The notes beneath the pieces are model-generated. The model did no database searches, was not told the origin of the DNA, and saw only the letters and a list, made by a program, of their open reading frames with translations. The position numbers were made by a program, and so were the translations under genes. A stretch of DNA of 64,000 nucleotides, taken from assembly GCA_016929395.1 (NCBI GenBank), contig JAFGIX010000032.1, positions 1-64,000 of the forward strand. Reading direction: 5' to 3'. The DNA comes from Candidatus Zymogenus saltonus. Its GTDB lineage: Bacteria > Desulfobacterota > Zymogenia > Zymogenales > Zymogenaceae. This document shows, piece by piece, positions 1 to 64,000 of the stretch (the first letter of the stretch is position 1; every line of letters starts with the position of its first letter).

Positions 1-1
1 A

Positions 2-94
2 AAAGACCGGGATAAGATTGACGATTTGATTAAAAGGGTGAGAGACATAATAGAGAGAGGATTAGAAAAAAACTTATCTCTCGGGCAGTCCTGA
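2..94 (+). CDS. C-terminal end of a truncated small protein
   Basis: An open frame enters from the left edge and ends at a TGA at 92-94, giving about 30 residues rich in Lys, Arg, Asp and Ile. The segment KIDDLIK resembles the last residues, RVDDLIK, of the small protein at 6898-7110, so the two may belong to one short family. The start lies outside the window, and no function can be assigned. The next gene begins 77 bases later behind its own ribosome-binding site. Confidence 0.45.
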   Translation, partial: KDRDKIDDLIKRVRDIIERGLEKNLSLGQS

Positions 95-171
95 TCTATC
101 ATAACATGGGAAAGCGAGAGGTCTCATATTGAAAAAAGATCATTTATTAAGATAGAAAAGGAGGTGTTTAG

Positions 172-951
172 ATGGAAATAATTAATACATTTTTGATTGC
201 AGCGATAATCATCTTCTGCTACATGACGGGGCTCTTCGTTATTGCCCTGATTCGCAAAGATAACAGCATTGCCGATATCGCTTGGGGACTTGGATTCGTC
301 ATCGTCGCATGGGCAACGTTGTTGATTGTTGGCAGTTTGTATCCGCGGCAGATTCTGGCCTGTAGCCTCATTTTGATCTGGGGTAGTCGGCTCTCGATAA
401 GGATTTTTCTTAGAAATCGTGGGAGGCCGGAAGACCCCCGTTATCGAAAATGGAGGGAAGAGTGGGGCCGCTTCTTCATCTTGAGAAGCTACCTTCAGGT
501 CTTCATTTTTCAGGGGATGATCCTCCTTGTTAACATCAGCCCGGTTCTAATCATCAACACCACAAGCGATAGTAATCTGGTTTTCCTCGACGTCCTGGGG
601 CTTTTGGTGTGGTTGACCGGATTTTTCTTCGAATCGATGGGCGATTATCAGCTTGACACCTTCTTAAAAGATCCCAAGAACCGGGGAACTATCATGGACA
701 GGGGACTATGGCACTATACCAGACACCCTAACTACTTCGGGGAGATCACGATGTGGTGGGGGATATTTATCATCGCACTCTCTGTCCCCTATGGGTGGAT
801 CGGATTTATCGGCCCACTTACCATCACGCTTATGATCGTTTTGGTCTCGGGGATCCCCATGACTGAGCGACTGATGGCAAAGACCCCCGGCTTCGAAGAA
901 TACAGACGAAGGACGAGCGTATTGATTCCGTGGTTTCCTAATAAAATGTAA
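172..951 (+). CDS. DUF1295 / steroid 5-alpha-reductase-like membrane protein
   Basis: 259-residue integral membrane protein. Several hydrophobic segments alternate with short basic loops. The C-terminal third has the family signature around residues 178-191 (GLWHYTRHPNYFGE), followed by an amphipathic segment ending in EEYRRRTS. This layout is typical of DUF1295 proteins, which are related to steroid 5-alpha-reductases and isoprenylcysteine methyltransferases; the substrate of bacterial members is generally unknown. The start is supported by GGAGG about 7 bases upstream of ATG 172. It lies in the AT-rich left end that may be part of an integrated element (see 4282-4331). Often such genes neighbour photolyases and other light or lipid-damage genes, as here. 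Confidence 0.85.
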   Translation: MEIINTFLIAAIIIFCYMTGLFVIALIRKDNSIADIAWGLGFVIVAWATLLIVGSLYPRQILACSLILIWGSRLSIRIFLRNRGRPEDPRYRKWREEWGRFFILRSYLQVFIFQGMILLVNISPVLIINTTSDSNLVFLDVLGLLVWLTGFFFESMGDYQLDTFLKDPKNRGTIMDRGLWHYTRHPNYFGEITMWWGIFIIALSVPYGWIGFIGPLTITLMIVLVSGIPMTERLMAKTPGFEEYRRRTSVLIPWFPNKM

Positions 952-1086
952 AGAAGTTCGTGAGGTAGGGTAGTATGGAATGTGAATTACTCTAGGTTAC
1001 AATGGTATAGTACCGGTTTTTTTCTTGCAATAGCTTAGAATACATGTTATAAGTATAAAGAAGGATAGTGGAATTGAGGTGACACT

Positions 1087-1494
1087 ATGAGCATTATATT
1101 TTACCTTAAACTCTACGCGTTAACGGTACCAGTATTTTTTGCAATTGATATGTTGTGGCTCGGTGTTGTAGCCAAGGGTTTTTACCGTAGAAAGCTGGGT
1201 TTTATTTTAAGTCCCAACATCAACTGGACGGCGGCCATTACATTTTACTTAGTATTTATAGCGGGCATTCTCATCTTTGCCGTTCGACCGGCAGTAAACA
1301 GCAATTCGTGGGTGCAGGCTGTAGTTTTTGGCGCGCTATTTGGATTTTTTACTTATGCAACCTATGATTTAACGAATCTGGCCACAATCAAAAATTGGCC
1401 ATTGATTATTGTGGTAGTTGATATACTCTGGGGTATGTGTCTTTGCACACTTACCGCACTCTTGAGTTTCACTATTTCAAGATGGCTTGTCTAA
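1087..1494 (+). CDS. DUF2177 family small membrane protein
   Basis: 135 residues with about four hydrophobic helices. The N-terminal stretch contains the family-like segment FFAIDMLWLGVVAKGFYRR near residues 18-36, and a YDLTNLATIKNW segment follows the third helix (about residues 94-105). These features match DUF2177, an inner-membrane family of unknown function often found with DUF1295 and photolyase or cyclopropane-fatty-acid-type genes. A GAGGTGA ribosome-binding site precedes ATG 1087. Base composition is more AT-rich than the central part of the window. Confidence 0.8.
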   Translation: MSIIFYLKLYALTVPVFFAIDMLWLGVVAKGFYRRKLGFILSPNINWTAAITFYLVFIAGILIFAVRPAVNSNSWVQAVVFGALFGFFTYATYDLTNLATIKNWPLIIVVVDILWGMCLCTLTALLSFTISRWLV

Positions 1495-1810
1495 TCACAG
1501 AAGATAGTAAGACTCCTTCAGAATGAGAGTTCCTGTTAGCTTCCCATGAGTTCTTATTGCTCTAATTCTCCACTAAATTTTACAGTATAAATCATCTCCG
1601 AGTTTCTAATTACAGTTATTGGAATATTCTATTAAAGCTATATCCTTAAGGAAAAACCAAAATGTAGAGTTAAGCGTAACTCTTTTGCTCCGGATGGTCA
1701 TTTGCATGATAAGGAGTGGATAGTGTAAATTCTTTAAAGGAACGTCAAAAGACGTAAGGGATTACAGACCATCTTATAGGAGGTCAAACCGTCAACACAA
1801 ATCATGACTG
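1495..1810. other. Intergenic, AT-rich
   Basis: 316 bases between the DUF2177 gene and the photolyase. I see no RNA gene or clear promoter. AGGAGG occurs at about 1779-1784, too far from the photolyase ATG at 1811 to be its own site; a 15-codon frame from ATG 1804 overlaps the photolyase start and could be a leader peptide, but nothing else supports it. Confidence 0.4.
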
Positions 1811-3160
1811 ATGCATATGAATCAGCAGAGGATAAGAAAGCTCAACAATAAATCGCAACGAGTCGGGAGCATACTCTACTGGATGTCGAGAGATATGCGG
1901 ACTGAAGACAACTGGGCCATCCTCTTTGCCCAGAAGCTCGCTCAGATAAGCAAAGAACCACTGATGGTGCTTTTTTGTCTCGCCTCAAACTTTCTCGGTG
2001 CCAAGAAAAGACAGTATTCCTTCATGATCGAGGGGCTCAAAAAGGTAGAAAAAAGGCTTCACAAAAAAAACATTCCCTTCTTTGTTAAGGTAGGTGAACC
2101 CAAAACCATAATCTACGATTTCGTTCGGCAGCATAAAATCGGCGCCGTTATCTGCGATTTCGATCCGCTCCGAATAAAGAGGAAGTGGAAAGATGAAGTG
2201 GCATCTTCGATCGATGTCCCGAACTTTGAGGTCGATGCCCATAATATAGTCCCCTGCTTTGTGGCATCCCCTAAAAAGGAGTACGGCGCCTATACGATTC
2301 GTCCTAAGATAAGCAGGCTTCTGGGAGAATTCTTGGACTCGCCGGAGAGACTACAACCACAGAGAGATTTTAATCTCCATAATGTTGCAAATGACTGGCA
2401 AGAGATCGAAAAAATCCTCGGGATAAAGGACGCCGATCACAATTTCGGCTTCTTCGTTCCGGGAGAGGATGAAGCCGGAAATGTTCTCAAAGAATTTATA
2501 GAACAGAAGCTCGATCGGTATGCCGAGGCGAGAAACGACCCCACCCGAGATGCTGCTTCAAACCTTTCGCCCTATCTCCACTTAGGACATATTTCTCCCC
2601 TCAGGGTGGTCTTAAAGGTTATGGAGAGCCCGATAGCAAAAACCGCCAAAGAGGCTTTTTTAGAGGAGCTGATCGTCCGGAGAGAGCTTTCTGATAATTA
2701 CTGTTTTTACGAAAAAAACTACGATTCTTTTGAGGGGTTCCCCGACTGGGCAAAAAGGACCCTCAACGATCACAGAAATGACCCCCGGCCGTATCTCTAC
2801 ACCGTCCGTCAGTTTGAGAGTGCCGAGACCCACGACAAGCTCTGGAACGCCGCCCAGATGGAGATGGTAAAATGTGGTAAGATGGCCGGATATTTGAGGA
2901 TGTACTGGGCGAAAAAGATCCTCGAATGGACAAGGCATCCCGAGGAGGCCCAGGAGTTTGCCATCTATCTAAACGACGCCTATGAACTGGACGGCAGAGA
3001 CCCTAACGGATACACCGGCATCGCGTGGTCTATTGGTGGTGTACATGACCGGGCATGGGGCGAGCGGCCTATTTTCGGAAAGGTAAGGTACATGAGCGAG
3101 CGGGGAGCTCGGTCGAAATTCGACGTTGAGGAATACATTAGAAAAATCAATGCCCTATGA
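1811..3160 (+). CDS. phr: Class II CPD deoxyribodipyrimidine photolyase
   Basis: 449 residues, close to the usual class II photolyase length. It begins with the family's N-terminal alpha/beta domain (SILYWMSRDMRTEDNWAI, about residues 20-37) and has the FAD-binding helical domain from about residue 230. The segments YLRMYWAKKILEWT and the C-terminal DPNGYTGIAWSIGGVHDRAW are characteristic of class II enzymes. It would bind FAD and repair cyclobutane pyrimidine dimers using light. The start is not well fixed: ATG 1811 and ATG 1817 are both possible and neither has a close ribosome-binding site. The 3' end overlaps the convergent tspO gene by 6 bases. A photolyase in an otherwise anaerobic-looking genome suggests exposure at a surface, or cargo carried by the element at this end. 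Confidence 0.93.
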   Translation: MHMNQQRIRKLNNKSQRVGSILYWMSRDMRTEDNWAILFAQKLAQISKEPLMVLFCLASNFLGAKKRQYSFMIEGLKKVEKRLHKKNIPFFVKVGEPKTIIYDFVRQHKIGAVICDFDPLRIKRKWKDEVASSIDVPNFEVDAHNIVPCFVASPKKEYGAYTIRPKISRLLGEFLDSPERLQPQRDFNLHNVANDWQEIEKILGIKDADHNFGFFVPGEDEAGNVLKEFIEQKLDRYAEARNDPTRDAASNLSPYLHLGHISPLRVVLKVMESPIAKTAKEAFLEELIVRRELSDNYCFYEKNYDSFEGFPDWAKRTLNDHRNDPRPYLYTVRQFESAETHDKLWNAAQMEMVKCGKMAGYLRMYWAKKILEWTRHPEEAQEFAIYLNDAYELDGRDPNGYTGIAWSIGGVHDRAWGERPIFGKVRYMSERGARSKFDVEEYIRKINAL

Positions 3161-3634
3161 GTTAAGGATAAAAATGGAAATATTGAGCAGGGCGGCGAAA
3201 CTGACCCACGCTATGTAGGGAATCAATAAGTATCCTGCCAATCTTGAAATCGGGAAAAACCTAATAATAGTCACCAGTATGGCAATCCACAATAAGATTA
3301 TTTCAATAAATGCGGCCAGGGGCGCTTTGAGACCAAAGAATATCAACGTCCACAGGACGTTTAGGACAAGTTGAACGGCGAAAACCCACACCGCCAACTT
3401 TACCTCCCGCTTTTTAAACCCTTCTCGTATTACTAAAAAAAGCGAGATCCCCATAAGAAAAAAGAGAGCGATCCAGACCGGTGAAAATATCCAGTCGGGA
3501 GGGTTAAACGATGGTTTTGTGAGCGAAGCATACCACGTGGGGACGCTGGGAGCGGTAAAGAGCGAACCGATAATTCCACAGCCCTCGCACAAGATTACGG
3601 CGCCCAATAGCCTAACAATATCTTTACTTTTCAT
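3155..3634 (-). CDS. tspO: TspO/MBR family protein (tryptophan-rich sensory protein)
   Basis: About 159 residues from the ATG at 3634; a longer frame from 3712 exists, but the family starts near MKSKDIVRLLG. Five hydrophobic helices are visible. The conserved loop after helix 1 (WYASLTKPSFNPPDWIFSPVW) is diagnostic of TspO, which binds porphyrins and related hydrophobic ligands in the membrane. Helix 4 carries NVLWTLIFFGL as in other members. It is convergent with and slightly overlaps the photolyase gene. The two genes are commonly neighbours in bacteria, consistent with a light or tetrapyrrole stress role; that role is inferred here. Confidence 0.9.
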   Translation of the reverse strand: MKSKDIVRLLGAVILCEGCGIIGSLFTAPSVPTWYASLTKPSFNPPDWIFSPVWIALFFLMGISLFLVIREGFKKREVKLAVWVFAVQLVLNVLWTLIFFGLKAPLAAFIEIILLWIAILVTIIRFFPISRLAGYLLIPYIAWVSFAALLNISIFILNS

Positions 3635-3994
3635 ACATTGACCTAAAAGAAAGTTTTTACCTTGTATTGAATAAAAAGATTTTCTTCGACGTATTGTATA
3701 TTTTATATCCATTTGAGTAAATAAGCAAAGGTAATCCCGAATTAATTGCCGATGGCATAGTCGTCTGCATGTTGGGTAAATTCACCATTACAATCTGTAA
3801 TGTACCAATCATGTTAAATAAAAAGATTATCGGTTTATATGATAAAATTATGTGTTCCAGAAATGTAACTCAGATTTTCACTATTTACCCAATGACTTTG
3901 TTCTCGAAAATAAACAATGCTCTTTCATTTATAATAATTATATTCCATGTTATTTATTGTGTGTGACCACACAGTGACCAAAACACTTCAAAAC

Positions 3995-4034
3995 AAACCG
4001 AAATAGATCGAAATAAACCGAAACAGATCAAAAC
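3995..4034 (+). repeat. 20-bp direct repeat, two copies
   Basis: Two adjacent 20-base units (3995-4014 and 4015-4034), each starting AAACCGAAA and differing at three positions. Their position about 250 bases from a tRNA-derived core fits integrase arm-binding sites. That role is inferred. Confidence 0.6.
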
Positions 4035-4055
4035 GTTTTTCTCAATAAAAATAGA

Positions 4056-4100
4056 GGGTTAGCCTATTTTCAACGTTATTTCAATAACTTAGGCTAACCC
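4056..4100. repeat. 11-bp inverted repeat, possible terminator or recombinase site
   Basis: GGGTTAGCCTA at 4056-4066 is matched exactly by its reverse complement at 4090-4100, with a 23-base AT-rich loop. A T run follows about 30 bases later. It may be a bidirectional hairpin at the edge of the integrated element. Confidence 0.5.
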
Positions 4101-4281
4101 CCTGTACATGACTGGCAGTCATAAGGTCGTTTTTTTGGTGTCATTTTTGTGTCACTTTTTTTGAAAAAAATGGGTATTTTTTGGTATTTTTAGGTATATT
4201 TTAGGATAGTCAAAATTTACTTAACTATTTGATATTATTGAAAAAACCTAATAATTACCCAGCTCTACCATACCTAATACA

Positions 4282-4331
4282 ACGGACTACGAATCCGTAG
4301 GCCGCAGGTTCGAATCCTGCCGGGCGCGCCA
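4282..4331 (+). pseudogene. 3' half of tRNA-Arg(ACG); candidate attachment-site core
   Basis: From the anticodon stem onward this is a normal tRNA: ACGGA/TCCGT stem (4282-4286 and 4294-4298), loop CTACGAA with anticodon ACG, T-arm GCAGG/CCTGC around TTCGAAT (4304-4320), acceptor strand CGGGCGC (4321-4327), discriminator G and encoded CCA (4329-4331). The 5' half is missing: no GCGCCCG acceptor strand or D-arm lies upstream. A tRNA 3' half of this length is the usual duplicated core left when an element integrates into a tRNA gene, so the intact gene should lie to the left of the window. A terminator follows immediately. Confidence 0.75.
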
Positions 4332-4702
4332 TATATTGTCAATATTTCAAGGAGTTGGGAGAAGTTTCAGCTCCTTTTTTTTGGGGAGAAGCAAGTATTG
4401 CAAAGACAGATCAAAAAAGCGGACTTTGAGCTTCAGCTTTTTTTGTAGAATCAAATCGATCGGGTCCCATGCTGTTACGCAATTACCCTATGCCGGTTTT
4501 TCAAATATGGGGTAAATCTTCAGGCTGTAAATAGACAAAAAAGTCTAATTTCTTCGCTATAGTGGTTTAGCATAATTAAAATTGAGATAATGTAATATTT
4601 GAAGACTATGGTTACACATATGAAAAAAGAAAAGGAAAAGAGGTATTGAAATTTGTCATATTCTAAAATACAATACAAAATATAGCGGATTTTGATATTG
4701 CG
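4332..4702. other. Intergenic region after the tRNA fragment
   Basis: Apart from the terminator at 4351-4382, this AT-rich 371-base stretch holds only a short inverted repeat, TAGAC/GTCTA around six bases at 4532-4547. That could be an operator for the V4R gene downstream, but nothing else supports it. Confidence 0.35.
4351..4382 (+). terminator. Rho-independent terminator after the tRNA-Arg fragment
   Basis: GGAGTT (4351-4356) can pair with AGCTCC (4369-4374), one G-U pair included, and is followed by eight T residues. It was probably the original terminator of the tRNA gene. Confidence 0.55.
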
Positions 4703-5287
4703 GTGAAAAAAATGGGTGAAAAAACTGTTTCGAATGTGGTTATTCGTATTCTTTTGGATGCGACCGAAGACATTCTGGGAGTCAACGGCGTAAAGGCTTT
4801 GTTGAATTACGCGAATATGGCTTCGCTGATTGAGAACAAGCCGGATTACTCTATGGAGAAAAACTTTACAGATGATGAATATGCCGTATTGTCATCAAAT
4901 TACTATAAGGTACTTGGTACTTCCGGGGCGAAGGCGGTGTTCAGGATAGTCGGGACGTCAATTGTAAAACAGGTACAGGGAACCGGCATGCTGGAATCCT
5001 TCAACGATCTTGAAAAAGAGGAAAAGCTTTTTAAGGCCATAGAGTTGTATTGTTTGGCGTCGGGTAGGGGAAAGGTAAAAAAGGAGGGGGAAAAGATTAT
5101 CTTCGACAATCCCGATTGTACGGCCTGCAAAAATATTAAAGACGATGCCCCGTTTTGCACCGTTTACAACGGAATGCTCGATGCATTTATCAAATGGGCG
5201 GGAGTGGAGGGTCTAAAGTCGGTGGAGATCAAATGCATGGCCATGGGTGATGACACCTGCTGCTGGGAGATCGTGCCCGTGGATTGA
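4703..5287 (+). CDS. V4R-domain protein (divergent paralog)
   Basis: 194 residues from GTG 4703; ATG 4712 would give 191, and neither has a good ribosome-binding site. The N-terminal half is helical. The C-terminal half (about residues 125-192) has the V4R layout: CTACK, PFC, then CMAMGDDTCCWEIV at the end. V4R domains are small-ligand-binding modules related to the 4-vinyl-reductase domain of bacteriochlorophyll synthesis and often coordinate metal through cysteines. It shares the start LLDATEDILGVNGVKALLNYAN with the four proteins at 33.5-40.7 kb (ILGENG.KALLNHA), so it is a distant fifth paralog, alone here. The ligand is unknown. It converges with the WD40-like gene. Confidence 0.75.
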   Translation: MKKMGEKTVSNVVIRILLDATEDILGVNGVKALLNYANMASLIENKPDYSMEKNFTDDEYAVLSSNYYKVLGTSGAKAVFRIVGTSIVKQVQGTGMLESFNDLEKEEKLFKAIELYCLASGRGKVKKEGEKIIFDNPDCTACKNIKDDAPFCTVYNGMLDAFIKWAGVEGLKSVEIKCMAMGDDTCCWEIVPVD

Positions 5288-5416
5288 ATCGCCTGCGCCC
5301 GATATTTGTTATCGATGCGGCCCTAGAATTGCCGGACGTAGATTTTCATGCCCTACAAAAACCGGACGATCAGTAAACCCCTGTATATTGTCTGCAAAAA
5401 AACGACTCGCAGCTTT

Positions 5417-6610
5417 CTACTTCCCCCAGAACCTGATGGTTTTATCGCCGGAAGACGAGATCAGAAAGGCGCCGTCTCCGCCGAAGACGAGGGAGTAGAC
5501 ATTCGAGGTGCCAGCATGCCTCAGGTCTTTGATAAGCGCGGCATTGGATGATCCCATATCCGTCGAGATTATTCTGACGTGTCCGTCGTAAGACGAGACC
5601 GCGACGGCGTCCCCGCTCGGAGAGAAGCGCACGTTGTGGAGGTTATTTTGAAAATCCTTGTAGGTGCTTATATGGGATGGGTTTTCTGCGTCGATCAAGA
5701 TAAGATATTGTCCGCCGACGGCGACCTTACGTCCGTCTAGGGAGATGTCGACCGGTCTGGAAAAGGTCGGCGCAGGAATAGACCAGACCGCCCCGCCTTT
5801 GTGCAGGTCTATCAGCTCGACAAGATCGGACGGGTAGAACGTGACCGCCATGTATCGATTGTCGCGGCTCAGGGCAAAGCCGTTCACACGGTTCTTGAAT
5901 TTGATCGTCTCTATCCTCTTAAGGGAGTTGGGATCGACCCGTTTGAAGAGCGTGAGAACCGACGTCTGGGTGCTTATGTCTGACAAAACGCAAATGAGAA
6001 TACGCCCGTCCGGAGACCAGCGCATATGCCACACGGGAGAGCCGTCCAGATGGGTGACCAGGTCTCCCGTAAGTCCGCTGAAGAGGTTGAGCCCGACTTC
6101 GTTTCCGACGAGGAAGGTCGGCCCGCCGCCTGTTTCGGGCCATAGGACGACCTCTCCCCTGTCAAAACTGCCGTACTCGAATCCCGGGACTTTAAAGTTG
6201 CCGATAAGCTTTTTCGTGTTTGCAAGATAAACCCGGACCGTGGCTTCCATTTCGCTCATCGCGAGGAGGTACCGCCCGTCTCCGGTGAGGTCGGCTGTTG
6301 AGAGATGGCTCTGTCCCACATTGATTTTCGCCGTTTCCCTCCATCCCTTGTAGCGCTGTGGATCGGCCGATGGCAATGGCTCCGAGAGAAAATCGGCGTC
6401 TGTGTCAAGAATGATGGGTCGATCAATCTTTGATATAGCGGGCTTCGTCTCCAACGGCTCCTTTTTCTGATAAGAGGAGTCATCCACCATCTGTTTTGCT
6501 ATTTTCAATTCGATGGTTTTGTTAAATTCGCTTGCTTTCTTGCCGCTCTCCCCAAAGATGGAAATTGGCAAAAAGAGAAGCACGGCCGAAATCGCAATTA
6601 TTTTTTTCAT
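5417..6610 (-). CDS. Exported WD40-like beta-propeller protein
   Basis: 397 residues. A signal peptide (MKKIIAISAVLLFLPISIFG) is followed by a polar linker (about 21-95) and a beta-propeller of repeated blades. Clear WD40-like repeats include HMRWSPDGRILICVLSD, FALSRDNRYMAVTFY, DISLDGRKVAVGG, VRFSPSGDAVAVSSYDGHVRI and the last blade, FGGDGAFLISSSGDKTIRFW. Such propellers are protein-protein scaffolds; no catalytic residues are evident. The start has GGGAGG 7 bases upstream. It is monocistronic and convergent with the upstream V4R gene. The partner is unknown. Confidence 0.8.
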   Translation of the reverse strand: MKKIIAISAVLLFLPISIFGESGKKASEFNKTIELKIAKQMVDDSSYQKKEPLETKPAISKIDRPIILDTDADFLSEPLPSADPQRYKGWRETAKINVGQSHLSTADLTGDGRYLLAMSEMEATVRVYLANTKKLIGNFKVPGFEYGSFDRGEVVLWPETGGGPTFLVGNEVGLNLFSGLTGDLVTHLDGSPVWHMRWSPDGRILICVLSDISTQTSVLTLFKRVDPNSLKRIETIKFKNRVNGFALSRDNRYMAVTFYPSDLVELIDLHKGGAVWSIPAPTFSRPVDISLDGRKVAVGGQYLILIDAENPSHISTYKDFQNNLHNVRFSPSGDAVAVSSYDGHVRIISTDMGSSNAALIKDLRHAGTSNVYSLVFGGDGAFLISSSGDKTIRFWGK

Positions 6611-6897
6611 GGCTTTCCTCCCAGGGTTTGTAAATTAGCACAGTGATTTTTTTTGTCAAGTTTTCTTTTATAAAGCTTTTATGATTCAAAAATCAAAAAC
6701 CTCCAATAAACGAGTTTTGTCTTTCTCGAAACCATTTACCTCCGTTTTTCTATTATGAAATGAGAGTCTGTCTGATACCAAGTTTCTATTGTGATAAACA
6801 GCATTTAATGTTAATCTAAAATCAAGTGAATTGATGTGCAAATCAGACACATAAACTGTTACGTGTAATATTAGTCAATTATATATGGAGTAGTAAA

Positions 6898-7110
6898 ATG
6901 GGAGATTGTGAATTATTAAAGGATTGCATGTTTTTTAATAATAGATTGAAGAATATGCCCGTTTTTTCAGAAAAGCTAAAGGAAGAGTTTTGCAAAGGCG
7001 ACTATTCGAGATGTGCGAGGTATCTTGTCGCTAATGCTCGTGGGAGGGATAAGGTTCCGGATAATTTGTTCCCGAATCAATCCGAGAGGGTCGACGATTT
7101 GATAAAATGA
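6898..7110 (+). CDS. Small cysteine-containing hypothetical protein
   Basis: 70 residues with a GGAG site before ATG 6898. It starts MGDCELLKDCMFFNN and has four Cys in all (CELLKDC, then FCKGDYSRCARYL), enough for a small metal-binding fold. It ends VDDLIK, like the peptide cut by the left edge of the window. Short proteins of this kind occur widely in deltaproteobacterial genomes, but I do not know a function. It is isolated, in AT-rich surroundings. Confidence 0.6.
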   Translation: MGDCELLKDCMFFNNRLKNMPVFSEKLKEEFCKGDYSRCARYLVANARGRDKVPDNLFPNQSERVDDLIK

Positions 7111-7374
7111 TAAAGCAACATAGTTAAGCCGAATTGATGGAAATACTTCTCAAGCGAATAGTCTCAATGGAAACAGCACGTGTTCATTCAGCAATAATTC
7201 AAGTTTAAGTCAAATAGCTTACGTTAAACAGCTTGGTGATTTCAGGCCGACCTTGGGTAATTGCCTATTTTTTAATAAAATTAACCTGTTGCTTTAAGAG
7301 GAATGAACGACATTTCTACGCTCGGCACCTTTGATTTTTTACCACGGGCTCCAGCCCCGTTGATCGGTGTTCGG

Positions 7375-8982
7375 CTATCTAAGGAGATAGGGTATCTCGA
7401 TCCAGATCGCCTCCTCGGGGCACTCAACCTCGCAGGCGAGGCAGAACCAGCACGACCTGTGCTTCCCGAAGGGCTCGCCGCAGGAGTAGCAACGCTTTGC
7501 CTCCCTTAACGCCTCATCTTTGGACATCGTGGACTCGATCTCTGAAAAATCGCCCGAACCATTGTACTTCCTCTTTTTGGTCACCACGCGGGGGGAGTCG
7601 CTCTCCCTGCTAATGTCGATGTCGAACTCGGTTATAATAGGGCCGGCGTAGGAGCGTCCGTATCTCATGTGTCTCCCTTTGAGGTACCTGTCGGCGGATT
7701 CGGCCGCCACAAGGCCGTTTGCCATCGCTTCTACAACCGAGGAGGGGCCGGTAACGATGTCGCCGGCGACAAAGATGTTTTCGGAGCCGGCCTGCAAGGT
7801 CAAGTGGTCGATTTCCGCTACCTTCTTCATATTGAGGCCGGCTGAGATGAGGGCCGAGGCGTCCGGCCTCTGGCCGATGGCGATTATGACCGTGTCGGCG
7901 TCGAGGCCCAGCGTCTCGCACGAGTCGAATACCGGCTTGAAGATACCGTCGGCGCAGTTCACCTCGATACACCGCCGGAACTCAACGCTGTTGATTTGGC
8001 CCTTTTCAGTATGGAGCATAAGGTTTCCCCAGGAGGGGTGGAATTTGACACCCTCGGCCCGGGCGTCCTCCACAGCCCAGGGGAAGGCGGGCATTTCGGC
8101 CTCCGGTTCGAGGCACACTATATTAACACCCCCGGCGCCGAGGCGTAAGGCCGTCTGTGCGGCATCCACCGCCACGTTGCCGCCGCCGACAACCACGACC
8201 TTTTCCCCCACCTTCGGAGGCCTGTCGGACCTCACAGCCTTGAGGAAGGGGAGGCCGTAGTGGATACTCCCGGCGTTCTCCATCCCCTCCATAGTCACGC
8301 TTTCTGTGCACCCCGCCGCGATGATAATCACGTCGTGCGATTTCTTGACCTTGTCGAAGGGGATGTCTTTACCGACCGCCTTGTCGCAAACTATCTTAAC
8401 GCCCATGCGATTAAGGACCGATAAATCCCTCTCAAGTATATCAAGGGGGAGGCGAAACTCCGGGATCGCCCACCTGAGCATCCCGCCGGGGGCAGACTCC
8501 GCCTCGAAGATGTCTACCCTGTGCCCCCTCCTCCTCAGGTCGTACGCGGCGGCGAGACCCGCCGGGCCGGAGCCGACGACGGCAACCTTCTTTCCGGTCT
8601 CCGCCTCCATCGGGGGGGTGTAGTCCGCCTCCTCCTCAAACTCACTGACGTAGCGCTTCAGCTCCCTGATTGCCACCGCCTCGCCCTCTGTCTCCCTTCG
8701 GTGGCAGGCTTCCTCGCAGGGCCTGGAGCAGATACGGCCGAGGATTCCGGGGAAGGGGAGCGTCTCCCTGATCAGGTCGAGAGCCCTTTTTTCCTCCCCC
8801 CTGGCCACTAACTGAACGTACCCCTGGCAGTTGACCCCCAGGGGGCAGGCGCCCCGGCAGGGGGAGAGCTTCATCCTAAGGTTGTCCAGGATGCAGGTCT
8901 CGACGCAGACCCCGCAGAAGGTACACTTGTCCTTGTCGACCACGATGTTGTCGGAGAGGCCCTCCATGAGATTTACTCTCAT
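7375..8982 (-). CDS. GltD-like FAD/FeS pyridine nucleotide oxidoreductase
   Basis: 535 residues. It has an N-terminal FeS segment (CTFCGVCVETC, about residues 21-31), then the dihydropyrimidine-dehydrogenase/GltD-type FeS region (CRGACPLG, CQGYV, GRICSRPCEEAC), an FAD Rossmann motif (VAVVGSGPAGLAAA, about 133-146), an NAD(P) motif (VVVVGGGNVAVDAA, about 265), the FAD-closing GDIVTG, and a C-terminal ferredoxin-like cluster (CYSCGEP...CWFCLACEVECPEEAI). It would pass electrons between NAD(P)H, FAD and FeS clusters. Its ATG overlaps the stop of the AprA-like gene by 4 bases, so both subunits are translationally coupled and probably form one complex. Confidence 0.88.
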   Translation of the reverse strand: MRVNLMEGLSDNIVVDKDKCTFCGVCVETCILDNLRMKLSPCRGACPLGVNCQGYVQLVARGEEKRALDLIRETLPFPGILGRICSRPCEEACHRRETEGEAVAIRELKRYVSEFEEEADYTPPMEAETGKKVAVVGSGPAGLAAAYDLRRRGHRVDIFEAESAPGGMLRWAIPEFRLPLDILERDLSVLNRMGVKIVCDKAVGKDIPFDKVKKSHDVIIIAAGCTESVTMEGMENAGSIHYGLPFLKAVRSDRPPKVGEKVVVVGGGNVAVDAAQTALRLGAGGVNIVCLEPEAEMPAFPWAVEDARAEGVKFHPSWGNLMLHTEKGQINSVEFRRCIEVNCADGIFKPVFDSCETLGLDADTVIIAIGQRPDASALISAGLNMKKVAEIDHLTLQAGSENIFVAGDIVTGPSSVVEAMANGLVAAESADRYLKGRHMRYGRSYAGPIITEFDIDISRESDSPRVVTKKRKYNGSGDFSEIESTMSKDEALREAKRCYSCGEPFGKHRSCWFCLACEVECPEEAIWIEIPYLLR

Positions 8983-10652
8983 TCTTTTATCCCCCTCTCC
9001 ATTTTAATGATTGGCGCGTGCTTGACCCTTATGTCCTCTATCGTGTCACCCTTTATCAGGACGATGTGCTTCAGCCACTCCTTATCGTCCGTTTCCGGGT
9101 AGTCGACTCTATAGTGCCAGGGGATCCAGCGGCTCTCCCTGCGCTCGAGGGAAGAAACGGCGCTCATCTTTGCGCACTGGATGATGTTTTCTACCTCGAA
9201 GAGCTTGAAGAGGTCGTGGACGTTTTCCACCCGAACCACCTCTCTCAATTCTCTTCTGAAGCGGTCCATCCACCAGACGGCGCGGTTGAGCTTGTACTCG
9301 TTTTTCGGCGGTACGAGGTAATCGCCGATGATTCGCCTGACCTTGTACTCGAACTCCTCGACCGATACCGGTCTGCCCTTCTGGGACGTTCTCTCCTCTA
9401 TCTCCGAAAGAAAATCGCTGACCTGATCGAGGTTCGGGTTGACATCCCCGTCTTTTTCGGCGAGCTCCGTGGCGGACTCGGCCGCAATCTCGCCGAAGAC
9501 GAAGGCACCGGAGAGGTGCCCCCTTGCCACCAGCGAGGTGTCACCCGCGGCGTAGAGGCCGGGGACTGTGGTCTCGGCCCTTTCGTTTACCCGGACGCCG
9601 GTGAGACCGTGCCCCCCGCAGAGAAAACACTCGGTGGGCCATAGCTCTATCTCCTTCTTCCTGAAATCGATTTCCCTCCCATCGTAGAACCGCTGGCAGG
9701 CGGGCCTCTCGGTGGTAAATAGTATCTCCTCGATCTCCCTGATTCTGTCCTCCGGCAGGTGGCTCATCTCGATGCGAAGAGGGCCCCGGTTCATCAGGAG
9801 GTGCTCCCTGTACATGGTGCGGATCGACGGGTGCTCCCTGTCCTGGGGCTGGTTCAGGGCGTTGAAGAGCCTCGCCCCCCTTGTGAGCGTAATATAAAGG
9901 AGGGGCGCGTTGATGTCCTTTACGATGTAGTAGACCAGGGTGTACTCGAACCCGCTCAGCTCGGCGCCGGCCCGGTACGCCAGTATGTAGCCGTCGCCGG
10001 TGTTTCCCGGAAAGTCGTAGACACCGTAGAGGTGGCCGTTGTCTGGAAGGCCGAACCTCGCCGTTCCGCCGGAACTTATGATCGTTGTCTTCGCCCTGCA
10101 GACGATTATCTCTCCTGTCCTGACGTTCATCCCTATCGCCCCGGAGACGCGGTCGCCCTCCTTCAGAAGCCTGACCGCCATCGTTCGGTTTACGACCTCG
10201 GCCCCCGACTCCTTTACCTTTTGTGCCAAGATCGTCTTCAGGTCGGGCTCCATCATCGTCAGGCAGAATTTCCCCTTCGGGTGCACCTGGAGGATCTCGT
10301 AGTTTCCGTCTTTGTCCTTCGGGAAGTAGACGCCCCACTCTTCGAGGCGCTTTAAGAGTTCCCAGCTACGCTCGGCCAGTTTATGATTCACCGGCTCGTC
10401 CATGATCCCCTCGCAGGCCATCCGGTTTGACTCTACGTAGAGGTCAGGGTCGGAGACCCCGGGGACCGCAACGATGTTCAGGGCGTCCATCCCCCGGGCG
10501 ATGCAGCCGGAGTACTTGATATCCCCCTTCTCGAAGATGACCACCTTCTGACTCGGGTTTACTCCCTTTGCCCTCACCGCGGCCATGGCGCCGGCGCTCC
10601 CGCCGCCGATGATAAGTATGTCCGCGTCCAGTATCGGGAAATCTCTGTTCAT
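8979..10652 (-). CDS. AprA/fumarate-reductase-like FAD flavoprotein subunit
   Basis: 557 residues with an N-terminal FAD motif (ADILIIGGGSAGAMAA, about residues 9-24), the succinate dehydrogenase/fumarate reductase-type flavin region, the C-terminal FAD segment GLYAAGDTSL (about 367-376) and the typical helical tail ending in WRPWHYR-like residues (RWIPWHYRVDYPETDD). It resembles adenylylsulfate reductase alpha and related flavoproteins more than true succinate dehydrogenase. The partner is not a small AprB ferredoxin but the GltD-like protein that overlaps its stop codon. The substrate is unknown; an electron-transfer or oxidoreductase role is inferred. AGGGAG precedes the start. Confidence 0.82.
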   Translation of the reverse strand: MNRDFPILDADILIIGGGSAGAMAAVRAKGVNPSQKVVIFEKGDIKYSGCIARGMDALNIVAVPGVSDPDLYVESNRMACEGIMDEPVNHKLAERSWELLKRLEEWGVYFPKDKDGNYEILQVHPKGKFCLTMMEPDLKTILAQKVKESGAEVVNRTMAVRLLKEGDRVSGAIGMNVRTGEIIVCRAKTTIISSGGTARFGLPDNGHLYGVYDFPGNTGDGYILAYRAGAELSGFEYTLVYYIVKDINAPLLYITLTRGARLFNALNQPQDREHPSIRTMYREHLLMNRGPLRIEMSHLPEDRIREIEEILFTTERPACQRFYDGREIDFRKKEIELWPTECFLCGGHGLTGVRVNERAETTVPGLYAAGDTSLVARGHLSGAFVFGEIAAESATELAEKDGDVNPNLDQVSDFLSEIEERTSQKGRPVSVEEFEYKVRRIIGDYLVPPKNEYKLNRAVWWMDRFRRELREVVRVENVHDLFKLFEVENIIQCAKMSAVSSLERRESRWIPWHYRVDYPETDDKEWLKHIVLIKGDTIEDIRVKHAPIIKMERGIKE

Positions 10653-11199
10653 TGAGTCGGCTCCGCTCCCTTTCTATCGCCTTTAAAAATCAGAAACTAT
10701 CTTATTTTTAAGTTGAAAAAAATATTTTGGCCTCCCACTATATATCCGCTGAAAATTGAAGTCAACAATTTAACTTATGAAAGGTCTGTTTAGAAGATTC
10801 GAGAGATGAACGAAGAATTAAATAAGGGGATCGATTTGTAAAGCCCAAGCTTCAATTGGACTCAAAGGGTTTTAGCAGGGAGGCACAAAAAAAGAGCGCC
10901 GGATATTTTACTGATAGTTTTGGATTAACCTGGAAATATCTTTGCAAAAAAGTCCTTGCAATTTTTCAGATAATATTTAAAATATTCTAAATTTTATTAA
11001 AAGAGCTTTAATTTGCTGAAATAACATGATTTTTTTGGAGGTTTGTTTTGGAGAGGCCGCAAGGTTCACGCTATTTTGGCATATAATTTGCTAAATATAA
11101 TGTATGTGAAATAATAGTAAATTGGAATGTTGAATTATTAAAGATTTGTTTCATGAAGTAAATAATAATAAATAGTAGACTTTATAATAGGAGTATAAA
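10653..11199. other. Intergenic, AT-rich, no gene seen
   Basis: 547 bases between the divergent flavoprotein and protoglobin genes. It is AT-rich, with T and A runs and no open frame of note. It must hold both promoters, but I cannot define them reliably. Confidence 0.4.
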
Positions 11200-11781
11200 A
11201 TGAAGGAAATTAAGACTCACCTTACGTATCTATTAGATTTGGTCGGTTTAAATGAAGACGACTATTCGGTACTCAAAAAGCATTCCGATAAGACCAAGAT
11301 GTGGGGCGATGAGTTTGCGAAGAAGTTTATTACCGCCATTTCTACCTATGAGCCCACAAAGGAGATCTTTTTCAGGGAAGGAATACGCCTGCCGGAAATC
11401 GGCGTGGATGTCGTAAAAAAGTGGTACATCGATGTGGCGAGCGGCAATGTGGACAGGGATTTCTGGAGGCGCCAGTACTTGATAGGTCTAGTGCACCTCA
11501 AGCACGGGGTAGAAAACTCATTCAGATTGGGGATGATGAGCGTCGTTCAGCAGCTCTTTCTTATGGAGTGCCTAAAGGAGCTCGACAAGGACGAGGCGAT
11601 AAGGCTGTATCTCTCATTCAAGAAGGTGACAGACGTCATCTCCGGCATAACCGCCGAGGGCTATTTCCCCAATCTCGTTGTCGCCATTCAGCGGACGACC
11701 GGAATAAAGAAGCAGGTGATGGACAGGATGGTGAACCTGGAGATCGATACGCTGATCTCCGAGGCGAGGAGCCTTTCTTAA
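11200..11781 (+). CDS. Stand-alone protoglobin-domain heme protein
   Basis: 193 residues forming just one globin-coupled-sensor/protoglobin domain. The heme-binding region is visible as WRRQYLIGLVHLKHGVENSFRLGM (about residues 90-113): the IGxxHxxxGV pattern carries the proximal histidine. The distal region YSVLKKHSDKTKMWGDEFAKKFI is also typical. No signalling domain (methyl-accepting, GGDEF or kinase) follows; the frame ends soon after the globin helices. It probably binds O2, NO or CO, but its output is unknown. AGGAG precedes ATG 11200. It is separated from its neighbours by long spacers. Confidence 0.85.
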   Translation: MKEIKTHLTYLLDLVGLNEDDYSVLKKHSDKTKMWGDEFAKKFITAISTYEPTKEIFFREGIRLPEIGVDVVKKWYIDVASGNVDRDFWRRQYLIGLVHLKHGVENSFRLGMMSVVQQLFLMECLKELDKDEAIRLYLSFKKVTDVISGITAEGYFPNLVVAIQRTTGIKKQVMDRMVNLEIDTLISEARSLS

Positions 11782-12106
11782 GGTGATTTTATTCTCTAAG
11801 GCAAGTCTATTTGCAAGTTGTGTGTAAATAAACACCTTACTTACAATACAAAACAAGGGGCTTGAGCAGGACAAGGGGCTTAAGCCCCTTGTCTAAGTAG
11901 ATAAAAATGCGGACACATCAAAGAGATCGGCTTCTGTAAAAAATGAGCCACCAGCCTTCATGTCGGGACGTTGGGGAGCCGAGTACTTGTTACCGTGCCG
12001 ACGATGACCTTCGCCCCTAAAACAGGGGTGGTTACATTACAGAAGTTACTTCCAACGACAAATCAATTGCCAATCCACAGTTCCCGTCCCGGCCCAAAGA
12101 GACAAC
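11782..12106. other. Intergenic with a palindromic repeat
   Basis: 325 bases between convergent genes. Besides the palindrome at 11871-11892 and a partial copy just before it (11853-11867), there is a small CCCCT/AGGGG hairpin at 12014-12028. No gene is apparent. Confidence 0.4.
11871..11892. repeat. 22-bp perfect palindrome, copy 1
   Basis: ACAAGGGGCTT followed directly by its exact reverse complement. The same 22 bases recur at 53018-53039, and both copies are followed by AAGTAGATAA. A partial copy lies at 11853-11867. It is a dispersed intergenic palindrome, possibly a terminator or a REP-like element. Confidence 0.7.
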
Positions 12107-13492
12107 TTATGCCCCCGCCCCCTTCTCCTTCTTGTCCAGTATCTCCCTGATCTCCCTGTACTTTTCCTTTGTGATCGGATAGAAGAGGCTGACTATTATC
12201 GACGACAGCAGCAGCATTGCCGGGATCGGCCCGATCAGGAGCTTTATCGCTATGATCGCCTTTTTGGTCTGCAGCATGTTCGCCACGTAGCCGAAATAGT
12301 CTAAGAATATCCCTATAACGAAGAGAGCTATTGCCGAGGCGAACTTCTGAAGGAATAGGGTAAATCCCGTGAACATCCCCTCCCGGCGGGCCCCGGTGTT
12401 AAGCTCGTCAAAATCGACGCAGTCTATGATCATCGCCCACGGGATGAGGTGGGCCGTCGATACGCCGATTCCGGCGAGGAAGCTCAAAACAACAAGGGCC
12501 AGAAAGGGCGTTCCCGGGGGAAGGATGAAGAGGAGGAACATGACCGCGGCCCAAAAGGCCATGCCGCAGATGTAGGTCATCCTCTTTCCGATCTTCTTTG
12601 AGACGAAGACCCAGAAGGGGAGAAAGAGCATGGCCGTGATAAACATCGTTCCAAACAGTATCTGAAGCACCGATTCCGTATACCCGATGCAGTATATGAC
12701 GTAATAAATAAAGACCGCGCCGATGATGTCGACGGTCATCCAGCTCAGAAGGAAGATAGTCATGGCGACGCGAAAGGGCTTGTTTTTCAGGGTCTCCTTA
12801 ACGGAGGTGATAAAGGGTAGTGATTTCTGTTCCTGAAACTCCGGCCTCTCCTTGGTTCCGAAAAACGATATAAGAACGGGGAATATCGCGAATATCCCGA
12901 TGAAGATGCCCATCATCCCGAATCCCGTCTCTTTATTTGGATAGAGGTCCAGGATCATGAAGGGCACTACCGCCGCCAGCAGCCCGAAGACTATGGAGAA
13001 GAACATCCTGGCGCTGATGAGGGATGTGCGGTCGTCGTAATCGAGGGTAAGCTCCGGCGCCAGGGAGGCGTACGGAATTCCCGCTATGGTGAAGAAGGTC
13101 CAGAAGACGAGGTTCAGAAGCGCGTAGGTGATGAAGAGGAAGGTCTGGTTATCGATGGGGATCATCGGGTACGTCTGCCAGATGAGGGCGAAAAAAAAGG
13201 CGCAGGGGAATATCCCAAAGAGCATGTAGGGGCGTCTTCGGCCCCAGCGGCTCTTCGTCCTGTCCGACAAGTAGCCGACCATGGGGTCGGTTACCGCGTC
13301 CCATCCCTTCAGGATGAGGAGGACCGCCCCCGCCAGGGACGGCTTAAGCCCAACCACGTCGGTAAGGAAAAACATGTATAGAAACGCGACGACGGTAAAC
13401 AGTGTGCTGAAGGTGGAATCGCCGACGCCGAAAAGGATCTTCCTGTAAAAGGGCATCCTTTCGTATTTTTTTTCTTCGACCTTTGTTTTCAT
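12107..13492 (-). CDS. GPH-family (MelB-like) sugar:cation symporter
   Basis: 461 residues with about twelve hydrophobic segments. The motif between helices 2 and 3, GWDAVTDPMVGYLSDRTKSRWGRRRPYMLFG (about 64-94), is diagnostic for the glycoside-pentoside-hexuronide:cation symporters of the major facilitator superfamily. It would import a sugar or glycoside with Na+ or H+ across the inner membrane. The substrate cannot be told, as no glycosidase gene is next to it. It has only a weak ribosome-binding site and is divergent from the DUF6178-like gene. Confidence 0.85.
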   Translation of the reverse strand: MKTKVEEKKYERMPFYRKILFGVGDSTFSTLFTVVAFLYMFFLTDVVGLKPSLAGAVLLILKGWDAVTDPMVGYLSDRTKSRWGRRRPYMLFGIFPCAFFFALIWQTYPMIPIDNQTFLFITYALLNLVFWTFFTIAGIPYASLAPELTLDYDDRTSLISARMFFSIVFGLLAAVVPFMILDLYPNKETGFGMMGIFIGIFAIFPVLISFFGTKERPEFQEQKSLPFITSVKETLKNKPFRVAMTIFLLSWMTVDIIGAVFIYYVIYCIGYTESVLQILFGTMFITAMLFLPFWVFVSKKIGKRMTYICGMAFWAAVMFLLFILPPGTPFLALVVLSFLAGIGVSTAHLIPWAMIIDCVDFDELNTGARREGMFTGFTLFLQKFASAIALFVIGIFLDYFGYVANMLQTKKAIIAIKLLIGPIPAMLLLSSIIVSLFYPITKEKYREIREILDKKEKGAGA

Positions 13493-13582
13493 ATTAATAT
13501 TTCAATTTGGTTGGTAGATTGTGCAATAGTACTTAATTTGGTTTTGTTTGTAAAGGTTTAACTTTCCCTATTTTCATTTTTC

Positions 13583-13591
13583 TGGTATAAT
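13583..13591 (+). promoter_or_regulatory. Extended -10 promoter close to the 13599 start
   Basis: TGG followed by TATAAT is a perfect extended -10 element. Its expected transcription start is at about 13598-13599, the first base of the ATG, so the transcript could be leaderless. No good -35 is seen, which extended -10 promoters do not need. Confidence 0.5.
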
Positions 13592-13598
13592 CTCGGCT

Positions 13599-15395
13599 AT
13601 GGTTGAAAAGGTGCGCAAGAATAAGGATAAGGGGCCTCAAATGCTCCTCGACAGGTCAAGACGGGGCGGCACCATAGACGGGGCCGATCTGGAGCGGCTT
13701 ACCGTCGACGAGAGGCTCTGGTTGATTCAGCGGATGCCTGCGAGAAAGAAGGCGAACCTGATAATATCGTCTCCCGATCCGATGAACCTTCTGAAAAAGC
13801 TTTCCCCCCAGGAGGTATACCTGATTGTGAGGGAGTCGTGGGGGGACGATGCCTCAATAATCCTCGAGATGACGGCTCCGGAGAAGATAGTCCAGCTCAT
13901 GGACATCGATATCTGGACAAAGGATCGGGTCAACTACAACAGGTTAATGGAGTGGCTGGAGCTGATCGCAATCGGCGGGGGGAGGGCGCTAACAAAGAGC
14001 CTTTTTTCCCTCGATCCTCCCCTTCTGGTACTCTTCTTCAAGGGGATTATCGAGGTGAAATCCAGAAATCTCGATCAGGACCCCCTGGAGATGGACGAGG
14101 GCGGTTATTACAGCTTCGATTCAATATACTATTTCAGGCCCGTAAATCCGGATCTCGATTTCGAGATGATCATTGACGTGCTGTCTAAATTTTTCGAAAT
14201 AGAGCCGGAGTACTACAAGATAGTGGTGGAGGGGATAATGGGGGAGCTGCCGTCGCCGATGGAGGAGGAGGCATACCAGCTCCGCTCATCGAGGATGGCC
14301 ACTTCAGGATTCCCGGAGTTTTACGAGGCGCGGGAGATATTCCTTTACAAGGATACAGAGTCTTTGAAGAAGGAGATAAAAAACGGGGTGGGCAAGGTGC
14401 TAGACAGCGATGAGGAGCATAGGGACGAGCTCCCGCCGGACTACTGGCTCATGCCAACGAACGGGGAGGGGGGGATACTGGAGGAGCTTTTGGCAGATAT
14501 GGGAGGTTCCAGGGATGAAGGAAACGTCCTCTGGGAATTGTCGTATCTTGTCCATAAGCTCGTCGCGGCCGAAGGAAGCGACCTTGCGGACACCCAGCAG
14601 ATCGTATCTTCGGTGGAAATGGCCAAGGACTATTTGAACCTCGGGCTTGAGATACTGACGAACGGAAACCGGGATGAGGGGAGGAGGATACTTAAGGATG
14701 TTTACCTCCAGTCTATCTTTCGCCTTGGATACAGCAGGGCGCTCGACGTCAAAAAGAGCTCCGACAAGATACTGAAGAGACTTCGGGAGTTGATCAATCC
14801 CGCCCTCTGGGGAAGCGAGGCGGGCGATCTCATAAAAGGACTTTCCGGCGATCGCCCGTTCTTCTACGAGGGGATAACGGAGGGTTACGACCAGTATCGG
14901 AACTTCAGATCGATACGGGATGTCGAGTTTATCGAGGGATTTCTCAAGGAGCTGGAATACAAAATAGAGATGGTGTCCGCCCTCGTTGACATCCCTGTGG
15001 AGATAGAGTCGTACCTGAAGAAGAACGCCCCGGTCAACAACTGGGGAATGGAAACGGTATTAATGACGGCCATTGTCAGAAGGTGTCTCAACGGCACGTG
15101 GGAGGTAATCCCCCTCTCACGAAAGGATATCGAGAAGTTTTGCAAGGTTTTGAAGGGAAAGGGGAGAAAGATCGAGGTGGCAAGGAATGAGATCGACGGG
15201 ATAATTGGGGAGCTTTCGGTTAAAGGAACTGGGGAGGACGGCACGGATTTTTTGAAAAGATTCGTGTCGGAGGCTTTTCGGGGTCTCGAAAACGAGCTTT
15301 CGGCCATTAAAGACAAGAAGGATATAGACCTGAGGTTTATCGGATCTGTTAGCACCGTGGGGGTGTCGCCAGATGGGGGGGATTGGCGGGATTGA
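13599..15395 (+). CDS. DUF6178-like large cytoplasmic protein
   Basis: 598 residues without signal peptide or membrane helices. The N-terminal third has the pattern RMPARKKANLIISSPDPMNLLKKLSPQEVYLIVRESWGDDASIILEMTAPEKIVQLMDIDIW, which I associate with DUF6178, a family of unknown function found mostly in deltaproteobacteria. The rest is helical and acidic. ATG 13599 has no ribosome-binding site but sits at the predicted transcription start; ATG 13641 has AAGGGG at good spacing and would remove 14 residues. It stands alone between divergent and convergent neighbours. Confidence 0.7.
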   Translation: MVEKVRKNKDKGPQMLLDRSRRGGTIDGADLERLTVDERLWLIQRMPARKKANLIISSPDPMNLLKKLSPQEVYLIVRESWGDDASIILEMTAPEKIVQLMDIDIWTKDRVNYNRLMEWLELIAIGGGRALTKSLFSLDPPLLVLFFKGIIEVKSRNLDQDPLEMDEGGYYSFDSIYYFRPVNPDLDFEMIIDVLSKFFEIEPEYYKIVVEGIMGELPSPMEEEAYQLRSSRMATSGFPEFYEAREIFLYKDTESLKKEIKNGVGKVLDSDEEHRDELPPDYWLMPTNGEGGILEELLADMGGSRDEGNVLWELSYLVHKLVAAEGSDLADTQQIVSSVEMAKDYLNLGLEILTNGNRDEGRRILKDVYLQSIFRLGYSRALDVKKSSDKILKRLRELINPALWGSEAGDLIKGLSGDRPFFYEGITEGYDQYRNFRSIRDVEFIEGFLKELEYKIEMVSALVDIPVEIESYLKKNAPVNNWGMETVLMTAIVRRCLNGTWEVIPLSRKDIEKFCKVLKGKGRKIEVARNEIDGIIGELSVKGTGEDGTDFLKRFVSEAFRGLENELSAIKDKKDIDLRFIGSVSTVGVSPDGGDWRD

Positions 15396-15736
15396 CTGGT
15401 AACGTTGGACAATGCTGAAAGCAAAAAAAAGGGGTGTAGAGGCAGGGGCGGTAACGCCCCCTTAATTACGAGTCAACCTTCTTGAGTTTGATATTTTAGG
15501 TTAAATACGCCCCTTAAGGCGAAAAATAACCGCTCATATCTAACAACCGGCAAACCCAATGTAATACTGCTGACTGTTATTAATGTCGGCTGTTGTCAAC
15601 GCCTTTGCTAACACCCTGTCCGGTGCCTTTGTTCAGCCCTTCGCTTTTTACCCTTTGCCCTTTAATATCAACCAACGCAAATCCGACACCCACTGCGGCC
15701 GGAATCGGCCGAATCCATCGATTAAATCAGGTCCTT
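15396..15736. other. Intergenic between convergent genes
   Basis: 341 bases. It holds the hairpin at 15445-15460 and no gene I can support; the short frames here lack ribosome-binding sites. Confidence 0.4.
15445..15460 (+). terminator. Weak terminator-like hairpin
   Basis: GGGGCG, loop GTAA, CGCCCC, then CTTAATT. The stem is strong but there is no real T run, so it may work only as a 3' stabilising hairpin for the DUF6178-like transcript. Confidence 0.35.
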
Positions 15737-16024
15737 CTATTCGGCTCCGGTTCTCGTCTTTATTATCTTGACGTTGGCCCAGGGCACCTCCACGAGGCCG
15801 TAATCCTCGGTCAGAAACATGACGGTCCCCGTGGGCTTCTCGAAGGGGCCTATTCCCTCCGTCCTGCTCTTGTACCACTTGACGTTGTTGAATACGGTCC
15901 CGTCATTCAGGTAAACGGAATAGCCCCCCCTCGTTATTGTGCCGACCCCGCTGCAGCCGATCAGGGCCGCGATCATAAAGATAACTATAACCGCTGAAAA
16001 TCCCTTTTTCATGGCCTTTTTCAT
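15737..16024 (-). CDS. Small lipoprotein
   Basis: 95 residues. A basic N terminus and hydrophobic segment end in the lipobox AALIGC (Cys about residue 24), so the mature protein should be lipid-anchored. The mature part (GYSVYLNDGTVFNNVKWYKSRTEG... VEVPWANVKIIKTRTGAE) is a small beta-rich domain of a kind seen in many short bacterial lipoproteins where a charged surface is read as VKIIK near the C terminus. No function is known. GAGGATAG precedes the first of two ATG codons. It is monocistronic. Confidence 0.75.
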   Translation of the reverse strand: MKKAMKKGFSAVIVIFMIAALIGCSGVGTITRGGYSVYLNDGTVFNNVKWYKSRTEGIGPFEKPTGTVMFLTEDYGLVEVPWANVKIIKTRTGAE

Positions 16025-16261
16025 GGCTCTATCCTCATAAATTCCTGTTTAAAACAATCTAAAACTTTTTACTCTAAAAATATGTGACATATATCACACC
16101 TGAAAGTAGAAAGTGTTTGATTTATAGATTTTGCTTTCCAAGAAAATGTGTTATAAGATACTATATATATTGTATCATATTTATATCATATTGGCTCAAT
16201 TTGTTTCAATACCGTTTCGATATCCGCTTTACCCGTTTGAAGATCGAGTTATAGGAAGATT

Positions 16262-16480
16262 ATGCCGATTTACGAATACATCTGTAACAGCTGCAGCGAG
16301 GAGTTCGAGGAGCTCGTTCTCGGGAGCAAGGACGATGTGGTCTGCAAGAAATGCGCTTCGGGAGATGTAAGGAAGAAGATGTCCGGGTTTGCGGTGAAGG
16401 GGAGCGAAAAAACGGTGGCGTCGTCAGGGGGTAGCGCATGCAGCGGCTGCGTCTCGAAGAACTGCGGCAGCTGCAAGTGA
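16262..16480 (+). CDS. FmdB family zinc-ribbon protein
   Basis: 72 residues starting MPIYEYICNSCSEEFEEL with a second pair KKCASGDVRKKM, the CxxC...CxxC zinc ribbon of the FmdB/CxxC_CXXC_SSSS family. The C-terminal tail is Ser/Gly-rich and carries further cysteines (ACSGCVSKNCGSCK). Members are thought to be regulatory or small metal-binding proteins; no specific function is established. AGGAAG precedes the start. Confidence 0.9.
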   Translation: MPIYEYICNSCSEEFEELVLGSKDDVVCKKCASGDVRKKMSGFAVKGSEKTVASSGGSACSGCVSKNCGSCK

Positions 16481-17008
16481 TCCGCAAGTCCATTTGGATA
16501 TTTGTCAATCGGCCGAGGAAAAAGGGGGCAGAATTTATATAACGGGTCTGTGCCCCCCCACCATGTTAAGGGGGGCATAATATTATAATCTGTTAAGCTG
16601 CTTTTGGGTTTGTGTAGGCGGGAGTGTTTTGTGATTGTCCCTCGATACTGATTAGCGGGCAAGCACATAATTGTACAGTTTCTGCTTCAATCAGATCATT
16701 CATTGAAACCCCGGTTTTAAAGGCAATTTATTTTTCTGCGACCTCGATGGGTTTTTTTAAATAACTTTTTCATACCTTACCACCCCCTGCTATTTACATA
16801 CTTCCTGTCTACTTTAGAATTTGACCAGAATCACGTCTGTCGAGGAATACTCTTTTAGTATTCCCCTTGTTGAGATAGGGAAGCCGACCGTGCAAGGCTA
16901 TATTTGTTGCTCATAAGGGGCGACCGCAGTATAAATTCATTGACTGAGTGATAGTATAAGAGTATACTGTTGTTTCAGTTTTGAAAAAAATCTATATGGA
17001 GGTTTTAG
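16481..17008. other. Intergenic with two hairpins
   Basis: 528 bases before the stomatin gene. A TGCCCCCC/GGGGGGCA hairpin at 16551-16577 could end the fmdB transcript, though no T run follows. A perfect 8-bp hairpin (GGAATACT, loop CTTTT, AGTATTCC) lies at 16844-16864. I find no riboswitch consensus and no gene. Confidence 0.4.
16551..16577 (+). terminator. GC-rich hairpin after fmdB
   Basis: TGCCCCCC (16551-16558) pairs exactly with GGGGGGCA (16570-16577) around an 11-base loop. It is followed by AT-rich sequence rather than a T run, so its use as a terminator is tentative. Confidence 0.4.
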
Positions 17009-17767
17009 ATGGATAAAATATTTCCTTTGATAATTCTCATCGGCTTTGGTGTGGCCATCCTCTTTTCGATGATAAAGATTCTCAACGAATACGAGAGGGG
17101 GGTAATCTTCAGGCTGGGGCGCATAATCGACACGAAAGGCCCCGGGCTTATCATCCTTATACCGCTCATCGACAAGATGATCAAGGTCTCGCTGAGGACC
17201 GTCACCATGGACGTTCCGGCCCAGGACGTCATCACGAGGGACAACGTCTCGGTCAAGGTGAACGCCGTCATCTACTTCAGAGTAATGGACCCGAACAGGG
17301 CGATAATCGAGGTTGAGAACTACATGTACGCCACTTCCCAGCTTGCCCAGACCACGCTGAGGAGCGTTCTGGGCGAGGCGGAGCTGGACGAGATGTTGGC
17401 CGAGCGGGAGAGGATAAACAGGCAGCTCCAGGACATCCTCGACAAGCAGACTGATCCATGGGGGGTCAAGGTATCCCACGTGGAGGTGAAGCACATCGAC
17501 CTCCCGCAGGATATGCAGAGGGCGATCGCGAGGCAGGCGGAGGCGGAGCGTATCAGGAGAGCCAAGGTAATCAACGCCGAGGGAGAGCTCCAGGCGTCCA
17601 CGAAGCTGGCCGAGGCGGCCGACGTTATGGGTAAACACCCCATATCGGTGCAGCTGAGGTTTTTGCAGACGCTCTCCGAGATCGCCACGGAGCACAACTC
17701 GACCACGATATTCCCGGTGCCGATTGACCTCTTCGAGCCGTTCATAAAGGGGTACAAAAAGGGATAG
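17009..17767 (+). CDS. Slipin (stomatin/prohibitin-like SPFH protein)
   Basis: 252 residues. An N-terminal membrane segment (about 5-22) is followed by the SPFH domain: [32 protein letters not shown], then [29 protein letters not shown] and a coiled-coil from about 165 ([28 protein letters not shown]). Slipins assemble in membrane microdomains and often accompany NfeD or membrane proteases. Here it is followed 8 bases later by a DUF2148 gene and then a site-2 protease, so a membrane-quality-control operon is plausible. GGAGG precedes ATG 17009. Confidence 0.92.
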
Positions 17768-17775
17768 GGGGATAA

Positions 17776-18297
17776 ATGGAGGACGGTGGACTGAAGGCGG
17801 CGGCCGACCTCATGGCCTTGGCGGCGAGGACGGCGCCCAAGTCGCGGGGGGAAGATTATATCTTGGTAAAATCCATCGCCGGCAAAGAGATTGAGAAGCT
17901 CGCCGACGGGATGGAGAAGTTCGGCGAGAGGACAGGGAAGGGGAACTTCGACAGGGACGCGAAAGGCGTGAGGAATTCCCCGGTGGTGCTGTTGATCGGG
18001 ATCAAAGACGCAAAGCCGTTGGGCCTGAACTGCGGGGCGTGCGGATACAACTCCTGCGGTGAGCTGATGAAGAAAAGGAAAGGTCCGGAGTTCAACGGAC
18101 CCCACTGCGCATTCAGGCTACTCGATCTCGGGATCGCCCTCGGGTCGGCCGTGAAGACCGCATCGATCCTGAACGTCGACAACAGGATCATGTACAGGAT
18201 AGGGACCGTGGCGAGGGACATCGGGATCGTTGACTGGGACTACATCATGGGGATACCGATGTCGGCCACGGGAAAGAACATATATTTTGACAGATAA
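17776..18297 (+). CDS. DUF2148 ferredoxin-domain protein
   Basis: 173 residues. A helical N-terminal part is followed by a cysteine motif LNCGACGYNSCGELM (about residues 81-95) with a further Cys in HCAFRLLDLGIALGSAV. This is the DUF2148 layout, predicted to bind an iron-sulfur cluster; no enzyme activity is established. Its ribosome-binding site lies in the 8-base gap after the slipin stop, and its 3' end overlaps the start of the protease gene, so the three are probably one operon. Confidence 0.85.
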   Translation: MEDGGLKAAADLMALAARTAPKSRGEDYILVKSIAGKEIEKLADGMEKFGERTGKGNFDRDAKGVRNSPVVLLIGIKDAKPLGLNCGACGYNSCGELMKKRKGPEFNGPHCAFRLLDLGIALGSAVKTASILNVDNRIMYRIGTVARDIGIVDWDYIMGIPMSATGKNIYFDR

Positions 18298-19285
18298 GCT
18301 TAAAGGGGATATAGAGACCGTCGAAGGCCCTGCTGCGGAAAACAATCTTCATGGGGGTGAATTTTCTCGTGACGACTTGAGACGGAGGCCGATTTACCCG
18401 AGGATTAGGACGCAGAAAGGCAGAAAGGGGAGTAAGGGGAGGGGCTACAGGCTTAACATCGTCCTGTTTGTGCTGACGGTCATAACGACCCTATTCGCAG
18501 GGGCCTCTTTTTACGTAGGGTTGTGGGATATACTCAAGGAGCCGGCAAAGCTCTTGTTGGGCGTCCCCTTTTCGATCTCGATCTTGTCGATCCTTCTGGC
18601 GCACGAGATGGGACACTACATCACGTCGAGGAGAAACAGGGTGGATGTGTCGCTCCCCTATTTCATCCCCGCGCCGACCCTCTTCGGGACGCTCGGGGCG
18701 GTAATCAAGATGAGGTCCCCCATCGCGAAGAAGAACACGCTCTTTGACATCGGGGCCGCAGGCCCAATAGCGGGTCTTGTGGTCGCTATTCCCGTGGTTG
18801 TCCTGGGATTGGCGAAATCCAAATTCGTTGATATACCGGCGGGGGGAAGTGACGAGATCGGTTTGATTTTCGGAGACTCGATCCTCTTCTCGGTCATCTC
18901 AAAGGCCGTCCTCGGTAAGACGCCGGAGGGCCAATATATCTGGCTCCATCCGATAGGGTTTGCGGGGTGGGTCGGATTCCTCGTCACGGCGCTGAACCTG
19001 ATGCCGATAGGCCAGCTCGACGGCGGGCACATAGCATACGCGGTCTTCGGAAGGCGCCAGAGGTACGTGGCGAGGGGTTTTCTCTTGGTCTTGATATTCA
19101 TGGGGGTTGTGTTCTATCCGGGCTGGTTGATATGGGCGATCCTACTTATCCTGATAGGGATCGACCACCCGCCGATAATGGACGGGGATATCCCTCTGGA
19201 CAAAAAGAGGGTGGCCGTGGGGATATTGACGTTTTTGATATTCATCTTGACCTTTATTCCTAATCCGGTCAGGATGGATATGTGA
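18287..19285 (+). CDS. Site-2 protease family (M50) membrane metallopeptidase
   Basis: About 332 residues from TTG 18287, chosen because it overlaps the upstream stop by 11 bases; the frame stays open further up to 18230. After a polar N terminus come several membrane helices with the zinc motif HEMGH (LLAHEMGHYITSRR) and the second active-site motif NLMPIGQLDGGH. These are diagnostic of intramembrane S2P/M50 proteases. There is no PDZ domain. It probably cleaves membrane-bound substrates; neighbours suggest work with the slipin. The exact start remains uncertain. Confidence 0.88.
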   Translation: MTDKLKGDIETVEGPAAENNLHGGEFSRDDLRRRPIYPRIRTQKGRKGSKGRGYRLNIVLFVLTVITTLFAGASFYVGLWDILKEPAKLLLGVPFSISILSILLAHEMGHYITSRRNRVDVSLPYFIPAPTLFGTLGAVIKMRSPIAKKNTLFDIGAAGPIAGLVVAIPVVVLGLAKSKFVDIPAGGSDEIGLIFGDSILFSVISKAVLGKTPEGQYIWLHPIGFAGWVGFLVTALNLMPIGQLDGGHIAYAVFGRRQRYVARGFLLVLIFMGVVFYPGWLIWAILLILIGIDHPPIMDGDIPLDKKRVAVGILTFLIFILTFIPNPVRMDM

Positions 19286-19470
19286 AATATTATGGTTTCC
19301 CGATCGAGCGGATCGGGTTGAAGTCCTTTTGGGGATCGGGACGATTACGACGAAATGAGATATTCAACCCACCTTTATGAAGGGTGCCGAATTACGAGTT
19401 GTGAGCTTTTTAAGGTTTTAGATAAAATTGATTTCGTATGAACGGAAGAAATCTGGAGGTAATATACAAT

Positions 19471-20313
19471 ATGTCTCAATATATTCATGACAGCGGGAAT
19501 TTCGAGGGGGTCGGGGGACTTAAGATCTTTTTTCAATTCTTCAAACCTAAAAAGTATAATGGGGTCATAATTTACGCTCACGACAGTGGGGAGCACAGCG
19601 GTCGATACATCCACGTAATCGAGCATTTCATAGATAAGGGATTTTCCTTTTACGGTCTCGATCACAGGGGCAACGGAAGATCAGAGGGGAAGAGGGGACA
19701 TATAAACGGCATGAGCGACTACGTGAATGACCTGTGGACGTTCATCAATATCGTGAGGAAACGGGAGAGCGATAAGAAGTACTTCCTGCTGGGCCACAGC
19801 ATGGGGGGACTGATCGGCATCAATTTTGTGGAGGAGCATCCCGGTTTGTTGGACGGCGTTATCGTTACCTCGCTCCCCTTAAAGACAAAGACCGAGGTCT
19901 TGGGGCTGAGGGAGTTTATCGGCAGACAGCTGTCCGCGTTTTGGCCGAGATATTCCTTGTCAAACGAGTTCGATCCCATCTACCTTTCCCACGATAAAGA
20001 CGTGATAAAAAAATATATGGAGGATAAACTCGTTCACAACAAGGTCACGGCCCGCTTTTTCACGGAGATGGTGTCGGCCATGAAGTCGGCGATGCAAAAG
20101 GCGGAGAATATTAAAACACCCTTTCTGATCCTGCACGCCGGAGATGACGAGATAGCCGATCCCGCGGGGAGCGTGGAGTTTTTCGAGAAGCTGGGGTCTT
20201 CGGACAAAAAGCTGATCGTCTACGACGGATTTTTCCACGAGATATTGAACGAGGCGGATAGGCAGCTTGTGTACAGGGACATCGAGAAGTGGCTCAAGCC
20301 GAGGGTGGATTAA
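19471..20313 (+). CDS. Alpha/beta hydrolase, monoacylglycerol-lipase-like
   Basis: 280 residues from ATG 19471, preferred over ATG 19438 because GGAGG lies 11 bases upstream of it. The fold is clear: GVIIYAHDSGEHSGRY oxyanion region, HRGNGRSEGKRGH, nucleophile elbow LGHSMGGL (catalytic Ser), AGDDEIADP (Asp) and FFHEILNE (His). This is the layout of monoacylglycerol lipase and lysophospholipase-type serine hydrolases, acting in the cytoplasm on lipid esters. A second member of the family lies at 20798-21727, with a foreign-looking small gene between them. Confidence 0.9.
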   Translation: MSQYIHDSGNFEGVGGLKIFFQFFKPKKYNGVIIYAHDSGEHSGRYIHVIEHFIDKGFSFYGLDHRGNGRSEGKRGHINGMSDYVNDLWTFINIVRKRESDKKYFLLGHSMGGLIGINFVEEHPGLLDGVIVTSLPLKTKTEVLGLREFIGRQLSAFWPRYSLSNEFDPIYLSHDKDVIKKYMEDKLVHNKVTARFFTEMVSAMKSAMQKAENIKTPFLILHAGDDEIADPAGSVEFFEKLGSSDKKLIVYDGFFHEILNEADRQLVYRDIEKWLKPRVD

Positions 20314-20428
20314 CAATTTAAGTTTAGTATTACAATGTCGCTTACTTAGTAATTGTCCGGGTAAGGTTATTTCTAATAGTCATGGTGGTTATAGCTTGAA
20401 TAATAGCAAGCTCGATAATAGATGGAAA

Positions 20429-20770
20429 ATGGGAATACAAAAAGATGCTGGCGAGTTGTTAATGCTTTGTTATGAAAGATACAGGGAAGGTAAAGAAACC
20501 AGCATAGAAGAATTTAAGAAAGTGTCTGGATGGGATGATGTAAGAATAAAAAATGCGGGAAGACATCTTTTTAAGACGGGATTGGTTTACGGTCCAACAT
20601 CTGATCAAGGGGATTTTAAAATAGTAGAAGTACTCCCAGAAGGTATTAGAATTGTGGAAAACGAAGAAATATTTGAAAGTACTTTTGGAATAAAACTAAA
20701 TTTAGGAGTGCTATCGTTCAGCTGGGATATTAGAAAGAAAAATAATTATAAGTCTATTCTAAATATTTAG
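20429..20770 (+). CDS. Small hypothetical protein, winged-helix-like
   Basis: 113 residues from ATG 20429. The frame can be extended upstream into the preceding gene, but that part overlaps coding sequence. The protein looks like a small winged-helix domain (EEFKKVSGWDDVRIKNAGRHLFKTGLVYG) followed by a short tail. The gene is much more AT-rich than both flanking hydrolase genes and has no clear ribosome-binding site, which suggests recent acquisition. I do not recognise a specific family, and DNA binding is only a guess. Confidence 0.5.
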   Translation: MGIQKDAGELLMLCYERYREGKETSIEEFKKVSGWDDVRIKNAGRHLFKTGLVYGPTSDQGDFKIVEVLPEGIRIVENEEIFESTFGIKLNLGVLSFSWDIRKKNNYKSILNI

Positions 20771-20797
20771 AAGATATAATATATTTTAGGAGGTCTT

Positions 20798-21727
20798 ATG
20801 AAATCTGATAGTTTTAAGTTCAAGGCGAAGGACGGAACGGAGCTCTTCGTCTACAGGTGGCTTCCCGATAAGGGAGAAAAGATAAAGGCGGCCGTACAGA
20901 TAGCCCACGGCATGGCGGAGCAGGCCTCGAGGTACGAGCGATTTGCAAAGGCCCTCGTCAAAGAGGGATACGCCGTCTACGCGAAGGATCATCGGGGCCA
21001 CGGGAAGACGGCGGGCGACCTCGAAAACGTCGGGTTTTTCGCGAAAGAGGACGGCTGGACGAAGGTCGTGGACGACATGCACGAGTTGACCAAGATCATC
21101 AAGAAGGAGAACCTGAAGCTCCCCGTCTTCCTCTTCGGGCACAGCATGGGATCGATGCTCGCAAGGCACTACATCTTCCTGTATGGAAAAGAGATCGACG
21201 GCGTCATAGTATCAGGAACGAGCGGAGACCCCGGGATACTCGGGAAGATAGGGGTTCTAATAGCGAAACGGGAGAAGAAGAAGAGGGGGGAGAAGTTCAG
21301 GAGCGAGCTCTTAACAAAGCTCTCTTTCGGCGAGTTCAACAAGCCCTTTAAGCCGAACCGGACCGAGTTCGATTGGTTGAGCAGGGACGAGGCCGAGGTC
21401 GACAAATACGTGAAAGATCCCTACTGCGGAGGGGTCTTCACGACCTCCTTTTTCTGCGACCTCCTTGCCGGTATAAATGCCATCCACGACGTGAAGAACG
21501 TCGAAAAGACTCCCAAAGACCTCCCGATGTTCATCTTCTCGGGCGGGAAAGATCCGGTCGGAAAGGGGGGCAAGGGGGTAAGGGCGGTCCACAAGATGTA
21601 CGAGAAGATCGGCATGAAGGACCTTACCCTCAAGCTGTACCCGGACGCAAGACACGAGATGCTAAACGAGGTAAACAGGGAAGAGGTGTTCGCCGACGTC
21701 ATAAACTGGCTGAACGACCACCTTTAA
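20798..21727 (+). CDS. Alpha/beta hydrolase, lysophospholipase-like
   Basis: 309 residues with AGGAGG before the ATG. Serine hydrolase 4 features are complete: VQIAHGMAEQASRYERFA, DHRGHGKT, nucleophile elbow FGHSMGSM, GGKDPVG (Asp) and DARHEMLNE (His). It is a paralog of the enzyme at 19471 with a longer lid region (about residues 155-215, rich in Lys and acidic residues). Probable substrate is a lysophospholipid or monoglyceride. It is likely cotranscribed with the upstream genes or expressed from its own promoter. Confidence 0.9.
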   Translation: MKSDSFKFKAKDGTELFVYRWLPDKGEKIKAAVQIAHGMAEQASRYERFAKALVKEGYAVYAKDHRGHGKTAGDLENVGFFAKEDGWTKVVDDMHELTKIIKKENLKLPVFLFGHSMGSMLARHYIFLYGKEIDGVIVSGTSGDPGILGKIGVLIAKREKKKRGEKFRSELLTKLSFGEFNKPFKPNRTEFDWLSRDEAEVDKYVKDPYCGGVFTTSFFCDLLAGINAIHDVKNVEKTPKDLPMFIFSGGKDPVGKGGKGVRAVHKMYEKIGMKDLTLKLYPDARHEMLNEVNREEVFADVINWLNDHL

Positions 21728-22152
21728 TCCCTCTGTCGTTGGTTGATCGTAGTGATAGAATGTGGAGCGTCGGTCAAAATAGGTAGTTGACAACTTTTTT
21801 AAGTTACTACGCTGAGTCTTCTACCGGATTTGAGGGGGGGATGGGGGGAGTTTAAGTTTTTGGCGCTTTCGCCTAGAGTCTTCGATTGGGGCTTTACAGG
21901 CGTGCCGGCGTTTGACATTGTGCCGATGTGAGGGTCGATGGAAGAGCCTCTTGAGCCGCCCCATCTTCAATAGTCGACGGCAGGACAGACCTGGAGAGAC
22001 CGGATAGATCGGATAGAAAATCTAATCGGGATATTTGCTGGGGTAGGCGGGTGCAGGGCGTCTCCCTGATTTACCGAGGGGGACATTGACGGAGTCCCCC
22101 CTCTTATAGAAAATGGCGGTCCCCCCTCTTATAGAAAATGGCAAGCCCCCCA
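21728..22152. other. Intergenic with C-rich 24-bp repeats
   Basis: 425 bases between convergent genes. The right end carries the 24-bp tandem repeats 3' of oppF. The left part is G-rich on the + strand, just after the hydrolase gene. I see no gene. Confidence 0.45.
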
Positions 22153-22166
22153 TTAACGGAAATGGC
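22094..22166. repeat. 24-bp tandem repeat, two perfect copies and one degenerate
   Basis: Identical units at 22094-22117 and 22119-22142, each starting GTCCCCCC and ending AAAATGGC, then a degenerate third unit at 22143-22166. The third unit runs across the oppF stop codon (22153-22155). On the oppF strand the units are G-rich, like other 3' trailers in the window. Confidence 0.75.
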
Positions 22167-23124
22167 AGGCGCAGAGCCTTCCCCCCCCCTTGTCTTCGAG
22201 GGGGGGTTCTTCATTCCTGCACAGATCCTTTACCTCAGGGCAGCGGGTGTGAAAGCGGCACCCGTGAGGGGGAAAGACAGGGCTTGGGATATCCCCCGAC
22301 AAAATTATCCTCTTCTTCTTTTTGCCCGCCTCGTCGACCTCGATCGTGGGAACGGCCGAGAACAGGGCCGCCGTGTAGGGGTGAAGGGGTTTTTCGTACA
22401 TGGCGTTTTTTTCCGACATCTCCACTATCTTGCCGAGATACATGACGCAGACCCTGTCGCTGATGTATTTGACCACGGAAAGATCGTGGGAGATGAACAG
22501 ATACGTGAGGTTGAAGTTCTCCTTTAGATCGCTCATCAGGTTCAGTATCTGGGATTGGATGGAGACATCGAGGGACGAGACCGGTTCGTCGGTGACGATA
22601 AGCTCCGGCCCCAGGGCGAGGGCCCTCGCTATCCCTATCCTCTGGCGCTGGCCGCCGGAGAACTCGTGGGGATAACGCCCCAGGTGTTCCTCCGAGAGCC
22701 CCACGAGCTCGAGGTATTCGGTCACCCTCTCGTTCACATCCGCCCTCGTGGCCAGGTTGTGAATCAGCATCCCCTCCCCGATAATGGAGGCCACGCTCTT
22801 TCTCGGGTTCAGCGAGGAATAGGGGTCCTGAAAGATGATCTGAAGCTTGAGCCTCATCTCCTTGAGCTCCCTGGCCGACAGCTCGGCCATGTCCCTCCCC
22901 TCGTAGAGGACGCTCCCGGAGGAGGGCCTCTCCAGCCTCAGGAGCACCCTCCCCAGGGTGCTCTTCCCGCAGCCGCTCTCCCCTACGAGTCCCAGCGTCT
23001 CCCCTCTGAAGATCGAAAGCGTAACGCCGTCGACCGCCTTGACGGAAAGGTCTTTCTTTTTCAAGAAGCCCTGGGTGACAGGGTAGTACTTCTTTATTGA
23101 TTTAAGCTCTATCAGCTTTTCCAT
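22153..23124 (-). CDS. Oligopeptide/nickel ABC transporter ATP-binding protein (OppF/DppF type)
   Basis: 323 residues from the ATG at 23124. Walker A GESGCGKST (about 51), signature LSGGQRQRIGIARAL, Walker B LIVTDEPVSSLD, the H-loop SHDLSVVKY, and the C-terminal oligopeptide domain with CRFHTRCPEVKDLC. It would energise a peptide or nickel permease, but no permease or binding-protein gene is present in the window. It follows oppD in one operon. The start region is duplicated in tandem (16 bp), leaving the ribosome-binding site near an out-of-frame ATG (see findings). G-rich repeats follow its stop. Confidence 0.9.
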   Translation of the reverse strand: MEKLIELKSIKKYYPVTQGFLKKKDLSVKAVDGVTLSIFRGETLGLVGESGCGKSTLGRVLLRLERPSSGSVLYEGRDMAELSARELKEMRLKLQIIFQDPYSSLNPRKSVASIIGEGMLIHNLATRADVNERVTEYLELVGLSEEHLGRYPHEFSGGQRQRIGIARALALGPELIVTDEPVSSLDVSIQSQILNLMSDLKENFNLTYLFISHDLSVVKYISDRVCVMYLGKIVEMSEKNAMYEKPLHPYTAALFSAVPTIEVDEAGKKKKRIILSGDIPSPVFPPHGCRFHTRCPEVKDLCRNEEPPLEDKGGGRLCACHFR

Positions 23125-23147
23125 CTTTCGGCTTTTCCATCTTTCGG
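23116..23147. repeat. 16-bp perfect tandem duplication over the oppF start
   Basis: The same 16 bases occur at 23116-23131 and 23132-23147. Each copy contains an ATG on the minus strand: 23124 is in frame with oppF, while 23140 opens a 12-residue frame that ends at 23102, beyond the oppF start. Confidence 0.9.
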
Positions 23148-23156
23148 TATAACACC

Positions 23157-24119
23157 TCAACAATACAGCCAGCATCTGACCCTCGGCGAAGGGTATTCCC
23201 CCTTCATCTCCGGCTCTTCTTTCAAGCATATATCCATGACGTCCCGGCACCGGGGGCTGAACCTGCATCCGACGGGGAGGTCGGACAGCTTAGGGACGCT
23301 CCCGGGAATGGTAAAGAGTTTTTTCCCCCCCACGTTTCTGGATGGCAGGGATTTCAACAAGGCCCTTGTATATGGGTGAAGGGGATTCTTGAACAGGTCC
23401 GCGACGCTCGATTCCTCTACAATGGCCCCTGCGTACATCACCGATATGCGGTCGGCAACCTCGTGGACGACGCCGAGATCGTGGGTTATCAGGATCACGG
23501 ACATCTCCATCTCCTCCTTTATTTTGTTGATGAGATCGAGGATGGAGGCCTGGATCGTTACATCGAGGGCGGTGGTCGGCTCGTCCGCTATCATAAGGTC
23601 GGGCGAAAGCGCCAGCGCCATGGCTATCATCACCCTCTGGCGCATCCCGCCGGAGAGCTGATGGGGATAGTCTCTGTAACGGCTCTCCGGCGAGGGGATC
23701 TCCACCTGTCTCAACATCTCAATGCTCCTCTCTTCAATCTCGTCCCTCGACATATCCCGGTGATATCGAAACACCTCCGCTATCTGCTCGCCTATCGTGT
23801 AGACCGGGTTCAGTGAGGTCATCGGCTCCTGGAAGATCATAGATATCTCGTCCCCCCTGATCTTTCGCATCTCCCTATCTTCAATGTTGAGTAGATCGCT
23901 CCCCTTAAAGCGAATCGAGCCGGATACGGTCTTGCCCGGAGGGGGAACAAGGCGCATAATGGAGAGCGCCGTCATGCTCTTTCCCGAGCCGCTCTCACCG
24001 ACAAGCCCCAGCGTCTCCCTCTTCTTTACGGATAAATCGACGCCGTCCACGGCCCTTATCGTGCCCCGGTCCGTAAAGAAATGGGTCTTCAAATTTTCAA
24101 CTTTTAGTATTTCACTCAT
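23157..24119 (-). CDS. Oligopeptide/nickel ABC transporter ATP-binding protein (OppD/DppD type)
   Basis: 320 residues from the ATG at 24119. Walker A GESGSGKSM, signature LSGGMRQRVMIAMAL, Walker B LMIADEPTTALD, H-loop THDLGVVHE, and the C-terminal oligopeptide region with CRFSPRCRDVMDIC. It is the first gene of a two-gene ATPase operon and divergent from nikR, which suggests that the partner permease carries nickel or peptides. The NikD of enterobacteria is shorter and lacks this C-terminal domain, so the assignment to peptide or nickel stays open. Permease genes must be elsewhere or lost. Confidence 0.9.
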   Translation of the reverse strand: MSEILKVENLKTHFFTDRGTIRAVDGVDLSVKKRETLGLVGESGSGKSMTALSIMRLVPPPGKTVSGSIRFKGSDLLNIEDREMRKIRGDEISMIFQEPMTSLNPVYTIGEQIAEVFRYHRDMSRDEIEERSIEMLRQVEIPSPESRYRDYPHQLSGGMRQRVMIAMALALSPDLMIADEPTTALDVTIQASILDLINKIKEEMEMSVILITHDLGVVHEVADRISVMYAGAIVEESSVADLFKNPLHPYTRALLKSLPSRNVGGKKLFTIPGSVPKLSDLPVGCRFSPRCRDVMDICLKEEPEMKGEYPSPRVRCWLYC

Positions 24120-24143
24120 ATATTTCGTCCGTGTTGAGATTAC

Positions 24144-24170
24144 TTTATAACAAAAAAAAAAGCGGTACAA
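24144..24170 (-). promoter_or_regulatory. Probable promoter for the oppD-oppF operon
   Basis: On the minus strand TTGTAC (24170-24165) and TATAAA (24149-24144) are spaced by 15 bases, about 25 bases before the oppD start. The spacer is a T-rich run. The spacing is short, so confidence is moderate. Confidence 0.4.
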
Positions 24171-24183
24171 CAATATTTTTTTC

Positions 24184-24211
24184 TTGACATAAAATGCAAA
24201 AAAAGTAGAAT
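24184..24211 (+). promoter_or_regulatory. nikR: Sigma-70 promoter for nikR
   Basis: TTGACA (24184-24189) and TAGAAT (24206-24211) are separated by 16 bases. The start of transcription would fall at about 24218, inside the first half-site of the operator region, so a bound repressor would block it directly. Confidence 0.65.
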
Positions 24212-24215
24212 TGGA

Positions 24216-24264
24216 GTGCTACGAATATCACAAAAGTGCTACTACTATTGGTAGAAAGTAGCAT
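24216..24264. promoter_or_regulatory. Predicted NikR operator
   Basis: GTGCTAC (24236-24242) and GTAGCAT (24258-24264) form a nearly perfect inverted repeat with a 15-base spacer, the arrangement expected of a NikR ribbon-helix-helix tetramer. A further GTGCTAC lies at 24216-24222, 20 bases upstream in the same orientation. The site sits just downstream of the nikR promoter and within reach of the divergent opp promoter. Confidence 0.65.
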
Positions 24265-24299
24265 CATTTGGCAAGACAATATAACAATAGTGAGATACC

Positions 24300-24731
24300 A
24301 TGAGCGATTTAGTAAGGTTCGGCGTTTCCCTTGAAAGGGGCCTCCTCAGTGATTTTGACAAGTATATAAATGAAAAGGGGTATCAGAACCGCTCTGAGGC
24401 GATCAGGGACCTGATCAGGGAAAAGCTTGTTGAGAAGGAATGGGAAGCTTCGGATGAAGGCTATAATGAGGGGAGGATGGCGGTCCTCACGATAGTCTAT
24501 GATCACCATCAAGCCGATCTGACAAAAAACCTCACCGACATCCAGCACAAAAGTCACGGAGTCGTCTACTCGACGCTTCATATCCATATCGATCACGACA
24601 ACTGCCTCGAGATATTGGTTCTGAAGGGTTCCGTGGAGAGTATAAAACAGTTAGGGGACAAGATCATCAGCACCAGGGGGGTGAGGCACGGGAAGATGAT
24701 TTTCACCACAACCGGGAAGGGGCTAAAGTAG
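24300..24731 (+). CDS. nikR: NikR nickel-responsive transcriptional regulator
   Basis: 143 residues. The N-terminal ribbon-helix-helix (VRFGVSLERGLLSDFDKYINEKGYQNRSEAIRDLIREKL) is followed by the ACT-like metal domain with YSTLHIHIDHDNCLEILVLKG, which carries the high-affinity nickel ligands (one His about 76-78, His-X-His and Cys). With Ni(II) it should bind an inverted repeat; such a repeat lies just upstream, implying autoregulation and control of the divergent ATPase pair. CbiM and CbiN-like genes downstream fit a metal-uptake locus. The ribosome-binding site is weak. Confidence 0.92.
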   Translation: MSDLVRFGVSLERGLLSDFDKYINEKGYQNRSEAIRDLIREKLVEKEWEASDEGYNEGRMAVLTIVYDHHQADLTKNLTDIQHKSHGVVYSTLHIHIDHDNCLEILVLKGSVESIKQLGDKIISTRGVRHGKMIFTTTGKGLK

Positions 24732-24840
24732 GGGGTGGCAGGCAATTTGTTTGGGGGGAGGGGGGTGTCGTCAATTAGTGGGGAGGGGGGGGGAAGGTTG
24801 GAATTGGGAATGTAAGGGATGGGGGGGATAGACAAAAAGG
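24732..24840 (+). repeat. G-tract-rich spacer with G-quadruplex potential
   Basis: Dozens of G residues in runs of 3 to 9 (for example near 24762-24775 and 24779-24790), all on the sense strand between nikR and cbiM. Four or more GGGG runs lie close together, enough for a G-quadruplex in DNA or RNA. Confidence 0.7.
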
Positions 24841-24945
24841 GGAGGTCGTTGATATCGAGTTGATTCTTCCCAAGTTTACAGCGGGTAAGGTTTTCGTATC
24901 CGATCGATGTCAATATAACTTGTAAATTAAAAATGGAGGTAACTG

Positions 24946-25620
24946 ATGCACATTCCAGATGGATTTTTATCAACGGGGGTGGCTGCAGCATCCTACGGCG
25001 TTTCCGCCGTTACGGGGGCGATCGCCGTTAGAAACGCGAAGAAGAAATTCAGCGAGAGGTTGATCCCCTTGGCCGGGGTTACCGCGGCTTTCATCTTCGC
25101 CGCGCAGATGCTCAATTTCCCGATAGGATTCGGTACCAGCGGACATTTCCTGGGGGCCCTTTTGGCCTGTGTCCTTTTAGGCCCGTCGATGGGATTTTGG
25201 ATAATGACCCTGGTTCTGCTCGTTCAGGCACTCTTGTTCGCCGACGGCGGAATCACCGCTCTGGGGGCGAACGTCCTCAATATGGGGCTGATCGGTGGTG
25301 TGATTAGCTACTACGTCTATATCGCGGCCGTGAAAATGCTTCCGAAGAATAAGGGATCGCTTTTTGTTATCACGTTTCTCGTGGCCTGGTTCTCGGTCCT
25401 CCTGGCCTCGGCCGTCTGCTCTCTGGAGCTGGCGGTTTCCGGGACTATACCGTTTAAGCTCGTTTTCCCGTCGATGGTGGGGTTCCACGCGATTATTGGC
25501 GTCGGGGAAGGTCTGATTACGGCCTCGGTTCTCACCTATGTCCTCGCGGCCAGGCCGGACCTTGTCTACGCGGTGTCGGATGACCTGAAGATAGAAGATA
25601 TGGTAAAGGGGGTGGCTTAA
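24946..25620 (+). CDS. cbiM: CbiM/NikM family ECF substrate-specific membrane component
   Basis: 224 residues starting MHIPDGFLSTGVAAASYG; the MHIPDG N terminus, whose His-2 helps bind the metal, is diagnostic for CbiM/NikM. About six membrane helices follow, with FGTSGHFLGALLACVLLGP and GGITALGANVLNMG typical of the family. It takes up Co(II) or Ni(II). The nearby nikR favours nickel. GGAGG precedes ATG 24946. The CbiN-like gene starts 1 base after its stop. CbiQ and CbiO genes are not present in the following 1 kb. Confidence 0.92.
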   Translation: MHIPDGFLSTGVAAASYGVSAVTGAIAVRNAKKKFSERLIPLAGVTAAFIFAAQMLNFPIGFGTSGHFLGALLACVLLGPSMGFWIMTLVLLVQALLFADGGITALGANVLNMGLIGGVISYYVYIAAVKMLPKNKGSLFVITFLVAWFSVLLASAVCSLELAVSGTIPFKLVFPSMVGFHAIIGVGEGLITASVLTYVLAARPDLVYAVSDDLKIEDMVKGVA

Positions 25621-25621
25621 A

Positions 25622-25921
25622 ATGGCTGATAAAAAGAAAATGACCGTCATTGTAGTTCTATTCATCATTGCGATCGTTTTGGCATTTCTGCTGTCACCCA
25701 TGGCCTCGGGTCACCCTGACGGCCTCGAAAAGGTGGCCGAGTTACTCGGATTTATCGACCTGGGCGAAGGAGCGGTTTGGAATAGCTCGCCGATGCCCGA
25801 CTATACCCTTTTCGGCGACTCGGTGGTATCGGGAATGCTGGCGGGACTCGTCGGCACGGTCGTAATGTTCGGCCTCGGCTTCGGGTTGGCGGCCCTGTTG
25901 AAAAAGAAAAAGGAAGTGTAA
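25622..25921 (+). CDS. CbiN/NikN-like small membrane component (PDGLE domain)
   Basis: 99 residues with a hydrophobic helix at each end (about 6-27 and 73-94) and the central segment ASGHPDGLEKVAELLGFIDLGEG, the PDGLE domain of NikN and fused NikMN-type proteins. It should assist the CbiM/NikM protein in metal uptake. It is tightly coupled to cbiM. A G-rich trailer follows its stop. Confidence 0.85.
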   Translation: MADKKKMTVIVVLFIIAIVLAFLLSPMASGHPDGLEKVAELLGFIDLGEGAVWNSSPMPDYTLFGDSVVSGMLAGLVGTVVMFGLGFGLAALLKKKKEV

Positions 25922-26916
25922 CGTAAACAGGGCTGACGACGGCTGCAGTTGAATAGAAGACGGCGGGATGGCGGAAGGCGGGACGGTGGATGGGGGGACG
26001 GCAAATTGTTGAATGTCAGGCAGTCGGATGTCGAACGGCAGTGCGTCGGATAGCGGAACAACAAACGGCGGGTACGGTGAGGCGGGGATGGAATTGTCAA
26101 CGGTGAAACTGTCTGAGTCAAGTCAATGGGCAACGCAGATAAAAAAAAAGGGGAGGAATTAAAAATCTAAATTAATCCATCCTCGTAGTTGAGGGGCCTT
26201 GGTTTTCAAGTAAATCTTTTTGGTGGTCACGGTTATCTTCCTGCAATACTGGCGGTTGTTCGGCAGGGAGATAATCTGGCCACTTTTTTTATTGACTACC
26301 GGACTTGATTTGATCCTTTGATCGCGCAAATATTCGAGATTGTCGATGGTAGGAACTCGGAGGAAAAAGACCTGTTCATCTGTATTAATTTCTAAATTTC
26401 TATGTCAATAAACGGAACAAGGCATACAGATTATCATCCCTTCCACCCATTACCCCGTTATTGGCAAGCCCGCCCTTTGCCCTCTGCGTCACTCAGCCCG
26501 ACCCTTTGCCTATATCATTATCAATTCCACCAATCCCCCCCGTCATCACCCGCCCCGCCCTTGGCCCCCAACATTATCAATTCTACCCTTTTCCCCCGAT
26601 ATTGTACGATCCACACCTTGTCCCCATTGTCATCCGCCCCGCCCCTTGACCACGATATTGTCCGCCCCACCTCTCGCAACCTTTGTGATTCGCCTCAACC
26701 GTTTACGCTTTTACCATCCCACCGTTGCCCCCATCATCATTCGCTTCACCCAGCCCCCCCAGATATTGGCCGACCCCCCGTTTGAGTCCCGAATCAAAGA
26801 CTTTTCCCTACTCCCTTCCATTCCGTGAAAAATCGATGCAATTATAAGGGATAAATCCGCCGACCCCCCGTCTTAAAAAACTCGATGCCCTTACAAAGGA
26901 GCAATCCGCCGACCCC
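25922..26916. other. Long spacer: G-rich then C-rich degenerate repeats, no gene
   Basis: 995 bases. Bases 25922-26110 are G-rich with repeats of the type GGCGGGAYGGCGG. The middle is AT-rich. From about 26420 to 26910 the + strand is C-rich with recurring motifs such as GATATTGTCCGCCCC and CCGCCCCGCCC. The open frames here (for example 26402-26785) are translations of the repeats. Genes expected for a complete ECF transporter are absent. Confidence 0.6.
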
Positions 26917-26919
26917 TTA
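26830..26919 (-). repeat. Imperfect tandem repeat of about 48 bp downstream of the response regulator
   Basis: Two units, about 26830-26870 and 26879-26917, each starting TCGATGC and ending AATCCGCCGACCCC on the + strand. The second runs up to the stop codon of the minus-strand gene. Confidence 0.55.
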
Positions 26920-27534
26920 CTTCATATCTATACCGAGGATCTCAAATCCTTTTTCCTTCAACTCTTCGTAGGAATCCGCCCCGCCCTTTTGGACGAGCGT
27001 AATTCCCTCCATTCCGCTCTCGAAAATATCCGAGTGCATCCCCATTGCGGCCGTGAAGATAACGATCTTTTTGGGCTCGATATGTTTCAGTACCGCCGTG
27101 ATAAAATCAATCCCCGACATCTCCGGAAGCACGAGATCGACTATCAAGAGGTCCGGTTTTTTCTCCTTGATCGATTTGAAGCCATGTTCGGCCCTATCGA
27201 CCTTGACGACCTCTGCGATCTCTTCTTCAAAGAGGTCGCAGATCTGCTCCCGCGTAAGGCGTGAATCCTCGATGACAAGGACTTTCTTCTGAACCTTGGG
27301 CTTTTGCTTCCTTACCTTCTTTACAACGACCTTCTTTACAAACTTTGTCTTCTTTTTGGCCGCATTCTCCGCATCGTCCGAAATCGGTGTGACGTCCGAG
27401 TCGAACCCGAAGATAAACTCCTTTCCGCACTGGGAGCACTTTATGGGCCGGGTGCTGCTCTCGGAAATAATCTCCTCGAGATCGAGATAGATCTTTTTAT
27501 TGCAATTTGGACATGCTGTCTCTACGAGACTCAT
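26917..27534 (-). CDS. Zinc-ribbon/response-regulator receiver protein
   Basis: 205 residues in three parts. Residues 1-45 carry an MJ0042-type zinc ribbon (CPNCNKK...IKCSQCGKEF). A Lys/Val-rich linker follows (KKKTKFVKKVVVKKVRKQK, about 60-78). A receiver domain occupies about 83-205, with acidic pair EDS, phospho-acceptor Asp in LLIVDLVLPEMSG, Thr in IFTAAM and Lys in LVQKGG. It has no output domain, so the zinc ribbon and basic linker may mediate binding to nucleic acid or protein. No histidine kinase gene is nearby. It is transcribed away from tsaC. Confidence 0.85.
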   Translation of the reverse strand: MSLVETACPNCNKKIYLDLEEIISESSTRPIKCSQCGKEFIFGFDSDVTPISDDAENAAKKKTKFVKKVVVKKVRKQKPKVQKKVLVIEDSRLTREQICDLFEEEIAEVVKVDRAEHGFKSIKEKKPDLLIVDLVLPEMSGIDFITAVLKHIEPKKIVIFTAAMGMHSDIFESGMEGITLVQKGGADSYEELKEKGFEILGIDMK

Positions 27535-27712
27535 TTACCGTCACCTTATTGTCTGTTATTACTATTATATTTGAAATCCCTGCTGTGTCAAGAAGATTAG
27601 TTTGTTGAATAACTGTGGTTTTTTTAAAAAAGAAAAATTTTCACCATTCCCATATCTCTGATTGACACTTCAAATTGTTTGTGATAAATCATCATGATAT
27701 GGAAGGAGGTCC

Positions 27713-28330
27713 ATGCAGATATTTAAAATCAATCCCGATAATCCTCAAAAGCGTTTGATCAAGCTCGTCGTCGAGAGCTTGGAGGACGGCGCCGTTATCG
27801 CCTATCCCACCGACACTATCTACGGTCTCGGATGCGATATTTACAACAAAGGGGCGTTGGAGCGGCTGTACAAGATAAAGGGAAAGGACCCCAACAAGCC
27901 GATGAGCTTTTTGTGCTCTGGGATCAAGGAGATCAGCGAATACGCTCAGGTGGGAAACCAGAACTTCAGGATTTTAAACAACCTCGTCCCGGGGCCGTAC
28001 ACGTTTATACTGGAGCCTTCAAGGACGGTTCCCAAATTGCTGCTCAACAAGAGAAAGCACGTTGGGATCAGGGTCCCGGACAATAATATTTGCAGGGCAC
28101 TGACCGAGGAGCTCGGACGTCCCATCATTACCACGAGCGTGAGAAATCTGGAAAACGAGCTCTTCAACGACGCCGAGGATATTGCCGAGCGCTTCAAGGG
28201 TCAGGTCGATATTGTTATCGACGGCGGCAGGATAGTCCCCCATCACTCCACCATAATCGATCTTACGGGCATTGAGCCGCTCCTTATAAGGGAGGGGAAG
28301 GGGGATTCTTCGTTTTTAATGGAGGATTAA
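27713..28330 (+). CDS. tsaC: L-threonylcarbamoyladenylate synthase (YrdC/Sua5 family)
   Basis: 205 residues of the YrdC fold: AYPTDTIYGLGCD (about 24-36), YKIKGKDPNKPMSFLC with the nucleotide-binding KxR/K...PMS pattern, PGPYTFILEPS and HVGIRVPDN, then STIIDLTG. It makes the threonylcarbamoyl-AMP intermediate for tRNA t6A37. The longer Sua5 C-terminal domain is missing, so it is the short type. AAGGAGG precedes ATG 27713. It is the first gene of the same-strand run and has its own spacer after it. Confidence 0.92.
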   Translation: MQIFKINPDNPQKRLIKLVVESLEDGAVIAYPTDTIYGLGCDIYNKGALERLYKIKGKDPNKPMSFLCSGIKEISEYAQVGNQNFRILNNLVPGPYTFILEPSRTVPKLLLNKRKHVGIRVPDNNICRALTEELGRPIITTSVRNLENELFNDAEDIAERFKGQVDIVIDGGRIVPHHSTIIDLTGIEPLLIREGKGDSSFLMED

Positions 28331-28549
28331 CGGGCCTCTTTGATTGAGAGGGCCAATCTGTAAATTTTGAACGGCCGGAATGATTGGTTCGCTCCGCTTT
28401 TGAAAGCCCCTGATGAGGCGTGGACTTGCGGTTCTTCGGCGGCGGAAGGTTAGAAGCTTCATCAACGCAGCGACATCGTTTTTTTGTATTTATTATAAGG
28501 CCGTCTTTGAATACGGTCTGTTAAGGTAGTATATTTCAGGAGGTCTTAT

Positions 28550-29830
28550 ATGGGTAAAGAGATGAGCAAGGGCGAGATCGAGGCGCTGAAGCAGCAGACG
28601 CTCTCCGATTTTGCGAAGTACGTCAATCCCCAGAAGGCGCGGGTGCTCAAGAACGCCGGCCTCTCGGTAATCGAGGGTAAGCGGGAGGGGGCGTCGGTCT
28701 GGGACATCACCGGCGAAAAGTACATCGACTGCATAACGTCCGCCGGGTCGTTCAACGTGGGGAGGAGAAACCCGGAGGTTCTGGACGCCTTGAGAAAGGG
28801 GCTCGACGAATACGATCTGGGCGTTTTTCTCCTCTGCAGCAAGCCGAAGGCCGACCTGGCCAAGAGGCTCGCCGAGATAACTCCCGGAGACCTCCAGTAC
28901 ACCATGTACGGCTGCGGCGGCGGAGAGGCCAACGACTTCGCCATAAAGCTCGCCAGGGGATTTTCGATGAAGACCGAGATCATCTCGACGGTCAAGGCCT
29001 ACCACGGCCACACCGGTTTTTCCCTGGCGGCCATAGGGAGGGACGAGTACAAGAAGCCCTTCTTCCCGATGGTCCCCGGGTTTTCCCAGGTCAAGTACAA
29101 CGACCTCAAGGCGGTGGAGGAGGCGATAACCGAGGACACCGCGGCCGTGATGATAGAGCCGGTGCAGGGGGAGGGGGGTATCCACCCCGCTACGGACGAG
29201 TATATGAGGGGATTGAGAAAGCTCTGCGATGACACGGAAACCCTCCTCATCTTCGACGAGATACAGACCGGCTTCGGGAGAACCGGGAAGATGTTCTGCT
29301 GCGAGCACTCCGGCGTCGTCCCGGACATCATGACCGTGGCGAAATCTCTCGGCGGGGCCCTCTATCCGATCTCGGCCACGATATATAGGGAGGAGCTCAA
29401 CGACTTCGTTGTAACGCATCCTTTCACCCATCTCTCAACCTTCGGCGGCTCCGACTTGGGGTGCATCGTTGGTCTTGCCGTAATCGATTTTCTGATCAAG
29501 AACAATATCCCGGAGCACGCCGCGAAGATGGGGGAGCGCTTCCAGAAGGGATTCGACGAGCTCCTGAAGAAATACCCGGAGCTCTTCAAGGAGGTCAGGA
29601 GAATGGGCCTCATGATGGGGCTCCAGTACACAAATGACAGCATCGGCCCCAGGATGAGTTACCAGCTGGCCTTAAACGGCGTGATGGCGATCTACACCGG
29701 AAACGAGCCTTCGGTGATGAGGCTCATGCCGACGCTCACGATTCAGCCGGAGGAGGTCGACTTCGTCGTCGAGGCCTTGGACAAATCGATGGCGGAAATC
29801 ATGAAGCAGGGGGGGATCGAGGAGTATTGA
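28550..29830 (+). CDS. Class III PLP aminotransferase, paralog 1
   Basis: 426 residues of the acetylornithine/beta-alanine/putrescine aminotransferase class. Visible motifs are GCGGGEANDFAIKLAR (phosphate-binding turn), AYHGHTG, MIEPVQGEGG, LLIFDEIQTGFGRTGKMF and the Lys segment TVAKSLGGALYP that holds PLP. The amino donor is unknown. A homolog (paralog 2) lies at 30432, with a small SCP2 protein between. Beside an amino-acid permease and alanine dehydrogenase, a pyruvate-dependent transamination is plausible but unproved. AGGAGG precedes the ATG. Confidence 0.9.
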   Translation: MGKEMSKGEIEALKQQTLSDFAKYVNPQKARVLKNAGLSVIEGKREGASVWDITGEKYIDCITSAGSFNVGRRNPEVLDALRKGLDEYDLGVFLLCSKPKADLAKRLAEITPGDLQYTMYGCGGGEANDFAIKLARGFSMKTEIISTVKAYHGHTGFSLAAIGRDEYKKPFFPMVPGFSQVKYNDLKAVEEAITEDTAAVMIEPVQGEGGIHPATDEYMRGLRKLCDDTETLLIFDEIQTGFGRTGKMFCCEHSGVVPDIMTVAKSLGGALYPISATIYREELNDFVVTHPFTHLSTFGGSDLGCIVGLAVIDFLIKNNIPEHAAKMGERFQKGFDELLKKYPELFKEVRRMGLMMGLQYTNDSIGPRMSYQLALNGVMAIYTGNEPSVMRLMPTLTIQPEEVDFVVEALDKSMAEIMKQGGIEEY

Positions 29831-29927
29831 TATTTTGGACGCGAGTCTATTTTTCAAAGAGCGGTATTTAAAGGAAACAACCCTTATGGATAGAAAAGAA
29901 ATTTAAGAGTTTTTTAAAGGAGATATT

Positions 29928-30287
29928 ATGGCAACATCGGATGAAATCATGGAGGCCCTGCAGGACTTTACCGAGCAGTGCAACAACAACAAGCGTCTCA
30001 GGAGGATGCAGCGCGACTGGACGAAAAAGCTCCACTATGTGGCCGTCGATACCAAAGACACCTTCTCCATGGATGTCATCGAGGGGGAGATAGTCAAGAC
30101 CGCAGCAGGCACCGAGGGGACGCCCGATATAATCGTCGAGGCGGACAGCGAGACGATGTGCGATATGTTCTGGGGCGACATCAATCCCACCCAGAAGTAC
30201 CTCAAGGGTGAGATAAAGGTCAAGGGGACCCAAGAGGATGTCATGAGGATCGATGCCATCACGGCCGTCATATGGCCCGACGTTTAG
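29928..30287 (+). CDS. SCP2 sterol-carrier-domain protein
   Basis: 119 residues forming a single SCP2-like domain: HYVAVDTKDTFSMDVIEGEIV, then TPDIIVEADSETMCDMFWGDINPTQKYLKGEIKVKGTQEDVMRIDAI. SCP2 domains have a hydrophobic cavity that binds lipids or acyl-CoA. No catalytic residues are expected. It lies between two aminotransferase genes; the next such protein (37766) again precedes a permease gene. Its role may be to hold or carry a hydrophobic substrate or product, but this is inference. AAGGAGA precedes the ATG. Confidence 0.88.
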   Translation: MATSDEIMEALQDFTEQCNNNKRLRRMQRDWTKKLHYVAVDTKDTFSMDVIEGEIVKTAAGTEGTPDIIVEADSETMCDMFWGDINPTQKYLKGEIKVKGTQEDVMRIDAITAVIWPDV

Positions 30288-30431
30288 GGCGGTTCTCAAG
30301 ACGGGGGGGTTTGGGGAGGTAAAGGGTAAGGGGGATGGTAAGTGCGGTGTGAGACAATAGGGGTGGCAGCAGGTATGGAATTCCTGGTTTGTAATGTTCT
30401 ACTGGAACAGATAAAGGGCGGAGGTTAAAAG

Positions 30432-31718
30432 ATGTCTATAATCGACGAAATATTGGGCGAAAAGGACGTAGAGAAGATAAGAAAGGAGACGGAGGAGAAC
30501 TATCGGGAGTACGTAAATCCCTTTGCGATGAGGATGCTCAAGAACGCGAGCCTCGATATCATCGAAGGCAAGCGCGAGGGCGCCTCGGTCTGGGATATAT
30601 CGGGCGAGAAATATATAGACTGCGTCACGGGAGCCGGTATATTCAACGTGGGGAGGCACAACCCGGAGGTGGTGGAGGCTTTAAAAAAGGCGCTCGACAC
30701 CTACGACATGGGGGGGTGGATAAGCATTGTGAGGGAGAGGGGTTTGTTGGCAAAAAAGCTCGCGGAGATCACCCCAGGCAACCTCAAATACTCCCTCTTC
30801 TGCTGCGGCGGGGGTGAGGCGATCGAGGTGGCCATAAAGCTCGCCCGGGGCCATACCGACAAGCCGGAGATAATCTGCATGAATAACGGATACCACGGGG
30901 TCACCGGATTTGCCCTTCCGGCCACCGGCCGGGACGTCTACAAGAAGCCCTTCGCGCCGCTGACTCCCGGCTACGTCCACGTCCAGTACAACGACCTCAA
31001 GGCGGTGGAGGAGGCGATCACCGAGGAGACCGCGGCCGTAATGCTTGAGCCTATACAGGGGGAGGGGGGGATAATCCCCGCCGATGATGAATATTTAAGG
31101 GGATTGAGAGAGCTCTGCGACAAGAACGATATGCTCCTCATCTTCGACGAGGTTCAGACCGCCTTCGGGCGCACCGGGAAGATGTTCTGCGCGGAGCACA
31201 GCGGTGTCACCCCCGACATCATGGTCATGGCAAAGGCGCTCTCCGGCGGGCTATATCCTATATCGGCCGCCATCTTCACCGAGGAGATAAGCGACTTTCT
31301 GATGACCCACCCCTTTATCATCATCAACTCCTTCGGTGGGACCTCGCTTGCGTGCCTCGTGTCGCTGGCCGCCATCGAATACCTCGAGAAGAACGACCTG
31401 CCGGCCCACGCCGAGAAGATGGGAAAGAGGTTCTTAAAGGGTCTCGCCACACTAAAGGATAAATACCCCGACCTGATACTGGACGTTCGGGGCAAGGGGC
31501 TGATGCTGGGGATAGAGTTTCCGGAAGACAGCATCGGGCCGAGGATGTCTTACCAGCTCAGGCACAACGGTGTAATCTCCATCTACACCTTCAACAACCC
31601 GAGGATAATCAGGATCATGCCGACCCTCGTGATAAAGGAGGAGGAGGTCGATTTTGTGCTTGACGCCTTCGACAAGTCCCTTGCGGAGATAGCGAAGCAG
31701 GAGGCGAAAAACAGTTAG
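30432..31718 (+). CDS. Class III PLP aminotransferase, paralog 2
   Basis: 428 residues and clearly homologous along its length to the enzyme at 28550 (shared EYVNPF/KYVNPQ start, IEGKREGASVWDISGEKYIDC, AVEEAITEETAAVM). Motifs: CCGGGEAIEVAIKLAR, GYHGVTG, MLEPIQGEGG, LLIFDEVQTAFGRTGKMF and the PLP-binding Lys in MAKALSGGLYP. Active-site differences (SLAATG/PATGRD, QTA versus QTG) suggest a different substrate from paralog 1. It is followed 44 bases later by the interrupted permease gene. GGAGG precedes ATG 30432. Confidence 0.9.
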   Translation: MSIIDEILGEKDVEKIRKETEENYREYVNPFAMRMLKNASLDIIEGKREGASVWDISGEKYIDCVTGAGIFNVGRHNPEVVEALKKALDTYDMGGWISIVRERGLLAKKLAEITPGNLKYSLFCCGGGEAIEVAIKLARGHTDKPEIICMNNGYHGVTGFALPATGRDVYKKPFAPLTPGYVHVQYNDLKAVEEAITEETAAVMLEPIQGEGGIIPADDEYLRGLRELCDKNDMLLIFDEVQTAFGRTGKMFCAEHSGVTPDIMVMAKALSGGLYPISAAIFTEEISDFLMTHPFIIINSFGGTSLACLVSLAAIEYLEKNDLPAHAEKMGKRFLKGLATLKDKYPDLILDVRGKGLMLGIEFPEDSIGPRMSYQLRHNGVISIYTFNNPRIIRIMPTLVIKEEEVDFVLDAFDKSLAEIAKQEAKNS

Positions 31719-31762
31719 AAGAAGATAAAGGTTAATCTCAAAATATCAAAGGGGGAATTTAT

Positions 31763-33199
31763 ATGGCTGTTTTGAAGAGGGCCGTTGGCCTGAGAACCGT
31801 GGTTTCAACCGGAGCGGGAATGGCGCTTGCCACCGTAACGTACATATCTTTCATCGAGCTCGCAAGTTACCTAACCGGCAATTCAGCATGGATAGCGATC
31901 CTCACGTCGGGAACCATGGCGGTACTTGCGGGTTCATGTTTCTGTGAGCTCAATTCCATGTACCCCACTGCGGCGGGATTAAAGCTCTACGTTGAAAAGG
32001 CCTTCAACGAGCGTATCGCAATTATAATAGCAGGCGTCTACGTCATGGGACAGATCGCCATCGTGGGCGCCGAAGTCTTTATACTCTCTCAGGTGCTGTC
32101 TGTGGGAATTACGATAATCCCCCCGGTAATCTGGGCGATAGCCTTTATGGCAATACTATTTTTCCTGAATTACAGGGGAATCAGGATTGCCGGAATGACC
32201 CAGGACATCATCGCCTACACGATGTTCGCGGGCCTGATCCTGATTTCCGTCTACGGTTTTTACAGGATAGATTTTCACATACCAAATCCGATCGCAATTG
32301 GGAGCCTGGACGGCTTCATTCAGGCGGTGGCGATAGGTATAAGCTCATACATCGCATTCGAGTGGGTCGTCACGATATCGGAGGAGGTAACCGACGTAAA
32401 GCTGGTGCCAAAGGGGATGATGATAGGACTCGGAATCTTGGCGATAGTCTACGCCCTCTTTTCGACTGCCATGACCTCGGTTCTCGGAAACGAGGGAATG
32501 GTATGGGCGTTAAGGCCGGACTTCCTGCCGGCCGACATTCCGGTGCTCTTATAGGTGATCAGTGCAGATGGGCTTCCGATTCCTCACGTCCTGTATGGGA
32601 TGAAGCTTTTGGGTAAATTTGGTCTCTATTTCATGATAGGTATGTCGATTTTGGCATCACTGACATCCCTGAACGCCGGACTCCTGACCTTCTCAAGGTT
32701 TGTCTATGCCATGGCCAGGGACTGGTCCCTCCCCAGGCTGTTCGCAAAGCTCCACCCAAGATACGCCACACCCTGGGTTGCAATGGTTGTGGTAATGATC
32801 TACGGGGCGCTTATTATCACATATACATTCGCCACCCACTTTGTCCTTTCGATGATCTTCACAATCGTGGCGGTGGAGTGCATGATGTACGTTATCATGG
32901 CGGTCTCTGTTATACGTCTCAGGTTTAAGGACCCCGAAAGGGAAAGGAGCTTTAAGATCAAGGGGGGGATAGTCTTTCCGATAATCGTGATTGTCATCTA
33001 CGGGATAGTGGGCTATTTTATCCTCTTCGGCCCGGTTAGCAACGCCGATGATTTACTGGAACAGAGGATCGCCCTCTATTTCATTATTTCCCTTATAGTC
33101 TTCAATTCGTTGTATGCCTTCTTGATCTGGCCGAAGCTCAGGGCGAAGTATCAGAAAATTGCGGATGCAAGGGTGCCGAGAAGAAGGAGGAGGCCATAG
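31763..33199 (+). pseudogene. APC-family permease split by an in-frame TAG
   Basis: Two frames (31763-32554, 263 aa; 32555-33199, 214 aa) lie in the same reading frame and are separated only by one TAG codon at 32552-32554. Together they would give 477 residues that align end to end with the intact permease at 38631 (RTVVSTGAGMALATVTY at the start, NAGLLTFSRFVYAMARD in the second part, RRRRRP at the end). The stop falls in the loop after the seventh or eighth helix. Other genes here end with TAG, so it is a normal stop. The most likely reading is a recent nonsense mutation; no other lesion is visible. Confidence 0.75.
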
Positions 33200-33465
33200 A
33201 AAAAGTGTAATATAATACATAGAAAAATTCTAGAGCAGGAACTGTTCTATTGTATGAGATCATCTAACCGTATTTTTTTTGCATATTTTGTTTGCGACCG
33301 TATTTTGTTTAATATTGCAATATTGCCGGAATATGGTTGAATTGGGTTGAATTGAAACAGATTGAATCGAAATACGGTTGATGTTATAGATGCATCTGAG
33401 TGTGGTAAGATATTAATACCTTTACTTTTCTATCTGATCCTTATCGGGAAAAAGGAGGACTTGTT

Positions 33466-34086
33466 ATGCTTAAAGAGAATATTCCAAACTCAATGATGTA
33501 CATCTCAATTCTGACCATGAAGGAAATCATGGGGGAAAACGGTATTAAGGCAGTGCTTAATCATGCCAATATTCCAAAATACATAGAACAGATACCGCCG
33601 AACAACGACAAGCTTGAGGTGCCCCTTTCCGATTTCTCCAAGCTGTTCGTAAGCATCCTTGACATCTTCGGAGAAAAAGGGGCCAGACCGCTTCTCTATA
33701 ATCTCGGGAAGAGGAGTTTTCACGTTATACTGGAGGAGAATCCCAACCTCTTCGGTCTGGTGGGATTGGGATTGAAGCTCCTTTCTAAGAAGAAGCGCCT
33801 GGAAAAGTTCTTCTCGGTCGCGTCGGGCGAGACGAACAAGATCTTTGGCGAAAACCAGAGATACACTATAACTGACGAGGCTTTTGAATTCGAGATCTAT
33901 GACTGCTTCTGGTGCAAAGGTCTCAAGACCGAGGGGCCGATCTGTTTTGCCGAGATCGGATGGAACGTCGAGGCGATTAAGTGGGCCACGGGAGGGGATG
34001 AGCACGAGGTGAAGGAGGTGATGTGCCGGGCCAAGGGGGATGATATCTGTAAAATCGTTATATCGCTTAATCCAAAAGAGGATTGA
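33466..34086 (+). CDS. V4R-domain protein, paralog a
   Basis: 206 residues, first of three tandem copies. The N terminus (NSMMYISILTMKEIMGENGIKAVLNHANI) is shared with the other copies. The middle contains a hydrophobic segment (ENPNLFGLVGLGLKLLSKKKR). The C-terminal V4R region (about 140-203) carries cysteines in DCFWCKG, EGPICF, MCRAKGDDICKIV. A metal or heme-type ligand or a small hydrophobic molecule may bind there. The ligand is unknown. GGAGG precedes ATG 33466. It follows the broken permease gene by 266 bases. Confidence 0.78.
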   Translation: MLKENIPNSMMYISILTMKEIMGENGIKAVLNHANIPKYIEQIPPNNDKLEVPLSDFSKLFVSILDIFGEKGARPLLYNLGKRSFHVILEENPNLFGLVGLGLKLLSKKKRLEKFFSVASGETNKIFGENQRYTITDEAFEFEIYDCFWCKGLKTEGPICFAEIGWNVEAIKWATGGDEHEVKEVMCRAKGDDICKIVISLNPKED

Positions 34087-34171
34087 TCAAGTGAAAGAGA
34101 GAATTGAAATAATATGAAGGGGGAATAGAAGTATATTGATTAAAACACCCTTTAGTGATATGAGGTAAATC

Positions 34172-34792
34172 GTGTTAAAAGACTACATCCCAAACTCGCT
34201 GATGTATATAGCGCTTTTGACTATAAAAGATATTCTTGGAGAGAATGGTTTTAAGGCCCTGCTCAATCACTCTAAGATCTCAAAGTATATTGAAGCACTT
34301 CCGCCGAACGATGAAAAGCTCGAAGTGCCCCTTTCGGATTTCTCACAACTCTTTATGGGCATTCTTGATATTTTCGGCGAAAGGGGGGCGAGGCCGCTGC
34401 TCTTCAATCTCGGGCGGAGGAGCTTTAACATCATATTGGAGGAGAATCCCAACCTCTTCGGCCTGGTCGGATTGGGATTGAAGATTCTATCTAAAAAGAA
34501 ACGTATTGACAAGCTCTTTACCATTGCTTCCAAGGAGACGAATAAGATATTCGGTGAGAACCAGAAGTACTATATGAGCGATGAGGGCTTCGTCTTCGAG
34601 ATATACGATTGCTTCTGGTGCAGGGGTCTCAAGACGGAGGGCCCGATCTGTTTTGCGGAGGTCGGGTGGGACGTCGAGGCGGCCAAGTGGGCCTCGGGGG
34701 GGGACAATCACGAGGTAAGGGAGGTATTGTGCAGGGCCAAGGGAGACGATATGTGCAAATTCGTTATCTCGCTCGATCCGAAAGAGGATTGA
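34172..34792 (+). CDS. V4R-domain protein, paralog b
   Basis: 206 residues from GTG 34172, with TGAGG 5 bases upstream. It closely resembles paralog a (ILGENGFKALLNHSKI, ENPNLFGLVGLGLKILSKKKR) and keeps every C-terminal Cys: DCFWCRG, EGPICF, LCRAKGDDMCKF. Its upstream leader is itself duplicated in front of paralog c, so the copies arose by tandem duplication including the spacer. Nothing suggests loss of function. The three genes probably share one transcript ending at the hairpin at 35487. Confidence 0.78.
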   Translation: MLKDYIPNSLMYIALLTIKDILGENGFKALLNHSKISKYIEALPPNDEKLEVPLSDFSQLFMGILDIFGERGARPLLFNLGRRSFNIILEENPNLFGLVGLGLKILSKKKRIDKLFTIASKETNKIFGENQKYYMSDEGFVFEIYDCFWCRGLKTEGPICFAEVGWDVEAAKWASGGDNHEVREVLCRAKGDDMCKFVISLDPKED

Positions 34793-34858
34793 AATTAGCC
34801 GAAGGGAGAATAGAAGCATATTAATTGAATTCCCCTTTTCAGCGATATGAGGCAAATT

Positions 34859-35476
34859 ATGCTTAAAGATTACATCCCAAACTCCTTGATGTATGTTACG
34901 CTTCTTACATTAAAAGATATTCTGGGAGGTAATGGTTATAACGCGCTGCTCCAAAGTTCTAAACTCAATAAATACAGAGAGAAATTTCCCCCGAATAACG
35001 ATAAACTCGGAGTATTGGGAAGTGAGTTTACTCAATTAATCAAAGGGGTCATATTTATTTTCGGTGAGAAGGGGGCAAGGCCTCTCCTCTACAACGCCGG
35101 ACGCAGGGGGTTTCAGGTTATTCTTAAAGAGAACCCTGCCATGTTTAACCTCGTGGGTTTAGGACTGAAGGCGATGCCCAAAAGGAAGCGACTTGAAAAA
35201 GTCTTCTCCACCGGATCTAAACAGGCCAATAAACTATTTGGAGAAAACCAGAGATTTTATGTCAGTGAAGAAGGCTTCGTAAGTGAGTTTTTCGATTGCT
35301 TTTGGTGCAAGGGAATTAAATCAGAGGGTCCGATATGTTTTGGTGAATTGGGGTTTAATGCGGAGACCGCAAAATGGGCCACAGGAGACGAGCACGAAGT
35401 AAAGGAGGTTTTGTGCAGGGGCAAGGGGGACGATATCTGTAAGGTAGTTGTATCGCTCGATCCTAAAGAGGATTGA
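34859..35476 (+). CDS. V4R-domain protein, paralog c
   Basis: 205 residues from ATG 34859; the frame also contains an ATG at 34847, but GAGG at 34850-34853 fits the second ATG as in paralog b. Compared with a and b the middle is more divergent (SELNKYREKFPPNNDKLGVLGSEFTQL) and closer to paralog d at 40070. The V4R cysteines are kept (DCFWCKG, EGPICF, LCRGKGDDICKV). A stem-loop terminator follows 10 bases after the stop. Confidence 0.78.
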   Translation: MLKDYIPNSLMYVTLLTLKDILGGNGYNALLQSSKLNKYREKFPPNNDKLGVLGSEFTQLIKGVIFIFGEKGARPLLYNAGRRGFQVILKENPAMFNLVGLGLKAMPKRKRLEKVFSTGSKQANKLFGENQRFYVSEEGFVSEFFDCFWCKGIKSEGPICFGELGFNAETAKWATGDEHEVKEVLCRGKGDDICKVVVSLDPKED

Positions 35477-35864
35477 TTGATCGTAGGAGGTCGTCAGCCG
35501 ACCTCATTTTAAGGTGCGGGGAATAGGGGGAATTGGGGGGAATCATATAAAAAATATAGGGATGAGACAGGTTTTAGGGGCAGGGGGGGGCTGTTCTTTG
35601 TTAAGGAGACCATATCGTTTGCCGTGAGGGGGGTTGGAAGATTTAATTGGAATTCGGTTTCATGGTCGGTGACGATATTGTGCCGGGGCCTGAGAGGGTG
35701 TGGGGGGTGAGGGCGATGTCTCCCGTCTCGGGTTGAAGTTAAAATTTTAGACTTGTTTTGTATCCGCCGGGGTTTTCAGCTGTCCAGCCCTTGATAAGGG
35801 CAGGAATATATAGAAATTTTTTCATGCAATGTATTCAAAACAATTTGATAATAGGAGGTAAGAT
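35477..35864. other. Spacer with terminator and G-rich tract
   Basis: 388 bases. After the terminator at 35487-35510 comes a sense-strand G-rich tract (about 35515-35600, runs of 4 to 8 G). The right third is AT-rich and must hold the promoter for the transketolase operon. No gene is seen. Confidence 0.5.
35487..35510 (+). terminator. Rho-independent terminator after the V4R array
   Basis: GAGGTCG (35487-35493), loop of 5, CGACCTC (35499-35505), then ATTTT. It closes the three-gene V4R unit and separates it from the transketolase operon. Confidence 0.7.
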
Positions 35865-36704
35865 ATGCCGCTTTCCGATTCAGAATTAAAAAAATTGGAG
35901 GAGAAGGCCTACCAGCTTCGCAAGGACGTCATTCAGACCGTCGCGTGGTCTGGCGGCGGACACGCCGGGGGAGCCCTCTCTCAGCTCGACTTACTTGTGG
36001 CGCTCTACTACAAGTATATGAACGTAGACCCCAAAAATCCCGAAAAGGAGGATCGGGACAGGCTTGTTCTTTCCAAGGGGCACGGCGGAGTCGGCTACGC
36101 GCCGGTCCTGGCGGACAAGGGATATTTTGAATTCGACCTGCTGAAGACCTTCAACCACACCGGCTCAAGATTCGGGATGCACCTTGACAAGCTGAAGGTC
36201 CCGGGCGTTGACGCTTCGACAGGCTCCCTCGGACACGGCCTTTCGATAGCGGTGGGGCTTGCCCTGGGGGCGAAGATAGGCGGGAAGAAGTGGATCACCT
36301 ACTGCATCATGGGAGACGGCGAGCAGCACGAGGGATCGATATGGGAGGCGGCTATGGCGGCCGCCCATTTTAAGCTCGGCAACCTTATCGGATTTGTCGA
36401 CAGGAATAGGTTCTGCATCGACGGAAAGTGTGAAGACATCATGAACGTGGAGCCGCTGGACAAGAAGTGGGAGGCGTTCGGCTGGAAGGTGGTGACGATC
36501 AACGGCCATGACTACAACGAGATATGTGGTGCAATCGATGAGGGGCTTGCCTATAAAGACGGGCCGTTTCTGATCATCGCCAATACGGTAAAGGGTAAGG
36601 GTGTTGAATTCATGGAGGGTGTGGCGGCCTGGCACTATGGTGGACTCGACGGCGAAAAGACCAAGGAGGCCCTGGCATCTATTGACAAGATGTATGGAAA
36701 ATAG
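35865..36704 (+). CDS. Transketolase, N-terminal subunit
   Basis: 279 residues, the first half of a split transketolase. The ThDP motif GDGEQHEGSIWEAAMAAAHFKLGNLIGFVDRN (about 155-186) and the phosphate/ThDP residues in SKGHGGVGYAPVL, TGSLGHGLSIAVG are present. It pairs with the C-terminal subunit 15 bases downstream. Split enzymes are common in bacteria for standard transketolase and for specialised versions that act on unusual ketoses. A strong ribosome-binding site (TAGGAGG) precedes the ATG. The substrate cannot be read from sequence. Confidence 0.92.
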   Translation: MPLSDSELKKLEEKAYQLRKDVIQTVAWSGGGHAGGALSQLDLLVALYYKYMNVDPKNPEKEDRDRLVLSKGHGGVGYAPVLADKGYFEFDLLKTFNHTGSRFGMHLDKLKVPGVDASTGSLGHGLSIAVGLALGAKIGGKKWITYCIMGDGEQHEGSIWEAAMAAAHFKLGNLIGFVDRNRFCIDGKCEDIMNVEPLDKKWEAFGWKVVTINGHDYNEICGAIDEGLAYKDGPFLIIANTVKGKGVEFMEGVAAWHYGGLDGEKTKEALASIDKMYGK

Positions 36705-36719
36705 AAAAGGAGGTTAGTC

Positions 36720-37733
36720 ATGGTAGAAGGTAGTGTAACATGGAGTTTATCCGACGCCGATCACATGACGGCCGCGGAGATATACGGCGAGATGCTCGTC
36801 AGGCTCGGGGAGGAGAGGGAGGAAGTGGTGGCCTTAACGGCGGACCTGGCGAGATCGACCAAGATAGGAAAGTTTGAGGAGAAATTTCCGGAGCGCTTTT
36901 TCAACGTCGGCATAGCCGAGCAGAACCTCTTCGGGATAGGCGCCGGACTCGCCCTGGCGGGATATATCCCCTTCATCTCGACCTTTGCGGTCTTTGCATC
37001 GTTGAGGGCCGGGGAGCAGGTGAGGACCGATATATGTTATCAGAACCTCAACTGCAAGATCATAGCGACGCACTCGGGCGTCTCCTTCGGGCAGGCGGGC
37101 TCCACCCACCACTGCACCGAGGACATCTCGGTGATGAGGTCTTTCGCCAACATGACGGTCATAGTCCCAGCAGACGGCATAGAGACCGCCAAGGCGGTAA
37201 GGGCCTGCATCGACTGGCCCGGCCCGGTGTACATAAGGATAGGGAGGGGCTTCGAGCCCTGGGTTCACAAGGACGACAAATACGACTACAAGATCGGCAA
37301 GGGGATAGAGATGGTCTCGGGGACCGACATTACGGTAATCGCATGCGGCCCATCGGTCTACGCCGCGGTGGATGCCGCCAAGACCTTGAAGGATGACGAC
37401 GGGCTCTCGGTGAGGGTCATAGACCTCCACACCATAAAGCCGATAGACAAAGAGATTATTGTAAAGGCGGTCACGGAGACCAGGAGGATCGTCACCTTTG
37501 AAGACCACAACATAATCGGCGGCATGGGGACGGCCGTGGCCGACGTCATCGCGGAGTCGGGCAAGGGATGTGCCTTCAAGAAGGTCGGCATCCCCGACGA
37601 GTTCTCCATTGTCGGATACCCGGAAGACCTCTACAACCACTTCAAGATCGACAGCGAGGGCGTCATCGAGACCGTCCGTGAGGTCATGGGCAAGGAGTAT
37701 GAAGAGGACGAGGACTGGGAAGACGAAATGTAG
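36720..37733 (+). CDS. Transketolase, C-terminal subunit
   Basis: 337 residues with the Pyr domain (ADLARSTKIGKFEEKFPERFFNVGIAEQNLFGIGAGLALAG), including the ThDP-activating Glu in GIAEQN, followed by THSGVSFGQAGSTHHCTEDI and the C-terminal transketolase domain (about 205-325). It ends in an acidic tail (EEDEDWEDEM). Together with the upstream gene it forms a heteromeric transketolase moving two-carbon units between ketose and aldose or aldehyde. AGGAGG precedes ATG 36720. In an operon with an SCP2-like protein, permease, V4R protein and alanine dehydrogenase, it may serve a catabolic pathway. Confidence 0.92.
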   Translation: MVEGSVTWSLSDADHMTAAEIYGEMLVRLGEEREEVVALTADLARSTKIGKFEEKFPERFFNVGIAEQNLFGIGAGLALAGYIPFISTFAVFASLRAGEQVRTDICYQNLNCKIIATHSGVSFGQAGSTHHCTEDISVMRSFANMTVIVPADGIETAKAVRACIDWPGPVYIRIGRGFEPWVHKDDKYDYKIGKGIEMVSGTDITVIACGPSVYAAVDAAKTLKDDDGLSVRVIDLHTIKPIDKEIIVKAVTETRRIVTFEDHNIIGGMGTAVADVIAESGKGCAFKKVGIPDEFSIVGYPEDLYNHFKIDSEGVIETVREVMGKEYEEDEDWEDEM

Positions 37734-37765
37734 TAGTGAGAAAACCAGAAGAATAAGGAGGCGAT

Positions 37766-38542
37766 ATGCCTGACGATAAATATGTCCTTGCGAGGATCAT
37801 GCTTAGGGCCGCCATCCCGTTGGCCAAGGTCTTGGTAGAAGACGATCCGAAGATGCGGGAAAAGTACCGCGGTTTCAACAGCGTCGTCCAGTTCGAGGTG
37901 AAGGGGAGCGAAGACCTTGTCGCCGTTATGAATTTCGTTGACGGGATTCCCGAACTCGGCTTTGAGCGCCACGAGAACCCGGACGTCAATTTCGTGTTCA
38001 AAAACGCCGGCCAGCTCAACAAGTTCTTCGCAGGAAAGATAGCAATGCCGAAGATAAAGGGGATGCTCAAGCTGGGGATTCTCCTCAAGGTGGTCCCGCT
38101 CCTTCTGGGGCTTACCCTGCTCCTTCCCTCCAAGAAGCCGAAAGACCCGGCAAAGAGGAAGCTCAAGGTAAAGCTCCTGTTCTATATGCTGAGCTCGGCC
38201 CTCTCCCAGATGAACAAGGCGGGGGACGAGGAGTTCAAAAGCTTTACAGAAAAGATGCCGGACCGCATCATCCAGTGGACGTGCCTTCCGGACGGGCCTT
38301 ACGCCTATCTCAGGATAAAGCGGGGAAAGACCAAGGCGGGAAGGGGACTCTACACGAGGAGGAAGCCTTTCATAGATATGCAGTTTAGGGATGTTGACAG
38401 CGCCATCAAGGTGCTCACAAACGAGGTTGATCTCATCATCGCGGTAAAGGAGGGCTATCTCACCCAGATCGGATCGCCGGAGTACGGCGCAAAGCTGGGC
38501 TCTTACATGCTCAAGATCGATCAGTGGATCAGGGAGTCTTAG
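37766..38542 (+). CDS. Tandem SCP2-like domain protein
   Basis: 258 residues. The first part (FNSVVQFEVKGSEDLVAVMNFVDG... NPDVNFVFKNAGQLNKFFAGKIAMPKIKG) follows the SCP2 pattern; the last third (KPFIDMQFRDVDSAIKVLTNEVDLIIAVKEGYLTQIGSPEYGAKLGSYMLKI) looks like a second, divergent SCP2-like domain. A hydrophobic stretch links them (about 90-125). It could bind lipid or a hydrophobic intermediate. It lies between the transketolase genes and the intact permease gene, repeating the SCP2-then-permease order of the first module. Assignment of the second domain is by pattern only. Confidence 0.65.
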   Translation: MPDDKYVLARIMLRAAIPLAKVLVEDDPKMREKYRGFNSVVQFEVKGSEDLVAVMNFVDGIPELGFERHENPDVNFVFKNAGQLNKFFAGKIAMPKIKGMLKLGILLKVVPLLLGLTLLLPSKKPKDPAKRKLKVKLLFYMLSSALSQMNKAGDEEFKSFTEKMPDRIIQWTCLPDGPYAYLRIKRGKTKAGRGLYTRRKPFIDMQFRDVDSAIKVLTNEVDLIIAVKEGYLTQIGSPEYGAKLGSYMLKIDQWIRES

Positions 38543-38630
38543 TCCATTTATCAAAAGCTAGAGAGTCTGTATATGATCGGGCTTTTGTGTTGTGCGGCTT
38601 GAGCAATCGTTGAATCGTAAAGGAGGGTCA

Positions 38631-39977
38631 ATGGCCGAACTTAAAAGGGCCTTGAGGCTGAGGACCGTTGTGGCCACCAGCGCCGGAATGGCGATGGCCA
38701 CGTCATGTTATGTCGCCGGGGTTGAGATAGCGAACATGATGGCGGGGCAGACGGCGTGGATAGCCATCCTCGTGGCGGGGGTGATGTGTATGTTGTCGGC
38801 CCTCTGCTTCTCGGAGCTGAGCGGGATGTACCCGTCTGCGGCGGGGTTGAAGCTCTATATCGAGAGGGCCTTCGGGGAGAGGACCGCGATCATCGTGGGG
38901 GCCTTCTACATTATGTGCGCCATAGCCATCGTGGGGCCCGAAACCCACGTATTGAGCAAGGTAATCGGAAGGGTCTTTCCGAACGTCCCGAGTCTGGTCT
39001 GGGTCTTCTTCTTCCTGGGGATAATCGGACTGATAAATCTCAGGGGGATTATCATCACGGGCTGGGTGCAGGATATCCTCTCGTACTCCATGATAACCTT
39101 CATGTTGATAGCCGGGGGATACGCGATATCGGTATCGGGAGTGAAGATCGGAGAGTTTTTTCATCCTGGTGACGCGATGGGCGTGGTCGAGGCGGCGGCC
39201 CTGGGGGTATTTCTCTACGTCGCCTTCGAGTGGGTGACCCCCCTGGCGGAGGAGGTCACCGACGGCATGATGATACCGAAGGGTATGCTAATGTCGGTGG
39301 GCCTCCTCGCGATTACCTACGTGGTGTTTATCACGGGGATGACGTCTGTTGTCGATAAGGAACTCCTCGCAGGCTCAAAAATCCCCCATATGCTGATGGG
39401 AGAGGCCCTCTTCGGTCAATACGGCCTCTGGTTCTTCGCCTTTATGAGCGTCATGGCGTCGATGACCTCCTATAACGCGGGATTTCTGAACTTCTCGAGA
39501 TTCATGTACGCCATGGGGCGCGACAACGTCCTGCCCAGGGTCTTCTCGAAGCTTCACCCGAGTTACGCCACGCCCTGGTTTGCGGTTCTCGTTACGTTCA
39601 CCATCTCCATAATTGCGTCCCTTTACGTGTTTCTTACAGAGAGGGTTATGATACTTATCAAGGTTACCGCCGCCATCGAGGTGATTATCTACATAGCCAT
39701 GGCCCTGGCGGTAATCAAGCTTAGGCGTTCTAAGGCGGACGAAGTGCGCCCATTCAAGATACCGGGGGGGATTGTTGTTCCCGTTCTCGCAATCATCTTC
39801 TTCCTGGTGCTTCTCGTGGGAATCTACGCGGACGACATCGTTGTCCTTTACATAATGCTATCGATCCTGCTCCTCTGTGTCCTGTACACCTTGGCCGTTG
39901 TGCCGAGGCTCAAGGCCGCCTACGAGGCGAAGATGGCAAAGCGCGTCCCCAGGAGGAGGCGCCCGGGAAGCTCTTAG
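38631..39977 (+). CDS. APC-family amino acid permease, intact copy
   Basis: 448 residues from ATG 38631, chosen for AAAGGAGG just upstream; an upstream ATG at 38592 has none. About twelve hydrophobic helices are present, with the APC N terminus RTVVATSAGMAMATSCYVAGVEI, a conserved VAFEWVTPLAEEVTDG segment and NAGFLNFSRFMYAMGRDNVLPRVFSKLHP. It is homologous over its full length to the interrupted gene at 31763. It should import an amino acid or amine by proton or sodium symport or exchange. It is followed by V4R paralog d and alanine dehydrogenase. Confidence 0.9.
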   Translation: MAELKRALRLRTVVATSAGMAMATSCYVAGVEIANMMAGQTAWIAILVAGVMCMLSALCFSELSGMYPSAAGLKLYIERAFGERTAIIVGAFYIMCAIAIVGPETHVLSKVIGRVFPNVPSLVWVFFFLGIIGLINLRGIIITGWVQDILSYSMITFMLIAGGYAISVSGVKIGEFFHPGDAMGVVEAAALGVFLYVAFEWVTPLAEEVTDGMMIPKGMLMSVGLLAITYVVFITGMTSVVDKELLAGSKIPHMLMGEALFGQYGLWFFAFMSVMASMTSYNAGFLNFSRFMYAMGRDNVLPRVFSKLHPSYATPWFAVLVTFTISIIASLYVFLTERVMILIKVTAAIEVIIYIAMALAVIKLRRSKADEVRPFKIPGGIVVPVLAIIFFLVLLVGIYADDIVVLYIMLSILLLCVLYTLAVVPRLKAAYEAKMAKRVPRRRRPGSS

Positions 39978-40069
39978 GGGGCAAAATAAAGCGGTTGCCG
40001 TTTTGTGTTTATGTTTGCCGTCGACGGCCGTTGATGCTAAAATAGGTGGGTGGAGAGAGGAGGTGAGGT

Positions 40070-40690
40070 ATGCTTAAAGAACATATTCCGAACTCGATGA
40101 TGCACATTACCCTCCACACGATTCAGGATATAATCGGAGAGAACGGGCTGAACGCGCTGCTGAATCATGCCAGGCTCACAAAGTACAGGAATAACTTCCC
40201 TCCGAATAACGAAAAAAACGAGGTGCCGATAGAGGAATTCAACGCGGTTCTCGGAAGTGTAATCGATATATTCGGCGAGAAGGGGTCGAGGCCCATACTA
40301 TACAACGCGGGGCGAAGGGGATTTCAGATCACTCTGGAGAAGAATCCCGCAATGGTGGGATTTGTGGGCTTGGGACTCAAGCTGTTGTCTAAGAGGAAGA
40401 GGATCGAAAAAGTATTTAAGGTAGGGGCCGAGGGAACCAACAAGGTCTTCGGGGAGAACCAGAGGTTCTACGTGAGCGATGAGGGATTTGTCTGTGAGCT
40501 TTTCGACTGCTATTGGTGCAAGGGGCTCAAAAGCGAGGGGCCTATATGTTACGGCGAAATCGGGCTGGATGCCGAAGTGGCCAAGTGGGCCACGGGCGAT
40601 GAGCACGAGGTTAAAGAGGTGTTGTGCAGGGCCAAAGGGGACGACGTCTGCAAGTTTGTAATCTCTTTCGAGCCCAAAAAGGAGAGTTAG
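40070..40690 (+). CDS. V4R-domain protein, paralog d
   Basis: 206 residues with AGGAGGTGAGGT before the ATG. It shares the start (NSMMHITLHTIQDIIGENGLNALLNHARL) and middle (KNPAMVGFVGLGLKLLSKRKR) with paralogs a to c, most like c, and has DCYWCKG, EGPICY, LCRAKGDDVCKF at the C terminus. It is separated from the tandem array by the transketolase operon, yet again sits directly after a permease gene. Alanine dehydrogenase begins 29 bases later. The ligand is unknown. Confidence 0.8.
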   Translation: MLKEHIPNSMMHITLHTIQDIIGENGLNALLNHARLTKYRNNFPPNNEKNEVPIEEFNAVLGSVIDIFGEKGSRPILYNAGRRGFQITLEKNPAMVGFVGLGLKLLSKRKRIEKVFKVGAEGTNKVFGENQRFYVSDEGFVCELFDCYWCKGLKSEGPICYGEIGLDAEVAKWATGDEHEVKEVLCRAKGDDVCKFVISFEPKKES

Positions 40691-40719
40691 AGCTTAGAGG
40701 TAAATTTAAGGAGTTTAAG

Positions 40720-41826
40720 ATGAAGATAGGTGTTCCGACCGAAATAAAGGCGGAAGAGAACAGGGTTGCCCTGACACCGGCAGGCGCCGCCGCCTTTGTG
40801 AGCCACGGGCACAATGTTTTTATCCAAGAAGGGGCGGGTTTGGGCAGCGGCCTTACGGACGAGGAATATAAAGCCGCGGGGGCCAAGATACTCCCCGACA
40901 AGGAGGCGGTCTGGGCCGAAGTGGATATGATAATCAAGGTGAAGGAGCCGTTGGGGCCTGAGTTCGGCCTCATGGAAAAGCAGATCCTCTTTACATATCT
41001 TCACCTGGCGGCGGACGAGGAGCTTACGAAAAAGCTCCTCAAGACAAACATCGTTGGAATCGCATACGAGACGATCCAGCTTACGGACAAATCGCTCCCC
41101 CTTCTGGCCCCAATGAGCGAGGTCGCCGGGAGACTCTCCGTCCAGATGGGCGCCCGCTGTCTCGAGGCGATAAGCGGCGGCAGCGGAATATTGATCTCCG
41201 GGGTGTCCGGGGTGCCGCCGGCAAAGGTCGTTATCCTGGGCGCCGGGATAGCGGGTTCCAACGCCTGCTTTGTCGCCGTCGGTATGGGGGCGAGGGTCAC
41301 TATTCTTGATGTCAATCCGGTAAAGCTGAGATATATCCACGACGTTATGGGCGGGCATGTGGTTACGGTCATGTCGAACCGGGCAAATATAGAGGAGGAG
41401 GTGCTTTCCGCGGACCTCGTCATAGGATCGATTTTGATTCCGGGGGCCAAGGCGCCGAAGCTTATCACAAGGGATATGGTCTCCAAGATGAAGAAGGGAT
41501 CGGCAATAGTCGACATAGCTGTGGATCAGGGGGGGTGCGCGGAGACGACAAAGCCCACGACCCATAGCGATCCGATCTATATCGTCGACGACGTTGTCCA
41601 CTACGCCGTGGCAAACATGCCCGGAGCCGTTCCCAGGACATCCACCTTCGCCCTGACAAACGCGACCCTGTCGTATGCGCTGGATATCGCCGATAAGGGC
41701 GTGGAAAAGGCGGTAAGGGATGACAATTCCCTCAAGAAGGGCGTGAACGTCATGGATGGAAATGTGACGTGCAGTGCCGTGGCCGATGCGTTCGATATGG
41801 AGTGTGTCGATTTAGATTTTTCTTGA
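40720..41826 (+). CDS. ald: Alanine dehydrogenase
   Basis: 368 residues from ATG 40720, with AAGGAG 8 bases upstream; the frame extends upstream into the V4R gene but this part is not conserved. Motifs: MKIGVPTEIKAEENRVALTP, catalytic Lys in VKEPLGPE, His in FTYLHLA, NAD fold VVILGAGIAGSNA, then VDIAVDQGGCAETTKPT. It oxidises L-alanine to pyruvate and ammonia with NAD+, or works in reverse. Next to class III aminotransferases it could regenerate pyruvate as amino acceptor and release NADH and ammonium. That pairing is known for taurine and beta-alanine catabolism; here it is inferred. Confidence 0.95.
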   Translation: MKIGVPTEIKAEENRVALTPAGAAAFVSHGHNVFIQEGAGLGSGLTDEEYKAAGAKILPDKEAVWAEVDMIIKVKEPLGPEFGLMEKQILFTYLHLAADEELTKKLLKTNIVGIAYETIQLTDKSLPLLAPMSEVAGRLSVQMGARCLEAISGGSGILISGVSGVPPAKVVILGAGIAGSNACFVAVGMGARVTILDVNPVKLRYIHDVMGGHVVTVMSNRANIEEEVLSADLVIGSILIPGAKAPKLITRDMVSKMKKGSAIVDIAVDQGGCAETTKPTTHSDPIYIVDDVVHYAVANMPGAVPRTSTFALTNATLSYALDIADKGVEKAVRDDNSLKKGVNVMDGNVTCSAVADAFDMECVDLDFS

Positions 41827-41939
41827 TTTATTAGCCGGTTTCCAATATAATAACACTTTAGTCTAATCGTGATGGGGCAAGTGTAATTTTATTGGAGTTG
41901 TGAAATCCCGTGCAGAGTTTGTGGTGATGCAAAGAGCTT

Positions 41940-41992
41940 GGGCAATTTCGGGGGTGAGTGGGGGAGGAGGGGAGAGGGTGAGTGGGGGATTA
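41940..41992 (+). repeat. G-rich repeat downstream of ald
   Basis: Two copies of GGTGAGTGGGGGA with G-rich sequence between them, on the sense strand 3' of ald. It fits the G-rich trailer pattern of the window. Confidence 0.6.
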
Positions 41993-42095
41993 GAAAATAA
42001 GATCGATTCAATGATTGGAATGAATTGCATAGATCGGTATCTGATAGTTGAGTCAAGTTTAGTACCATAGAAGTAACTTAAGGGGAGTCTTTTCA

Positions 42096-43052
42096 ATGCT
42101 CAACACCGTAGCCAAGATAAAGTCGACTTTGGACGAATATGTGGTCGGACACGATGACGTAAAGGAGGGGATACTCCTTGCCCTGATAGCCAGGGAGCAC
42201 GTATATATCGAGGGTGCCCCCGGAACGGCAAAGACGATGCTTGCGGAGCTTGCCGCAAAGGCCGCAAACCTCCAGTTCTATTTCTACCAGTTTCACCGGG
42301 ACACGAGGCTCTCGGAGCTTATCGGTGAATATATCATATCGAGGGAAGAGACGACTCAAAAATTGGAATCGGGAAACGGCAAGGGAGAGCTGATAAGGCA
42401 GCAGCTCCTTCCGGGAGGAATATTGACCGCCCAGATGGTGGTCCTCGACGACATCACCAGGGCGCCCGGGGAGGCCCTCAATATCCTGCTGAGGCTTCTT
42501 AACGAGAGGGAGTATCAGGGGATCAAACTGCCGCTTCTGACCGCTATTGCTACAAGCAACCCAACCCAGGACGATTACTACAACGAGCCCCTCGACCTCG
42601 CCAACCTCGACAGGTTTGCAATCCAGCTCAGATCCCAGGGACTCCTGACGCGGGGAAACTGGGACGAGGCGCTGTCGGTATTGGATTACTACGTAGACCA
42701 CATCTTCGATAAGGACTCCATAAAGGGATTCGAGGCGGAGCTCTTTGAAAAGCCCATCGACTATCTCTTGGACGTAGAAGTGCCCCAGAAGGTCAGAAAG
42801 AGGCTGATGAAATTCCTCAGTAAGCTAATCGATGATTACCACCTCAACGAAACGAACTCCCTCCTGACCGACAGGACGTTTTTGGTGAAGGCCGTAAGGA
42901 TCCTGAAGGCCAAGGCGATCCTCGAGGGGAGAAAAGAGGTAAGCCCAGGCGACCTCTCCGTCCTGAAATATATGACAACCTTCCGCGTGCCGGAAGAGAT
43001 AGCCGAGCGGATCGAGGAGATACTCGAAAATCTCGACGAAAAAAAAAAGTAG
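42096..43052 (+). CDS. MoxR-family AAA+ ATPase
   Basis: 318 residues in the zero frame. Walker A is GAPGTAKTML (about residues 37-46). The Walker B segment reads MVVLDDITRAPGE, with Asp where most members have Glu. Sensor and arginine-finger regions are ATSNPTQDDYYNEPLDLANLDRF, then a helical C-terminal domain with a RavA-like layout. MoxR ATPases act as chaperones or insert metals together with VWA-domain partners. The gene ends in GAA AAA AAA AAG TAG; the A-AAA-AAG heptamer before the stop allows a -1 shift into the VWA frame (see 43039-43216). AAGGGGAG precedes ATG 42096. Confidence 0.9.
   Translation: MLNTVAKIKSTLDEYVVGHDDVKEGILLALIAREHVYIEGAPGTAKTMLAELAAKAANLQFYFYQFHRDTRLSELIGEYIISREETTQKLESGNGKGELIRQQLLPGGILTAQMVVLDDITRAPGEALNILLRLLNEREYQGIKLPLLTAIATSNPTQDDYYNEPLDLANLDRFAIQLRSQGLLTRGNWDEALSVLDYYVDHIFDKDSIKGFEAELFEKPIDYLLDVEVPQKVRKRLMKFLSKLIDDYHLNETNSLLTDRTFLVKAVRILKAKAILEGRKEVSPGDLSVLKYMTTFRVPEEIAERIEEILENLDEKKK
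43039..43052 (+). other. Candidate -1 frameshift site (A10 tract, A-AAA-AAG before TAG)
   Basis: Ten A residues (43039-43048) followed by G; read in the MoxR frame they give A AAA AAG (43043-43049) directly before the TAG (43050-43052). This is the slippery heptamer known from dnaX. In the -1 frame translation continues without a stop to the end of the VWA gene at 44002. GAGGAG at 43014-43019 resembles a ribosome-binding site but is 24 bases upstream, farther than usual for a stimulator. I see no strong hairpin downstream. Confidence 0.6.
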
Positions 43053-43216
43053 ATGAGCCGGAGCAAGAGGAATCGCAGCAGCCGGTAGAGGAGGAGAGCA
43101 GGACCCAGGACAGCCAGGAGGGGAATCAGGAGCCGGCGGAGCTTACCGACAAGGACTTCGAGAGATTCCCGGACGAATCGTTTATCGTCAAAGACCTTCT
43201 GCCCGCCCTGGAGAAG
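43049..43216 (+). other. In-frame acidic linker between MoxR and VWA frames
   Basis: 56 codons with no stop in the VWA frame, starting VDEPEQEESQQPVEEES and ending in a helix FIVKDLLPALEK. It is rich in Glu, Gln and Asp and has codon use like the flanking genes. No in-frame ATG, GTG or TTG with a ribosome-binding site lies in it. Either it is translated after a -1 shift, or it is the start of the VWA gene with an unseen start. Confidence 0.6.
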
Positions 43217-44002
43217 ATGTCCGATGACGTTCGGGACAGGGTGGAGGAGAACACCAATAAGGAGACTCTGAGGGACGTTCGCCCTATACTGAAGGTCATC
43301 GAGGGAAACATCGTACAGAAGACACAGGACCTTATGAAGGACTACGGGGGATCGCCGAGGAGCTGGGCGCGCCTCGAAGACTTCTCCCAATTCGAAGATA
43401 TAGATCCCGTTGAATCCTCCATATGGTTGGAACAGTTGAGTCCCACGCTGCCCAGGGCGCTTCTTAGGAAGAGAAAACTTAAAGGCGGCGCACTGGCGGT
43501 AATCAGGGACGTCAGCTCATCCATGACCGGAACGAGGGCCCAGTGGTCGTCGATGCTGATTCTGGGGCTTGTCAGGATGGCCAGGAGGAGAAGGATGAAG
43601 CTGGGTTACATCGAGTTCAACCACCAGTCCACAAAATTCACCAAGAGTCAACTCTTCTTTAACAGGTCATATAACAAGATCGGAGATATGGCGGCCAAGT
43701 GTCTCTGCAGCGGATTTACCAACTACCAGCTTCCCCTTATGGACGCCATCAGGGAGTTCAAGAGCGTAAACGATAATATAAAGCACGTGGTCTTCATCAC
43801 CGACGGCAGACCGACCGAAGGAGACAGGGAGATCACACGGGAGATAGAGCTGGCGTCAAGGGACGATATCGCGGTCCACTCCATATATATCGGCAAGAAG
43901 GACTCGCCGGAGATATTGAGGACGCTCTCAGTGAAAACGGGGGGGACCCACTTTCAGGTGGGGCCGGACGACTTCGGCAAGTTGAAACTCAAGACCCTGT
44001 GA
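43217..44002 (+). CDS. VWA-domain protein, partner of MoxR ATPase
   Basis: 261 residues if started at ATG 43217, whose GGAG lies only 3 bases upstream. The C-terminal VWA domain has the MIDAS motif DVSSSM (DxSxS, about 95-100), a conserved Thr in the region CSGFTNYQLPLMDA, and FITDGRPTEGDRE. VWA proteins of this type bind the MoxR hexamer and coordinate Mg2+. The domain order AAA, acidic linker, VWA resulting from a frameshift would equal that of BchD/ChlD subunits. The first in-frame codon after the MoxR stop suggests that 43217 is not the only start. Confidence 0.85.
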   Translation: MSDDVRDRVEENTNKETLRDVRPILKVIEGNIVQKTQDLMKDYGGSPRSWARLEDFSQFEDIDPVESSIWLEQLSPTLPRALLRKRKLKGGALAVIRDVSSSMTGTRAQWSSMLILGLVRMARRRRMKLGYIEFNHQSTKFTKSQLFFNRSYNKIGDMAAKCLCSGFTNYQLPLMDAIREFKSVNDNIKHVVFITDGRPTEGDREITREIELASRDDIAVHSIYIGKKDSPEILRTLSVKTGGTHFQVGPDDFGKLKLKTL

Positions 44003-44400
44003 GGGGCCGGTAAAGAATTTAACGGGTGGTTGGCACAGATGTTAATTGGGGGGTGGTGAGTGTAATCGTTGAACGGGAGGTTGGCGCAAATGTTAGTGTG
44101 GGGGTCGGGTATATATTCTTGGAGGGGGGTCGGGCAAAAATTTTACACAGGGTGGGAAGGGCAGGAATATTGGAGTGGAATGGCGGGCGGGAATTCTTAG
44201 TTGGGGTATGATCGGGAGTTTTGATTGCCGATATTATTTTAGGATGATGAGTGAGGATTAAATATTGTCAGGAGTTGTCGGGCGGGAAAGGGGAATTGAT
44301 GTTTCTTAGATTCAGGCAGGGTGGAGCGGGTCGCGGAGGTGATTCGCAAGGTTGGCGGGTGTTCGATTAGATTTGACCGTAGTAAATGAAGAGGTGCTAT
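44003..44400 (+). repeat. G-rich spacer with an imperfect repeat
   Basis: 398 bases, G-rich on the sense strand. Two imperfect units share AACGGG.GGTTGGC.CA.ATGTTA (about 44018-44054 and 44069-44107). G runs of 4 to 6 are frequent. No gene is seen; the promoter for the dehydratase operon should lie at the right end. Confidence 0.55.
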
Positions 44401-45546
44401 ATGGGGAGAGACGAGGTTCTAAAGACGTTCGAGGGTGTTGTCAGTGATCCCTTGGGATCGATAAAGGAATACAAGGAGAAGGAGAAAAAGCCGGTCGTCG
44501 GCTATTTCTGTACATACACCCCTGAGGAGATGATTCACGCCGCAGGCGCAATCCCCTTCAGGATCATCGGCGAGAATAAGGCCGTAGAGAGGGCCGACGG
44601 TCACCTGCAGAGCTACTCGTGCTCGCTTATCCGGACGGGGCTCGACTTGGCGCTTCTGGGAAAGCTCGACTTTGTCGACGGCACGGTCTTTCCCCACACC
44701 TGCGATTCGATCCAGCGCCTCTCCGACATATGGAAGGTAAACGCGAAAATCGACTACCATGCAGACGTCGTCCTTCCCGTTAAGCTCAACACCGAGAGCG
44801 CAAAGAAGTATCTGATCGAGGAGCTCGGGGCTTTCAGAAAGTCCCTCGATGAGCACTTCTCGACGACCGTCTCCGATAAAAAGCTGAGAGAAAGCATAAA
44901 AGTATATAACGAGATGAGGGACAACCTCTCCCGTCTCTACAGGATCAAGAACGAGGCCCCGAAATCGATAACGGCGAGGGACGTGAACAATTGCGTCAAG
45001 GCGGCGATGTACATGCCGGTTGAGGAACACAATCGCTTGATGGCGGAGCTTCTTGCCGACCTCGATAAGGGGGCAAAAGACGAGGATGCCCCCCGCGTGA
45101 TATTTTCGGGAAACCTCTGCGTCTTTCCGGAGATACTCGATTTTGTCGAGAAGGCGGGCGCCTATGTGGTGGGAGACGACATGTGTACCGGCTACCGCTA
45201 CTTCGTGACTAATGTCGATGAAAAGAAGGGGGACGATCTCGGCCCAATAGAGGCTATCGCCGACAGGATTATAAAGAGGCCGATCTGCGCGGCGAAGCAC
45301 AATCCCGATTTTGACAGGGGGGAGTTCCTAAAAAGCCTGGCCAGAGAGGTAAAGGCCGAGGGGGTGGTATTCCTCTTCTTGAAATTCTGCGATCCCCATT
45401 CCTTCGATTATCCCCGTCTGATGAAGTCTTTGGATGAGGTTAAGATACCCCATATCCTGATAGAGACCGAGATGGACAACCCCGCGTTGGGGCAGCTTAG
45501 GACGAGGATAGAGGCCTTTGTCGAGATGATTCGAGATAACAGATAG
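44401..45546 (+). CDS. 2-hydroxyacyl-CoA dehydratase/benzoyl-CoA reductase-like subunit 1
   Basis: 381 residues from ATG 44401, preferred because GAGGTG lies 7 bases upstream; ATG 44386 is less likely. The protein has the HgdB/BcrC family start FCTYTPEEMIHAAGAIPFRI, a cysteine in YSCSLIRTGLD, the middle CDSIQRLSDIWK and the C-terminal FLFLKFCDPHSFDYPRL and ILIETEMDN. Each subunit of such heterodimers holds a [4Fe-4S] cluster through cysteines and binds an acyl-CoA. It pairs with the next gene, 9 bases downstream. The ATP-dependent activator (HgdC-type) is not in the window. Confidence 0.85.
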   Translation: MGRDEVLKTFEGVVSDPLGSIKEYKEKEKKPVVGYFCTYTPEEMIHAAGAIPFRIIGENKAVERADGHLQSYSCSLIRTGLDLALLGKLDFVDGTVFPHTCDSIQRLSDIWKVNAKIDYHADVVLPVKLNTESAKKYLIEELGAFRKSLDEHFSTTVSDKKLRESIKVYNEMRDNLSRLYRIKNEAPKSITARDVNNCVKAAMYMPVEEHNRLMAELLADLDKGAKDEDAPRVIFSGNLCVFPEILDFVEKAGAYVVGDDMCTGYRYFVTNVDEKKGDDLGPIEAIADRIIKRPICAAKHNPDFDRGEFLKSLAREVKAEGVVFLFLKFCDPHSFDYPRLMKSLDEVKIPHILIETEMDNPALGQLRTRIEAFVEMIRDNR

Positions 45547-45555
45547 GAGGAAGCC

Positions 45556-46812
45556 GTGGCTGAAGATAAAAAGGTAAAAGATCCCGAGAGGGAAAAGAGG
45601 AAATTCAAAACGGCGAAAGATATGCGTGAGCTTATGACCGCCTATTACACGGAGGCGAAGACAGCCGAGATAGACGGCTCCAAGAAGATCGCCTGGATAA
45701 CGAGCGGCGGGCCTGTGGAGCCGCTTCACGCCATGGACGTTATCCCCATATACCCGGAAAACCACAGCGCCATGCTGGGGGCTTCGAAGATGAGCATCGA
45801 GATGTGCGAGGTGGCCGAAGAGATGGGTTATTCGAGGGACCTCTGCTCATATTTCAGGGGAGATATAGGGAGCGCCGTGACGAAGAAAAGCCCCATCCCC
45901 GGGGCGCTGCCGAAACCCGATTTCCTTGTGGCGGCAAACAACATATGCGGCACGGTGACGAAATGGTACGAGATTCTGTCGAGATTTTTCGATGTGCCCC
46001 TCTTTCTTCTCGACACACCCTTCATCCACGGCAAGATAACCAAGCAAAGCTCCGAGTACGTCGAGGCCCAGATGAGGGAGTTGATCTCCTTTCTGGAGGT
46101 GAACTGCGGCAAGAAGTTCGACCACGACCGCTTTAAGGAGGTGGCGGAGACGGCCCTCGAGGGCCTCTACCTCTGGGAGGATATCCTGGCCACCTGCGAA
46201 AACAGGCCCGCGCCAATGAGCTGTTTCGACGCATTCTTTTTTATCGCACCGATAGTGACCCTCAGGGGAACCAAGGAGTGCAACGAGTTTTATAGAAAGC
46301 TATTGGCCGAGCTCAAGCAGAGGGTGGAGGATAATATAGCCGCGGTCCCTAACGAAAAGATCAGGCTCCTCTGGGACAACATCCCGATATGGACGCGTCT
46401 CAGAGACCTCTCCGAGCTTTTCGCCTCCCACGGGGCGTGCCTTGTTGCGGATACCTATACAAACGCCTGGGCCAGGACGAAGATCGAGGGGGACGATCCG
46501 GTAAAGGGCCTTGGAAACGCCCTGCATAAGGCGTATCTCAACATAGATTTTCAGCAGATGATCAAAGAGGTGAAGGGGCTGATCAAGAGGTTTTCCGCCG
46601 ACGGCTTTGTCATCCACTCCAACCGGTCCTGCAAGCCCTATTCCCTGGGGCAGTTCGACATGGCGAGGACCATCCAGGAGGAGTTGGACATCCCGACCAT
46701 AATCATCGAGGCCGACCAGACGGACGACAGGGTCTTTTCAGAGGAGCAGACCAAGACCAGGGTCGAGGCGTTTATCGAGACGGTCACCGAAAAGATTAAA
46801 AAGGCCTTGTGA
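45556..46812 (+). CDS. 2-hydroxyacyl-CoA dehydratase/benzoyl-CoA reductase-like subunit 2
   Basis: 418 residues from GTG 45556 with AGGAGG in front. The HgdB/BcrB-type features are AWITSGGPVEPLHAMDVIPIYPENHSAML, SRDLCSYFRGDIG with its Cys, VAANNICGTVTKW, and the C-terminal GFVIHSNRSCKPYSLGQFDMARTIQEELDIPTIIIEADQTDDR. Together with subunit 1 it should form a heterodimer with two FeS clusters, dehydrating a 2-hydroxyacyl-CoA or reducing an aromatic acyl-CoA. The real substrate is not known. It is followed, after a 47-bp tandem repeat, by moaD-like and aldehyde oxidoreductase genes. Confidence 0.87.
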   Translation: MAEDKKVKDPEREKRKFKTAKDMRELMTAYYTEAKTAEIDGSKKIAWITSGGPVEPLHAMDVIPIYPENHSAMLGASKMSIEMCEVAEEMGYSRDLCSYFRGDIGSAVTKKSPIPGALPKPDFLVAANNICGTVTKWYEILSRFFDVPLFLLDTPFIHGKITKQSSEYVEAQMRELISFLEVNCGKKFDHDRFKEVAETALEGLYLWEDILATCENRPAPMSCFDAFFFIAPIVTLRGTKECNEFYRKLLAELKQRVEDNIAAVPNEKIRLLWDNIPIWTRLRDLSELFASHGACLVADTYTNAWARTKIEGDDPVKGLGNALHKAYLNIDFQQMIKEVKGLIKRFSADGFVIHSNRSCKPYSLGQFDMARTIQEELDIPTIIIEADQTDDRVFSEEQTKTRVEAFIETVTEKIKKAL

Positions 46813-46828
46813 ATCTATTGATTATGAT

Positions 46829-46922
46829 CGATCACTCCTCGGCGTGAAGTTTTCGAGGGGATCGAATATATCGGTCGATCATTTCTCGGTGTGAAGCTTT
46901 CGATGGAATCGAATATATTTGT
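46829..46922 (+). repeat. 47-bp tandem repeat, two copies
   Basis: Units 46829-46875 and 46876-46922 differ at 8 of 47 positions. They fill almost all of the gap between the dehydratase subunit and the moaD-like gene. Each carries GAATATAT near its end, so a duplicated promoter or operator is possible. Confidence 0.8.
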
Positions 46923-46934
46923 CAAAGCTTATCG

Positions 46935-47174
46935 ATGATAAACGTCAGGCTTTTTGGCGGCCTAAAGCAGCACACGGGCGGAGCAAAGAGGATCGAGCTT
47001 GCGTTCGAGGACGTCAAGAGCGTCGAAGATATTCTGCATACCATGAGAATTCCAAAGGGAGAGGTGGGCCAGGTCCTAATCAACGGCACTCCCATGGAAT
47101 CTTCCCGAACTTTCAATGATACCGTTTCAGATGGCGATGAGGTGGATTTCTATCCTATCTCCGCAGGGGGATAG
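46935..47174 (+). CDS. MoaD/ThiS-like ubiquitin-fold protein
   Basis: 79 residues with the beta-grasp pattern (INVRLFGGLKQHTGG...) and ending PISAGG; the C-terminal Gly-Gly is the site that is adenylated and thiocarboxylated to carry sulfur. It lies 6 bases before an aldehyde:ferredoxin oxidoreductase gene, an arrangement typical of tungsten-cofactor enzymes, so a role in their pterin cofactor synthesis is likely. ATG 46935 has no clear ribosome-binding site. Confidence 0.85.
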   Translation: MINVRLFGGLKQHTGGAKRIELAFEDVKSVEDILHTMRIPKGEVGQVLINGTPMESSRTFNDTVSDGDEVDFYPISAGG

Positions 47175-47180
47175 ACGTTT

Positions 47181-49070
47181 ATGAACGGGGGATACTTGAA
47201 TAAAGTATTGCGGGTAAATCTTACCGAAGAAACAAGCAGAGTGGAGAGTCTCGAAGACGGCTTCATCAGGAAATACCTCGGCGGGAGGAGCCTCGCCCTT
47301 TATTACCTATTGAGGGAGACAGCCCCGGGCCTCGATCCCTTATCCGAAGAGATCCCGATCATTTTCGCGACCGGGGCGCTCACCGGAAACTCCGGCCCCG
47401 CAATACCGAGGTATACCGTCGTCACGAAGTCCCCGCTGACGGGGGGCCTCGGGGCCTCGGAGGCGGGCGGCTTCTGGGGGCCGGAGCTCAAGTTTGCCGG
47501 GTACGACGCCCTGATAGTGGAGGGTAGGGCGAAAAAGCCGGTCTATATTTGGATTAAGGACGACGCCGTCGAGATAAAAGACGCGGGGAAAGTCTGGGGC
47601 CTCGGGACATACGAGGCACAGAATCTGATAAAGGAGGAGGTGGGGGAAAAGAGGGCCAGGATCGCGATTATCGGACCGGCCGGGGAAAACCTGGTCAGGT
47701 TCGCCAACGTCGGAAACGAGCTCGGCCACTACAACGGCAGGAACGGCCTGGGCGCCGTCATGGGGAGCAAGAATCTGAAGGCTGTGGCGGTAAGAGGGTC
47801 GGGAAAGCTAATGGTCTTCGACGAGAAGAGGCTAAAAGGTATCGCCCGGGAGTTCGCGAAGAGTTTCAAGGAAAACAGCCTCGGAAACACCCTCTTTGAA
47901 TACGGCACTACTGCGACTGTGGAGGCCCTCGCCGGATTCGGGGCGCTCCCCACCCGGAACTGGGATACCGGGGTCTTTGAGGGGGTCGAGAACCTCTTTG
48001 CCGACGTATACAACGAGAAGCTGTTGATCGGGAGGAAGGGGTGTTACGCCTGTCCTATCAGATGCAAGAGGGTCGTCGATGTAAAGGACGAGAGGTTCTC
48101 GGTGAATTCCGAATACGGCGGGCCGGAGTACGAGACTATCGGGGCGCTGGGGTCGAACATGGGGATAGACGACCTGAACGTGGTCGCCAAGGGAAACGAG
48201 CTTGCCAATCACTACGGGCTTGACACAATCTCCCTGGGCATGACAATCTCCTTTGCGGCGAAGTGCTTCGAGGAGGGGATTATTACGGAGGAGGACACGG
48301 GGGGTCTCAGGCTCAGGTTCGGGGACGCCGATTCGTTCCTGAAGGCGATAGAGCTTATAGCGAAAAGGGAGGGCTTCGGCGACCTGATGGCGGAGGGCAC
48401 AGCAAGGATGGCGGAGAAGATAGGGAGAGGCTCGGAGAAGTTTACACTCACCGTCAAGGGGCAGGAGGCCCCAATGCACGACCCGAGGACAAAAATCAGC
48501 GTCGGAATCGCCTACGCCACATCGGACATAGGGATCGACCACATGGTCGCCCCCCACGACGGATTTTTTACCGATTCCGAGTCTTGGTCGTTTAATAACG
48601 CAAGGAGGCTGGGAATCAAAGAGCCGACGGGGCTTTTCGATATGACAAAGACGAAGGTGAAAAACTTCGCCATTTTAAACCGCTATTATAGAATGATAGA
48701 CGTGATAGGGTGCTGCTGCTTCGGCTTCGCCCCCAGAGGCCCGATGGATATCGAAACGTTTCTGGATATGATAAACGCGATAACGGGATGGGATACCGAC
48801 TTCGAGGAGCTTCTGAAGTGCGGCGAGAGGTCGCTAACGATGTCGAGGATATACAACTTCAGGGAGGGATTCACCGAAAAAGACGATACCCTCCCCAAGA
48901 AGTTTTACGAGAAGATGGCCGATGGACCTTACAAGGGGAAGCTTGCCATCGACGGGGACAAGTTCGCCGAGCTGGTAAGGTTGTTTTACGAGGATCTCAA
49001 CTGGGAGGGGGAGACGGGCCGTCCGACGAAGGAGGCGGTTGAGTCCCTCGGCCTCTCCGATTTGATCTGA
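47181..49070 (+). CDS. aor: Aldehyde:ferredoxin oxidoreductase (AOR family)
   Basis: 629 residues. The N-terminal beta-rich domain starts MNGGYLNKVLRVNLTEETSRVE and contains YLGGRSLALYYLLRE, TGALTGNSGPAIPRYTVVTKSPLTGG and SEAGGFWGPELKFAGYDALIVEGRA (pterin binding). The cluster motif CYACPIRCKR (about residues 289-298) and a later Cys in DVIGCCCFGFAP hold a [4Fe-4S] cluster. Tungsten-bis-pterin enzymes of this family oxidise aldehydes to acids and reduce ferredoxin in the cytoplasm. It is coupled to the MoaD-like gene. The particular aldehyde is unknown. GGGGGA precedes ATG 47181. Confidence 0.92.
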   Translation: MNGGYLNKVLRVNLTEETSRVESLEDGFIRKYLGGRSLALYYLLRETAPGLDPLSEEIPIIFATGALTGNSGPAIPRYTVVTKSPLTGGLGASEAGGFWGPELKFAGYDALIVEGRAKKPVYIWIKDDAVEIKDAGKVWGLGTYEAQNLIKEEVGEKRARIAIIGPAGENLVRFANVGNELGHYNGRNGLGAVMGSKNLKAVAVRGSGKLMVFDEKRLKGIAREFAKSFKENSLGNTLFEYGTTATVEALAGFGALPTRNWDTGVFEGVENLFADVYNEKLLIGRKGCYACPIRCKRVVDVKDERFSVNSEYGGPEYETIGALGSNMGIDDLNVVAKGNELANHYGLDTISLGMTISFAAKCFEEGIITEEDTGGLRLRFGDADSFLKAIELIAKREGFGDLMAEGTARMAEKIGRGSEKFTLTVKGQEAPMHDPRTKISVGIAYATSDIGIDHMVAPHDGFFTDSESWSFNNARRLGIKEPTGLFDMTKTKVKNFAILNRYYRMIDVIGCCCFGFAPRGPMDIETFLDMINAITGWDTDFEELLKCGERSLTMSRIYNFREGFTEKDDTLPKKFYEKMADGPYKGKLAIDGDKFAELVRLFYEDLNWEGETGRPTKEAVESLGLSDLI

Positions 49071-49200
49071 TCAGAATCGCTTTTGGCATTATATACATAG
49101 AGACGGTTTTAATGTAGGTGCGATGGTCATGTGGAATCCGGGACTTTTAAATGGAATGCGGAGTGATTCAAGGCTGTGTCAAAGGTAAAAGGGACTTTTT

Positions 49201-49935
49201 ATGAGAATTGCGGTAATATCCGATGTCCACGGCAACCTTCCAGCCCTTAAGGTTTTTTTTGATCATATAGACAAGCTGAAGATCGACAGGACCCTGTGTC
49301 TCGGCGATCTCGTGGGCTACAATCCCTGGCCGAACGAGTGTGTCGGGATGGTGAGGGAAGGAGGTATCCCGACCATCATGGGCAACCACGACAGGGTGGC
49401 GTCCGGGATCGAGGAGCCGGATCATTTCAACCTCGCCGCGAAAAGGGCGATACTCTGGACGAGAGAGGCCCTGAGCGGGGACAAACGGGACTGGCTCTCC
49501 AAACTCCCGGAGAGACTGCTCGTGAATAATCAAATTGTCCTGGTTCACGGCTCTCCGTCGAATCCGAACGAGTATATTTTCTCGGCCGATTCGGCCATCT
49601 ATAACATGGAATTTATGACGGAGCAGTTCGGGGTGTCTCTCTGTTTTTTCGGGCACACCCATGTTGTGGCGGCTTATTCACTCAAATCGAAAGAGGTCTC
49701 TTTCCTTGAAGGGGATACGATAAATATCGAAGATGAAGTTCAGTATCTGATAAATCCGGGGAGCATCGGCCAGCCCAGGGACGGCGATCCCAGGGCCGCC
49801 TTCCTCATATTTGACGAGGAGGAGAAGAGAGTCGAGTTTCACCGCTTCCCGTACGATATTGATCGTGTGTACAAGGCGATAATTGACACGGGTCAGGATG
49901 AATTCTTGGGCAAGAGGCTTTATTTGGGGAGATAA
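49201..49935 (+). CDS. Calcineurin-like metallophosphoesterase
   Basis: 244 residues with all metal-binding blocks of the family: ISDVHGN (residues 5-11), LCLGDLVGYNPWPNE, IMGNHDRVA, VLVHGSPSNPNEY and FFGHTHVV. Such YfcE-like enzymes hydrolyse phosphodiesters or phosphomonoesters with two metal ions; the C-terminal part (YLINPGSIGQPRDGDPRAAFLI) is typical too. The physiological substrate is unknown. AAGGGAC precedes the ATG. It stands alone after a 130-base spacer. Confidence 0.9.
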   Translation: MRIAVISDVHGNLPALKVFFDHIDKLKIDRTLCLGDLVGYNPWPNECVGMVREGGIPTIMGNHDRVASGIEEPDHFNLAAKRAILWTREALSGDKRDWLSKLPERLLVNNQIVLVHGSPSNPNEYIFSADSAIYNMEFMTEQFGVSLCFFGHTHVVAAYSLKSKEVSFLEGDTINIEDEVQYLINPGSIGQPRDGDPRAAFLIFDEEEKRVEFHRFPYDIDRVYKAIIDTGQDEFLGKRLYLGR

Positions 49936-50028
49936 TGTTATACAGATGAAAAATCTCTTGATAAATTTCAGCTATAATGTTAAATTATCCATTAATAACC
50001 TGTTTCAGATTTTTTTAGGGAGGACTCA

Positions 50029-50760
50029 ATGAAGAAGATAGCTATCCTGTTTTTCACATTCATGTTGGTTTTTGCCTTCTCATTTTCGGCCCTGGCCGCG
50101 GACGTAGCGGCGGATATTGCCGAGGCGGACACCCTTTATGACAAGGGGGATGTCGCATCCTATAAGGCGGCGGCGAAGCTTATGGAGCCTTACATCGGAA
50201 AGAACGAAGATGCAACATGGAGGTACGCCAGGGCCACCTACAGCACCGCGGTTCGTCTGACGGATGCAGCGACACAGGAGAAGATGTTTGAGAAGGCCTA
50301 TAAGGCGGTCGAGCCCTACTTCAACAACGGCTCCAAGAATATAGGGACAAACTACTGGTTTGCCCTCTGCGCCGGGAAGTACGGAAAGATCAAGGGCGTT
50401 GTAAAGACGCTGTTTCTTGTCAAGCCGATGAAGAACGCCTGTAAAGAGGTAATCAAGCAGAATCCCGGATACGAGGACGGGGCGGCCCTTACCATCCTGG
50501 GCGCCATTGAGTACGAGGTCCCCGGGGGAGACAAAAAGCTTACCATCGACTACTGCACTAAGGCCCTGAAGTACGATCCGAACGCAATCGTTCCCAACAT
50601 GTATCTGGCAAGGGCGTATTACAAGATGAAGGAATATCCTAAAGCCAAGGAGAGGCTCGAACACGTATTGAACAATTGCAAGGCCGTTACTAAGGACGAA
50701 AAAAAGGATATGGAAGAGGCGAAGGAGCTCCTTGAAAAGGTAAAAGAGAAAATGTCGTAA
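50029..50760 (+). CDS. Exported TPR-like protein, paralog 1
   Basis: 243 residues with a signal peptide cleaved near AFSFSALAAD. The mature part is helical: YKAAAKLMEPYIGKNEDATWRYARATYSTAV, NIGTNYWFALCAGKYGKIKGVVKTLFLVKPMKNACKEVI, then AAALTILGAIEYEVPGGD-type and TPR-like helices (NMYLARAYYKMKEYPKAKERLEHVL). It is a repeat scaffold in the periplasm; no enzyme motif is seen. It is closely related to the next gene, so the pair arose by duplication. AGGGAGGA precedes the ATG. Confidence 0.8.
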   Translation: MKKIAILFFTFMLVFAFSFSALAADVAADIAEADTLYDKGDVASYKAAAKLMEPYIGKNEDATWRYARATYSTAVRLTDAATQEKMFEKAYKAVEPYFNNGSKNIGTNYWFALCAGKYGKIKGVVKTLFLVKPMKNACKEVIKQNPGYEDGAALTILGAIEYEVPGGDKKLTIDYCTKALKYDPNAIVPNMYLARAYYKMKEYPKAKERLEHVLNNCKAVTKDEKKDMEEAKELLEKVKEKMS

Positions 50761-50821
50761 TTAAATAGAATCGGATCGCAGATGTAAATCCAGGTTTACA
50801 CCACCTTTTCAATGAATCGTT

Positions 50822-50851
50822 TTGACTGAAAAAAAGCTTGTAAATGATAAT
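50822..50851 (+). promoter_or_regulatory. Promoter upstream of the second TPR-like gene
   Basis: TTGACT (50822-50827) and GATAAT (50846-50851) are separated by 18 bases, about 60 bases before ATG 50910. It suggests that paralog 2 is also transcribed on its own. Confidence 0.45.
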
Positions 50852-50909
50852 CTTCTGTGATAGATACAGTACAAAGTTATATAATTTTTTCAATAAGAAG
50901 GAGGACCTT

Positions 50910-51644
50910 ATGAAAAAAGTTGCTGTTTTACTGTCTCTGGCCCTGATTATAGGCATTTGTTGTGTCCCGGCGTTTGCCGAGGATAACAAAGAAATAATAG
51001 CCAAAGCGGACGAGTTATATGATGCCGGAACCTTGGCGTCATATAAAGAGGCAAAGACGCTCCTGGAGCCGCTGATCGGAAAGGACGAGGAGGCTACGTG
51101 GAAGTTTTCCAGGGCTTCTTATCAGATTGGAGTAAGGACGACAAACAAGGAAACGAGAAAGGCTATTTTCGAGAAGTCCTTCAAGGCCGTAGAAGCTTAC
51201 ATTAACGCCGGCTCCACCGTTCCCGGCACCAACTACTGGTATGCCTTGAACGCGGGTCAGTACGGGAAGCTCAAGGGCGTGCTGAAGAGCCTTTTCCTTG
51301 TAAAGCCGATGAAAAAGGCGTGCAACAACGTTATTGCAAAAGACCCCGGCTTTGAGGACGGCTCCGCATACACGGTCCTCGGCGCCATCGAGTACGAGGT
51401 CCCCGGAGGCGATCTTGACAAGTGCATCACCCTCTGCAAGAAGAAACTGGGATACGAACCCGACGATATGACGGCGAATTTGTACCTCGGCAAGACCTAT
51501 TACAAGAAGAAAGATTACGCCACCGCAAAGAAGTATATCGAGCACATGATTGCCACGGCAAAGCCGAAGACCGCCAACGACAAGGAAGACGTTGCGGAGG
51601 CCAAAGAGCTCCTCATCGAGATAAACAAGAAGCTGGCAAAATAA
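50910..51644 (+). CDS. Exported TPR-like protein, paralog 2
   Basis: 244 residues from ATG 50910 with AAGGAGG in front; the longer frame from 50844 lacks these signals. A signal peptide (MKKVAVLLSLALIIGICCVPAFA) is followed by the same fold as paralog 1 (TLLEPLIGKDEEATWKFSRASY, GTNYWYALNAGQYGKLKGVLKSLFLVKPMKKAC, ILGAIEYEVPGGD-like VLGAIEYEVPGGD, then TPR-like helices). It should be periplasmic. A strong terminator follows the gene. Confidence 0.82.
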   Translation: MKKVAVLLSLALIIGICCVPAFAEDNKEIIAKADELYDAGTLASYKEAKTLLEPLIGKDEEATWKFSRASYQIGVRTTNKETRKAIFEKSFKAVEAYINAGSTVPGTNYWYALNAGQYGKLKGVLKSLFLVKPMKKACNNVIAKDPGFEDGSAYTVLGAIEYEVPGGDLDKCITLCKKKLGYEPDDMTANLYLGKTYYKKKDYATAKKYIEHMIATAKPKTANDKEDVAEAKELLIEINKKLAK

Positions 51645-51676
51645 TTGCGGCAAATGGATCGACTGTAAAAAGTAAT

Positions 51677-51707
51677 GGGGGGCTTTGTTTAAAAGCCCCC
51701 CCGTTTT
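51677..51707 (+). terminator. Rho-independent terminator after the TPR-like pair
   Basis: GGGGGGCTTT (51677-51686) and AAAGCCCCCC (51692-51701) form a perfect 10-bp stem with a 5-base loop, followed by CGTTTT. Confidence 0.85.
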
Positions 51708-51737
51708 AAATCATTTGAGAATAGTTGAGGATCAAGG

Positions 51738-52421
51738 ATGGACATCATTAAGAAGGCCGTCAAAGAGGGCCAAAAGAGCCTCTCGGAGCATGAGTCGAAG
51801 CTGTTTCTGAAATCGTACGGGATAACCGTAACGAAGGAGGAGCTGGCGTCTTCCCCTGAGGAGGCGATAAAGATCGCAAAGGAGATAGGATACCCGGTGG
51901 TGCTTAAAGGGAACTCCCCGGAGCTTACCCACAAGACGGAGATGAATGTCGTCGAGCTGAACCTGTCAAACGACGACGAGGTCAGAGCGGCCTACGACAG
52001 GATCATGAAGACGGGCGTCGTGCCGAAGGGCGGGATACTCGTTCAGGAGATGATAAAGGGACAGCGGGAGCTCGTTATAGGACTCACCCGCGATCCCCAG
52101 TTCGGCCCCTGCGTCATGTTCGGCCTCGGCGGAATATATACCGAGATCCTGAAGGATGTCTCGTTTCGGGTTGCGCCCCTCACGGAGTACGACGCAATGC
52201 AGATGATGGAAGAGATAAGTGCCAAGAAGATCCTCGATGAGTTCAGGGGAAAGCCTGCCGTAAATAAAAAGCTCCTCGCCGAGGCCCTCATCAGCGTCGG
52301 AAAGATAGGCCTGGAGCACGAGGCGGTGAAGGAGATAGATATAAATCCGTTAATCATCCTGGGAGACAAGCCGATCGCCGTAGACGCCCTCGTTATCCTT
52401 GGGAACGGAAAAGATAAGTAG
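51738..52421 (+). CDS. ADP-forming acyl-CoA synthetase, beta (ATP-grasp) subunit
   Basis: 227 residues of the ATP-grasp domain: LSEHESKLFLKSYGITVTKEE, IGYPVVLKGNSPELTHKTEMNVVELNL, VQEMIKGQRELVIGLTRDPQFGPCVMFGLGGIYTEILKDV and EAVKEIDINPLIILGDKPIAVDAL. This corresponds to the beta subunit of acetate:CoA ligase (ADP-forming), which turns acyl-CoA, ADP and phosphate into acid, ATP and CoA. The CoA-binding alpha subunit is not in the window. With the aldehyde oxidoreductase this could support energy conservation from aldehydes and acyl-CoA, an inference. GAGGATCAAGG precedes the ATG. Confidence 0.9.
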   Translation: MDIIKKAVKEGQKSLSEHESKLFLKSYGITVTKEELASSPEEAIKIAKEIGYPVVLKGNSPELTHKTEMNVVELNLSNDDEVRAAYDRIMKTGVVPKGGILVQEMIKGQRELVIGLTRDPQFGPCVMFGLGGIYTEILKDVSFRVAPLTEYDAMQMMEEISAKKILDEFRGKPAVNKKLLAEALISVGKIGLEHEAVKEIDINPLIILGDKPIAVDALVILGNGKDK

Positions 52422-53172
52422 GGAGTCTTTTCATCCGCCTTTTGCCTTTGCCTTCTGAAGGTTGGTTTGTGAAAAAGCCGTCTGTGACAAAGTATGGAGC
52501 TTTTCATCCATCTTTTACCTCAGGCGGTTTTGTGTTTTCAATGCTTTAATACTTGATGAGCGTAAAATCGGGATAGTGGTGTAATGAGTGTAGTGGGAAT
52601 GGGAGCGGGGTGATCGTAAAAGGAGATCAGGGCTTTATTACGCTGCAAGCTGTAACATGAATTCTTTGGGGTGCTACCACATTACGGAGGCACGGGGCCG
52701 ACCGCCGATTGGGCCGGCATTTTAGGGAGGGGGGCAGTTGGTTTATAAAATTTTTAAATATCCAAACATCCGGCGTCATGGCCGGTTTTTTATTGGTGAA
52801 AGGTCGTCGGAATCACTTCTTTTTAAAAGGTACAAACTACGGGAAATCTCGAAGGTAGGGACGGCAGGCTTAAAAACCCTTTCGGTCTTCTCAATAACCG
52901 GCGGCGTATGGCGCCTCTCAAATTAGAAAAACGCGGTCGGCGACATTAGTAGAGGCTGTAAAACAACCGCCGTGACTCAATCTCCTCCGAGGTGCAAACT
53001 TAAAATAGTTGCGAAAGACAAGGGGCTTAAGCCCCTTGTAAAAGTAGATAATTAGACGCAAAGATAAAACGATGTGGTTAAGCCTCAGTATCGATATGAA
53101 ATCACCAAAATCCCCGCCGTAGTCGTTAATCCCGCCCCCTCTCGATTCCTACAGGCGACCGATGGGTTGAGG
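52422..53172. other. Long spacer with palindrome, no convincing gene
   Basis: 751 bases between convergent genes. It includes palindrome copy 2 at 53018-53039. A 62-codon frame at 52738-52926 starts with TTG, has no ribosome-binding site next to it apart from a G-rich run, and resembles nothing known. Confidence 0.45.
53018..53039. repeat. 22-bp perfect palindrome, copy 2
   Basis: Identical to the palindrome at 11871-11892 and followed, as there, by AAGTAGATAA. It lies 130 bases downstream of the BKACE stop codon. Confidence 0.7.
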
Positions 53173-54051
53173 CTACTTCAATCCGAGCATGACCTTCGCC
53201 TCCTCCACCGTGGCCGGCTCCCTGCCGAGATCCCTTGCGATTCTCACCATCCTTTCCACGAGCTGGGCGTTGCTCTCAGCCAAAACCCCCCGGGAGTAGT
53301 AGATGTTGTCCTCCATCCCCGTCCTGATGTTTCCTCCCATGGTCATCGCCATGACCGTCATCCTCAGCTGGTACCTCCCGATCGTTATGACCTGCCAGGT
53401 GGAGCCTTCCGGAATTTCATTAAGGAGCGTCATTATGTGTCTCGGGTCGGGCGGTATCCCCCCCATGATACCCATGACGAAGCTGAAGTGTACGGGCGTC
53501 TTCAGTATCCCCTTCTCCACAAGCTCCATGATGTTTGCGATGTGGCTTATGTCGTAGACCTCCACCTCGACCCCTATCCCCTGCTCGTTTAGGCCCGTGA
53601 CGTACTTCTCGTTGAACCAGAGGGGATTTTCGAACGTGCTGGAGCCGTACTTTGTCCTGAACTCGAATGTCCCCGCGTTTATGGTGTGCATCTCCGCCTG
53701 GGGCGAAATGGTGAGGAGTCCGAGGCGCTGATCAAGGTTGGCAACCCTGATCTCTCCCTTCTCGTCGATGTAGGCGCCGATGCCGTTTCCTATCTGGCGG
53801 ATGATGGGAGACTTCTCCCCGATCAGACTGAGCGCCTTGTTGTATATGTTCAGATCGGCCGTGTTGAAGCCGTCCGGCCCCCTCACGTGGAGGTGGAGCA
53901 CCGCCGCCCCAGCGTTGTAACAGTCGAGCGCCGCCTGGGCCTGCTCCTCCGGCTGCTCCGGGATGTTCGGGTTCATCGGCTTTCCGTGGATCCCCCCGGT
54001 TATGGCCGCTGTTATAATAACTTTTTTGTCTGTAAGGATGTCCGGGTTCAT
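53173..54051 (-). CDS. BKACE family beta-keto acid cleavage enzyme (DUF849)
   Basis: 292 residues. Starts KKVIITAAITGGIHGKPMNPNIP, the DUF849 pattern; AAVLHLHVRGPDG carries the two zinc-binding His residues, followed by RQIGNGIG, the middle TFEFRTKYGSSTFENPLW and the C-terminal GGNIRTGMEDNIYYSRGVLAESN. These enzymes condense a beta-keto acid with acetyl-CoA and release acetoacetate and a new CoA ester; one member (Kce) acts in lysine fermentation. The substrate here is unknown. GAGGAG precedes the ATG at 54051. It lies 31 bases downstream of the tldD gene. Confidence 0.9.
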   Translation of the reverse strand: MNPDILTDKKVIITAAITGGIHGKPMNPNIPEQPEEQAQAALDCYNAGAAVLHLHVRGPDGFNTADLNIYNKALSLIGEKSPIIRQIGNGIGAYIDEKGEIRVANLDQRLGLLTISPQAEMHTINAGTFEFRTKYGSSTFENPLWFNEKYVTGLNEQGIGVEVEVYDISHIANIMELVEKGILKTPVHFSFVMGIMGGIPPDPRHIMTLLNEIPEGSTWQVITIGRYQLRMTVMAMTMGGNIRTGMEDNIYYSRGVLAESNAQLVERMVRIARDLGREPATVEEAKVMLGLK

Positions 54052-54081
54052 TTTGGAGTTCTCCTCAATACAATTCTAAAT

Positions 54082-55470
54082 TTAAACTTTGCCCCCGAGC
54101 GTGATGCTTGGAATCCTTAGGGTAGGCTGGGCGTCGGAGACCGGCACCCCCTGTCCGTCCTTCCCGCAGGTGCCGATTCCGTATCCGAGGTCGTTTCCGA
54201 CCATGTCTATCTCCATCAGAACCTGTGGGCCGCTCCCTGTGAGGATTGCCCCCCTAACCGGCGGCCCCACCACTCCCCCCTCGATCATGTAGCCCTCCGA
54301 AACCTCAAAGACGAACTGGCCGTTCACTGTGTTGACCTGTCCGCCCCCCATCTTCTTTACAAGGAGACCCCTGTTAACCGAAGACAGTATCTCCTTCGGA
54401 TCGGATTTCCCGGGAGCGATCATTGTATTGGTCATCCTCGGGATCGGCTTCTGCCTGTAGGACTCCCTCCTCCCGTTTCCGGTGGATTCTTTCCCCTCCC
54501 TTATCGCAGAGAGGTTGTCGTACATGAAGCTTACGAGCGTGCCCCCGTCCACGAGGATCGTCTTGCTTGAGGGCGTTCCCTCGTCGTCGAATAGAAACGA
54601 CCCACGCTTGTTCGGGATGGTGGAGTCGTCGATTACCGTGATCAGCTCGGAGGCGACCTTTTCCCCGAGCCTCCCCGAGTAGACCGAGAGCTTCTTAGAC
54701 GCCAGGTCCGCCTCGAGGCCGTGTCCCACCGCCTCGTGGATCATCGTCCCCCCCGCCTCGGAGGAGAGGACGACGGTCATCGTGCCGCCTGGGGCGCGGT
54801 CCGCCTTCAGCATAAGCCTGGCCCTGTTCGCGGCGATGAGCGCCACCTCCGCGGGCGACCTCTCGTCGAATAGCTCGAAGCCCACCGCCCCGCCGATCGG
54901 CTCGTAGCCGGTCTGGATGCTCTCTCCGTCCGTAACCACGACCTGGGCCAGAAAGACGGAGCCTGTTCTTTTCTCGTTGGTCACGCTGCCAAAGGAGTTC
55001 GCCGTTAATATCTCATTCGTGCCGTCCCTGTAGACGACCTTTACCTGGGAGACCTGCTTCTCGCCCCGCGCCGCCTCGTTAGCCTCGACCACCGCCCCGA
55101 TCTTCCTCTCTATATCCACATCGGCGGGGTCGATCTTTATCTTTTGGGAAAAGCAGGGTTTAAGGGCCTCAAGCGTAATGTCCCCGGGGGAGTTTCCTGC
55201 CTTTGATAGTGCGCCGGAGAGGTCGTCCGCAATTGAAAGAAGAGCGGCCTCCTCCGTATCGTTGGTGTAGGCGTAGGCCGTCCTGTGGTTCTTGATGAGC
55301 CTCAGGCCCACCCCTAAGTCCCTTCCGGAGATGACCTTTTCTATCTTGTCGTCTTCGCAGATTATCGAGGTGGCGTAGCTCCTCTGGCAATAGATGTCCG
55401 CGTACTCGCCCCCGTTTTTCAAAATGGCCTTCAGGATTTTTCCTGAATCTATATTGACAAAATTACTCAT
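54082..55470 (-). CDS. tldD: TldD metalloprotease
   Basis: 462 residues with the zinc motif HEAVGHGLEAD (HExxxH, about residues 237-247), and TldD-type segments YANIYC-like YADIYCQRSY at the start, IDDSTIPNKRGSFLFDDEGTPSSKTILVDGG and GGQVNTVNGQFVFEVSEGYMIEGG near the C terminus. TldD works with TldE/PmbA to degrade unfolded peptides and to mature modified peptides; no tldE is in the window. The protein is of full length. It is the first gene of a probable two-gene operon with the BKACE gene, about 30 bases apart, though a functional link is not evident. Confidence 0.92.
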   Translation of the reverse strand: MSNFVNIDSGKILKAILKNGGEYADIYCQRSYATSIICEDDKIEKVISGRDLGVGLRLIKNHRTAYAYTNDTEEAALLSIADDLSGALSKAGNSPGDITLEALKPCFSQKIKIDPADVDIERKIGAVVEANEAARGEKQVSQVKVVYRDGTNEILTANSFGSVTNEKRTGSVFLAQVVVTDGESIQTGYEPIGGAVGFELFDERSPAEVALIAANRARLMLKADRAPGGTMTVVLSSEAGGTMIHEAVGHGLEADLASKKLSVYSGRLGEKVASELITVIDDSTIPNKRGSFLFDDEGTPSSKTILVDGGTLVSFMYDNLSAIREGKESTGNGRRESYRQKPIPRMTNTMIAPGKSDPKEILSSVNRGLLVKKMGGGQVNTVNGQFVFEVSEGYMIEGGVVGPPVRGAILTGSGPQVLMEIDMVGNDLGYGIGTCGKDGQGVPVSDAQPTLRIPSITLGGKV

Positions 55471-55605
55471 ATATTATACTCAACCAATCGACTTAGTAAG
55501 TCCACAAACCTAAAAAACCATCCTAATCAACCAATTAGATCAACCAAGCAATCCACCAAAACAATCCACCCACCCTCCATCTAAAATATCCCGGTGACCC
55601 CCGCC

Positions 55606-56022
55606 TCAATATCTGCCGGAGAAATAGTCCCTCAATATATCCGCGTGGTCGAAGGCGATGGGGGAGGGTAAAGTGTTTTCGGTGAAGACGCCGATATTCT
55701 TTGCGTCGTCGGCGGCCCTCGGCTCCCCCTTAGCCTGGGCGATAAAAACCATCGTGATAGAGTGGTGCCTCGGGTCCCTGTCGGGTAAAGAGTAGGCGTG
55801 AAACTGCCTCATAAGCTCAACATCGAGGGAAGTTTCCTCCAGCGCCTCTCGAACCGCCGCGTCCTCAAGGGACTCCCCCCAGTCGACAAAGCCGCCAGGG
55901 AGCGCCCAGCCGTGGGGGGGGTTTTTCCTCTCTATTAGGACGATCGCCCCTTCCCTCCCCTCAAGCTCGATGATAATATCGACCGTCGGAAAGGGATTTC
56001 GCCTTGTTTTCTCTCCGGTCAT
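55606..56022 (-). CDS. NUDIX hydrolase
   Basis: 138 residues with the Nudix box [27 protein letters not shown] (about 42-68), where the catalytic pattern GX5EX7REUXEEXGU is nearly complete (REALEET). It hydrolyses a nucleoside diphosphate linked to another moiety; the N-terminal [27 protein letters not shown] is typical of ADP-sugar or MutT-like members. The substrate is unknown. Downstream on its strand is GT-rich sequence (C/A-rich on +). The ribosome-binding site is weak. Confidence 0.88.
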
Positions 56023-56128
56023 TTTTTAAGGCTCGCGGTTTCAAAGAAAAAAGATGGTAACACAATCGTATGAGGGTTGTCAAAGTTTTTTATCTCTTGA
56101 CGGTCTCGTAGATAGAATGATATAGTCT

Positions 56129-56806
56129 ATGTCTATGCTTGAACATGTCGGAATATATGCGGGGATTTTCGTAACCTCCTTTATAGTCGCCCTCTCCGGG
56201 GCAATAATCCCCGGGCCCCTCCTTACGGTCACGATAACCGAGAGCGCCAAGAAGGGGAGCTGGGTAGGTCCGCTCCTCATCGTCGGGCACGGAATACTGG
56301 AGCTCGTCGTCGTGATCTTGATCCTGGTTGGCCTCGGGGAATTTTTCAAGGAGGACAAAATCCTGTCCGGAGTGGCCTTCATCGGAAGCGCCGTTCTCCT
56401 CTGGATGGGGATCGGCATGATAAGGAGCGTAAAGACGATCACACTCATGGGAGAAGAGGAGAGGCTTAAGAATAGCAGTCTATCGAGGTTTCTGAAAAAC
56501 CCAGTGCTGTCCGGGATTGTCGTCAGCCTCGTGAATCCCTACTGGGTCATATGGTGGTTTACTATCGGCCTTGCGTATACTTTTATGTCGATGAAGTTTG
56601 GCGCCCTGGGCATCGTCACCTTTTTCGTCGGACACATCCTCGCGGATTTTGCGTGGTACACCTTCATCTCGTCATCGGTAAGCTACGGGAAAAAGTTCTT
56701 TTCGGACAAGGTATACAGGGGGGTAGTCGGGGTGTGCGGCGTTTTGATGATGTTTTTTTCCGTCTACTTTTTCAAGGCGGGATTTGACTACCTGTTGAAG
56801 ATATAA
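56129..56806 (+). CDS. LysE/RhtB family exporter
   Basis: 225 residues with about six hydrophobic helices. The N-terminal pattern SFIVALSGAIIPGPLLTVTITESAKKGSWVGPLLIVGHGILELVVV is diagnostic of LysE-type translocators, which export amino acids or related metabolites. A FLKNPVLSGIVVSLVNPYWVIWW segment follows helix 3. ATG 56129 or ATG 56135 may be the start; neither has a strong ribosome-binding site. The substrate is unknown. It is 21 bases upstream of the phosphohexomutase gene. Confidence 0.88.
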   Translation: MSMLEHVGIYAGIFVTSFIVALSGAIIPGPLLTVTITESAKKGSWVGPLLIVGHGILELVVVILILVGLGEFFKEDKILSGVAFIGSAVLLWMGIGMIRSVKTITLMGEEERLKNSSLSRFLKNPVLSGIVVSLVNPYWVIWWFTIGLAYTFMSMKFGALGIVTFFVGHILADFAWYTFISSSVSYGKKFFSDKVYRGVVGVCGVLMMFFSVYFFKAGFDYLLKI

Positions 56807-56827
56807 GGATTTGCATAAGGATTTGAT

Positions 56828-58249
56828 ATGGCCATAAAATTCGGCACCTCCGGATGGAGGGGGGTAATCGCGGATGACTACACCGGCTTCAACGTAAGGT
56901 GCGTGGCCCAGGCGATCGCGGAATACGTGATCAGAGAAAAGGAGGAGAAGGAGGGACTGATCGTCGGTTACGACTCCCGCTTCCTGGGTGAAAGGTTCGC
57001 CGAGTATGCGGCCCGGGTGGTGGTCGGAAACGGAGTAAGAGTCCTTTTTTCAAGAGAGGCGGTGCCTACGCCCACAATAGCCTTTGGCATCGTATCCGGA
57101 AAGGCCGCCGGCGCAATAAACATAACCGCAAGTCACAACCCCTACGACTACAACGGCATAAAGTACTCCCCGAAGTGGGGGGGGCCGGCCCTCCCCGAGA
57201 CCACGAAATGGATCGAGGATCGGGCAAACGAGGTGGTGGGCACAGGCAAATTCAAGGAGATGGCCGAGGAGGAGGCGAGATCGAAAGGCCTCTGGACGGA
57301 CGTCGACCTGAGGCCCGATTACCTCGATGAGCTGAATCGAAAGATAGACTTCGCCGTGATAAAGAAGTGGGGGAAAAAAGTGGCCTACGACCCCCTCTTC
57401 GCCACGGGCAAAGGTTACCTCGACCGGGCGCTTTCGGAAAACGGAATAGACACAGCCGTTATCCACAACGAGGTCGATCCCTACTTCGGGGGCGGGGGTC
57501 CCGATCCATCGGAGGAGAAGCTTAATGAGCTTTCCCGGCTGGTGAAAAACGACAAAAAAATCAGCCTGGGACTAGCCACCGACGGCGACGCCGACCGCTT
57601 CGGAATCCTCGATTTCGACGGGACGTTCATAGAGCCGAACTACATCATCGCCCTCTTGTTGGACTACCTGATCAGAGTAAGAAAATTCGAGGGGGGGGTC
57701 GCGAGGACAGTCGCCACGACCCACCTGATCGACGCCGTGTCCAAGTACCACGGCGTGAAATGCTACGAGACACCCGTGGGGTTCAAATACATCGGCGAGT
57801 ATATCTCTGGGGGCGAGGTGGTCGGTGGGGGGGAGGAGAGCGCCGGCTTCTCGATCAAGGGCCACCTCCCGGAAAAGGACGGCATCCTGGCCTGCCTCTT
57901 GACCCTCGAGATGGTAGCCAGGGAGAATAAATCGATAAAGGAGCTCCTCGATGAGCTCTACAAAAGGGTTGGGACGTTCAAGACCCGTCGCGTAAACCTG
58001 ATGTTGACCGAGGCCCTCGACCTAGCCTTCCCGGAAAAGATGAAGACAGACCCCAAAGATTTTGCCGATATAAAGATAAAAGAAAAAAATACCATCGACG
58101 GAACAAAATATATCCTGGAAGACGGCTCCTGGATACTCTTCAGGAAATCGGGAACAGAGCCGGTCGTTCGTATCTACGCCGAGGCAGAGGACGACAAGGA
58201 GCTCGAAAGGATAATCGAGTCAGGTAAAAAGTTCATCCTCGGGACTTAA
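56828..58249 (+). CDS. Phosphoglucomutase/phosphomannomutase family enzyme
   Basis: 473 residues, complete. IKFGTSGWRGVIADDYTG is the sugar-phosphate-binding start; the phosphoserine loop is INITASHNPYDYNGIK (about residues 98-113); the metal loop is GLATDGDADRFGILD (about 248-262); the sugar loop is GGGEESAGFSIKGHLPEKDG; the C-terminal phosphate loop is FRKSGTEPVVRIYAEA. It interconverts hexose 1- and 6-phosphates for cell-surface or storage polysaccharides. AAGGATTTG precedes ATG 56828. It is followed by a TPR gene after 15 bases. Confidence 0.93.
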   Translation: MAIKFGTSGWRGVIADDYTGFNVRCVAQAIAEYVIREKEEKEGLIVGYDSRFLGERFAEYAARVVVGNGVRVLFSREAVPTPTIAFGIVSGKAAGAINITASHNPYDYNGIKYSPKWGGPALPETTKWIEDRANEVVGTGKFKEMAEEEARSKGLWTDVDLRPDYLDELNRKIDFAVIKKWGKKVAYDPLFATGKGYLDRALSENGIDTAVIHNEVDPYFGGGGPDPSEEKLNELSRLVKNDKKISLGLATDGDADRFGILDFDGTFIEPNYIIALLLDYLIRVRKFEGGVARTVATTHLIDAVSKYHGVKCYETPVGFKYIGEYISGGEVVGGGEESAGFSIKGHLPEKDGILACLLTLEMVARENKSIKELLDELYKRVGTFKTRRVNLMLTEALDLAFPEKMKTDPKDFADIKIKEKNTIDGTKYILEDGSWILFRKSGTEPVVRIYAEAEDDKELERIIESGKKFILGT

Positions 58250-58264
58250 AAAGGAGTTAAAAAA

Positions 58265-59293
58265 TTGAAAAAAATAAAGACCGTATTTATTGTAGCCGTA
58301 CTTATTTCCATTCCGATTTTGCTGTTTGGAAAGGATGATAGGGCGGTGACGGGTGAGGACACGCCCAAGATGCGAGAAGCCTACGAGATGTACGTCCTTG
58401 GGGAGGGAAATCCCGCTTTCGCCATGAACAACGAGGCAAATTTCTATCTCATAAAGGGGGACACAGAAAACGCGATTCTGAAATACCTCGAGGCGCTGAA
58501 GGTCTCCCCGGGAAACGTCCTCATCTCCAACAACCTCTCATGGGCTTATATTGTGGCGGGTAAGTACGAGAGGGCGAAAAAGCTTCTGGAGAAGACGATA
58601 GTTGTCGCCAAAGAGGGCGCTTCGACGAACTTCTACCTCGGGGTGGTCAACCTGAAGCTCGGAAATATCAATGACGCAAAAAAATACCTTGAAAAAGCCG
58701 TCGAGCTCGATTCCAATCACCCATACTCTCACTACTACCTCGCTAAAACTTACGAGGCCGAGGGATTTATCCAAAAAGCGGTCCTCGAGGCGGAGACGGC
58801 CGCATACATCCTCGGAGATGTGTGGAATCCGGAAGTGGCGCTCTATCTCGGCAATCTCTACGGGCAGGCGGGGATGTTCCAGAAGGCCATACTCCAGTAT
58901 ACAAAGCTGGTCGACGAGCCGGAGTATGCCTTTGAGGCCTACTACGGTCTAGGCGTCTCGTACGGCCACTTCAACGACTTTGATAGATCGGAGAAAAACT
59001 TCCTGAAAGCCAAAGAGTTCGACAAAAAAGACCCCAGGGTCTACTTCGGACTTGGAAAGATCTACTCCACCAAAGAGGATGAATTAGGAAAAGCCCTGAA
59101 AAACGCCGAAAAGGCGTTGAGCTTGGACGAAAAAAATCCGAGATACTTCCACCTGATAGGCTGGATATACTATAAAATGGGCGAGTATGAAGACGCCCTG
59201 AAACACTTCAGGCTGGCCCAGAAGTACGATCCCGAAAACAAGGAGTATGGACGACAGATCAGGACCCTTGAGCGGGCACTAAATGAAAAATGA
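58265..59293 (+). CDS. Exported TPR-repeat protein
   Basis: 342 residues from TTG 58265, with AAGGAG 8 bases upstream; no better ATG is near. A signal-type segment (KTVFIVAVLISIPILLFG) precedes about seven tetratricopeptide repeats, for example AILKYLEALKVSPGNVLISNNLSWAYIVAGKYERAKKLLEKTI, NINDAKKYLEKAVELDSNHPYSHYYLAKTYEA and YEDALKHFRLAQKYDPENKEYG. It should act as a periplasmic scaffold in a protein complex; the partners are unknown. It is likely cotranscribed with the phosphohexomutase gene. Confidence 0.88.
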   Translation: MKKIKTVFIVAVLISIPILLFGKDDRAVTGEDTPKMREAYEMYVLGEGNPAFAMNNEANFYLIKGDTENAILKYLEALKVSPGNVLISNNLSWAYIVAGKYERAKKLLEKTIVVAKEGASTNFYLGVVNLKLGNINDAKKYLEKAVELDSNHPYSHYYLAKTYEAEGFIQKAVLEAETAAYILGDVWNPEVALYLGNLYGQAGMFQKAILQYTKLVDEPEYAFEAYYGLGVSYGHFNDFDRSEKNFLKAKEFDKKDPRVYFGLGKIYSTKEDELGKALKNAEKALSLDEKNPRYFHLIGWIYYKMGEYEDALKHFRLAQKYDPENKEYGRQIRTLERALNEK

Positions 59294-59315
59294 CAAATTT
59301 TAACAACATATCTGC

Positions 59316-59344
59316 TTGACAAAAAAACTTTTTTTTGATAAATT
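59316..59344 (+). promoter_or_regulatory. Promoter of the tRNA-Gly/Cys cluster
   Basis: TTGACA (59316-59321) and TAAATT (59339-59344) with an ideal 17-base spacer, 25 bases before the tRNA-Gly. Confidence 0.7.
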
Positions 59345-59368
59345 CTTAACCTTCATTGCACAGATCGA

Positions 59369-59443
59369 GCGGGAATAGCTCAGTGGTAGAGCATCGCCTT
59401 GCCAAGGCGAGGGTCGCGAGTTCAAATCTCGTTTCCCGCTCCA
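59369..59443 (+). tRNA. tRNA-Gly(GCC)
   Basis: Acceptor GCGGGAA pairs with TTCCCGC; D-arm AGCTCAGTGGTAGAGC; anticodon loop TTGCCAA (anticodon GCC at 59401-59403) in a TCGCC/GGCGA stem; T-loop TTCAAAT; CCA encoded at 59441-59443. Confidence 0.97.
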
Positions 59444-59453
59444 TTAAATATCG

Positions 59454-59528
59454 GGCGGCATAGCCAAGTGGCTAAGGCAGAGGTCTGCAAAACCTTTATC
59501 CCCGGTTCGAGTCCGGGTGCCGCCTCCA
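59454..59528 (+). tRNA. tRNA-Cys(GCA)
   Basis: Acceptor GGCGGCA pairs with TGCCGCC; anticodon loop CTGCAAA (anticodon GCA) in a GAGGT/ACCTT stem; T-arm CCCGG/CCGGG around TTCGAGT; CCA encoded at 59526-59528. It lies 10 bases after tRNA-Gly, in the same transcript. Confidence 0.97.
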
Positions 59529-59536
59529 ACTTGGGG

Positions 59537-59657
59537 GGTCGGGAATGTTTGTGGGTCGGGAATGTTTGGGTGGCTGGGAATGTTTAGATGGTCGGGAGTA
59601 TTTGGAGGGTCGGGAGTATTTGGAGGGTCGGGAATGTTTGTGGGTCGGGAGTATTTG
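59537..59657 (+). repeat. G-rich minisatellite between tRNA genes
   Basis: Seven units of a 15-base core (GGTCGGGAATGTTTG or GGTCGGGAGTATTTG, one unit degenerate) at a 17-18-base period. It starts 9 bases after tRNA-Cys and is followed by a run of nine G. Only the sense strand is G-rich. Confidence 0.85.
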
Positions 59658-59749
59658 GGGGGGGGTCGGGCGCTTTTTTTTGAGGTGTTCAGGCAGGCAA
59701 CGCTTTTAGGAGATTTCAATTAAAAGATAGATAAAAAAATTGCCAAAAA

Positions 59750-59836
59750 GCCTGGGTGGCGGAATTGGTAGACGCAAGGGACTTAAAATCCCTCGGGGTT
59801 ATCCCCGTGCCGGTTCGATTCCGGCCCCAGGCACCA
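59750..59836 (+). tRNA. tRNA-Leu(TAA)
   Basis: Acceptor GCCTGGG pairs with CCCAGGC; anticodon loop CTTAAAA (anticodon TAA) in an AGGGA/TCCCT stem; long variable arm CGGGGTTATCCCCG, as in class II tRNAs; T-loop TTCGATT; CCA encoded at 59834-59836. Confidence 0.97.
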
Positions 59837-59959
59837 GGAATATAAAGAGTATTGATAATAACTGGGATTTCACGATTTGGTGGAATCCTTTTTTTATTCA
59901 TATATTTTTTCACCTGCCCTTTATCTATGTAACACGAAAAGGCTGTCAGCTTCCCCCCG

Positions 59960-59994
59960 AAAAAAATAAACCCGATCCAGATTTGGATCGGGTT
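59960..59994 (-). terminator. Rho-independent terminator for the lipoprotein gene
   Basis: On the minus strand AACCCGATCC and GGATCGGGTT form a perfect 10-bp stem around a 6-base loop, followed by TATTTTTTT. It lies 75 bases downstream of the lipoprotein stop codon. Confidence 0.8.
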
Positions 59995-60068
59995 CATTAG
60001 CCCAATTAAGGACTTCTTCAACCTATCAGATTATATTATCCAATGATAATATAAAAACCGCGTTTTTG

Positions 60069-60269
60069 CTATTCAGCTTCGGTCTCTGTTTCGGTCTCTG
60101 CGGGGGGCGTTGCTTCCTCTGACGGCGTGACTTCCTCTGAAGGCGTCGTCTCTTCGGTCACTGCCTCGTCCGTAGGCTCGGTGACTTCCTCAGAAGCCTT
60201 GCAGCCCGTGAACATAAGCAGAGAAGCGATGGAAAAGAGGATCAGCAAAAACATTGAAATCTTTTTCAT
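60069..60269 (-). CDS. Small acidic lipoprotein with Thr/Glu/Pro repeats
   Basis: 66 residues from the ATG at 60269, preferred to the longer frame because GGAGACG lies just upstream and a lipoprotein signal follows at once (MKKISMFLLILFSIASLLMFTGC). The mature part is only about 43 residues of low-complexity acid sequence, with TEETTPSEEVTPSEEATPP-like repeats and TETETEAE at the end. It should be a flexible, acidic, lipid-anchored peptide; no function is known. Its repeat DNA is unstable in principle. A terminator follows at 59960-59994. Confidence 0.7.
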   Translation of the reverse strand: MKKISMFLLILFSIASLLMFTGCKASEEVTEPTDEAVTEETTPSEEVTPSEEATPPAETETETEAE

Positions 60270-60569
60270 TTTCGTCTCCATAAAAGTTAAACAACATTTT
60301 TCGTATGCTTTACCAGCACGAAATTGTATAATGCTAACACTATTTGTATAACATATCAAGAAAAATCTTACATTTAGCATGTTAAAAATCATTTTTTTTT
60401 TACTTAAGGACTAAAATAATAGCGGGAATTATCGCTCTAACCACTGAAGGCAATTTGTACGGTCGGTTCCATTGATTTCAATTTGAGACTGGACCACTTT
60501 TTGAAATGTTATGTAAAAAAAAATGATTATTTGTCTTGAAACAAAGACAAAACATGATAAAATAACCCG

Positions 60570-61118
60570 ATGTTGACCTTTAAGAGGGAGTGTAAGGGGA
60601 ATCCCGTAAGCAGAGTGTCGGATCACGAGTATTTTATGGGGATCGCCCTCGATGAGGCAAGGGAAGCCCTGAAAAGCGGTGAGGTCCCGGTTGGAGCCGT
60701 GGTGGTTTATAACGGCGCCGTTGTCGGGAGGGGGAGAAACAGCGTGATGTGCATAAGTTGGGCTGATGGGGGGGGAGGGGAGGGGGTGGATATGAGGGGC
60801 GGCGACCCAACCGCCCACGCGGAGATAGTGGCGATTAGGGATGCCGTTTCGAGGATCGGCGGAAAAAACAATTACCGACTTGAGGGCGCGGAACTGTATG
60901 TGACAATCGAGCCCTGCATCATGTGCGCCGGGGCGATTATTCAGGCGAGGCTGAAAAAACTGATATACGGGGCGCCTGACATCAAGGCCGGGGCGGTGGA
61001 TTCCCTCTATAAGATATTGGGGGACGAAAGACTAAACCATCGGGTCGAAGTGACGGGGGGAATTCTGGAGGAAGAGGCGCGGAGACTGATACAGGATTTT
61101 TTTAAAGAGAGGCGGTAG
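60570..61118 (+). CDS. tadA: tRNA-specific adenosine deaminase
   Basis: 182 residues. Zinc/catalytic motifs are complete: PTAHAEIVAIRDAV (HAE) and EPCIMCAGAII (PCxxC). It converts A34 to inosine in tRNA-Arg(ACG). Two oddities: the N terminus before DHEYFMGIALDEA is longer than usual, with ATG 60570 and GTG 60615 as possible starts, and a Gly-rich stretch of about 14 residues (SWADGGGGEGVDMRGG) replaces the short loop before HAE. The insert is encoded by a G-rich tract like those in the spacers. Its substrate tRNA-Arg(ACG) is the one found truncated at 4282. Confidence 0.92.
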   Translation: MLTFKRECKGNPVSRVSDHEYFMGIALDEAREALKSGEVPVGAVVVYNGAVVGRGRNSVMCISWADGGGGEGVDMRGGDPTAHAEIVAIRDAVSRIGGKNNYRLEGAELYVTIEPCIMCAGAIIQARLKKLIYGAPDIKAGAVDSLYKILGDERLNHRVEVTGGILEEEARRLIQDFFKERR

Positions 61119-61187
61119 CCAAGGAAAAGGGAGCGGAATAAAAGCGATATAACGCTATTTGTATATTTTGGTGTAAGAAGTAAGAGG

Positions 61188-61281
61188 GGAGAGGTACCGA
61201 AGTGGTCGTAACGGGACCGACTCGAAATCGGTTTGGGGGTTAACAGCTCCCACGTGGGTTCGAATCCCACCCTCTCCGCCA
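61188..61281 (+). tRNA. tRNA-Ser(CGA)
   Basis: Acceptor GGAGAGG pairs with CCTCTCC; anticodon loop CTCGAAA (CGA) in an ACCGA/TCGGT stem; long variable arm; T-arm GTGGG/CCCAC around TTCGAAT; CCA encoded at 61279-61281. Confidence 0.96.
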
Positions 61282-61344
61282 ACTATTAATAAAGGCTGTG
61301 AGAATAGGGGGAAAAGACCAGGCCCGGATGAAAAAATATTATGC

Positions 61345-61435
61345 GGAGAGGTGGCCGAGCGGCTGAAGGTGCGCGACTGGAAATCGCGTGTACGTTAATA
61401 GCGTACCGTGGGTTCGAACCCCACCCTCTCCGCCA
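61345..61435 (+). tRNA. tRNA-Ser(GGA)
   Basis: Acceptor GGAGAGG pairs with CCTCTCC; anticodon loop CTGGAAA (GGA) in a CGCGA/TCGCG stem; long variable arm with GTACG/CGTAC; T-loop TTCGAAC; CCA encoded at 61433-61435. Confidence 0.96.
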
Positions 61436-61510
61436 TTTCAATTTCCAGGGCGGGGGGTTGTCGAGAATATCCATTTTATCAAATATCTTTAGTTAGATGA
61501 GCGGATATCT

Positions 61511-61616
61511 GTGATAGCCGGGTCCTGTGCAATAGATGCTCCCGAACCCCGTCAGGTCCGGAAGGAAGCAGCGGTAGGGACCCTCTCTATGTGCCGCAGG
61601 TTAACCTGGCTATCAC
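61511..61616 (+). ncRNA. ffs: SRP RNA (4.5S type)
   Basis: About 106 bases. Ends GTGATAGCC and GGCTATCAC pair; the conserved apical part GTCAGGTCCGGAAGGAAGCAGC (61551-61572) contains the GGAA tetraloop and the Ffh-binding asymmetric loop. The outer bases GGATAT and ATATCC could extend the stem. In many bacteria ffs is directly followed by dnaX; here a restriction-modification locus lies between. Confidence 0.95.
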
Positions 61617-61709
61617 AAATATCCGTTACTTAAAAAGGCTTGAAAATATATAATAATATGAAATGGAGATATTTATTTAAATTAATAAAAATAGATAATT
61701 AACAAAAAA

Positions 61710-62801
61710 ATGAAAAGAAGTTTTGATATAGATAGAAATATGGCTACTCAACAACCTCTTTTTGAAGACGCATTTGTAAGGTTTCCATCAACACGTTATC
61801 AAGGGAGTAAAGCGAAAATCGTTGAATGGATAATTGAAAATATTAGAGAATTTGAGTTTTCTAATTGTCTTGATGCGTTTGGAGGTACTGGTGTAGTTGG
61901 ATACCATTTAAAGAAGGAAGGAAAATGTGTAACATATAATGATTTGCTGAAATTTAACTATTATTTTGGTTTATCGCTAATAGAGAATAACGAAACTATT
62001 TTAGAAAAAAATGAAATAGATTTTATTCTTTCTTATCATCCGCAAAGAAAATATCCTACTTTTGTGCAAGACAACTTCTCTGATATATATTTCAATGACG
62101 AAGAAAATGTGTGGATAGATAAAATAATTGCCAATCTAAAAGAATTTGAAGATCCTTATAAATTTGCAACCGGTTTTTTTGCATTATGCCAAGCTTGTAT
62201 TATAAAAAGACCATATAATCTGTTTCATAGAAAAAATCTTTATATACGTAATTCAGAAGTTGAGAGATCTTTCGGCAATAAAACAACATGGGATAAGCCT
62301 TTTGATTTCTGGTTTGTCAATTTTGTAAATGAAGCCAACAAAGCAGTTTTTGACAATGGAAAGAATAATAAATCATTAAATCTTAATATATTAGAAGTCC
62401 CGACAGATTTCGATCTTGTATATATAGATACACCTTATATATCAAAACGTGGTGTCGCGGTAGATTATTATGGATTCTATCATTTTTTAGAGGGTCTTAC
62501 GATATATGATAGTTGGGGGAAGAACATTGATTATAAATCAAAACATAGACGTTTAAAAATGAGGCCAAATGAATGGACTAATCGAAAAGAAATATATAGT
62601 GCTTTTGATAATTTATTTTATAGGTTTAAGGATAGCATTTTAGTGGTTTCTTATAGAAGTGACGGTATACCTTCAGAGAATGAATTAGAAACTATTATGA
62701 AGAAATATAAAAGAAATGTAAGAATAGAACGCTTTGGTAATTATAAATATGTCTTGTCAAAAAATGAAAAATCACAAGAGATTTTATTAATTGGTTTTTA
62801 A
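61710..62801 (+). CDS. DNA adenine N6-methyltransferase of a type II R-M system (D12 class)
   Basis: 363 residues, AT-rich gene. Class features: RYQGSKAKIVEWI near residue 29 (motif X), DAFGGTGVVGYHLK (AdoMet binding) and the catalytic motif DTPY in DLVYIDTPYISKRG, a variant of DPPY. The start may be ATG 61710 or ATG 61740; neither has a ribosome-binding site. Next to an EcoRV-like endonuclease it should methylate adenine in the same site, predicted GATATC. It does not closely resemble M.EcoRV in sequence as I recall it, so the pairing of methylase and nuclease may have changed. Confidence 0.85.
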   Translation: MKRSFDIDRNMATQQPLFEDAFVRFPSTRYQGSKAKIVEWIIENIREFEFSNCLDAFGGTGVVGYHLKKEGKCVTYNDLLKFNYYFGLSLIENNETILEKNEIDFILSYHPQRKYPTFVQDNFSDIYFNDEENVWIDKIIANLKEFEDPYKFATGFFALCQACIIKRPYNLFHRKNLYIRNSEVERSFGNKTTWDKPFDFWFVNFVNEANKAVFDNGKNNKSLNLNILEVPTDFDLVYIDTPYISKRGVAVDYYGFYHFLEGLTIYDSWGKNIDYKSKHRRLKMRPNEWTNRKEIYSAFDNLFYRFKDSILVVSYRSDGIPSENELETIMKKYKRNVRIERFGNYKYVLSKNEKSQEILLIGF

Positions 62802-62814
62802 TTATGGTGTTTTT

Positions 62815-63597
62815 GTGAAAAGCGAAGAATTTAAAAAAATCATGGTTGAAAATTTTTCTGAATTTAAAAATAAAATTGCCACTAAAGATGGAGATTGGAT
62901 TATTAAAGGATTTATCGATGTATATCGAAATATTTATACAGTATCATTGGATACTAAAGTTCTGTCAAAAATTATTGAAATAATACTATTACCTATTATT
63001 TCCAGTTTTGCAAAAAGAAACAATTTTGAAATAATATTTACTGAACATCAAAACCATTATCCAGATATAACATTCTTATCAAATGAAGGTGAAAAGTATG
63101 CGATTGATTTAAAGAGTACATATAGAATAAGCAATCAATTAGTGAATGGATTTACTCTTGGTGCTTTTACAGGATACTTTCGTCATAGGAATTCTAAAAA
63201 GAATATTGTTTTTCCTTATAATGATTATAGTGAACATTTTGTATTGGGGATTGTATACGAAAGAATAGAAGAAATAGTGAATGAAGAAATGACGTATAAG
63301 TTAGAAGATATAGAAAATATCTTGTCCGTAATTAGAAATTTCACTTTTCTTTTTCAAGAGAAATGGAAAATAGCGTCAGATCACCCTGGAAGTGGCAATA
63401 CAAAAAACATTGGTTCGGTTAAAGAAATAGAAATTCTAAAAGAGGGGAAAAGCCCATTTGTTAAATACGGGAAAAGGACATTTGATGATTATTGGATGAA
63501 CTATTTAACTAAAGATATGGCAAGGGCAATAGATTCTGATATTCCATATAGAAACTTAAATGAATATCTTAAGTGGAGGAATTTTCAAATTACATGA
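62815..63597 (+). CDS. EcoRV-family type II restriction endonuclease
   Basis: About 260 residues from GTG 62815; a TTG at 62791 overlapping the methylase and an ATG at 62842 are also possible. The resemblance to R.EcoRV is strong over the whole protein: DTKVLS, NHYPDITF with catalytic Asp (EcoRV Asp74), YAIDLKSTY with Asp and Lys (EcoRV Asp90 and Lys92), FTLGAFTGYFRH, NIVFPYNDY, and GSGNTKNIGS. The catalytic residues are intact, so it is predicted to be active and to cut GATATC. The gene is AT-rich and directly follows the methylase. Confidence 0.9.
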   Translation: MKSEEFKKIMVENFSEFKNKIATKDGDWIIKGFIDVYRNIYTVSLDTKVLSKIIEIILLPIISSFAKRNNFEIIFTEHQNHYPDITFLSNEGEKYAIDLKSTYRISNQLVNGFTLGAFTGYFRHRNSKKNIVFPYNDYSEHFVLGIVYERIEEIVNEEMTYKLEDIENILSVIRNFTFLFQEKWKIASDHPGSGNTKNIGSVKEIEILKEGKSPFVKYGKRTFDDYWMNYLTKDMARAIDSDIPYRNLNEYLKWRNFQIT

Positions 63598-63620
63598 ACG
63601 GTGATAGTAAAAAATAAAGA

Positions 63621-64000
63621 ATGTCGTACCTTGTAATAGCAAGAAAATACCGCCCCCAGACCTTTGACGAAGTAGTGGGCCAAAACCACGTTTCGAGAAC
63701 CCTGAAAAACGCAATCGGAATCGGAAGGATCGCCCATGCCTATCTCTTCAGCGGACCGAGGGGCGTGGGCAAGACCACTATGGCTCGCATAATGGCAAAG
63801 GCACTGAACTGCGTGGAGGGCCCGACCCCGGATCCGTGCAACAAATGCAGGATGTGCATCGGCATAAACGAGGGGAGCGTAACCGACGTCTACGAAATCG
63901 ACGGGGCGTCGAACACCGGCGTGGATGACATCAGGGAGCTCAGGGAAAACGTCCGGTATCTGCCGTCGGCGGGCAGGTACAACATATACATCATCGATGA
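63621..64000 (+). CDS. dnaX: DNA polymerase III gamma/tau subunit (5' part, cut by window edge)
   Basis: The first 126 codons or so are present: [27 protein letters not shown], Walker [16 protein letters not shown], the zinc-binding segment CNKCRMC (with an earlier Cys in LNCVEG) and [36 protein letters not shown] (Walker B region). It is the clamp-loader ATPase subunit. The ATG at 63621 lies 23 bases after the endonuclease stop, with AAAG-rich sequence rather than a strong ribosome-binding site. The usual neighbour ffs is displaced 2 kb by the R-M locus. Confidence 0.97.

Follow-up and report, generated by a model that had tools for sequence, protein, structure and literature searches.

A long A run between the AAA and VWA parts of a MoxR-type gene as a probable site of RNA-polymerase slippage

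To our knowledge, few conserved cellular genes, as opposed to genes of transposons or phages, rely on slippage by RNA polymerase, and dnaX is the standard example. The dnaX gene of Thermus thermophilus carries a run of nine A, encodes the long form of its product and has stops in both off-frames (PMC5009743). Bacterial RNA polymerase slips efficiently on A runs of at least nine (PMC5009743, PMC1088944), and the homopolymer threshold for transcriptional slippage has been placed at about 8-9 or more (PMC3711429, PMC1088944). In tssM, slippage reaches 15-25% (PMC4256274). A direction of shifting that is constant among orthologs points to ribosomal shifting, and a variable one to transcriptional slippage (PMC3711429, section 10). 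At the protein level, the RavA-ViaA system (PMC10585395) was used here as an analogue for MoxR-VWA systems.

We analysed a comparable gene in a stretch of 64,000 nt from Candidatus Zymogenus saltonus, the whole of which is called the window below (Table 1). The frame opened by ATG 42096 ends GAC GAA AAA AAA AAG TAG, and the -1 frame is open from 43049 (GTA GAT GAG CCG...) to a TGA at 44000-44002; with one extra A in the run the two become a single ORF of 635 codons. In the VWA frame, the first possible start codon (ATG, GTG or TTG) is ATG 43217, located 56 codons past the run with GGAG 3 nt before it, and a GTG follows in the same frame 24 nt after this ATG. On re-reading of the sequence, the frame details given in the earlier note (the A10 run, the heptamer, the TAG, the open -1 frame and ATG 43217) were all correct. 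Pfam matches across the locus are bpMoxR (2.4e-19), AAA_5 (1.3e-18) and VWA (3.8e-8).

Table 1 Features of the moxR-vwa locus and its downstream neighbours in the window
Feature	Position	Strand	Basis
Probable Shine-Dalgarno GGGGAG of the moxR-like gene	42082..42087	+	8 nt 5' of ATG 42096; inferred from sequence
MoxR-type AAA+ ORF, 318 aa, short product (unslipped mRNA)	42096..43052	+	bpMoxR, AAA_5, AAA_lid_8
Walker A GAPGTAKT of the AAA+ ORF	42213-42236	+	Sequence
A10 run, conserved candidate slip site, end of the last AAA-lid helix	43039..43048	+	Sequence; A9-A11 in 63/63 family loci
A-AAA-AAG in the AAA frame, a heptamer at which ribosomes might slip by -1	43043..43049	+	Sequence; not conserved as such
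TAG, stop of the unshifted frame directly behind the run	43050..43052	+	Sequence
TGA, +1-frame stop; with the TAG closes both non-VWA frames within 8 nt of the run	43054..43056	+	Stop distances 1 and 5 nt
Acidic linker followed by the VWA domain, both in the -1 frame; would form the C-terminal half of the ~635-aa fusion	43049..44002	+	Sequence; Pfam VWA; linker dN/dS
MIDAS-type metal-site motif D-V-S-S-S in the VWA domain	43508..43522	+	Sequence; D-x-S-x-S also in the family consensus
2-hydroxyglutaryl-CoA dehydratase D-component-like (HGD-D-like) gene, downstream	44386..45546	+	Pfam PF06050; synteny in 4/4 Zymogenia
Second HGD-D-like gene, kept too	45556..46812	+	Pfam; synteny
Aldehyde ferredoxin oxidoreductase (AFOR) gene, kept too	47181..49070	+	Pfam; synteny

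Readable junctions were available from 63 loci, comprising this genome and three others of the class Zymogenia, three Entotheonella, three of another class, one more, and 52 of a 58-genome phylum. A run of A is present at the border between the AAA part and the linker in all of them (A9 in 7, A10 in 39 and A11 in 17), and in the protein alignment the runs sit at an equivalent place behind the last AAA-lid helix, despite differing G+C content, phase and flanks; the other A runs in these genes are all 8 nt or shorter. All four Zymogenia genomes carry the gene with the VWA part outside the AAA frame, and their runs with the next base read A10-G, A9-G, A10-C and A10-G. The family member of Entotheonella (three genomes) is a single ORF of ~638 codons, single-ORF members also occur in three genomes of another class and in one further genome, and the gene was found in 54 of the 58 genomes of the further phylum, mostly split. 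Outside Zymogenia, the family was not found among 395 genomes of the window's phylum (Desulfobacterota). Two wider samples of 386 genomes each were searched, of which the first revealed the other lineages and the second added none.

Two further loci deserve mention. One Entotheonella genome has a second MoxR-VWA copy (L015, G099:C1:1543227-1545107), which lies ~18 kb from its candidate slippage gene, is 47% identical to the window's AAA part and is fused, with a GC-rich junction and no A run. L015 is the only fused member that has no run, a naturally locked fusion, and slippage is therefore not needed for every copy. In L074, four N's stand directly after the A11 run, representing an assembly gap or a masked stretch.

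With the encoded amino acids and the codon use of the respective gene taken into account, a run of at least 9 has a probability of 0.003-0.07 in most GC-rich members, and of 0.003-0.03 in those richest in G+C, such as L011 and L012 of Entotheonella, L026, and L002 and L005 of Zymogenia; in AT-rich members, codon use by itself would yield a run of 9 with a probability of 0.4-0.8. The run encodes Lys-Lys-Lys, and selection at the protein level may explain part of its conservation. In the window, eight overlapping A/T 9-mers were observed vs 1.8 expected. Four other runs of at least 9 (A or T, 9-10 nt; at 24152, 26141, 60392 and 60515) are intergenic or lie at extreme gene ends, and that at 43039 is the only A/T run of this length inside a conserved gene. 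Since the run is present in all 63 family loci, the A10 run of the window is neither chance nor a read error. An assembly or homopolymer error in what is truly an ordinary single-ORF fusion might be suspected from MAG data, from the error-prone nature of homopolymers and from the existence of fused relatives. However, the -1 offset recurs in 44 separate assemblies whose A10 and A11 runs differ in phase, which refutes sequencing error as a family-wide explanation and makes it extremely improbable at this locus.

Relative to the AAA frame, the VWA frame is at -1 in 44 loci, where one extra A is needed, at +1 in four, and in frame in 15; in these 15 the fusion is the encoded product and the short form would come from slipping. 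All split A10/A11 loci need the -1 direction, and all four +1 loci have A9. The latter could be homopolymer errors, the contig of G001 having 5x coverage and the gene of G805 being otherwise damaged. On the tree of the 63 loci, the encoded offset changed at least eight times, four of these changes being on A9 tips, or four times without the A9 tips. The fused clade of the 58-genome phylum has A9, A10 or A11, yet it is always in frame; the encoded frame is therefore not a random outcome and probably decides which product predominates. Across the family as a whole, the run is what is kept, rather than the encoded frame. Phase variation, in which the length of the DNA run would differ between cells and toggle the fusion, is suggested by the mutability of A10 runs, by the observed lengths of 9-11 and by some close relatives that are one A apart. 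Against it stand the stability of the offset within clades (13/13 A11 loci in one, and 12/13 in each of two others), the frame that the fused clade kept through its changes of length and the occurrence of the gene in 54/58 genomes of one phylum, and we regard it as very unlikely.

Stops lie close behind the run in every case. Both non-VWA frames close within 47 nt past the run in 63/63 loci, and two stops as near as those in the window are found at 0.3% of positions in the window gene. Off-frame stops are nearer than elsewhere in the same genes (Fisher P ~2e-5, combined over 12 lineages that we delimited ourselves), and the stop in the frame that is irrelevant to -1 ribosomal shifting is weakly nearer than chance (P 0.06). 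Stop proximity thus supports recoding firmly and its transcriptional variant mildly, because the stop of the irrelevant frame taken alone gives P 0.06.

In the VWA frame, the first 50-60 codons past the run have dN/dS values of ~0.03-0.3 in the pairs where the ratio is computable. For the linkers of the window and G001, dN is 0.17 and dS is 1.72 over the first 50 codons, all of them upstream of ATG 43217. These values indicate purifying selection, in the VWA frame, on the linker that directly follows the run. The same region bears on whether the locus makes two separate proteins, with the AAA protein ending at the TAG and the VWA protein starting independently, either by coupled re-initiation or at ATG 43217. 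Re-initiation near a stop codon is common in bacteria, and ATG 43217 has its GGAG 3 nt upstream. However, in one ortholog (L004 of G002) the VWA frame contains neither ATG nor GTG nor TTG ahead of the VWA domain, and L059, L064 and L071 have no VWA-frame start codon for 345-392 nt. Moreover, purifying selection acts in the VWA frame on the linker ahead of 43217, the gene is one ORF in 15 relatives, and the conserved A run would be left without explanation. Two separate proteins are accordingly a very improbable arrangement, and a start of the VWA protein at 43217 was rejected on the selection upstream of it and on the lack of a matching start in G002 and G003. In the AlphaFold2 prediction for the fused Entotheonella protein (mean pLDDT 76, pTM 0.50), the run falls at the end of helix 299-311 and is followed by a low-confidence linker, 312-379. 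Given the run in 63/63 loci, the near off-frame stops, the selected linker and an ortholog that has no start codon for the VWA part, recoding of some kind at the A run is very likely from sequence comparison.

We propose that RNA polymerase slips on the A10 run, which would generate a mixed mRNA population. An mRNA with 10 A (or 9, 12 or 13) would stop just past the run and give a MoxR-type AAA+ protein of ~318 aa, and translation of an mRNA with 11 A (or 8 or 14) would continue across the acidic linker and the VWA domain, giving an AAA-linker-VWA protein of ~635 aa. In other lineages, where the genome encodes the long form, slipping would yield the short one, as in T. thermophilus dnaX. Both products would presumably join in AAA+ rings of mixed composition, with the metal-binding VWA arm on only part of the subunits, a picture modelled on RavA/ViaA, CbbQ/CbbO or ChlI/ChlD. 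Two proteins made from one gene by slippage of RNA polymerase on the A run is the best explanation of the locus, and in our judgement a quite probable one.

The main competitor is programmed -1 ribosomal frameshifting at A-AAA-AAG, or sliding of the ribosome on poly-A, on a faithfully transcribed mRNA. This locus and many split loci have the heptamer in frame, -1 is the direction needed in 44/44 split A10/A11 loci, and a -1 shift in the fused loci would yield the short form. Ribosomal shifting is also known in the chlD/Mg-chelatase family (PMC3711429, PMC9227772). If the +1 loci are set aside, the frames expected from one inserted A are identical to those expected from a -1 shift of the ribosome. 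However, seven bases suffice for ribosomal shifting, yet 63/63 loci keep 9-11, and the shortest run in the family, A9, has the homopolymer length of a transcriptional slip site. The base after the run varies, so that the heptamer of G002 reads A-AAA-AAC; the four A9 loci would require +1, and a -1 shift in G001 hits an immediate AAG TAG stop. Neither an SD-like element upstream of the run nor a stem-loop downstream of it is conserved family-wide; low z scores for folding are confined to scattered loci and a few clades. In the L029-L031 clade, the 60 nt past the run fold more stably than shuffled sequences (z ~-1 to -3), which may reflect a clade-specific stimulator or chance. Because the runs measure 9-11, because phase and next base vary, because both polarities occur and because no stimulator is conserved, we infer that the shift takes place in transcription, which is clearly favoured, and consider ribosomal shifting unlikely, if still the strongest of the competing explanations.

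These comparisons change several points of the earlier note. Its proposal of two products from one gene, a 318-aa AAA protein and a fusion of ~635 aa, agrees with orthologs that keep the run and an open second frame and with the existence of fused ORFs, but slippage of RNA polymerase fits better than -1 ribosomal frameshifting as the mechanism, and in 15 loci the fusion is directly encoded. The heptamer A-AAA-AAG was not found as a conserved element, and a long run of A9-A11 with varying next base and phase is kept instead. Conservation of the immediate 0-frame stop, expected together with that of the slippery run and the open second frame, is not universal, and in L005 this stop comes 25 nt on.

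By family, the protein is RavA/MoxR-like rather than a Mg/Co chelatase, as judged from sequence matches and a predicted fold. Its AAA part matches bpMoxR, AAA_5, AAA_3 and AAA_lid_8, all above the Pfam cut-off, and among solved structures E. coli RavA and 2r44, a MoxR-type ATPase, are the nearest, both by sequence and by the fold of the Entotheonella AlphaFold2 model. The Pfam Mg_chelatase (ChlI) family gave no match, the VWA half reached 21.8 bits against TIGR02442 with its cut-off of 779, and no gene for an H/CobN-like subunit was found among the neighbours scanned. Membership in the chelatase D/I family was thus rejected for want of a ChlI/ChlD match. The description of the products as I-like and D-like subunits holds as an analogy of layout (AAA, acidic linker, VWA, in two products) and fails as a family assignment. 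By analogy with RavA-ViaA and other MoxR-VWA pairs, a mixed ring, some of whose AAA+ subunits bear the VWA part, might remodel or load a client.

In Zymogenia, the gene order of window positions 40624-49070 is kept, with an alanine dehydrogenase gene, moxR-vwa, two HGD-D-like genes and the AFOR gene, possibly forming a cluster for amino-acid fermentation. It is conceivable that the HGD-D-like and AFOR products are metalloenzyme clients. As a clue to the client, however, these operon partners were rejected, the adjacency of two HGD-D genes and AFOR being restricted to Zymogenia. In the 58-genome phylum, it is a solitary gene flanked by convergent ones, which are mltG-like, proB-like and gyrA-like as read by eye from translations. 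Elsewhere in the window (24300-25620), a NikR-like regulator is followed by a CbiM-like transporter component, which from their translations are probable nickel/cobalt uptake genes.

Within the open-access part of the literature, our searches returned nothing on MoxR with transcriptional slippage, and those combining MoxR, VWA domain and frameshift returned, by titles and abstracts, papers on other subjects only. MoxR and VWA go unmentioned in a 2013 survey (PMC3711429) and in part of a 2016 review. On balance, we lean towards regarding the MoxR-VWA family as an undescribed and anciently conserved transcriptional-slippage gene that occurs in several lineages and is near-universal in one phylum. 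Its ring subunits would be set by the A9-A11 run instead of the encoded frame, with lineages drifting between short-encoded and long-encoded states while both products are kept. If this is true, it would add a second widely conserved cellular slippage gene, again an AAA+ machine, with an encoded frame that flipped several times, and whether the frame or the run is selected would become directly testable. It would also explain the annotation as two genes in some species and as a single fusion in others, and would give a handle on MoxR-VWA stoichiometry.

Compared with T. thermophilus dnaX, whose tau and gamma forms arise by transcriptional slippage on A9, the MoxR-VWA gene likewise has 9-10 A in a cellular AAA+ gene with near stops in both off-frames, and its short and long forms share the ATPase part. 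As in dnaX, the genome encodes the long form in Entotheonella and at 12 other loci, and slipping there would cut it short. The two genes are unrelated, however, and the MoxR-VWA gene mostly encodes the short form, which slipping would extend, with a polarity that changes between lineages. The chlD genes of Mg/Co chelatases (PMC3711429, PMC9227772) similarly give a small AAA protein and a larger one from one gene with an A-rich slip site, and ChlD shares the order AAA, acidic linker, VWA. In contrast, the 7-nt A-AAA-AAR site, the downstream RNA structure and ribosomal shifting are chelatase features, and the MoxR-VWA protein does not belong to the ChlI/ChlD family, with no H/CobN-like gene among the neighbours scanned. 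RavA-ViaA is also an AAA+ protein with a VWA partner, and RavA and 2r44 are the nearest solved relatives; however, RavA and ViaA are two genes with no known recoding, and the extra domains of RavA are absent from the MoxR-VWA protein. The AAA part has its strongest Pfam match (2.4e-19) in the bpMoxR or MoxR-vWA-beta-propeller ternary systems (PF20030), which also combine MoxR with VWA, but no beta-propeller gene was found among the scanned neighbours, and here the VWA part is fused or out of frame within one gene. Finally, tssM of Citrobacter and Yersinia (PMC4256274) resembles the MoxR-VWA gene in having a poly-A run, no SD element or structure, and long and short forms. It is an unrelated secretion gene with its run in single species, whereas the MoxR-VWA run is kept across phyla.
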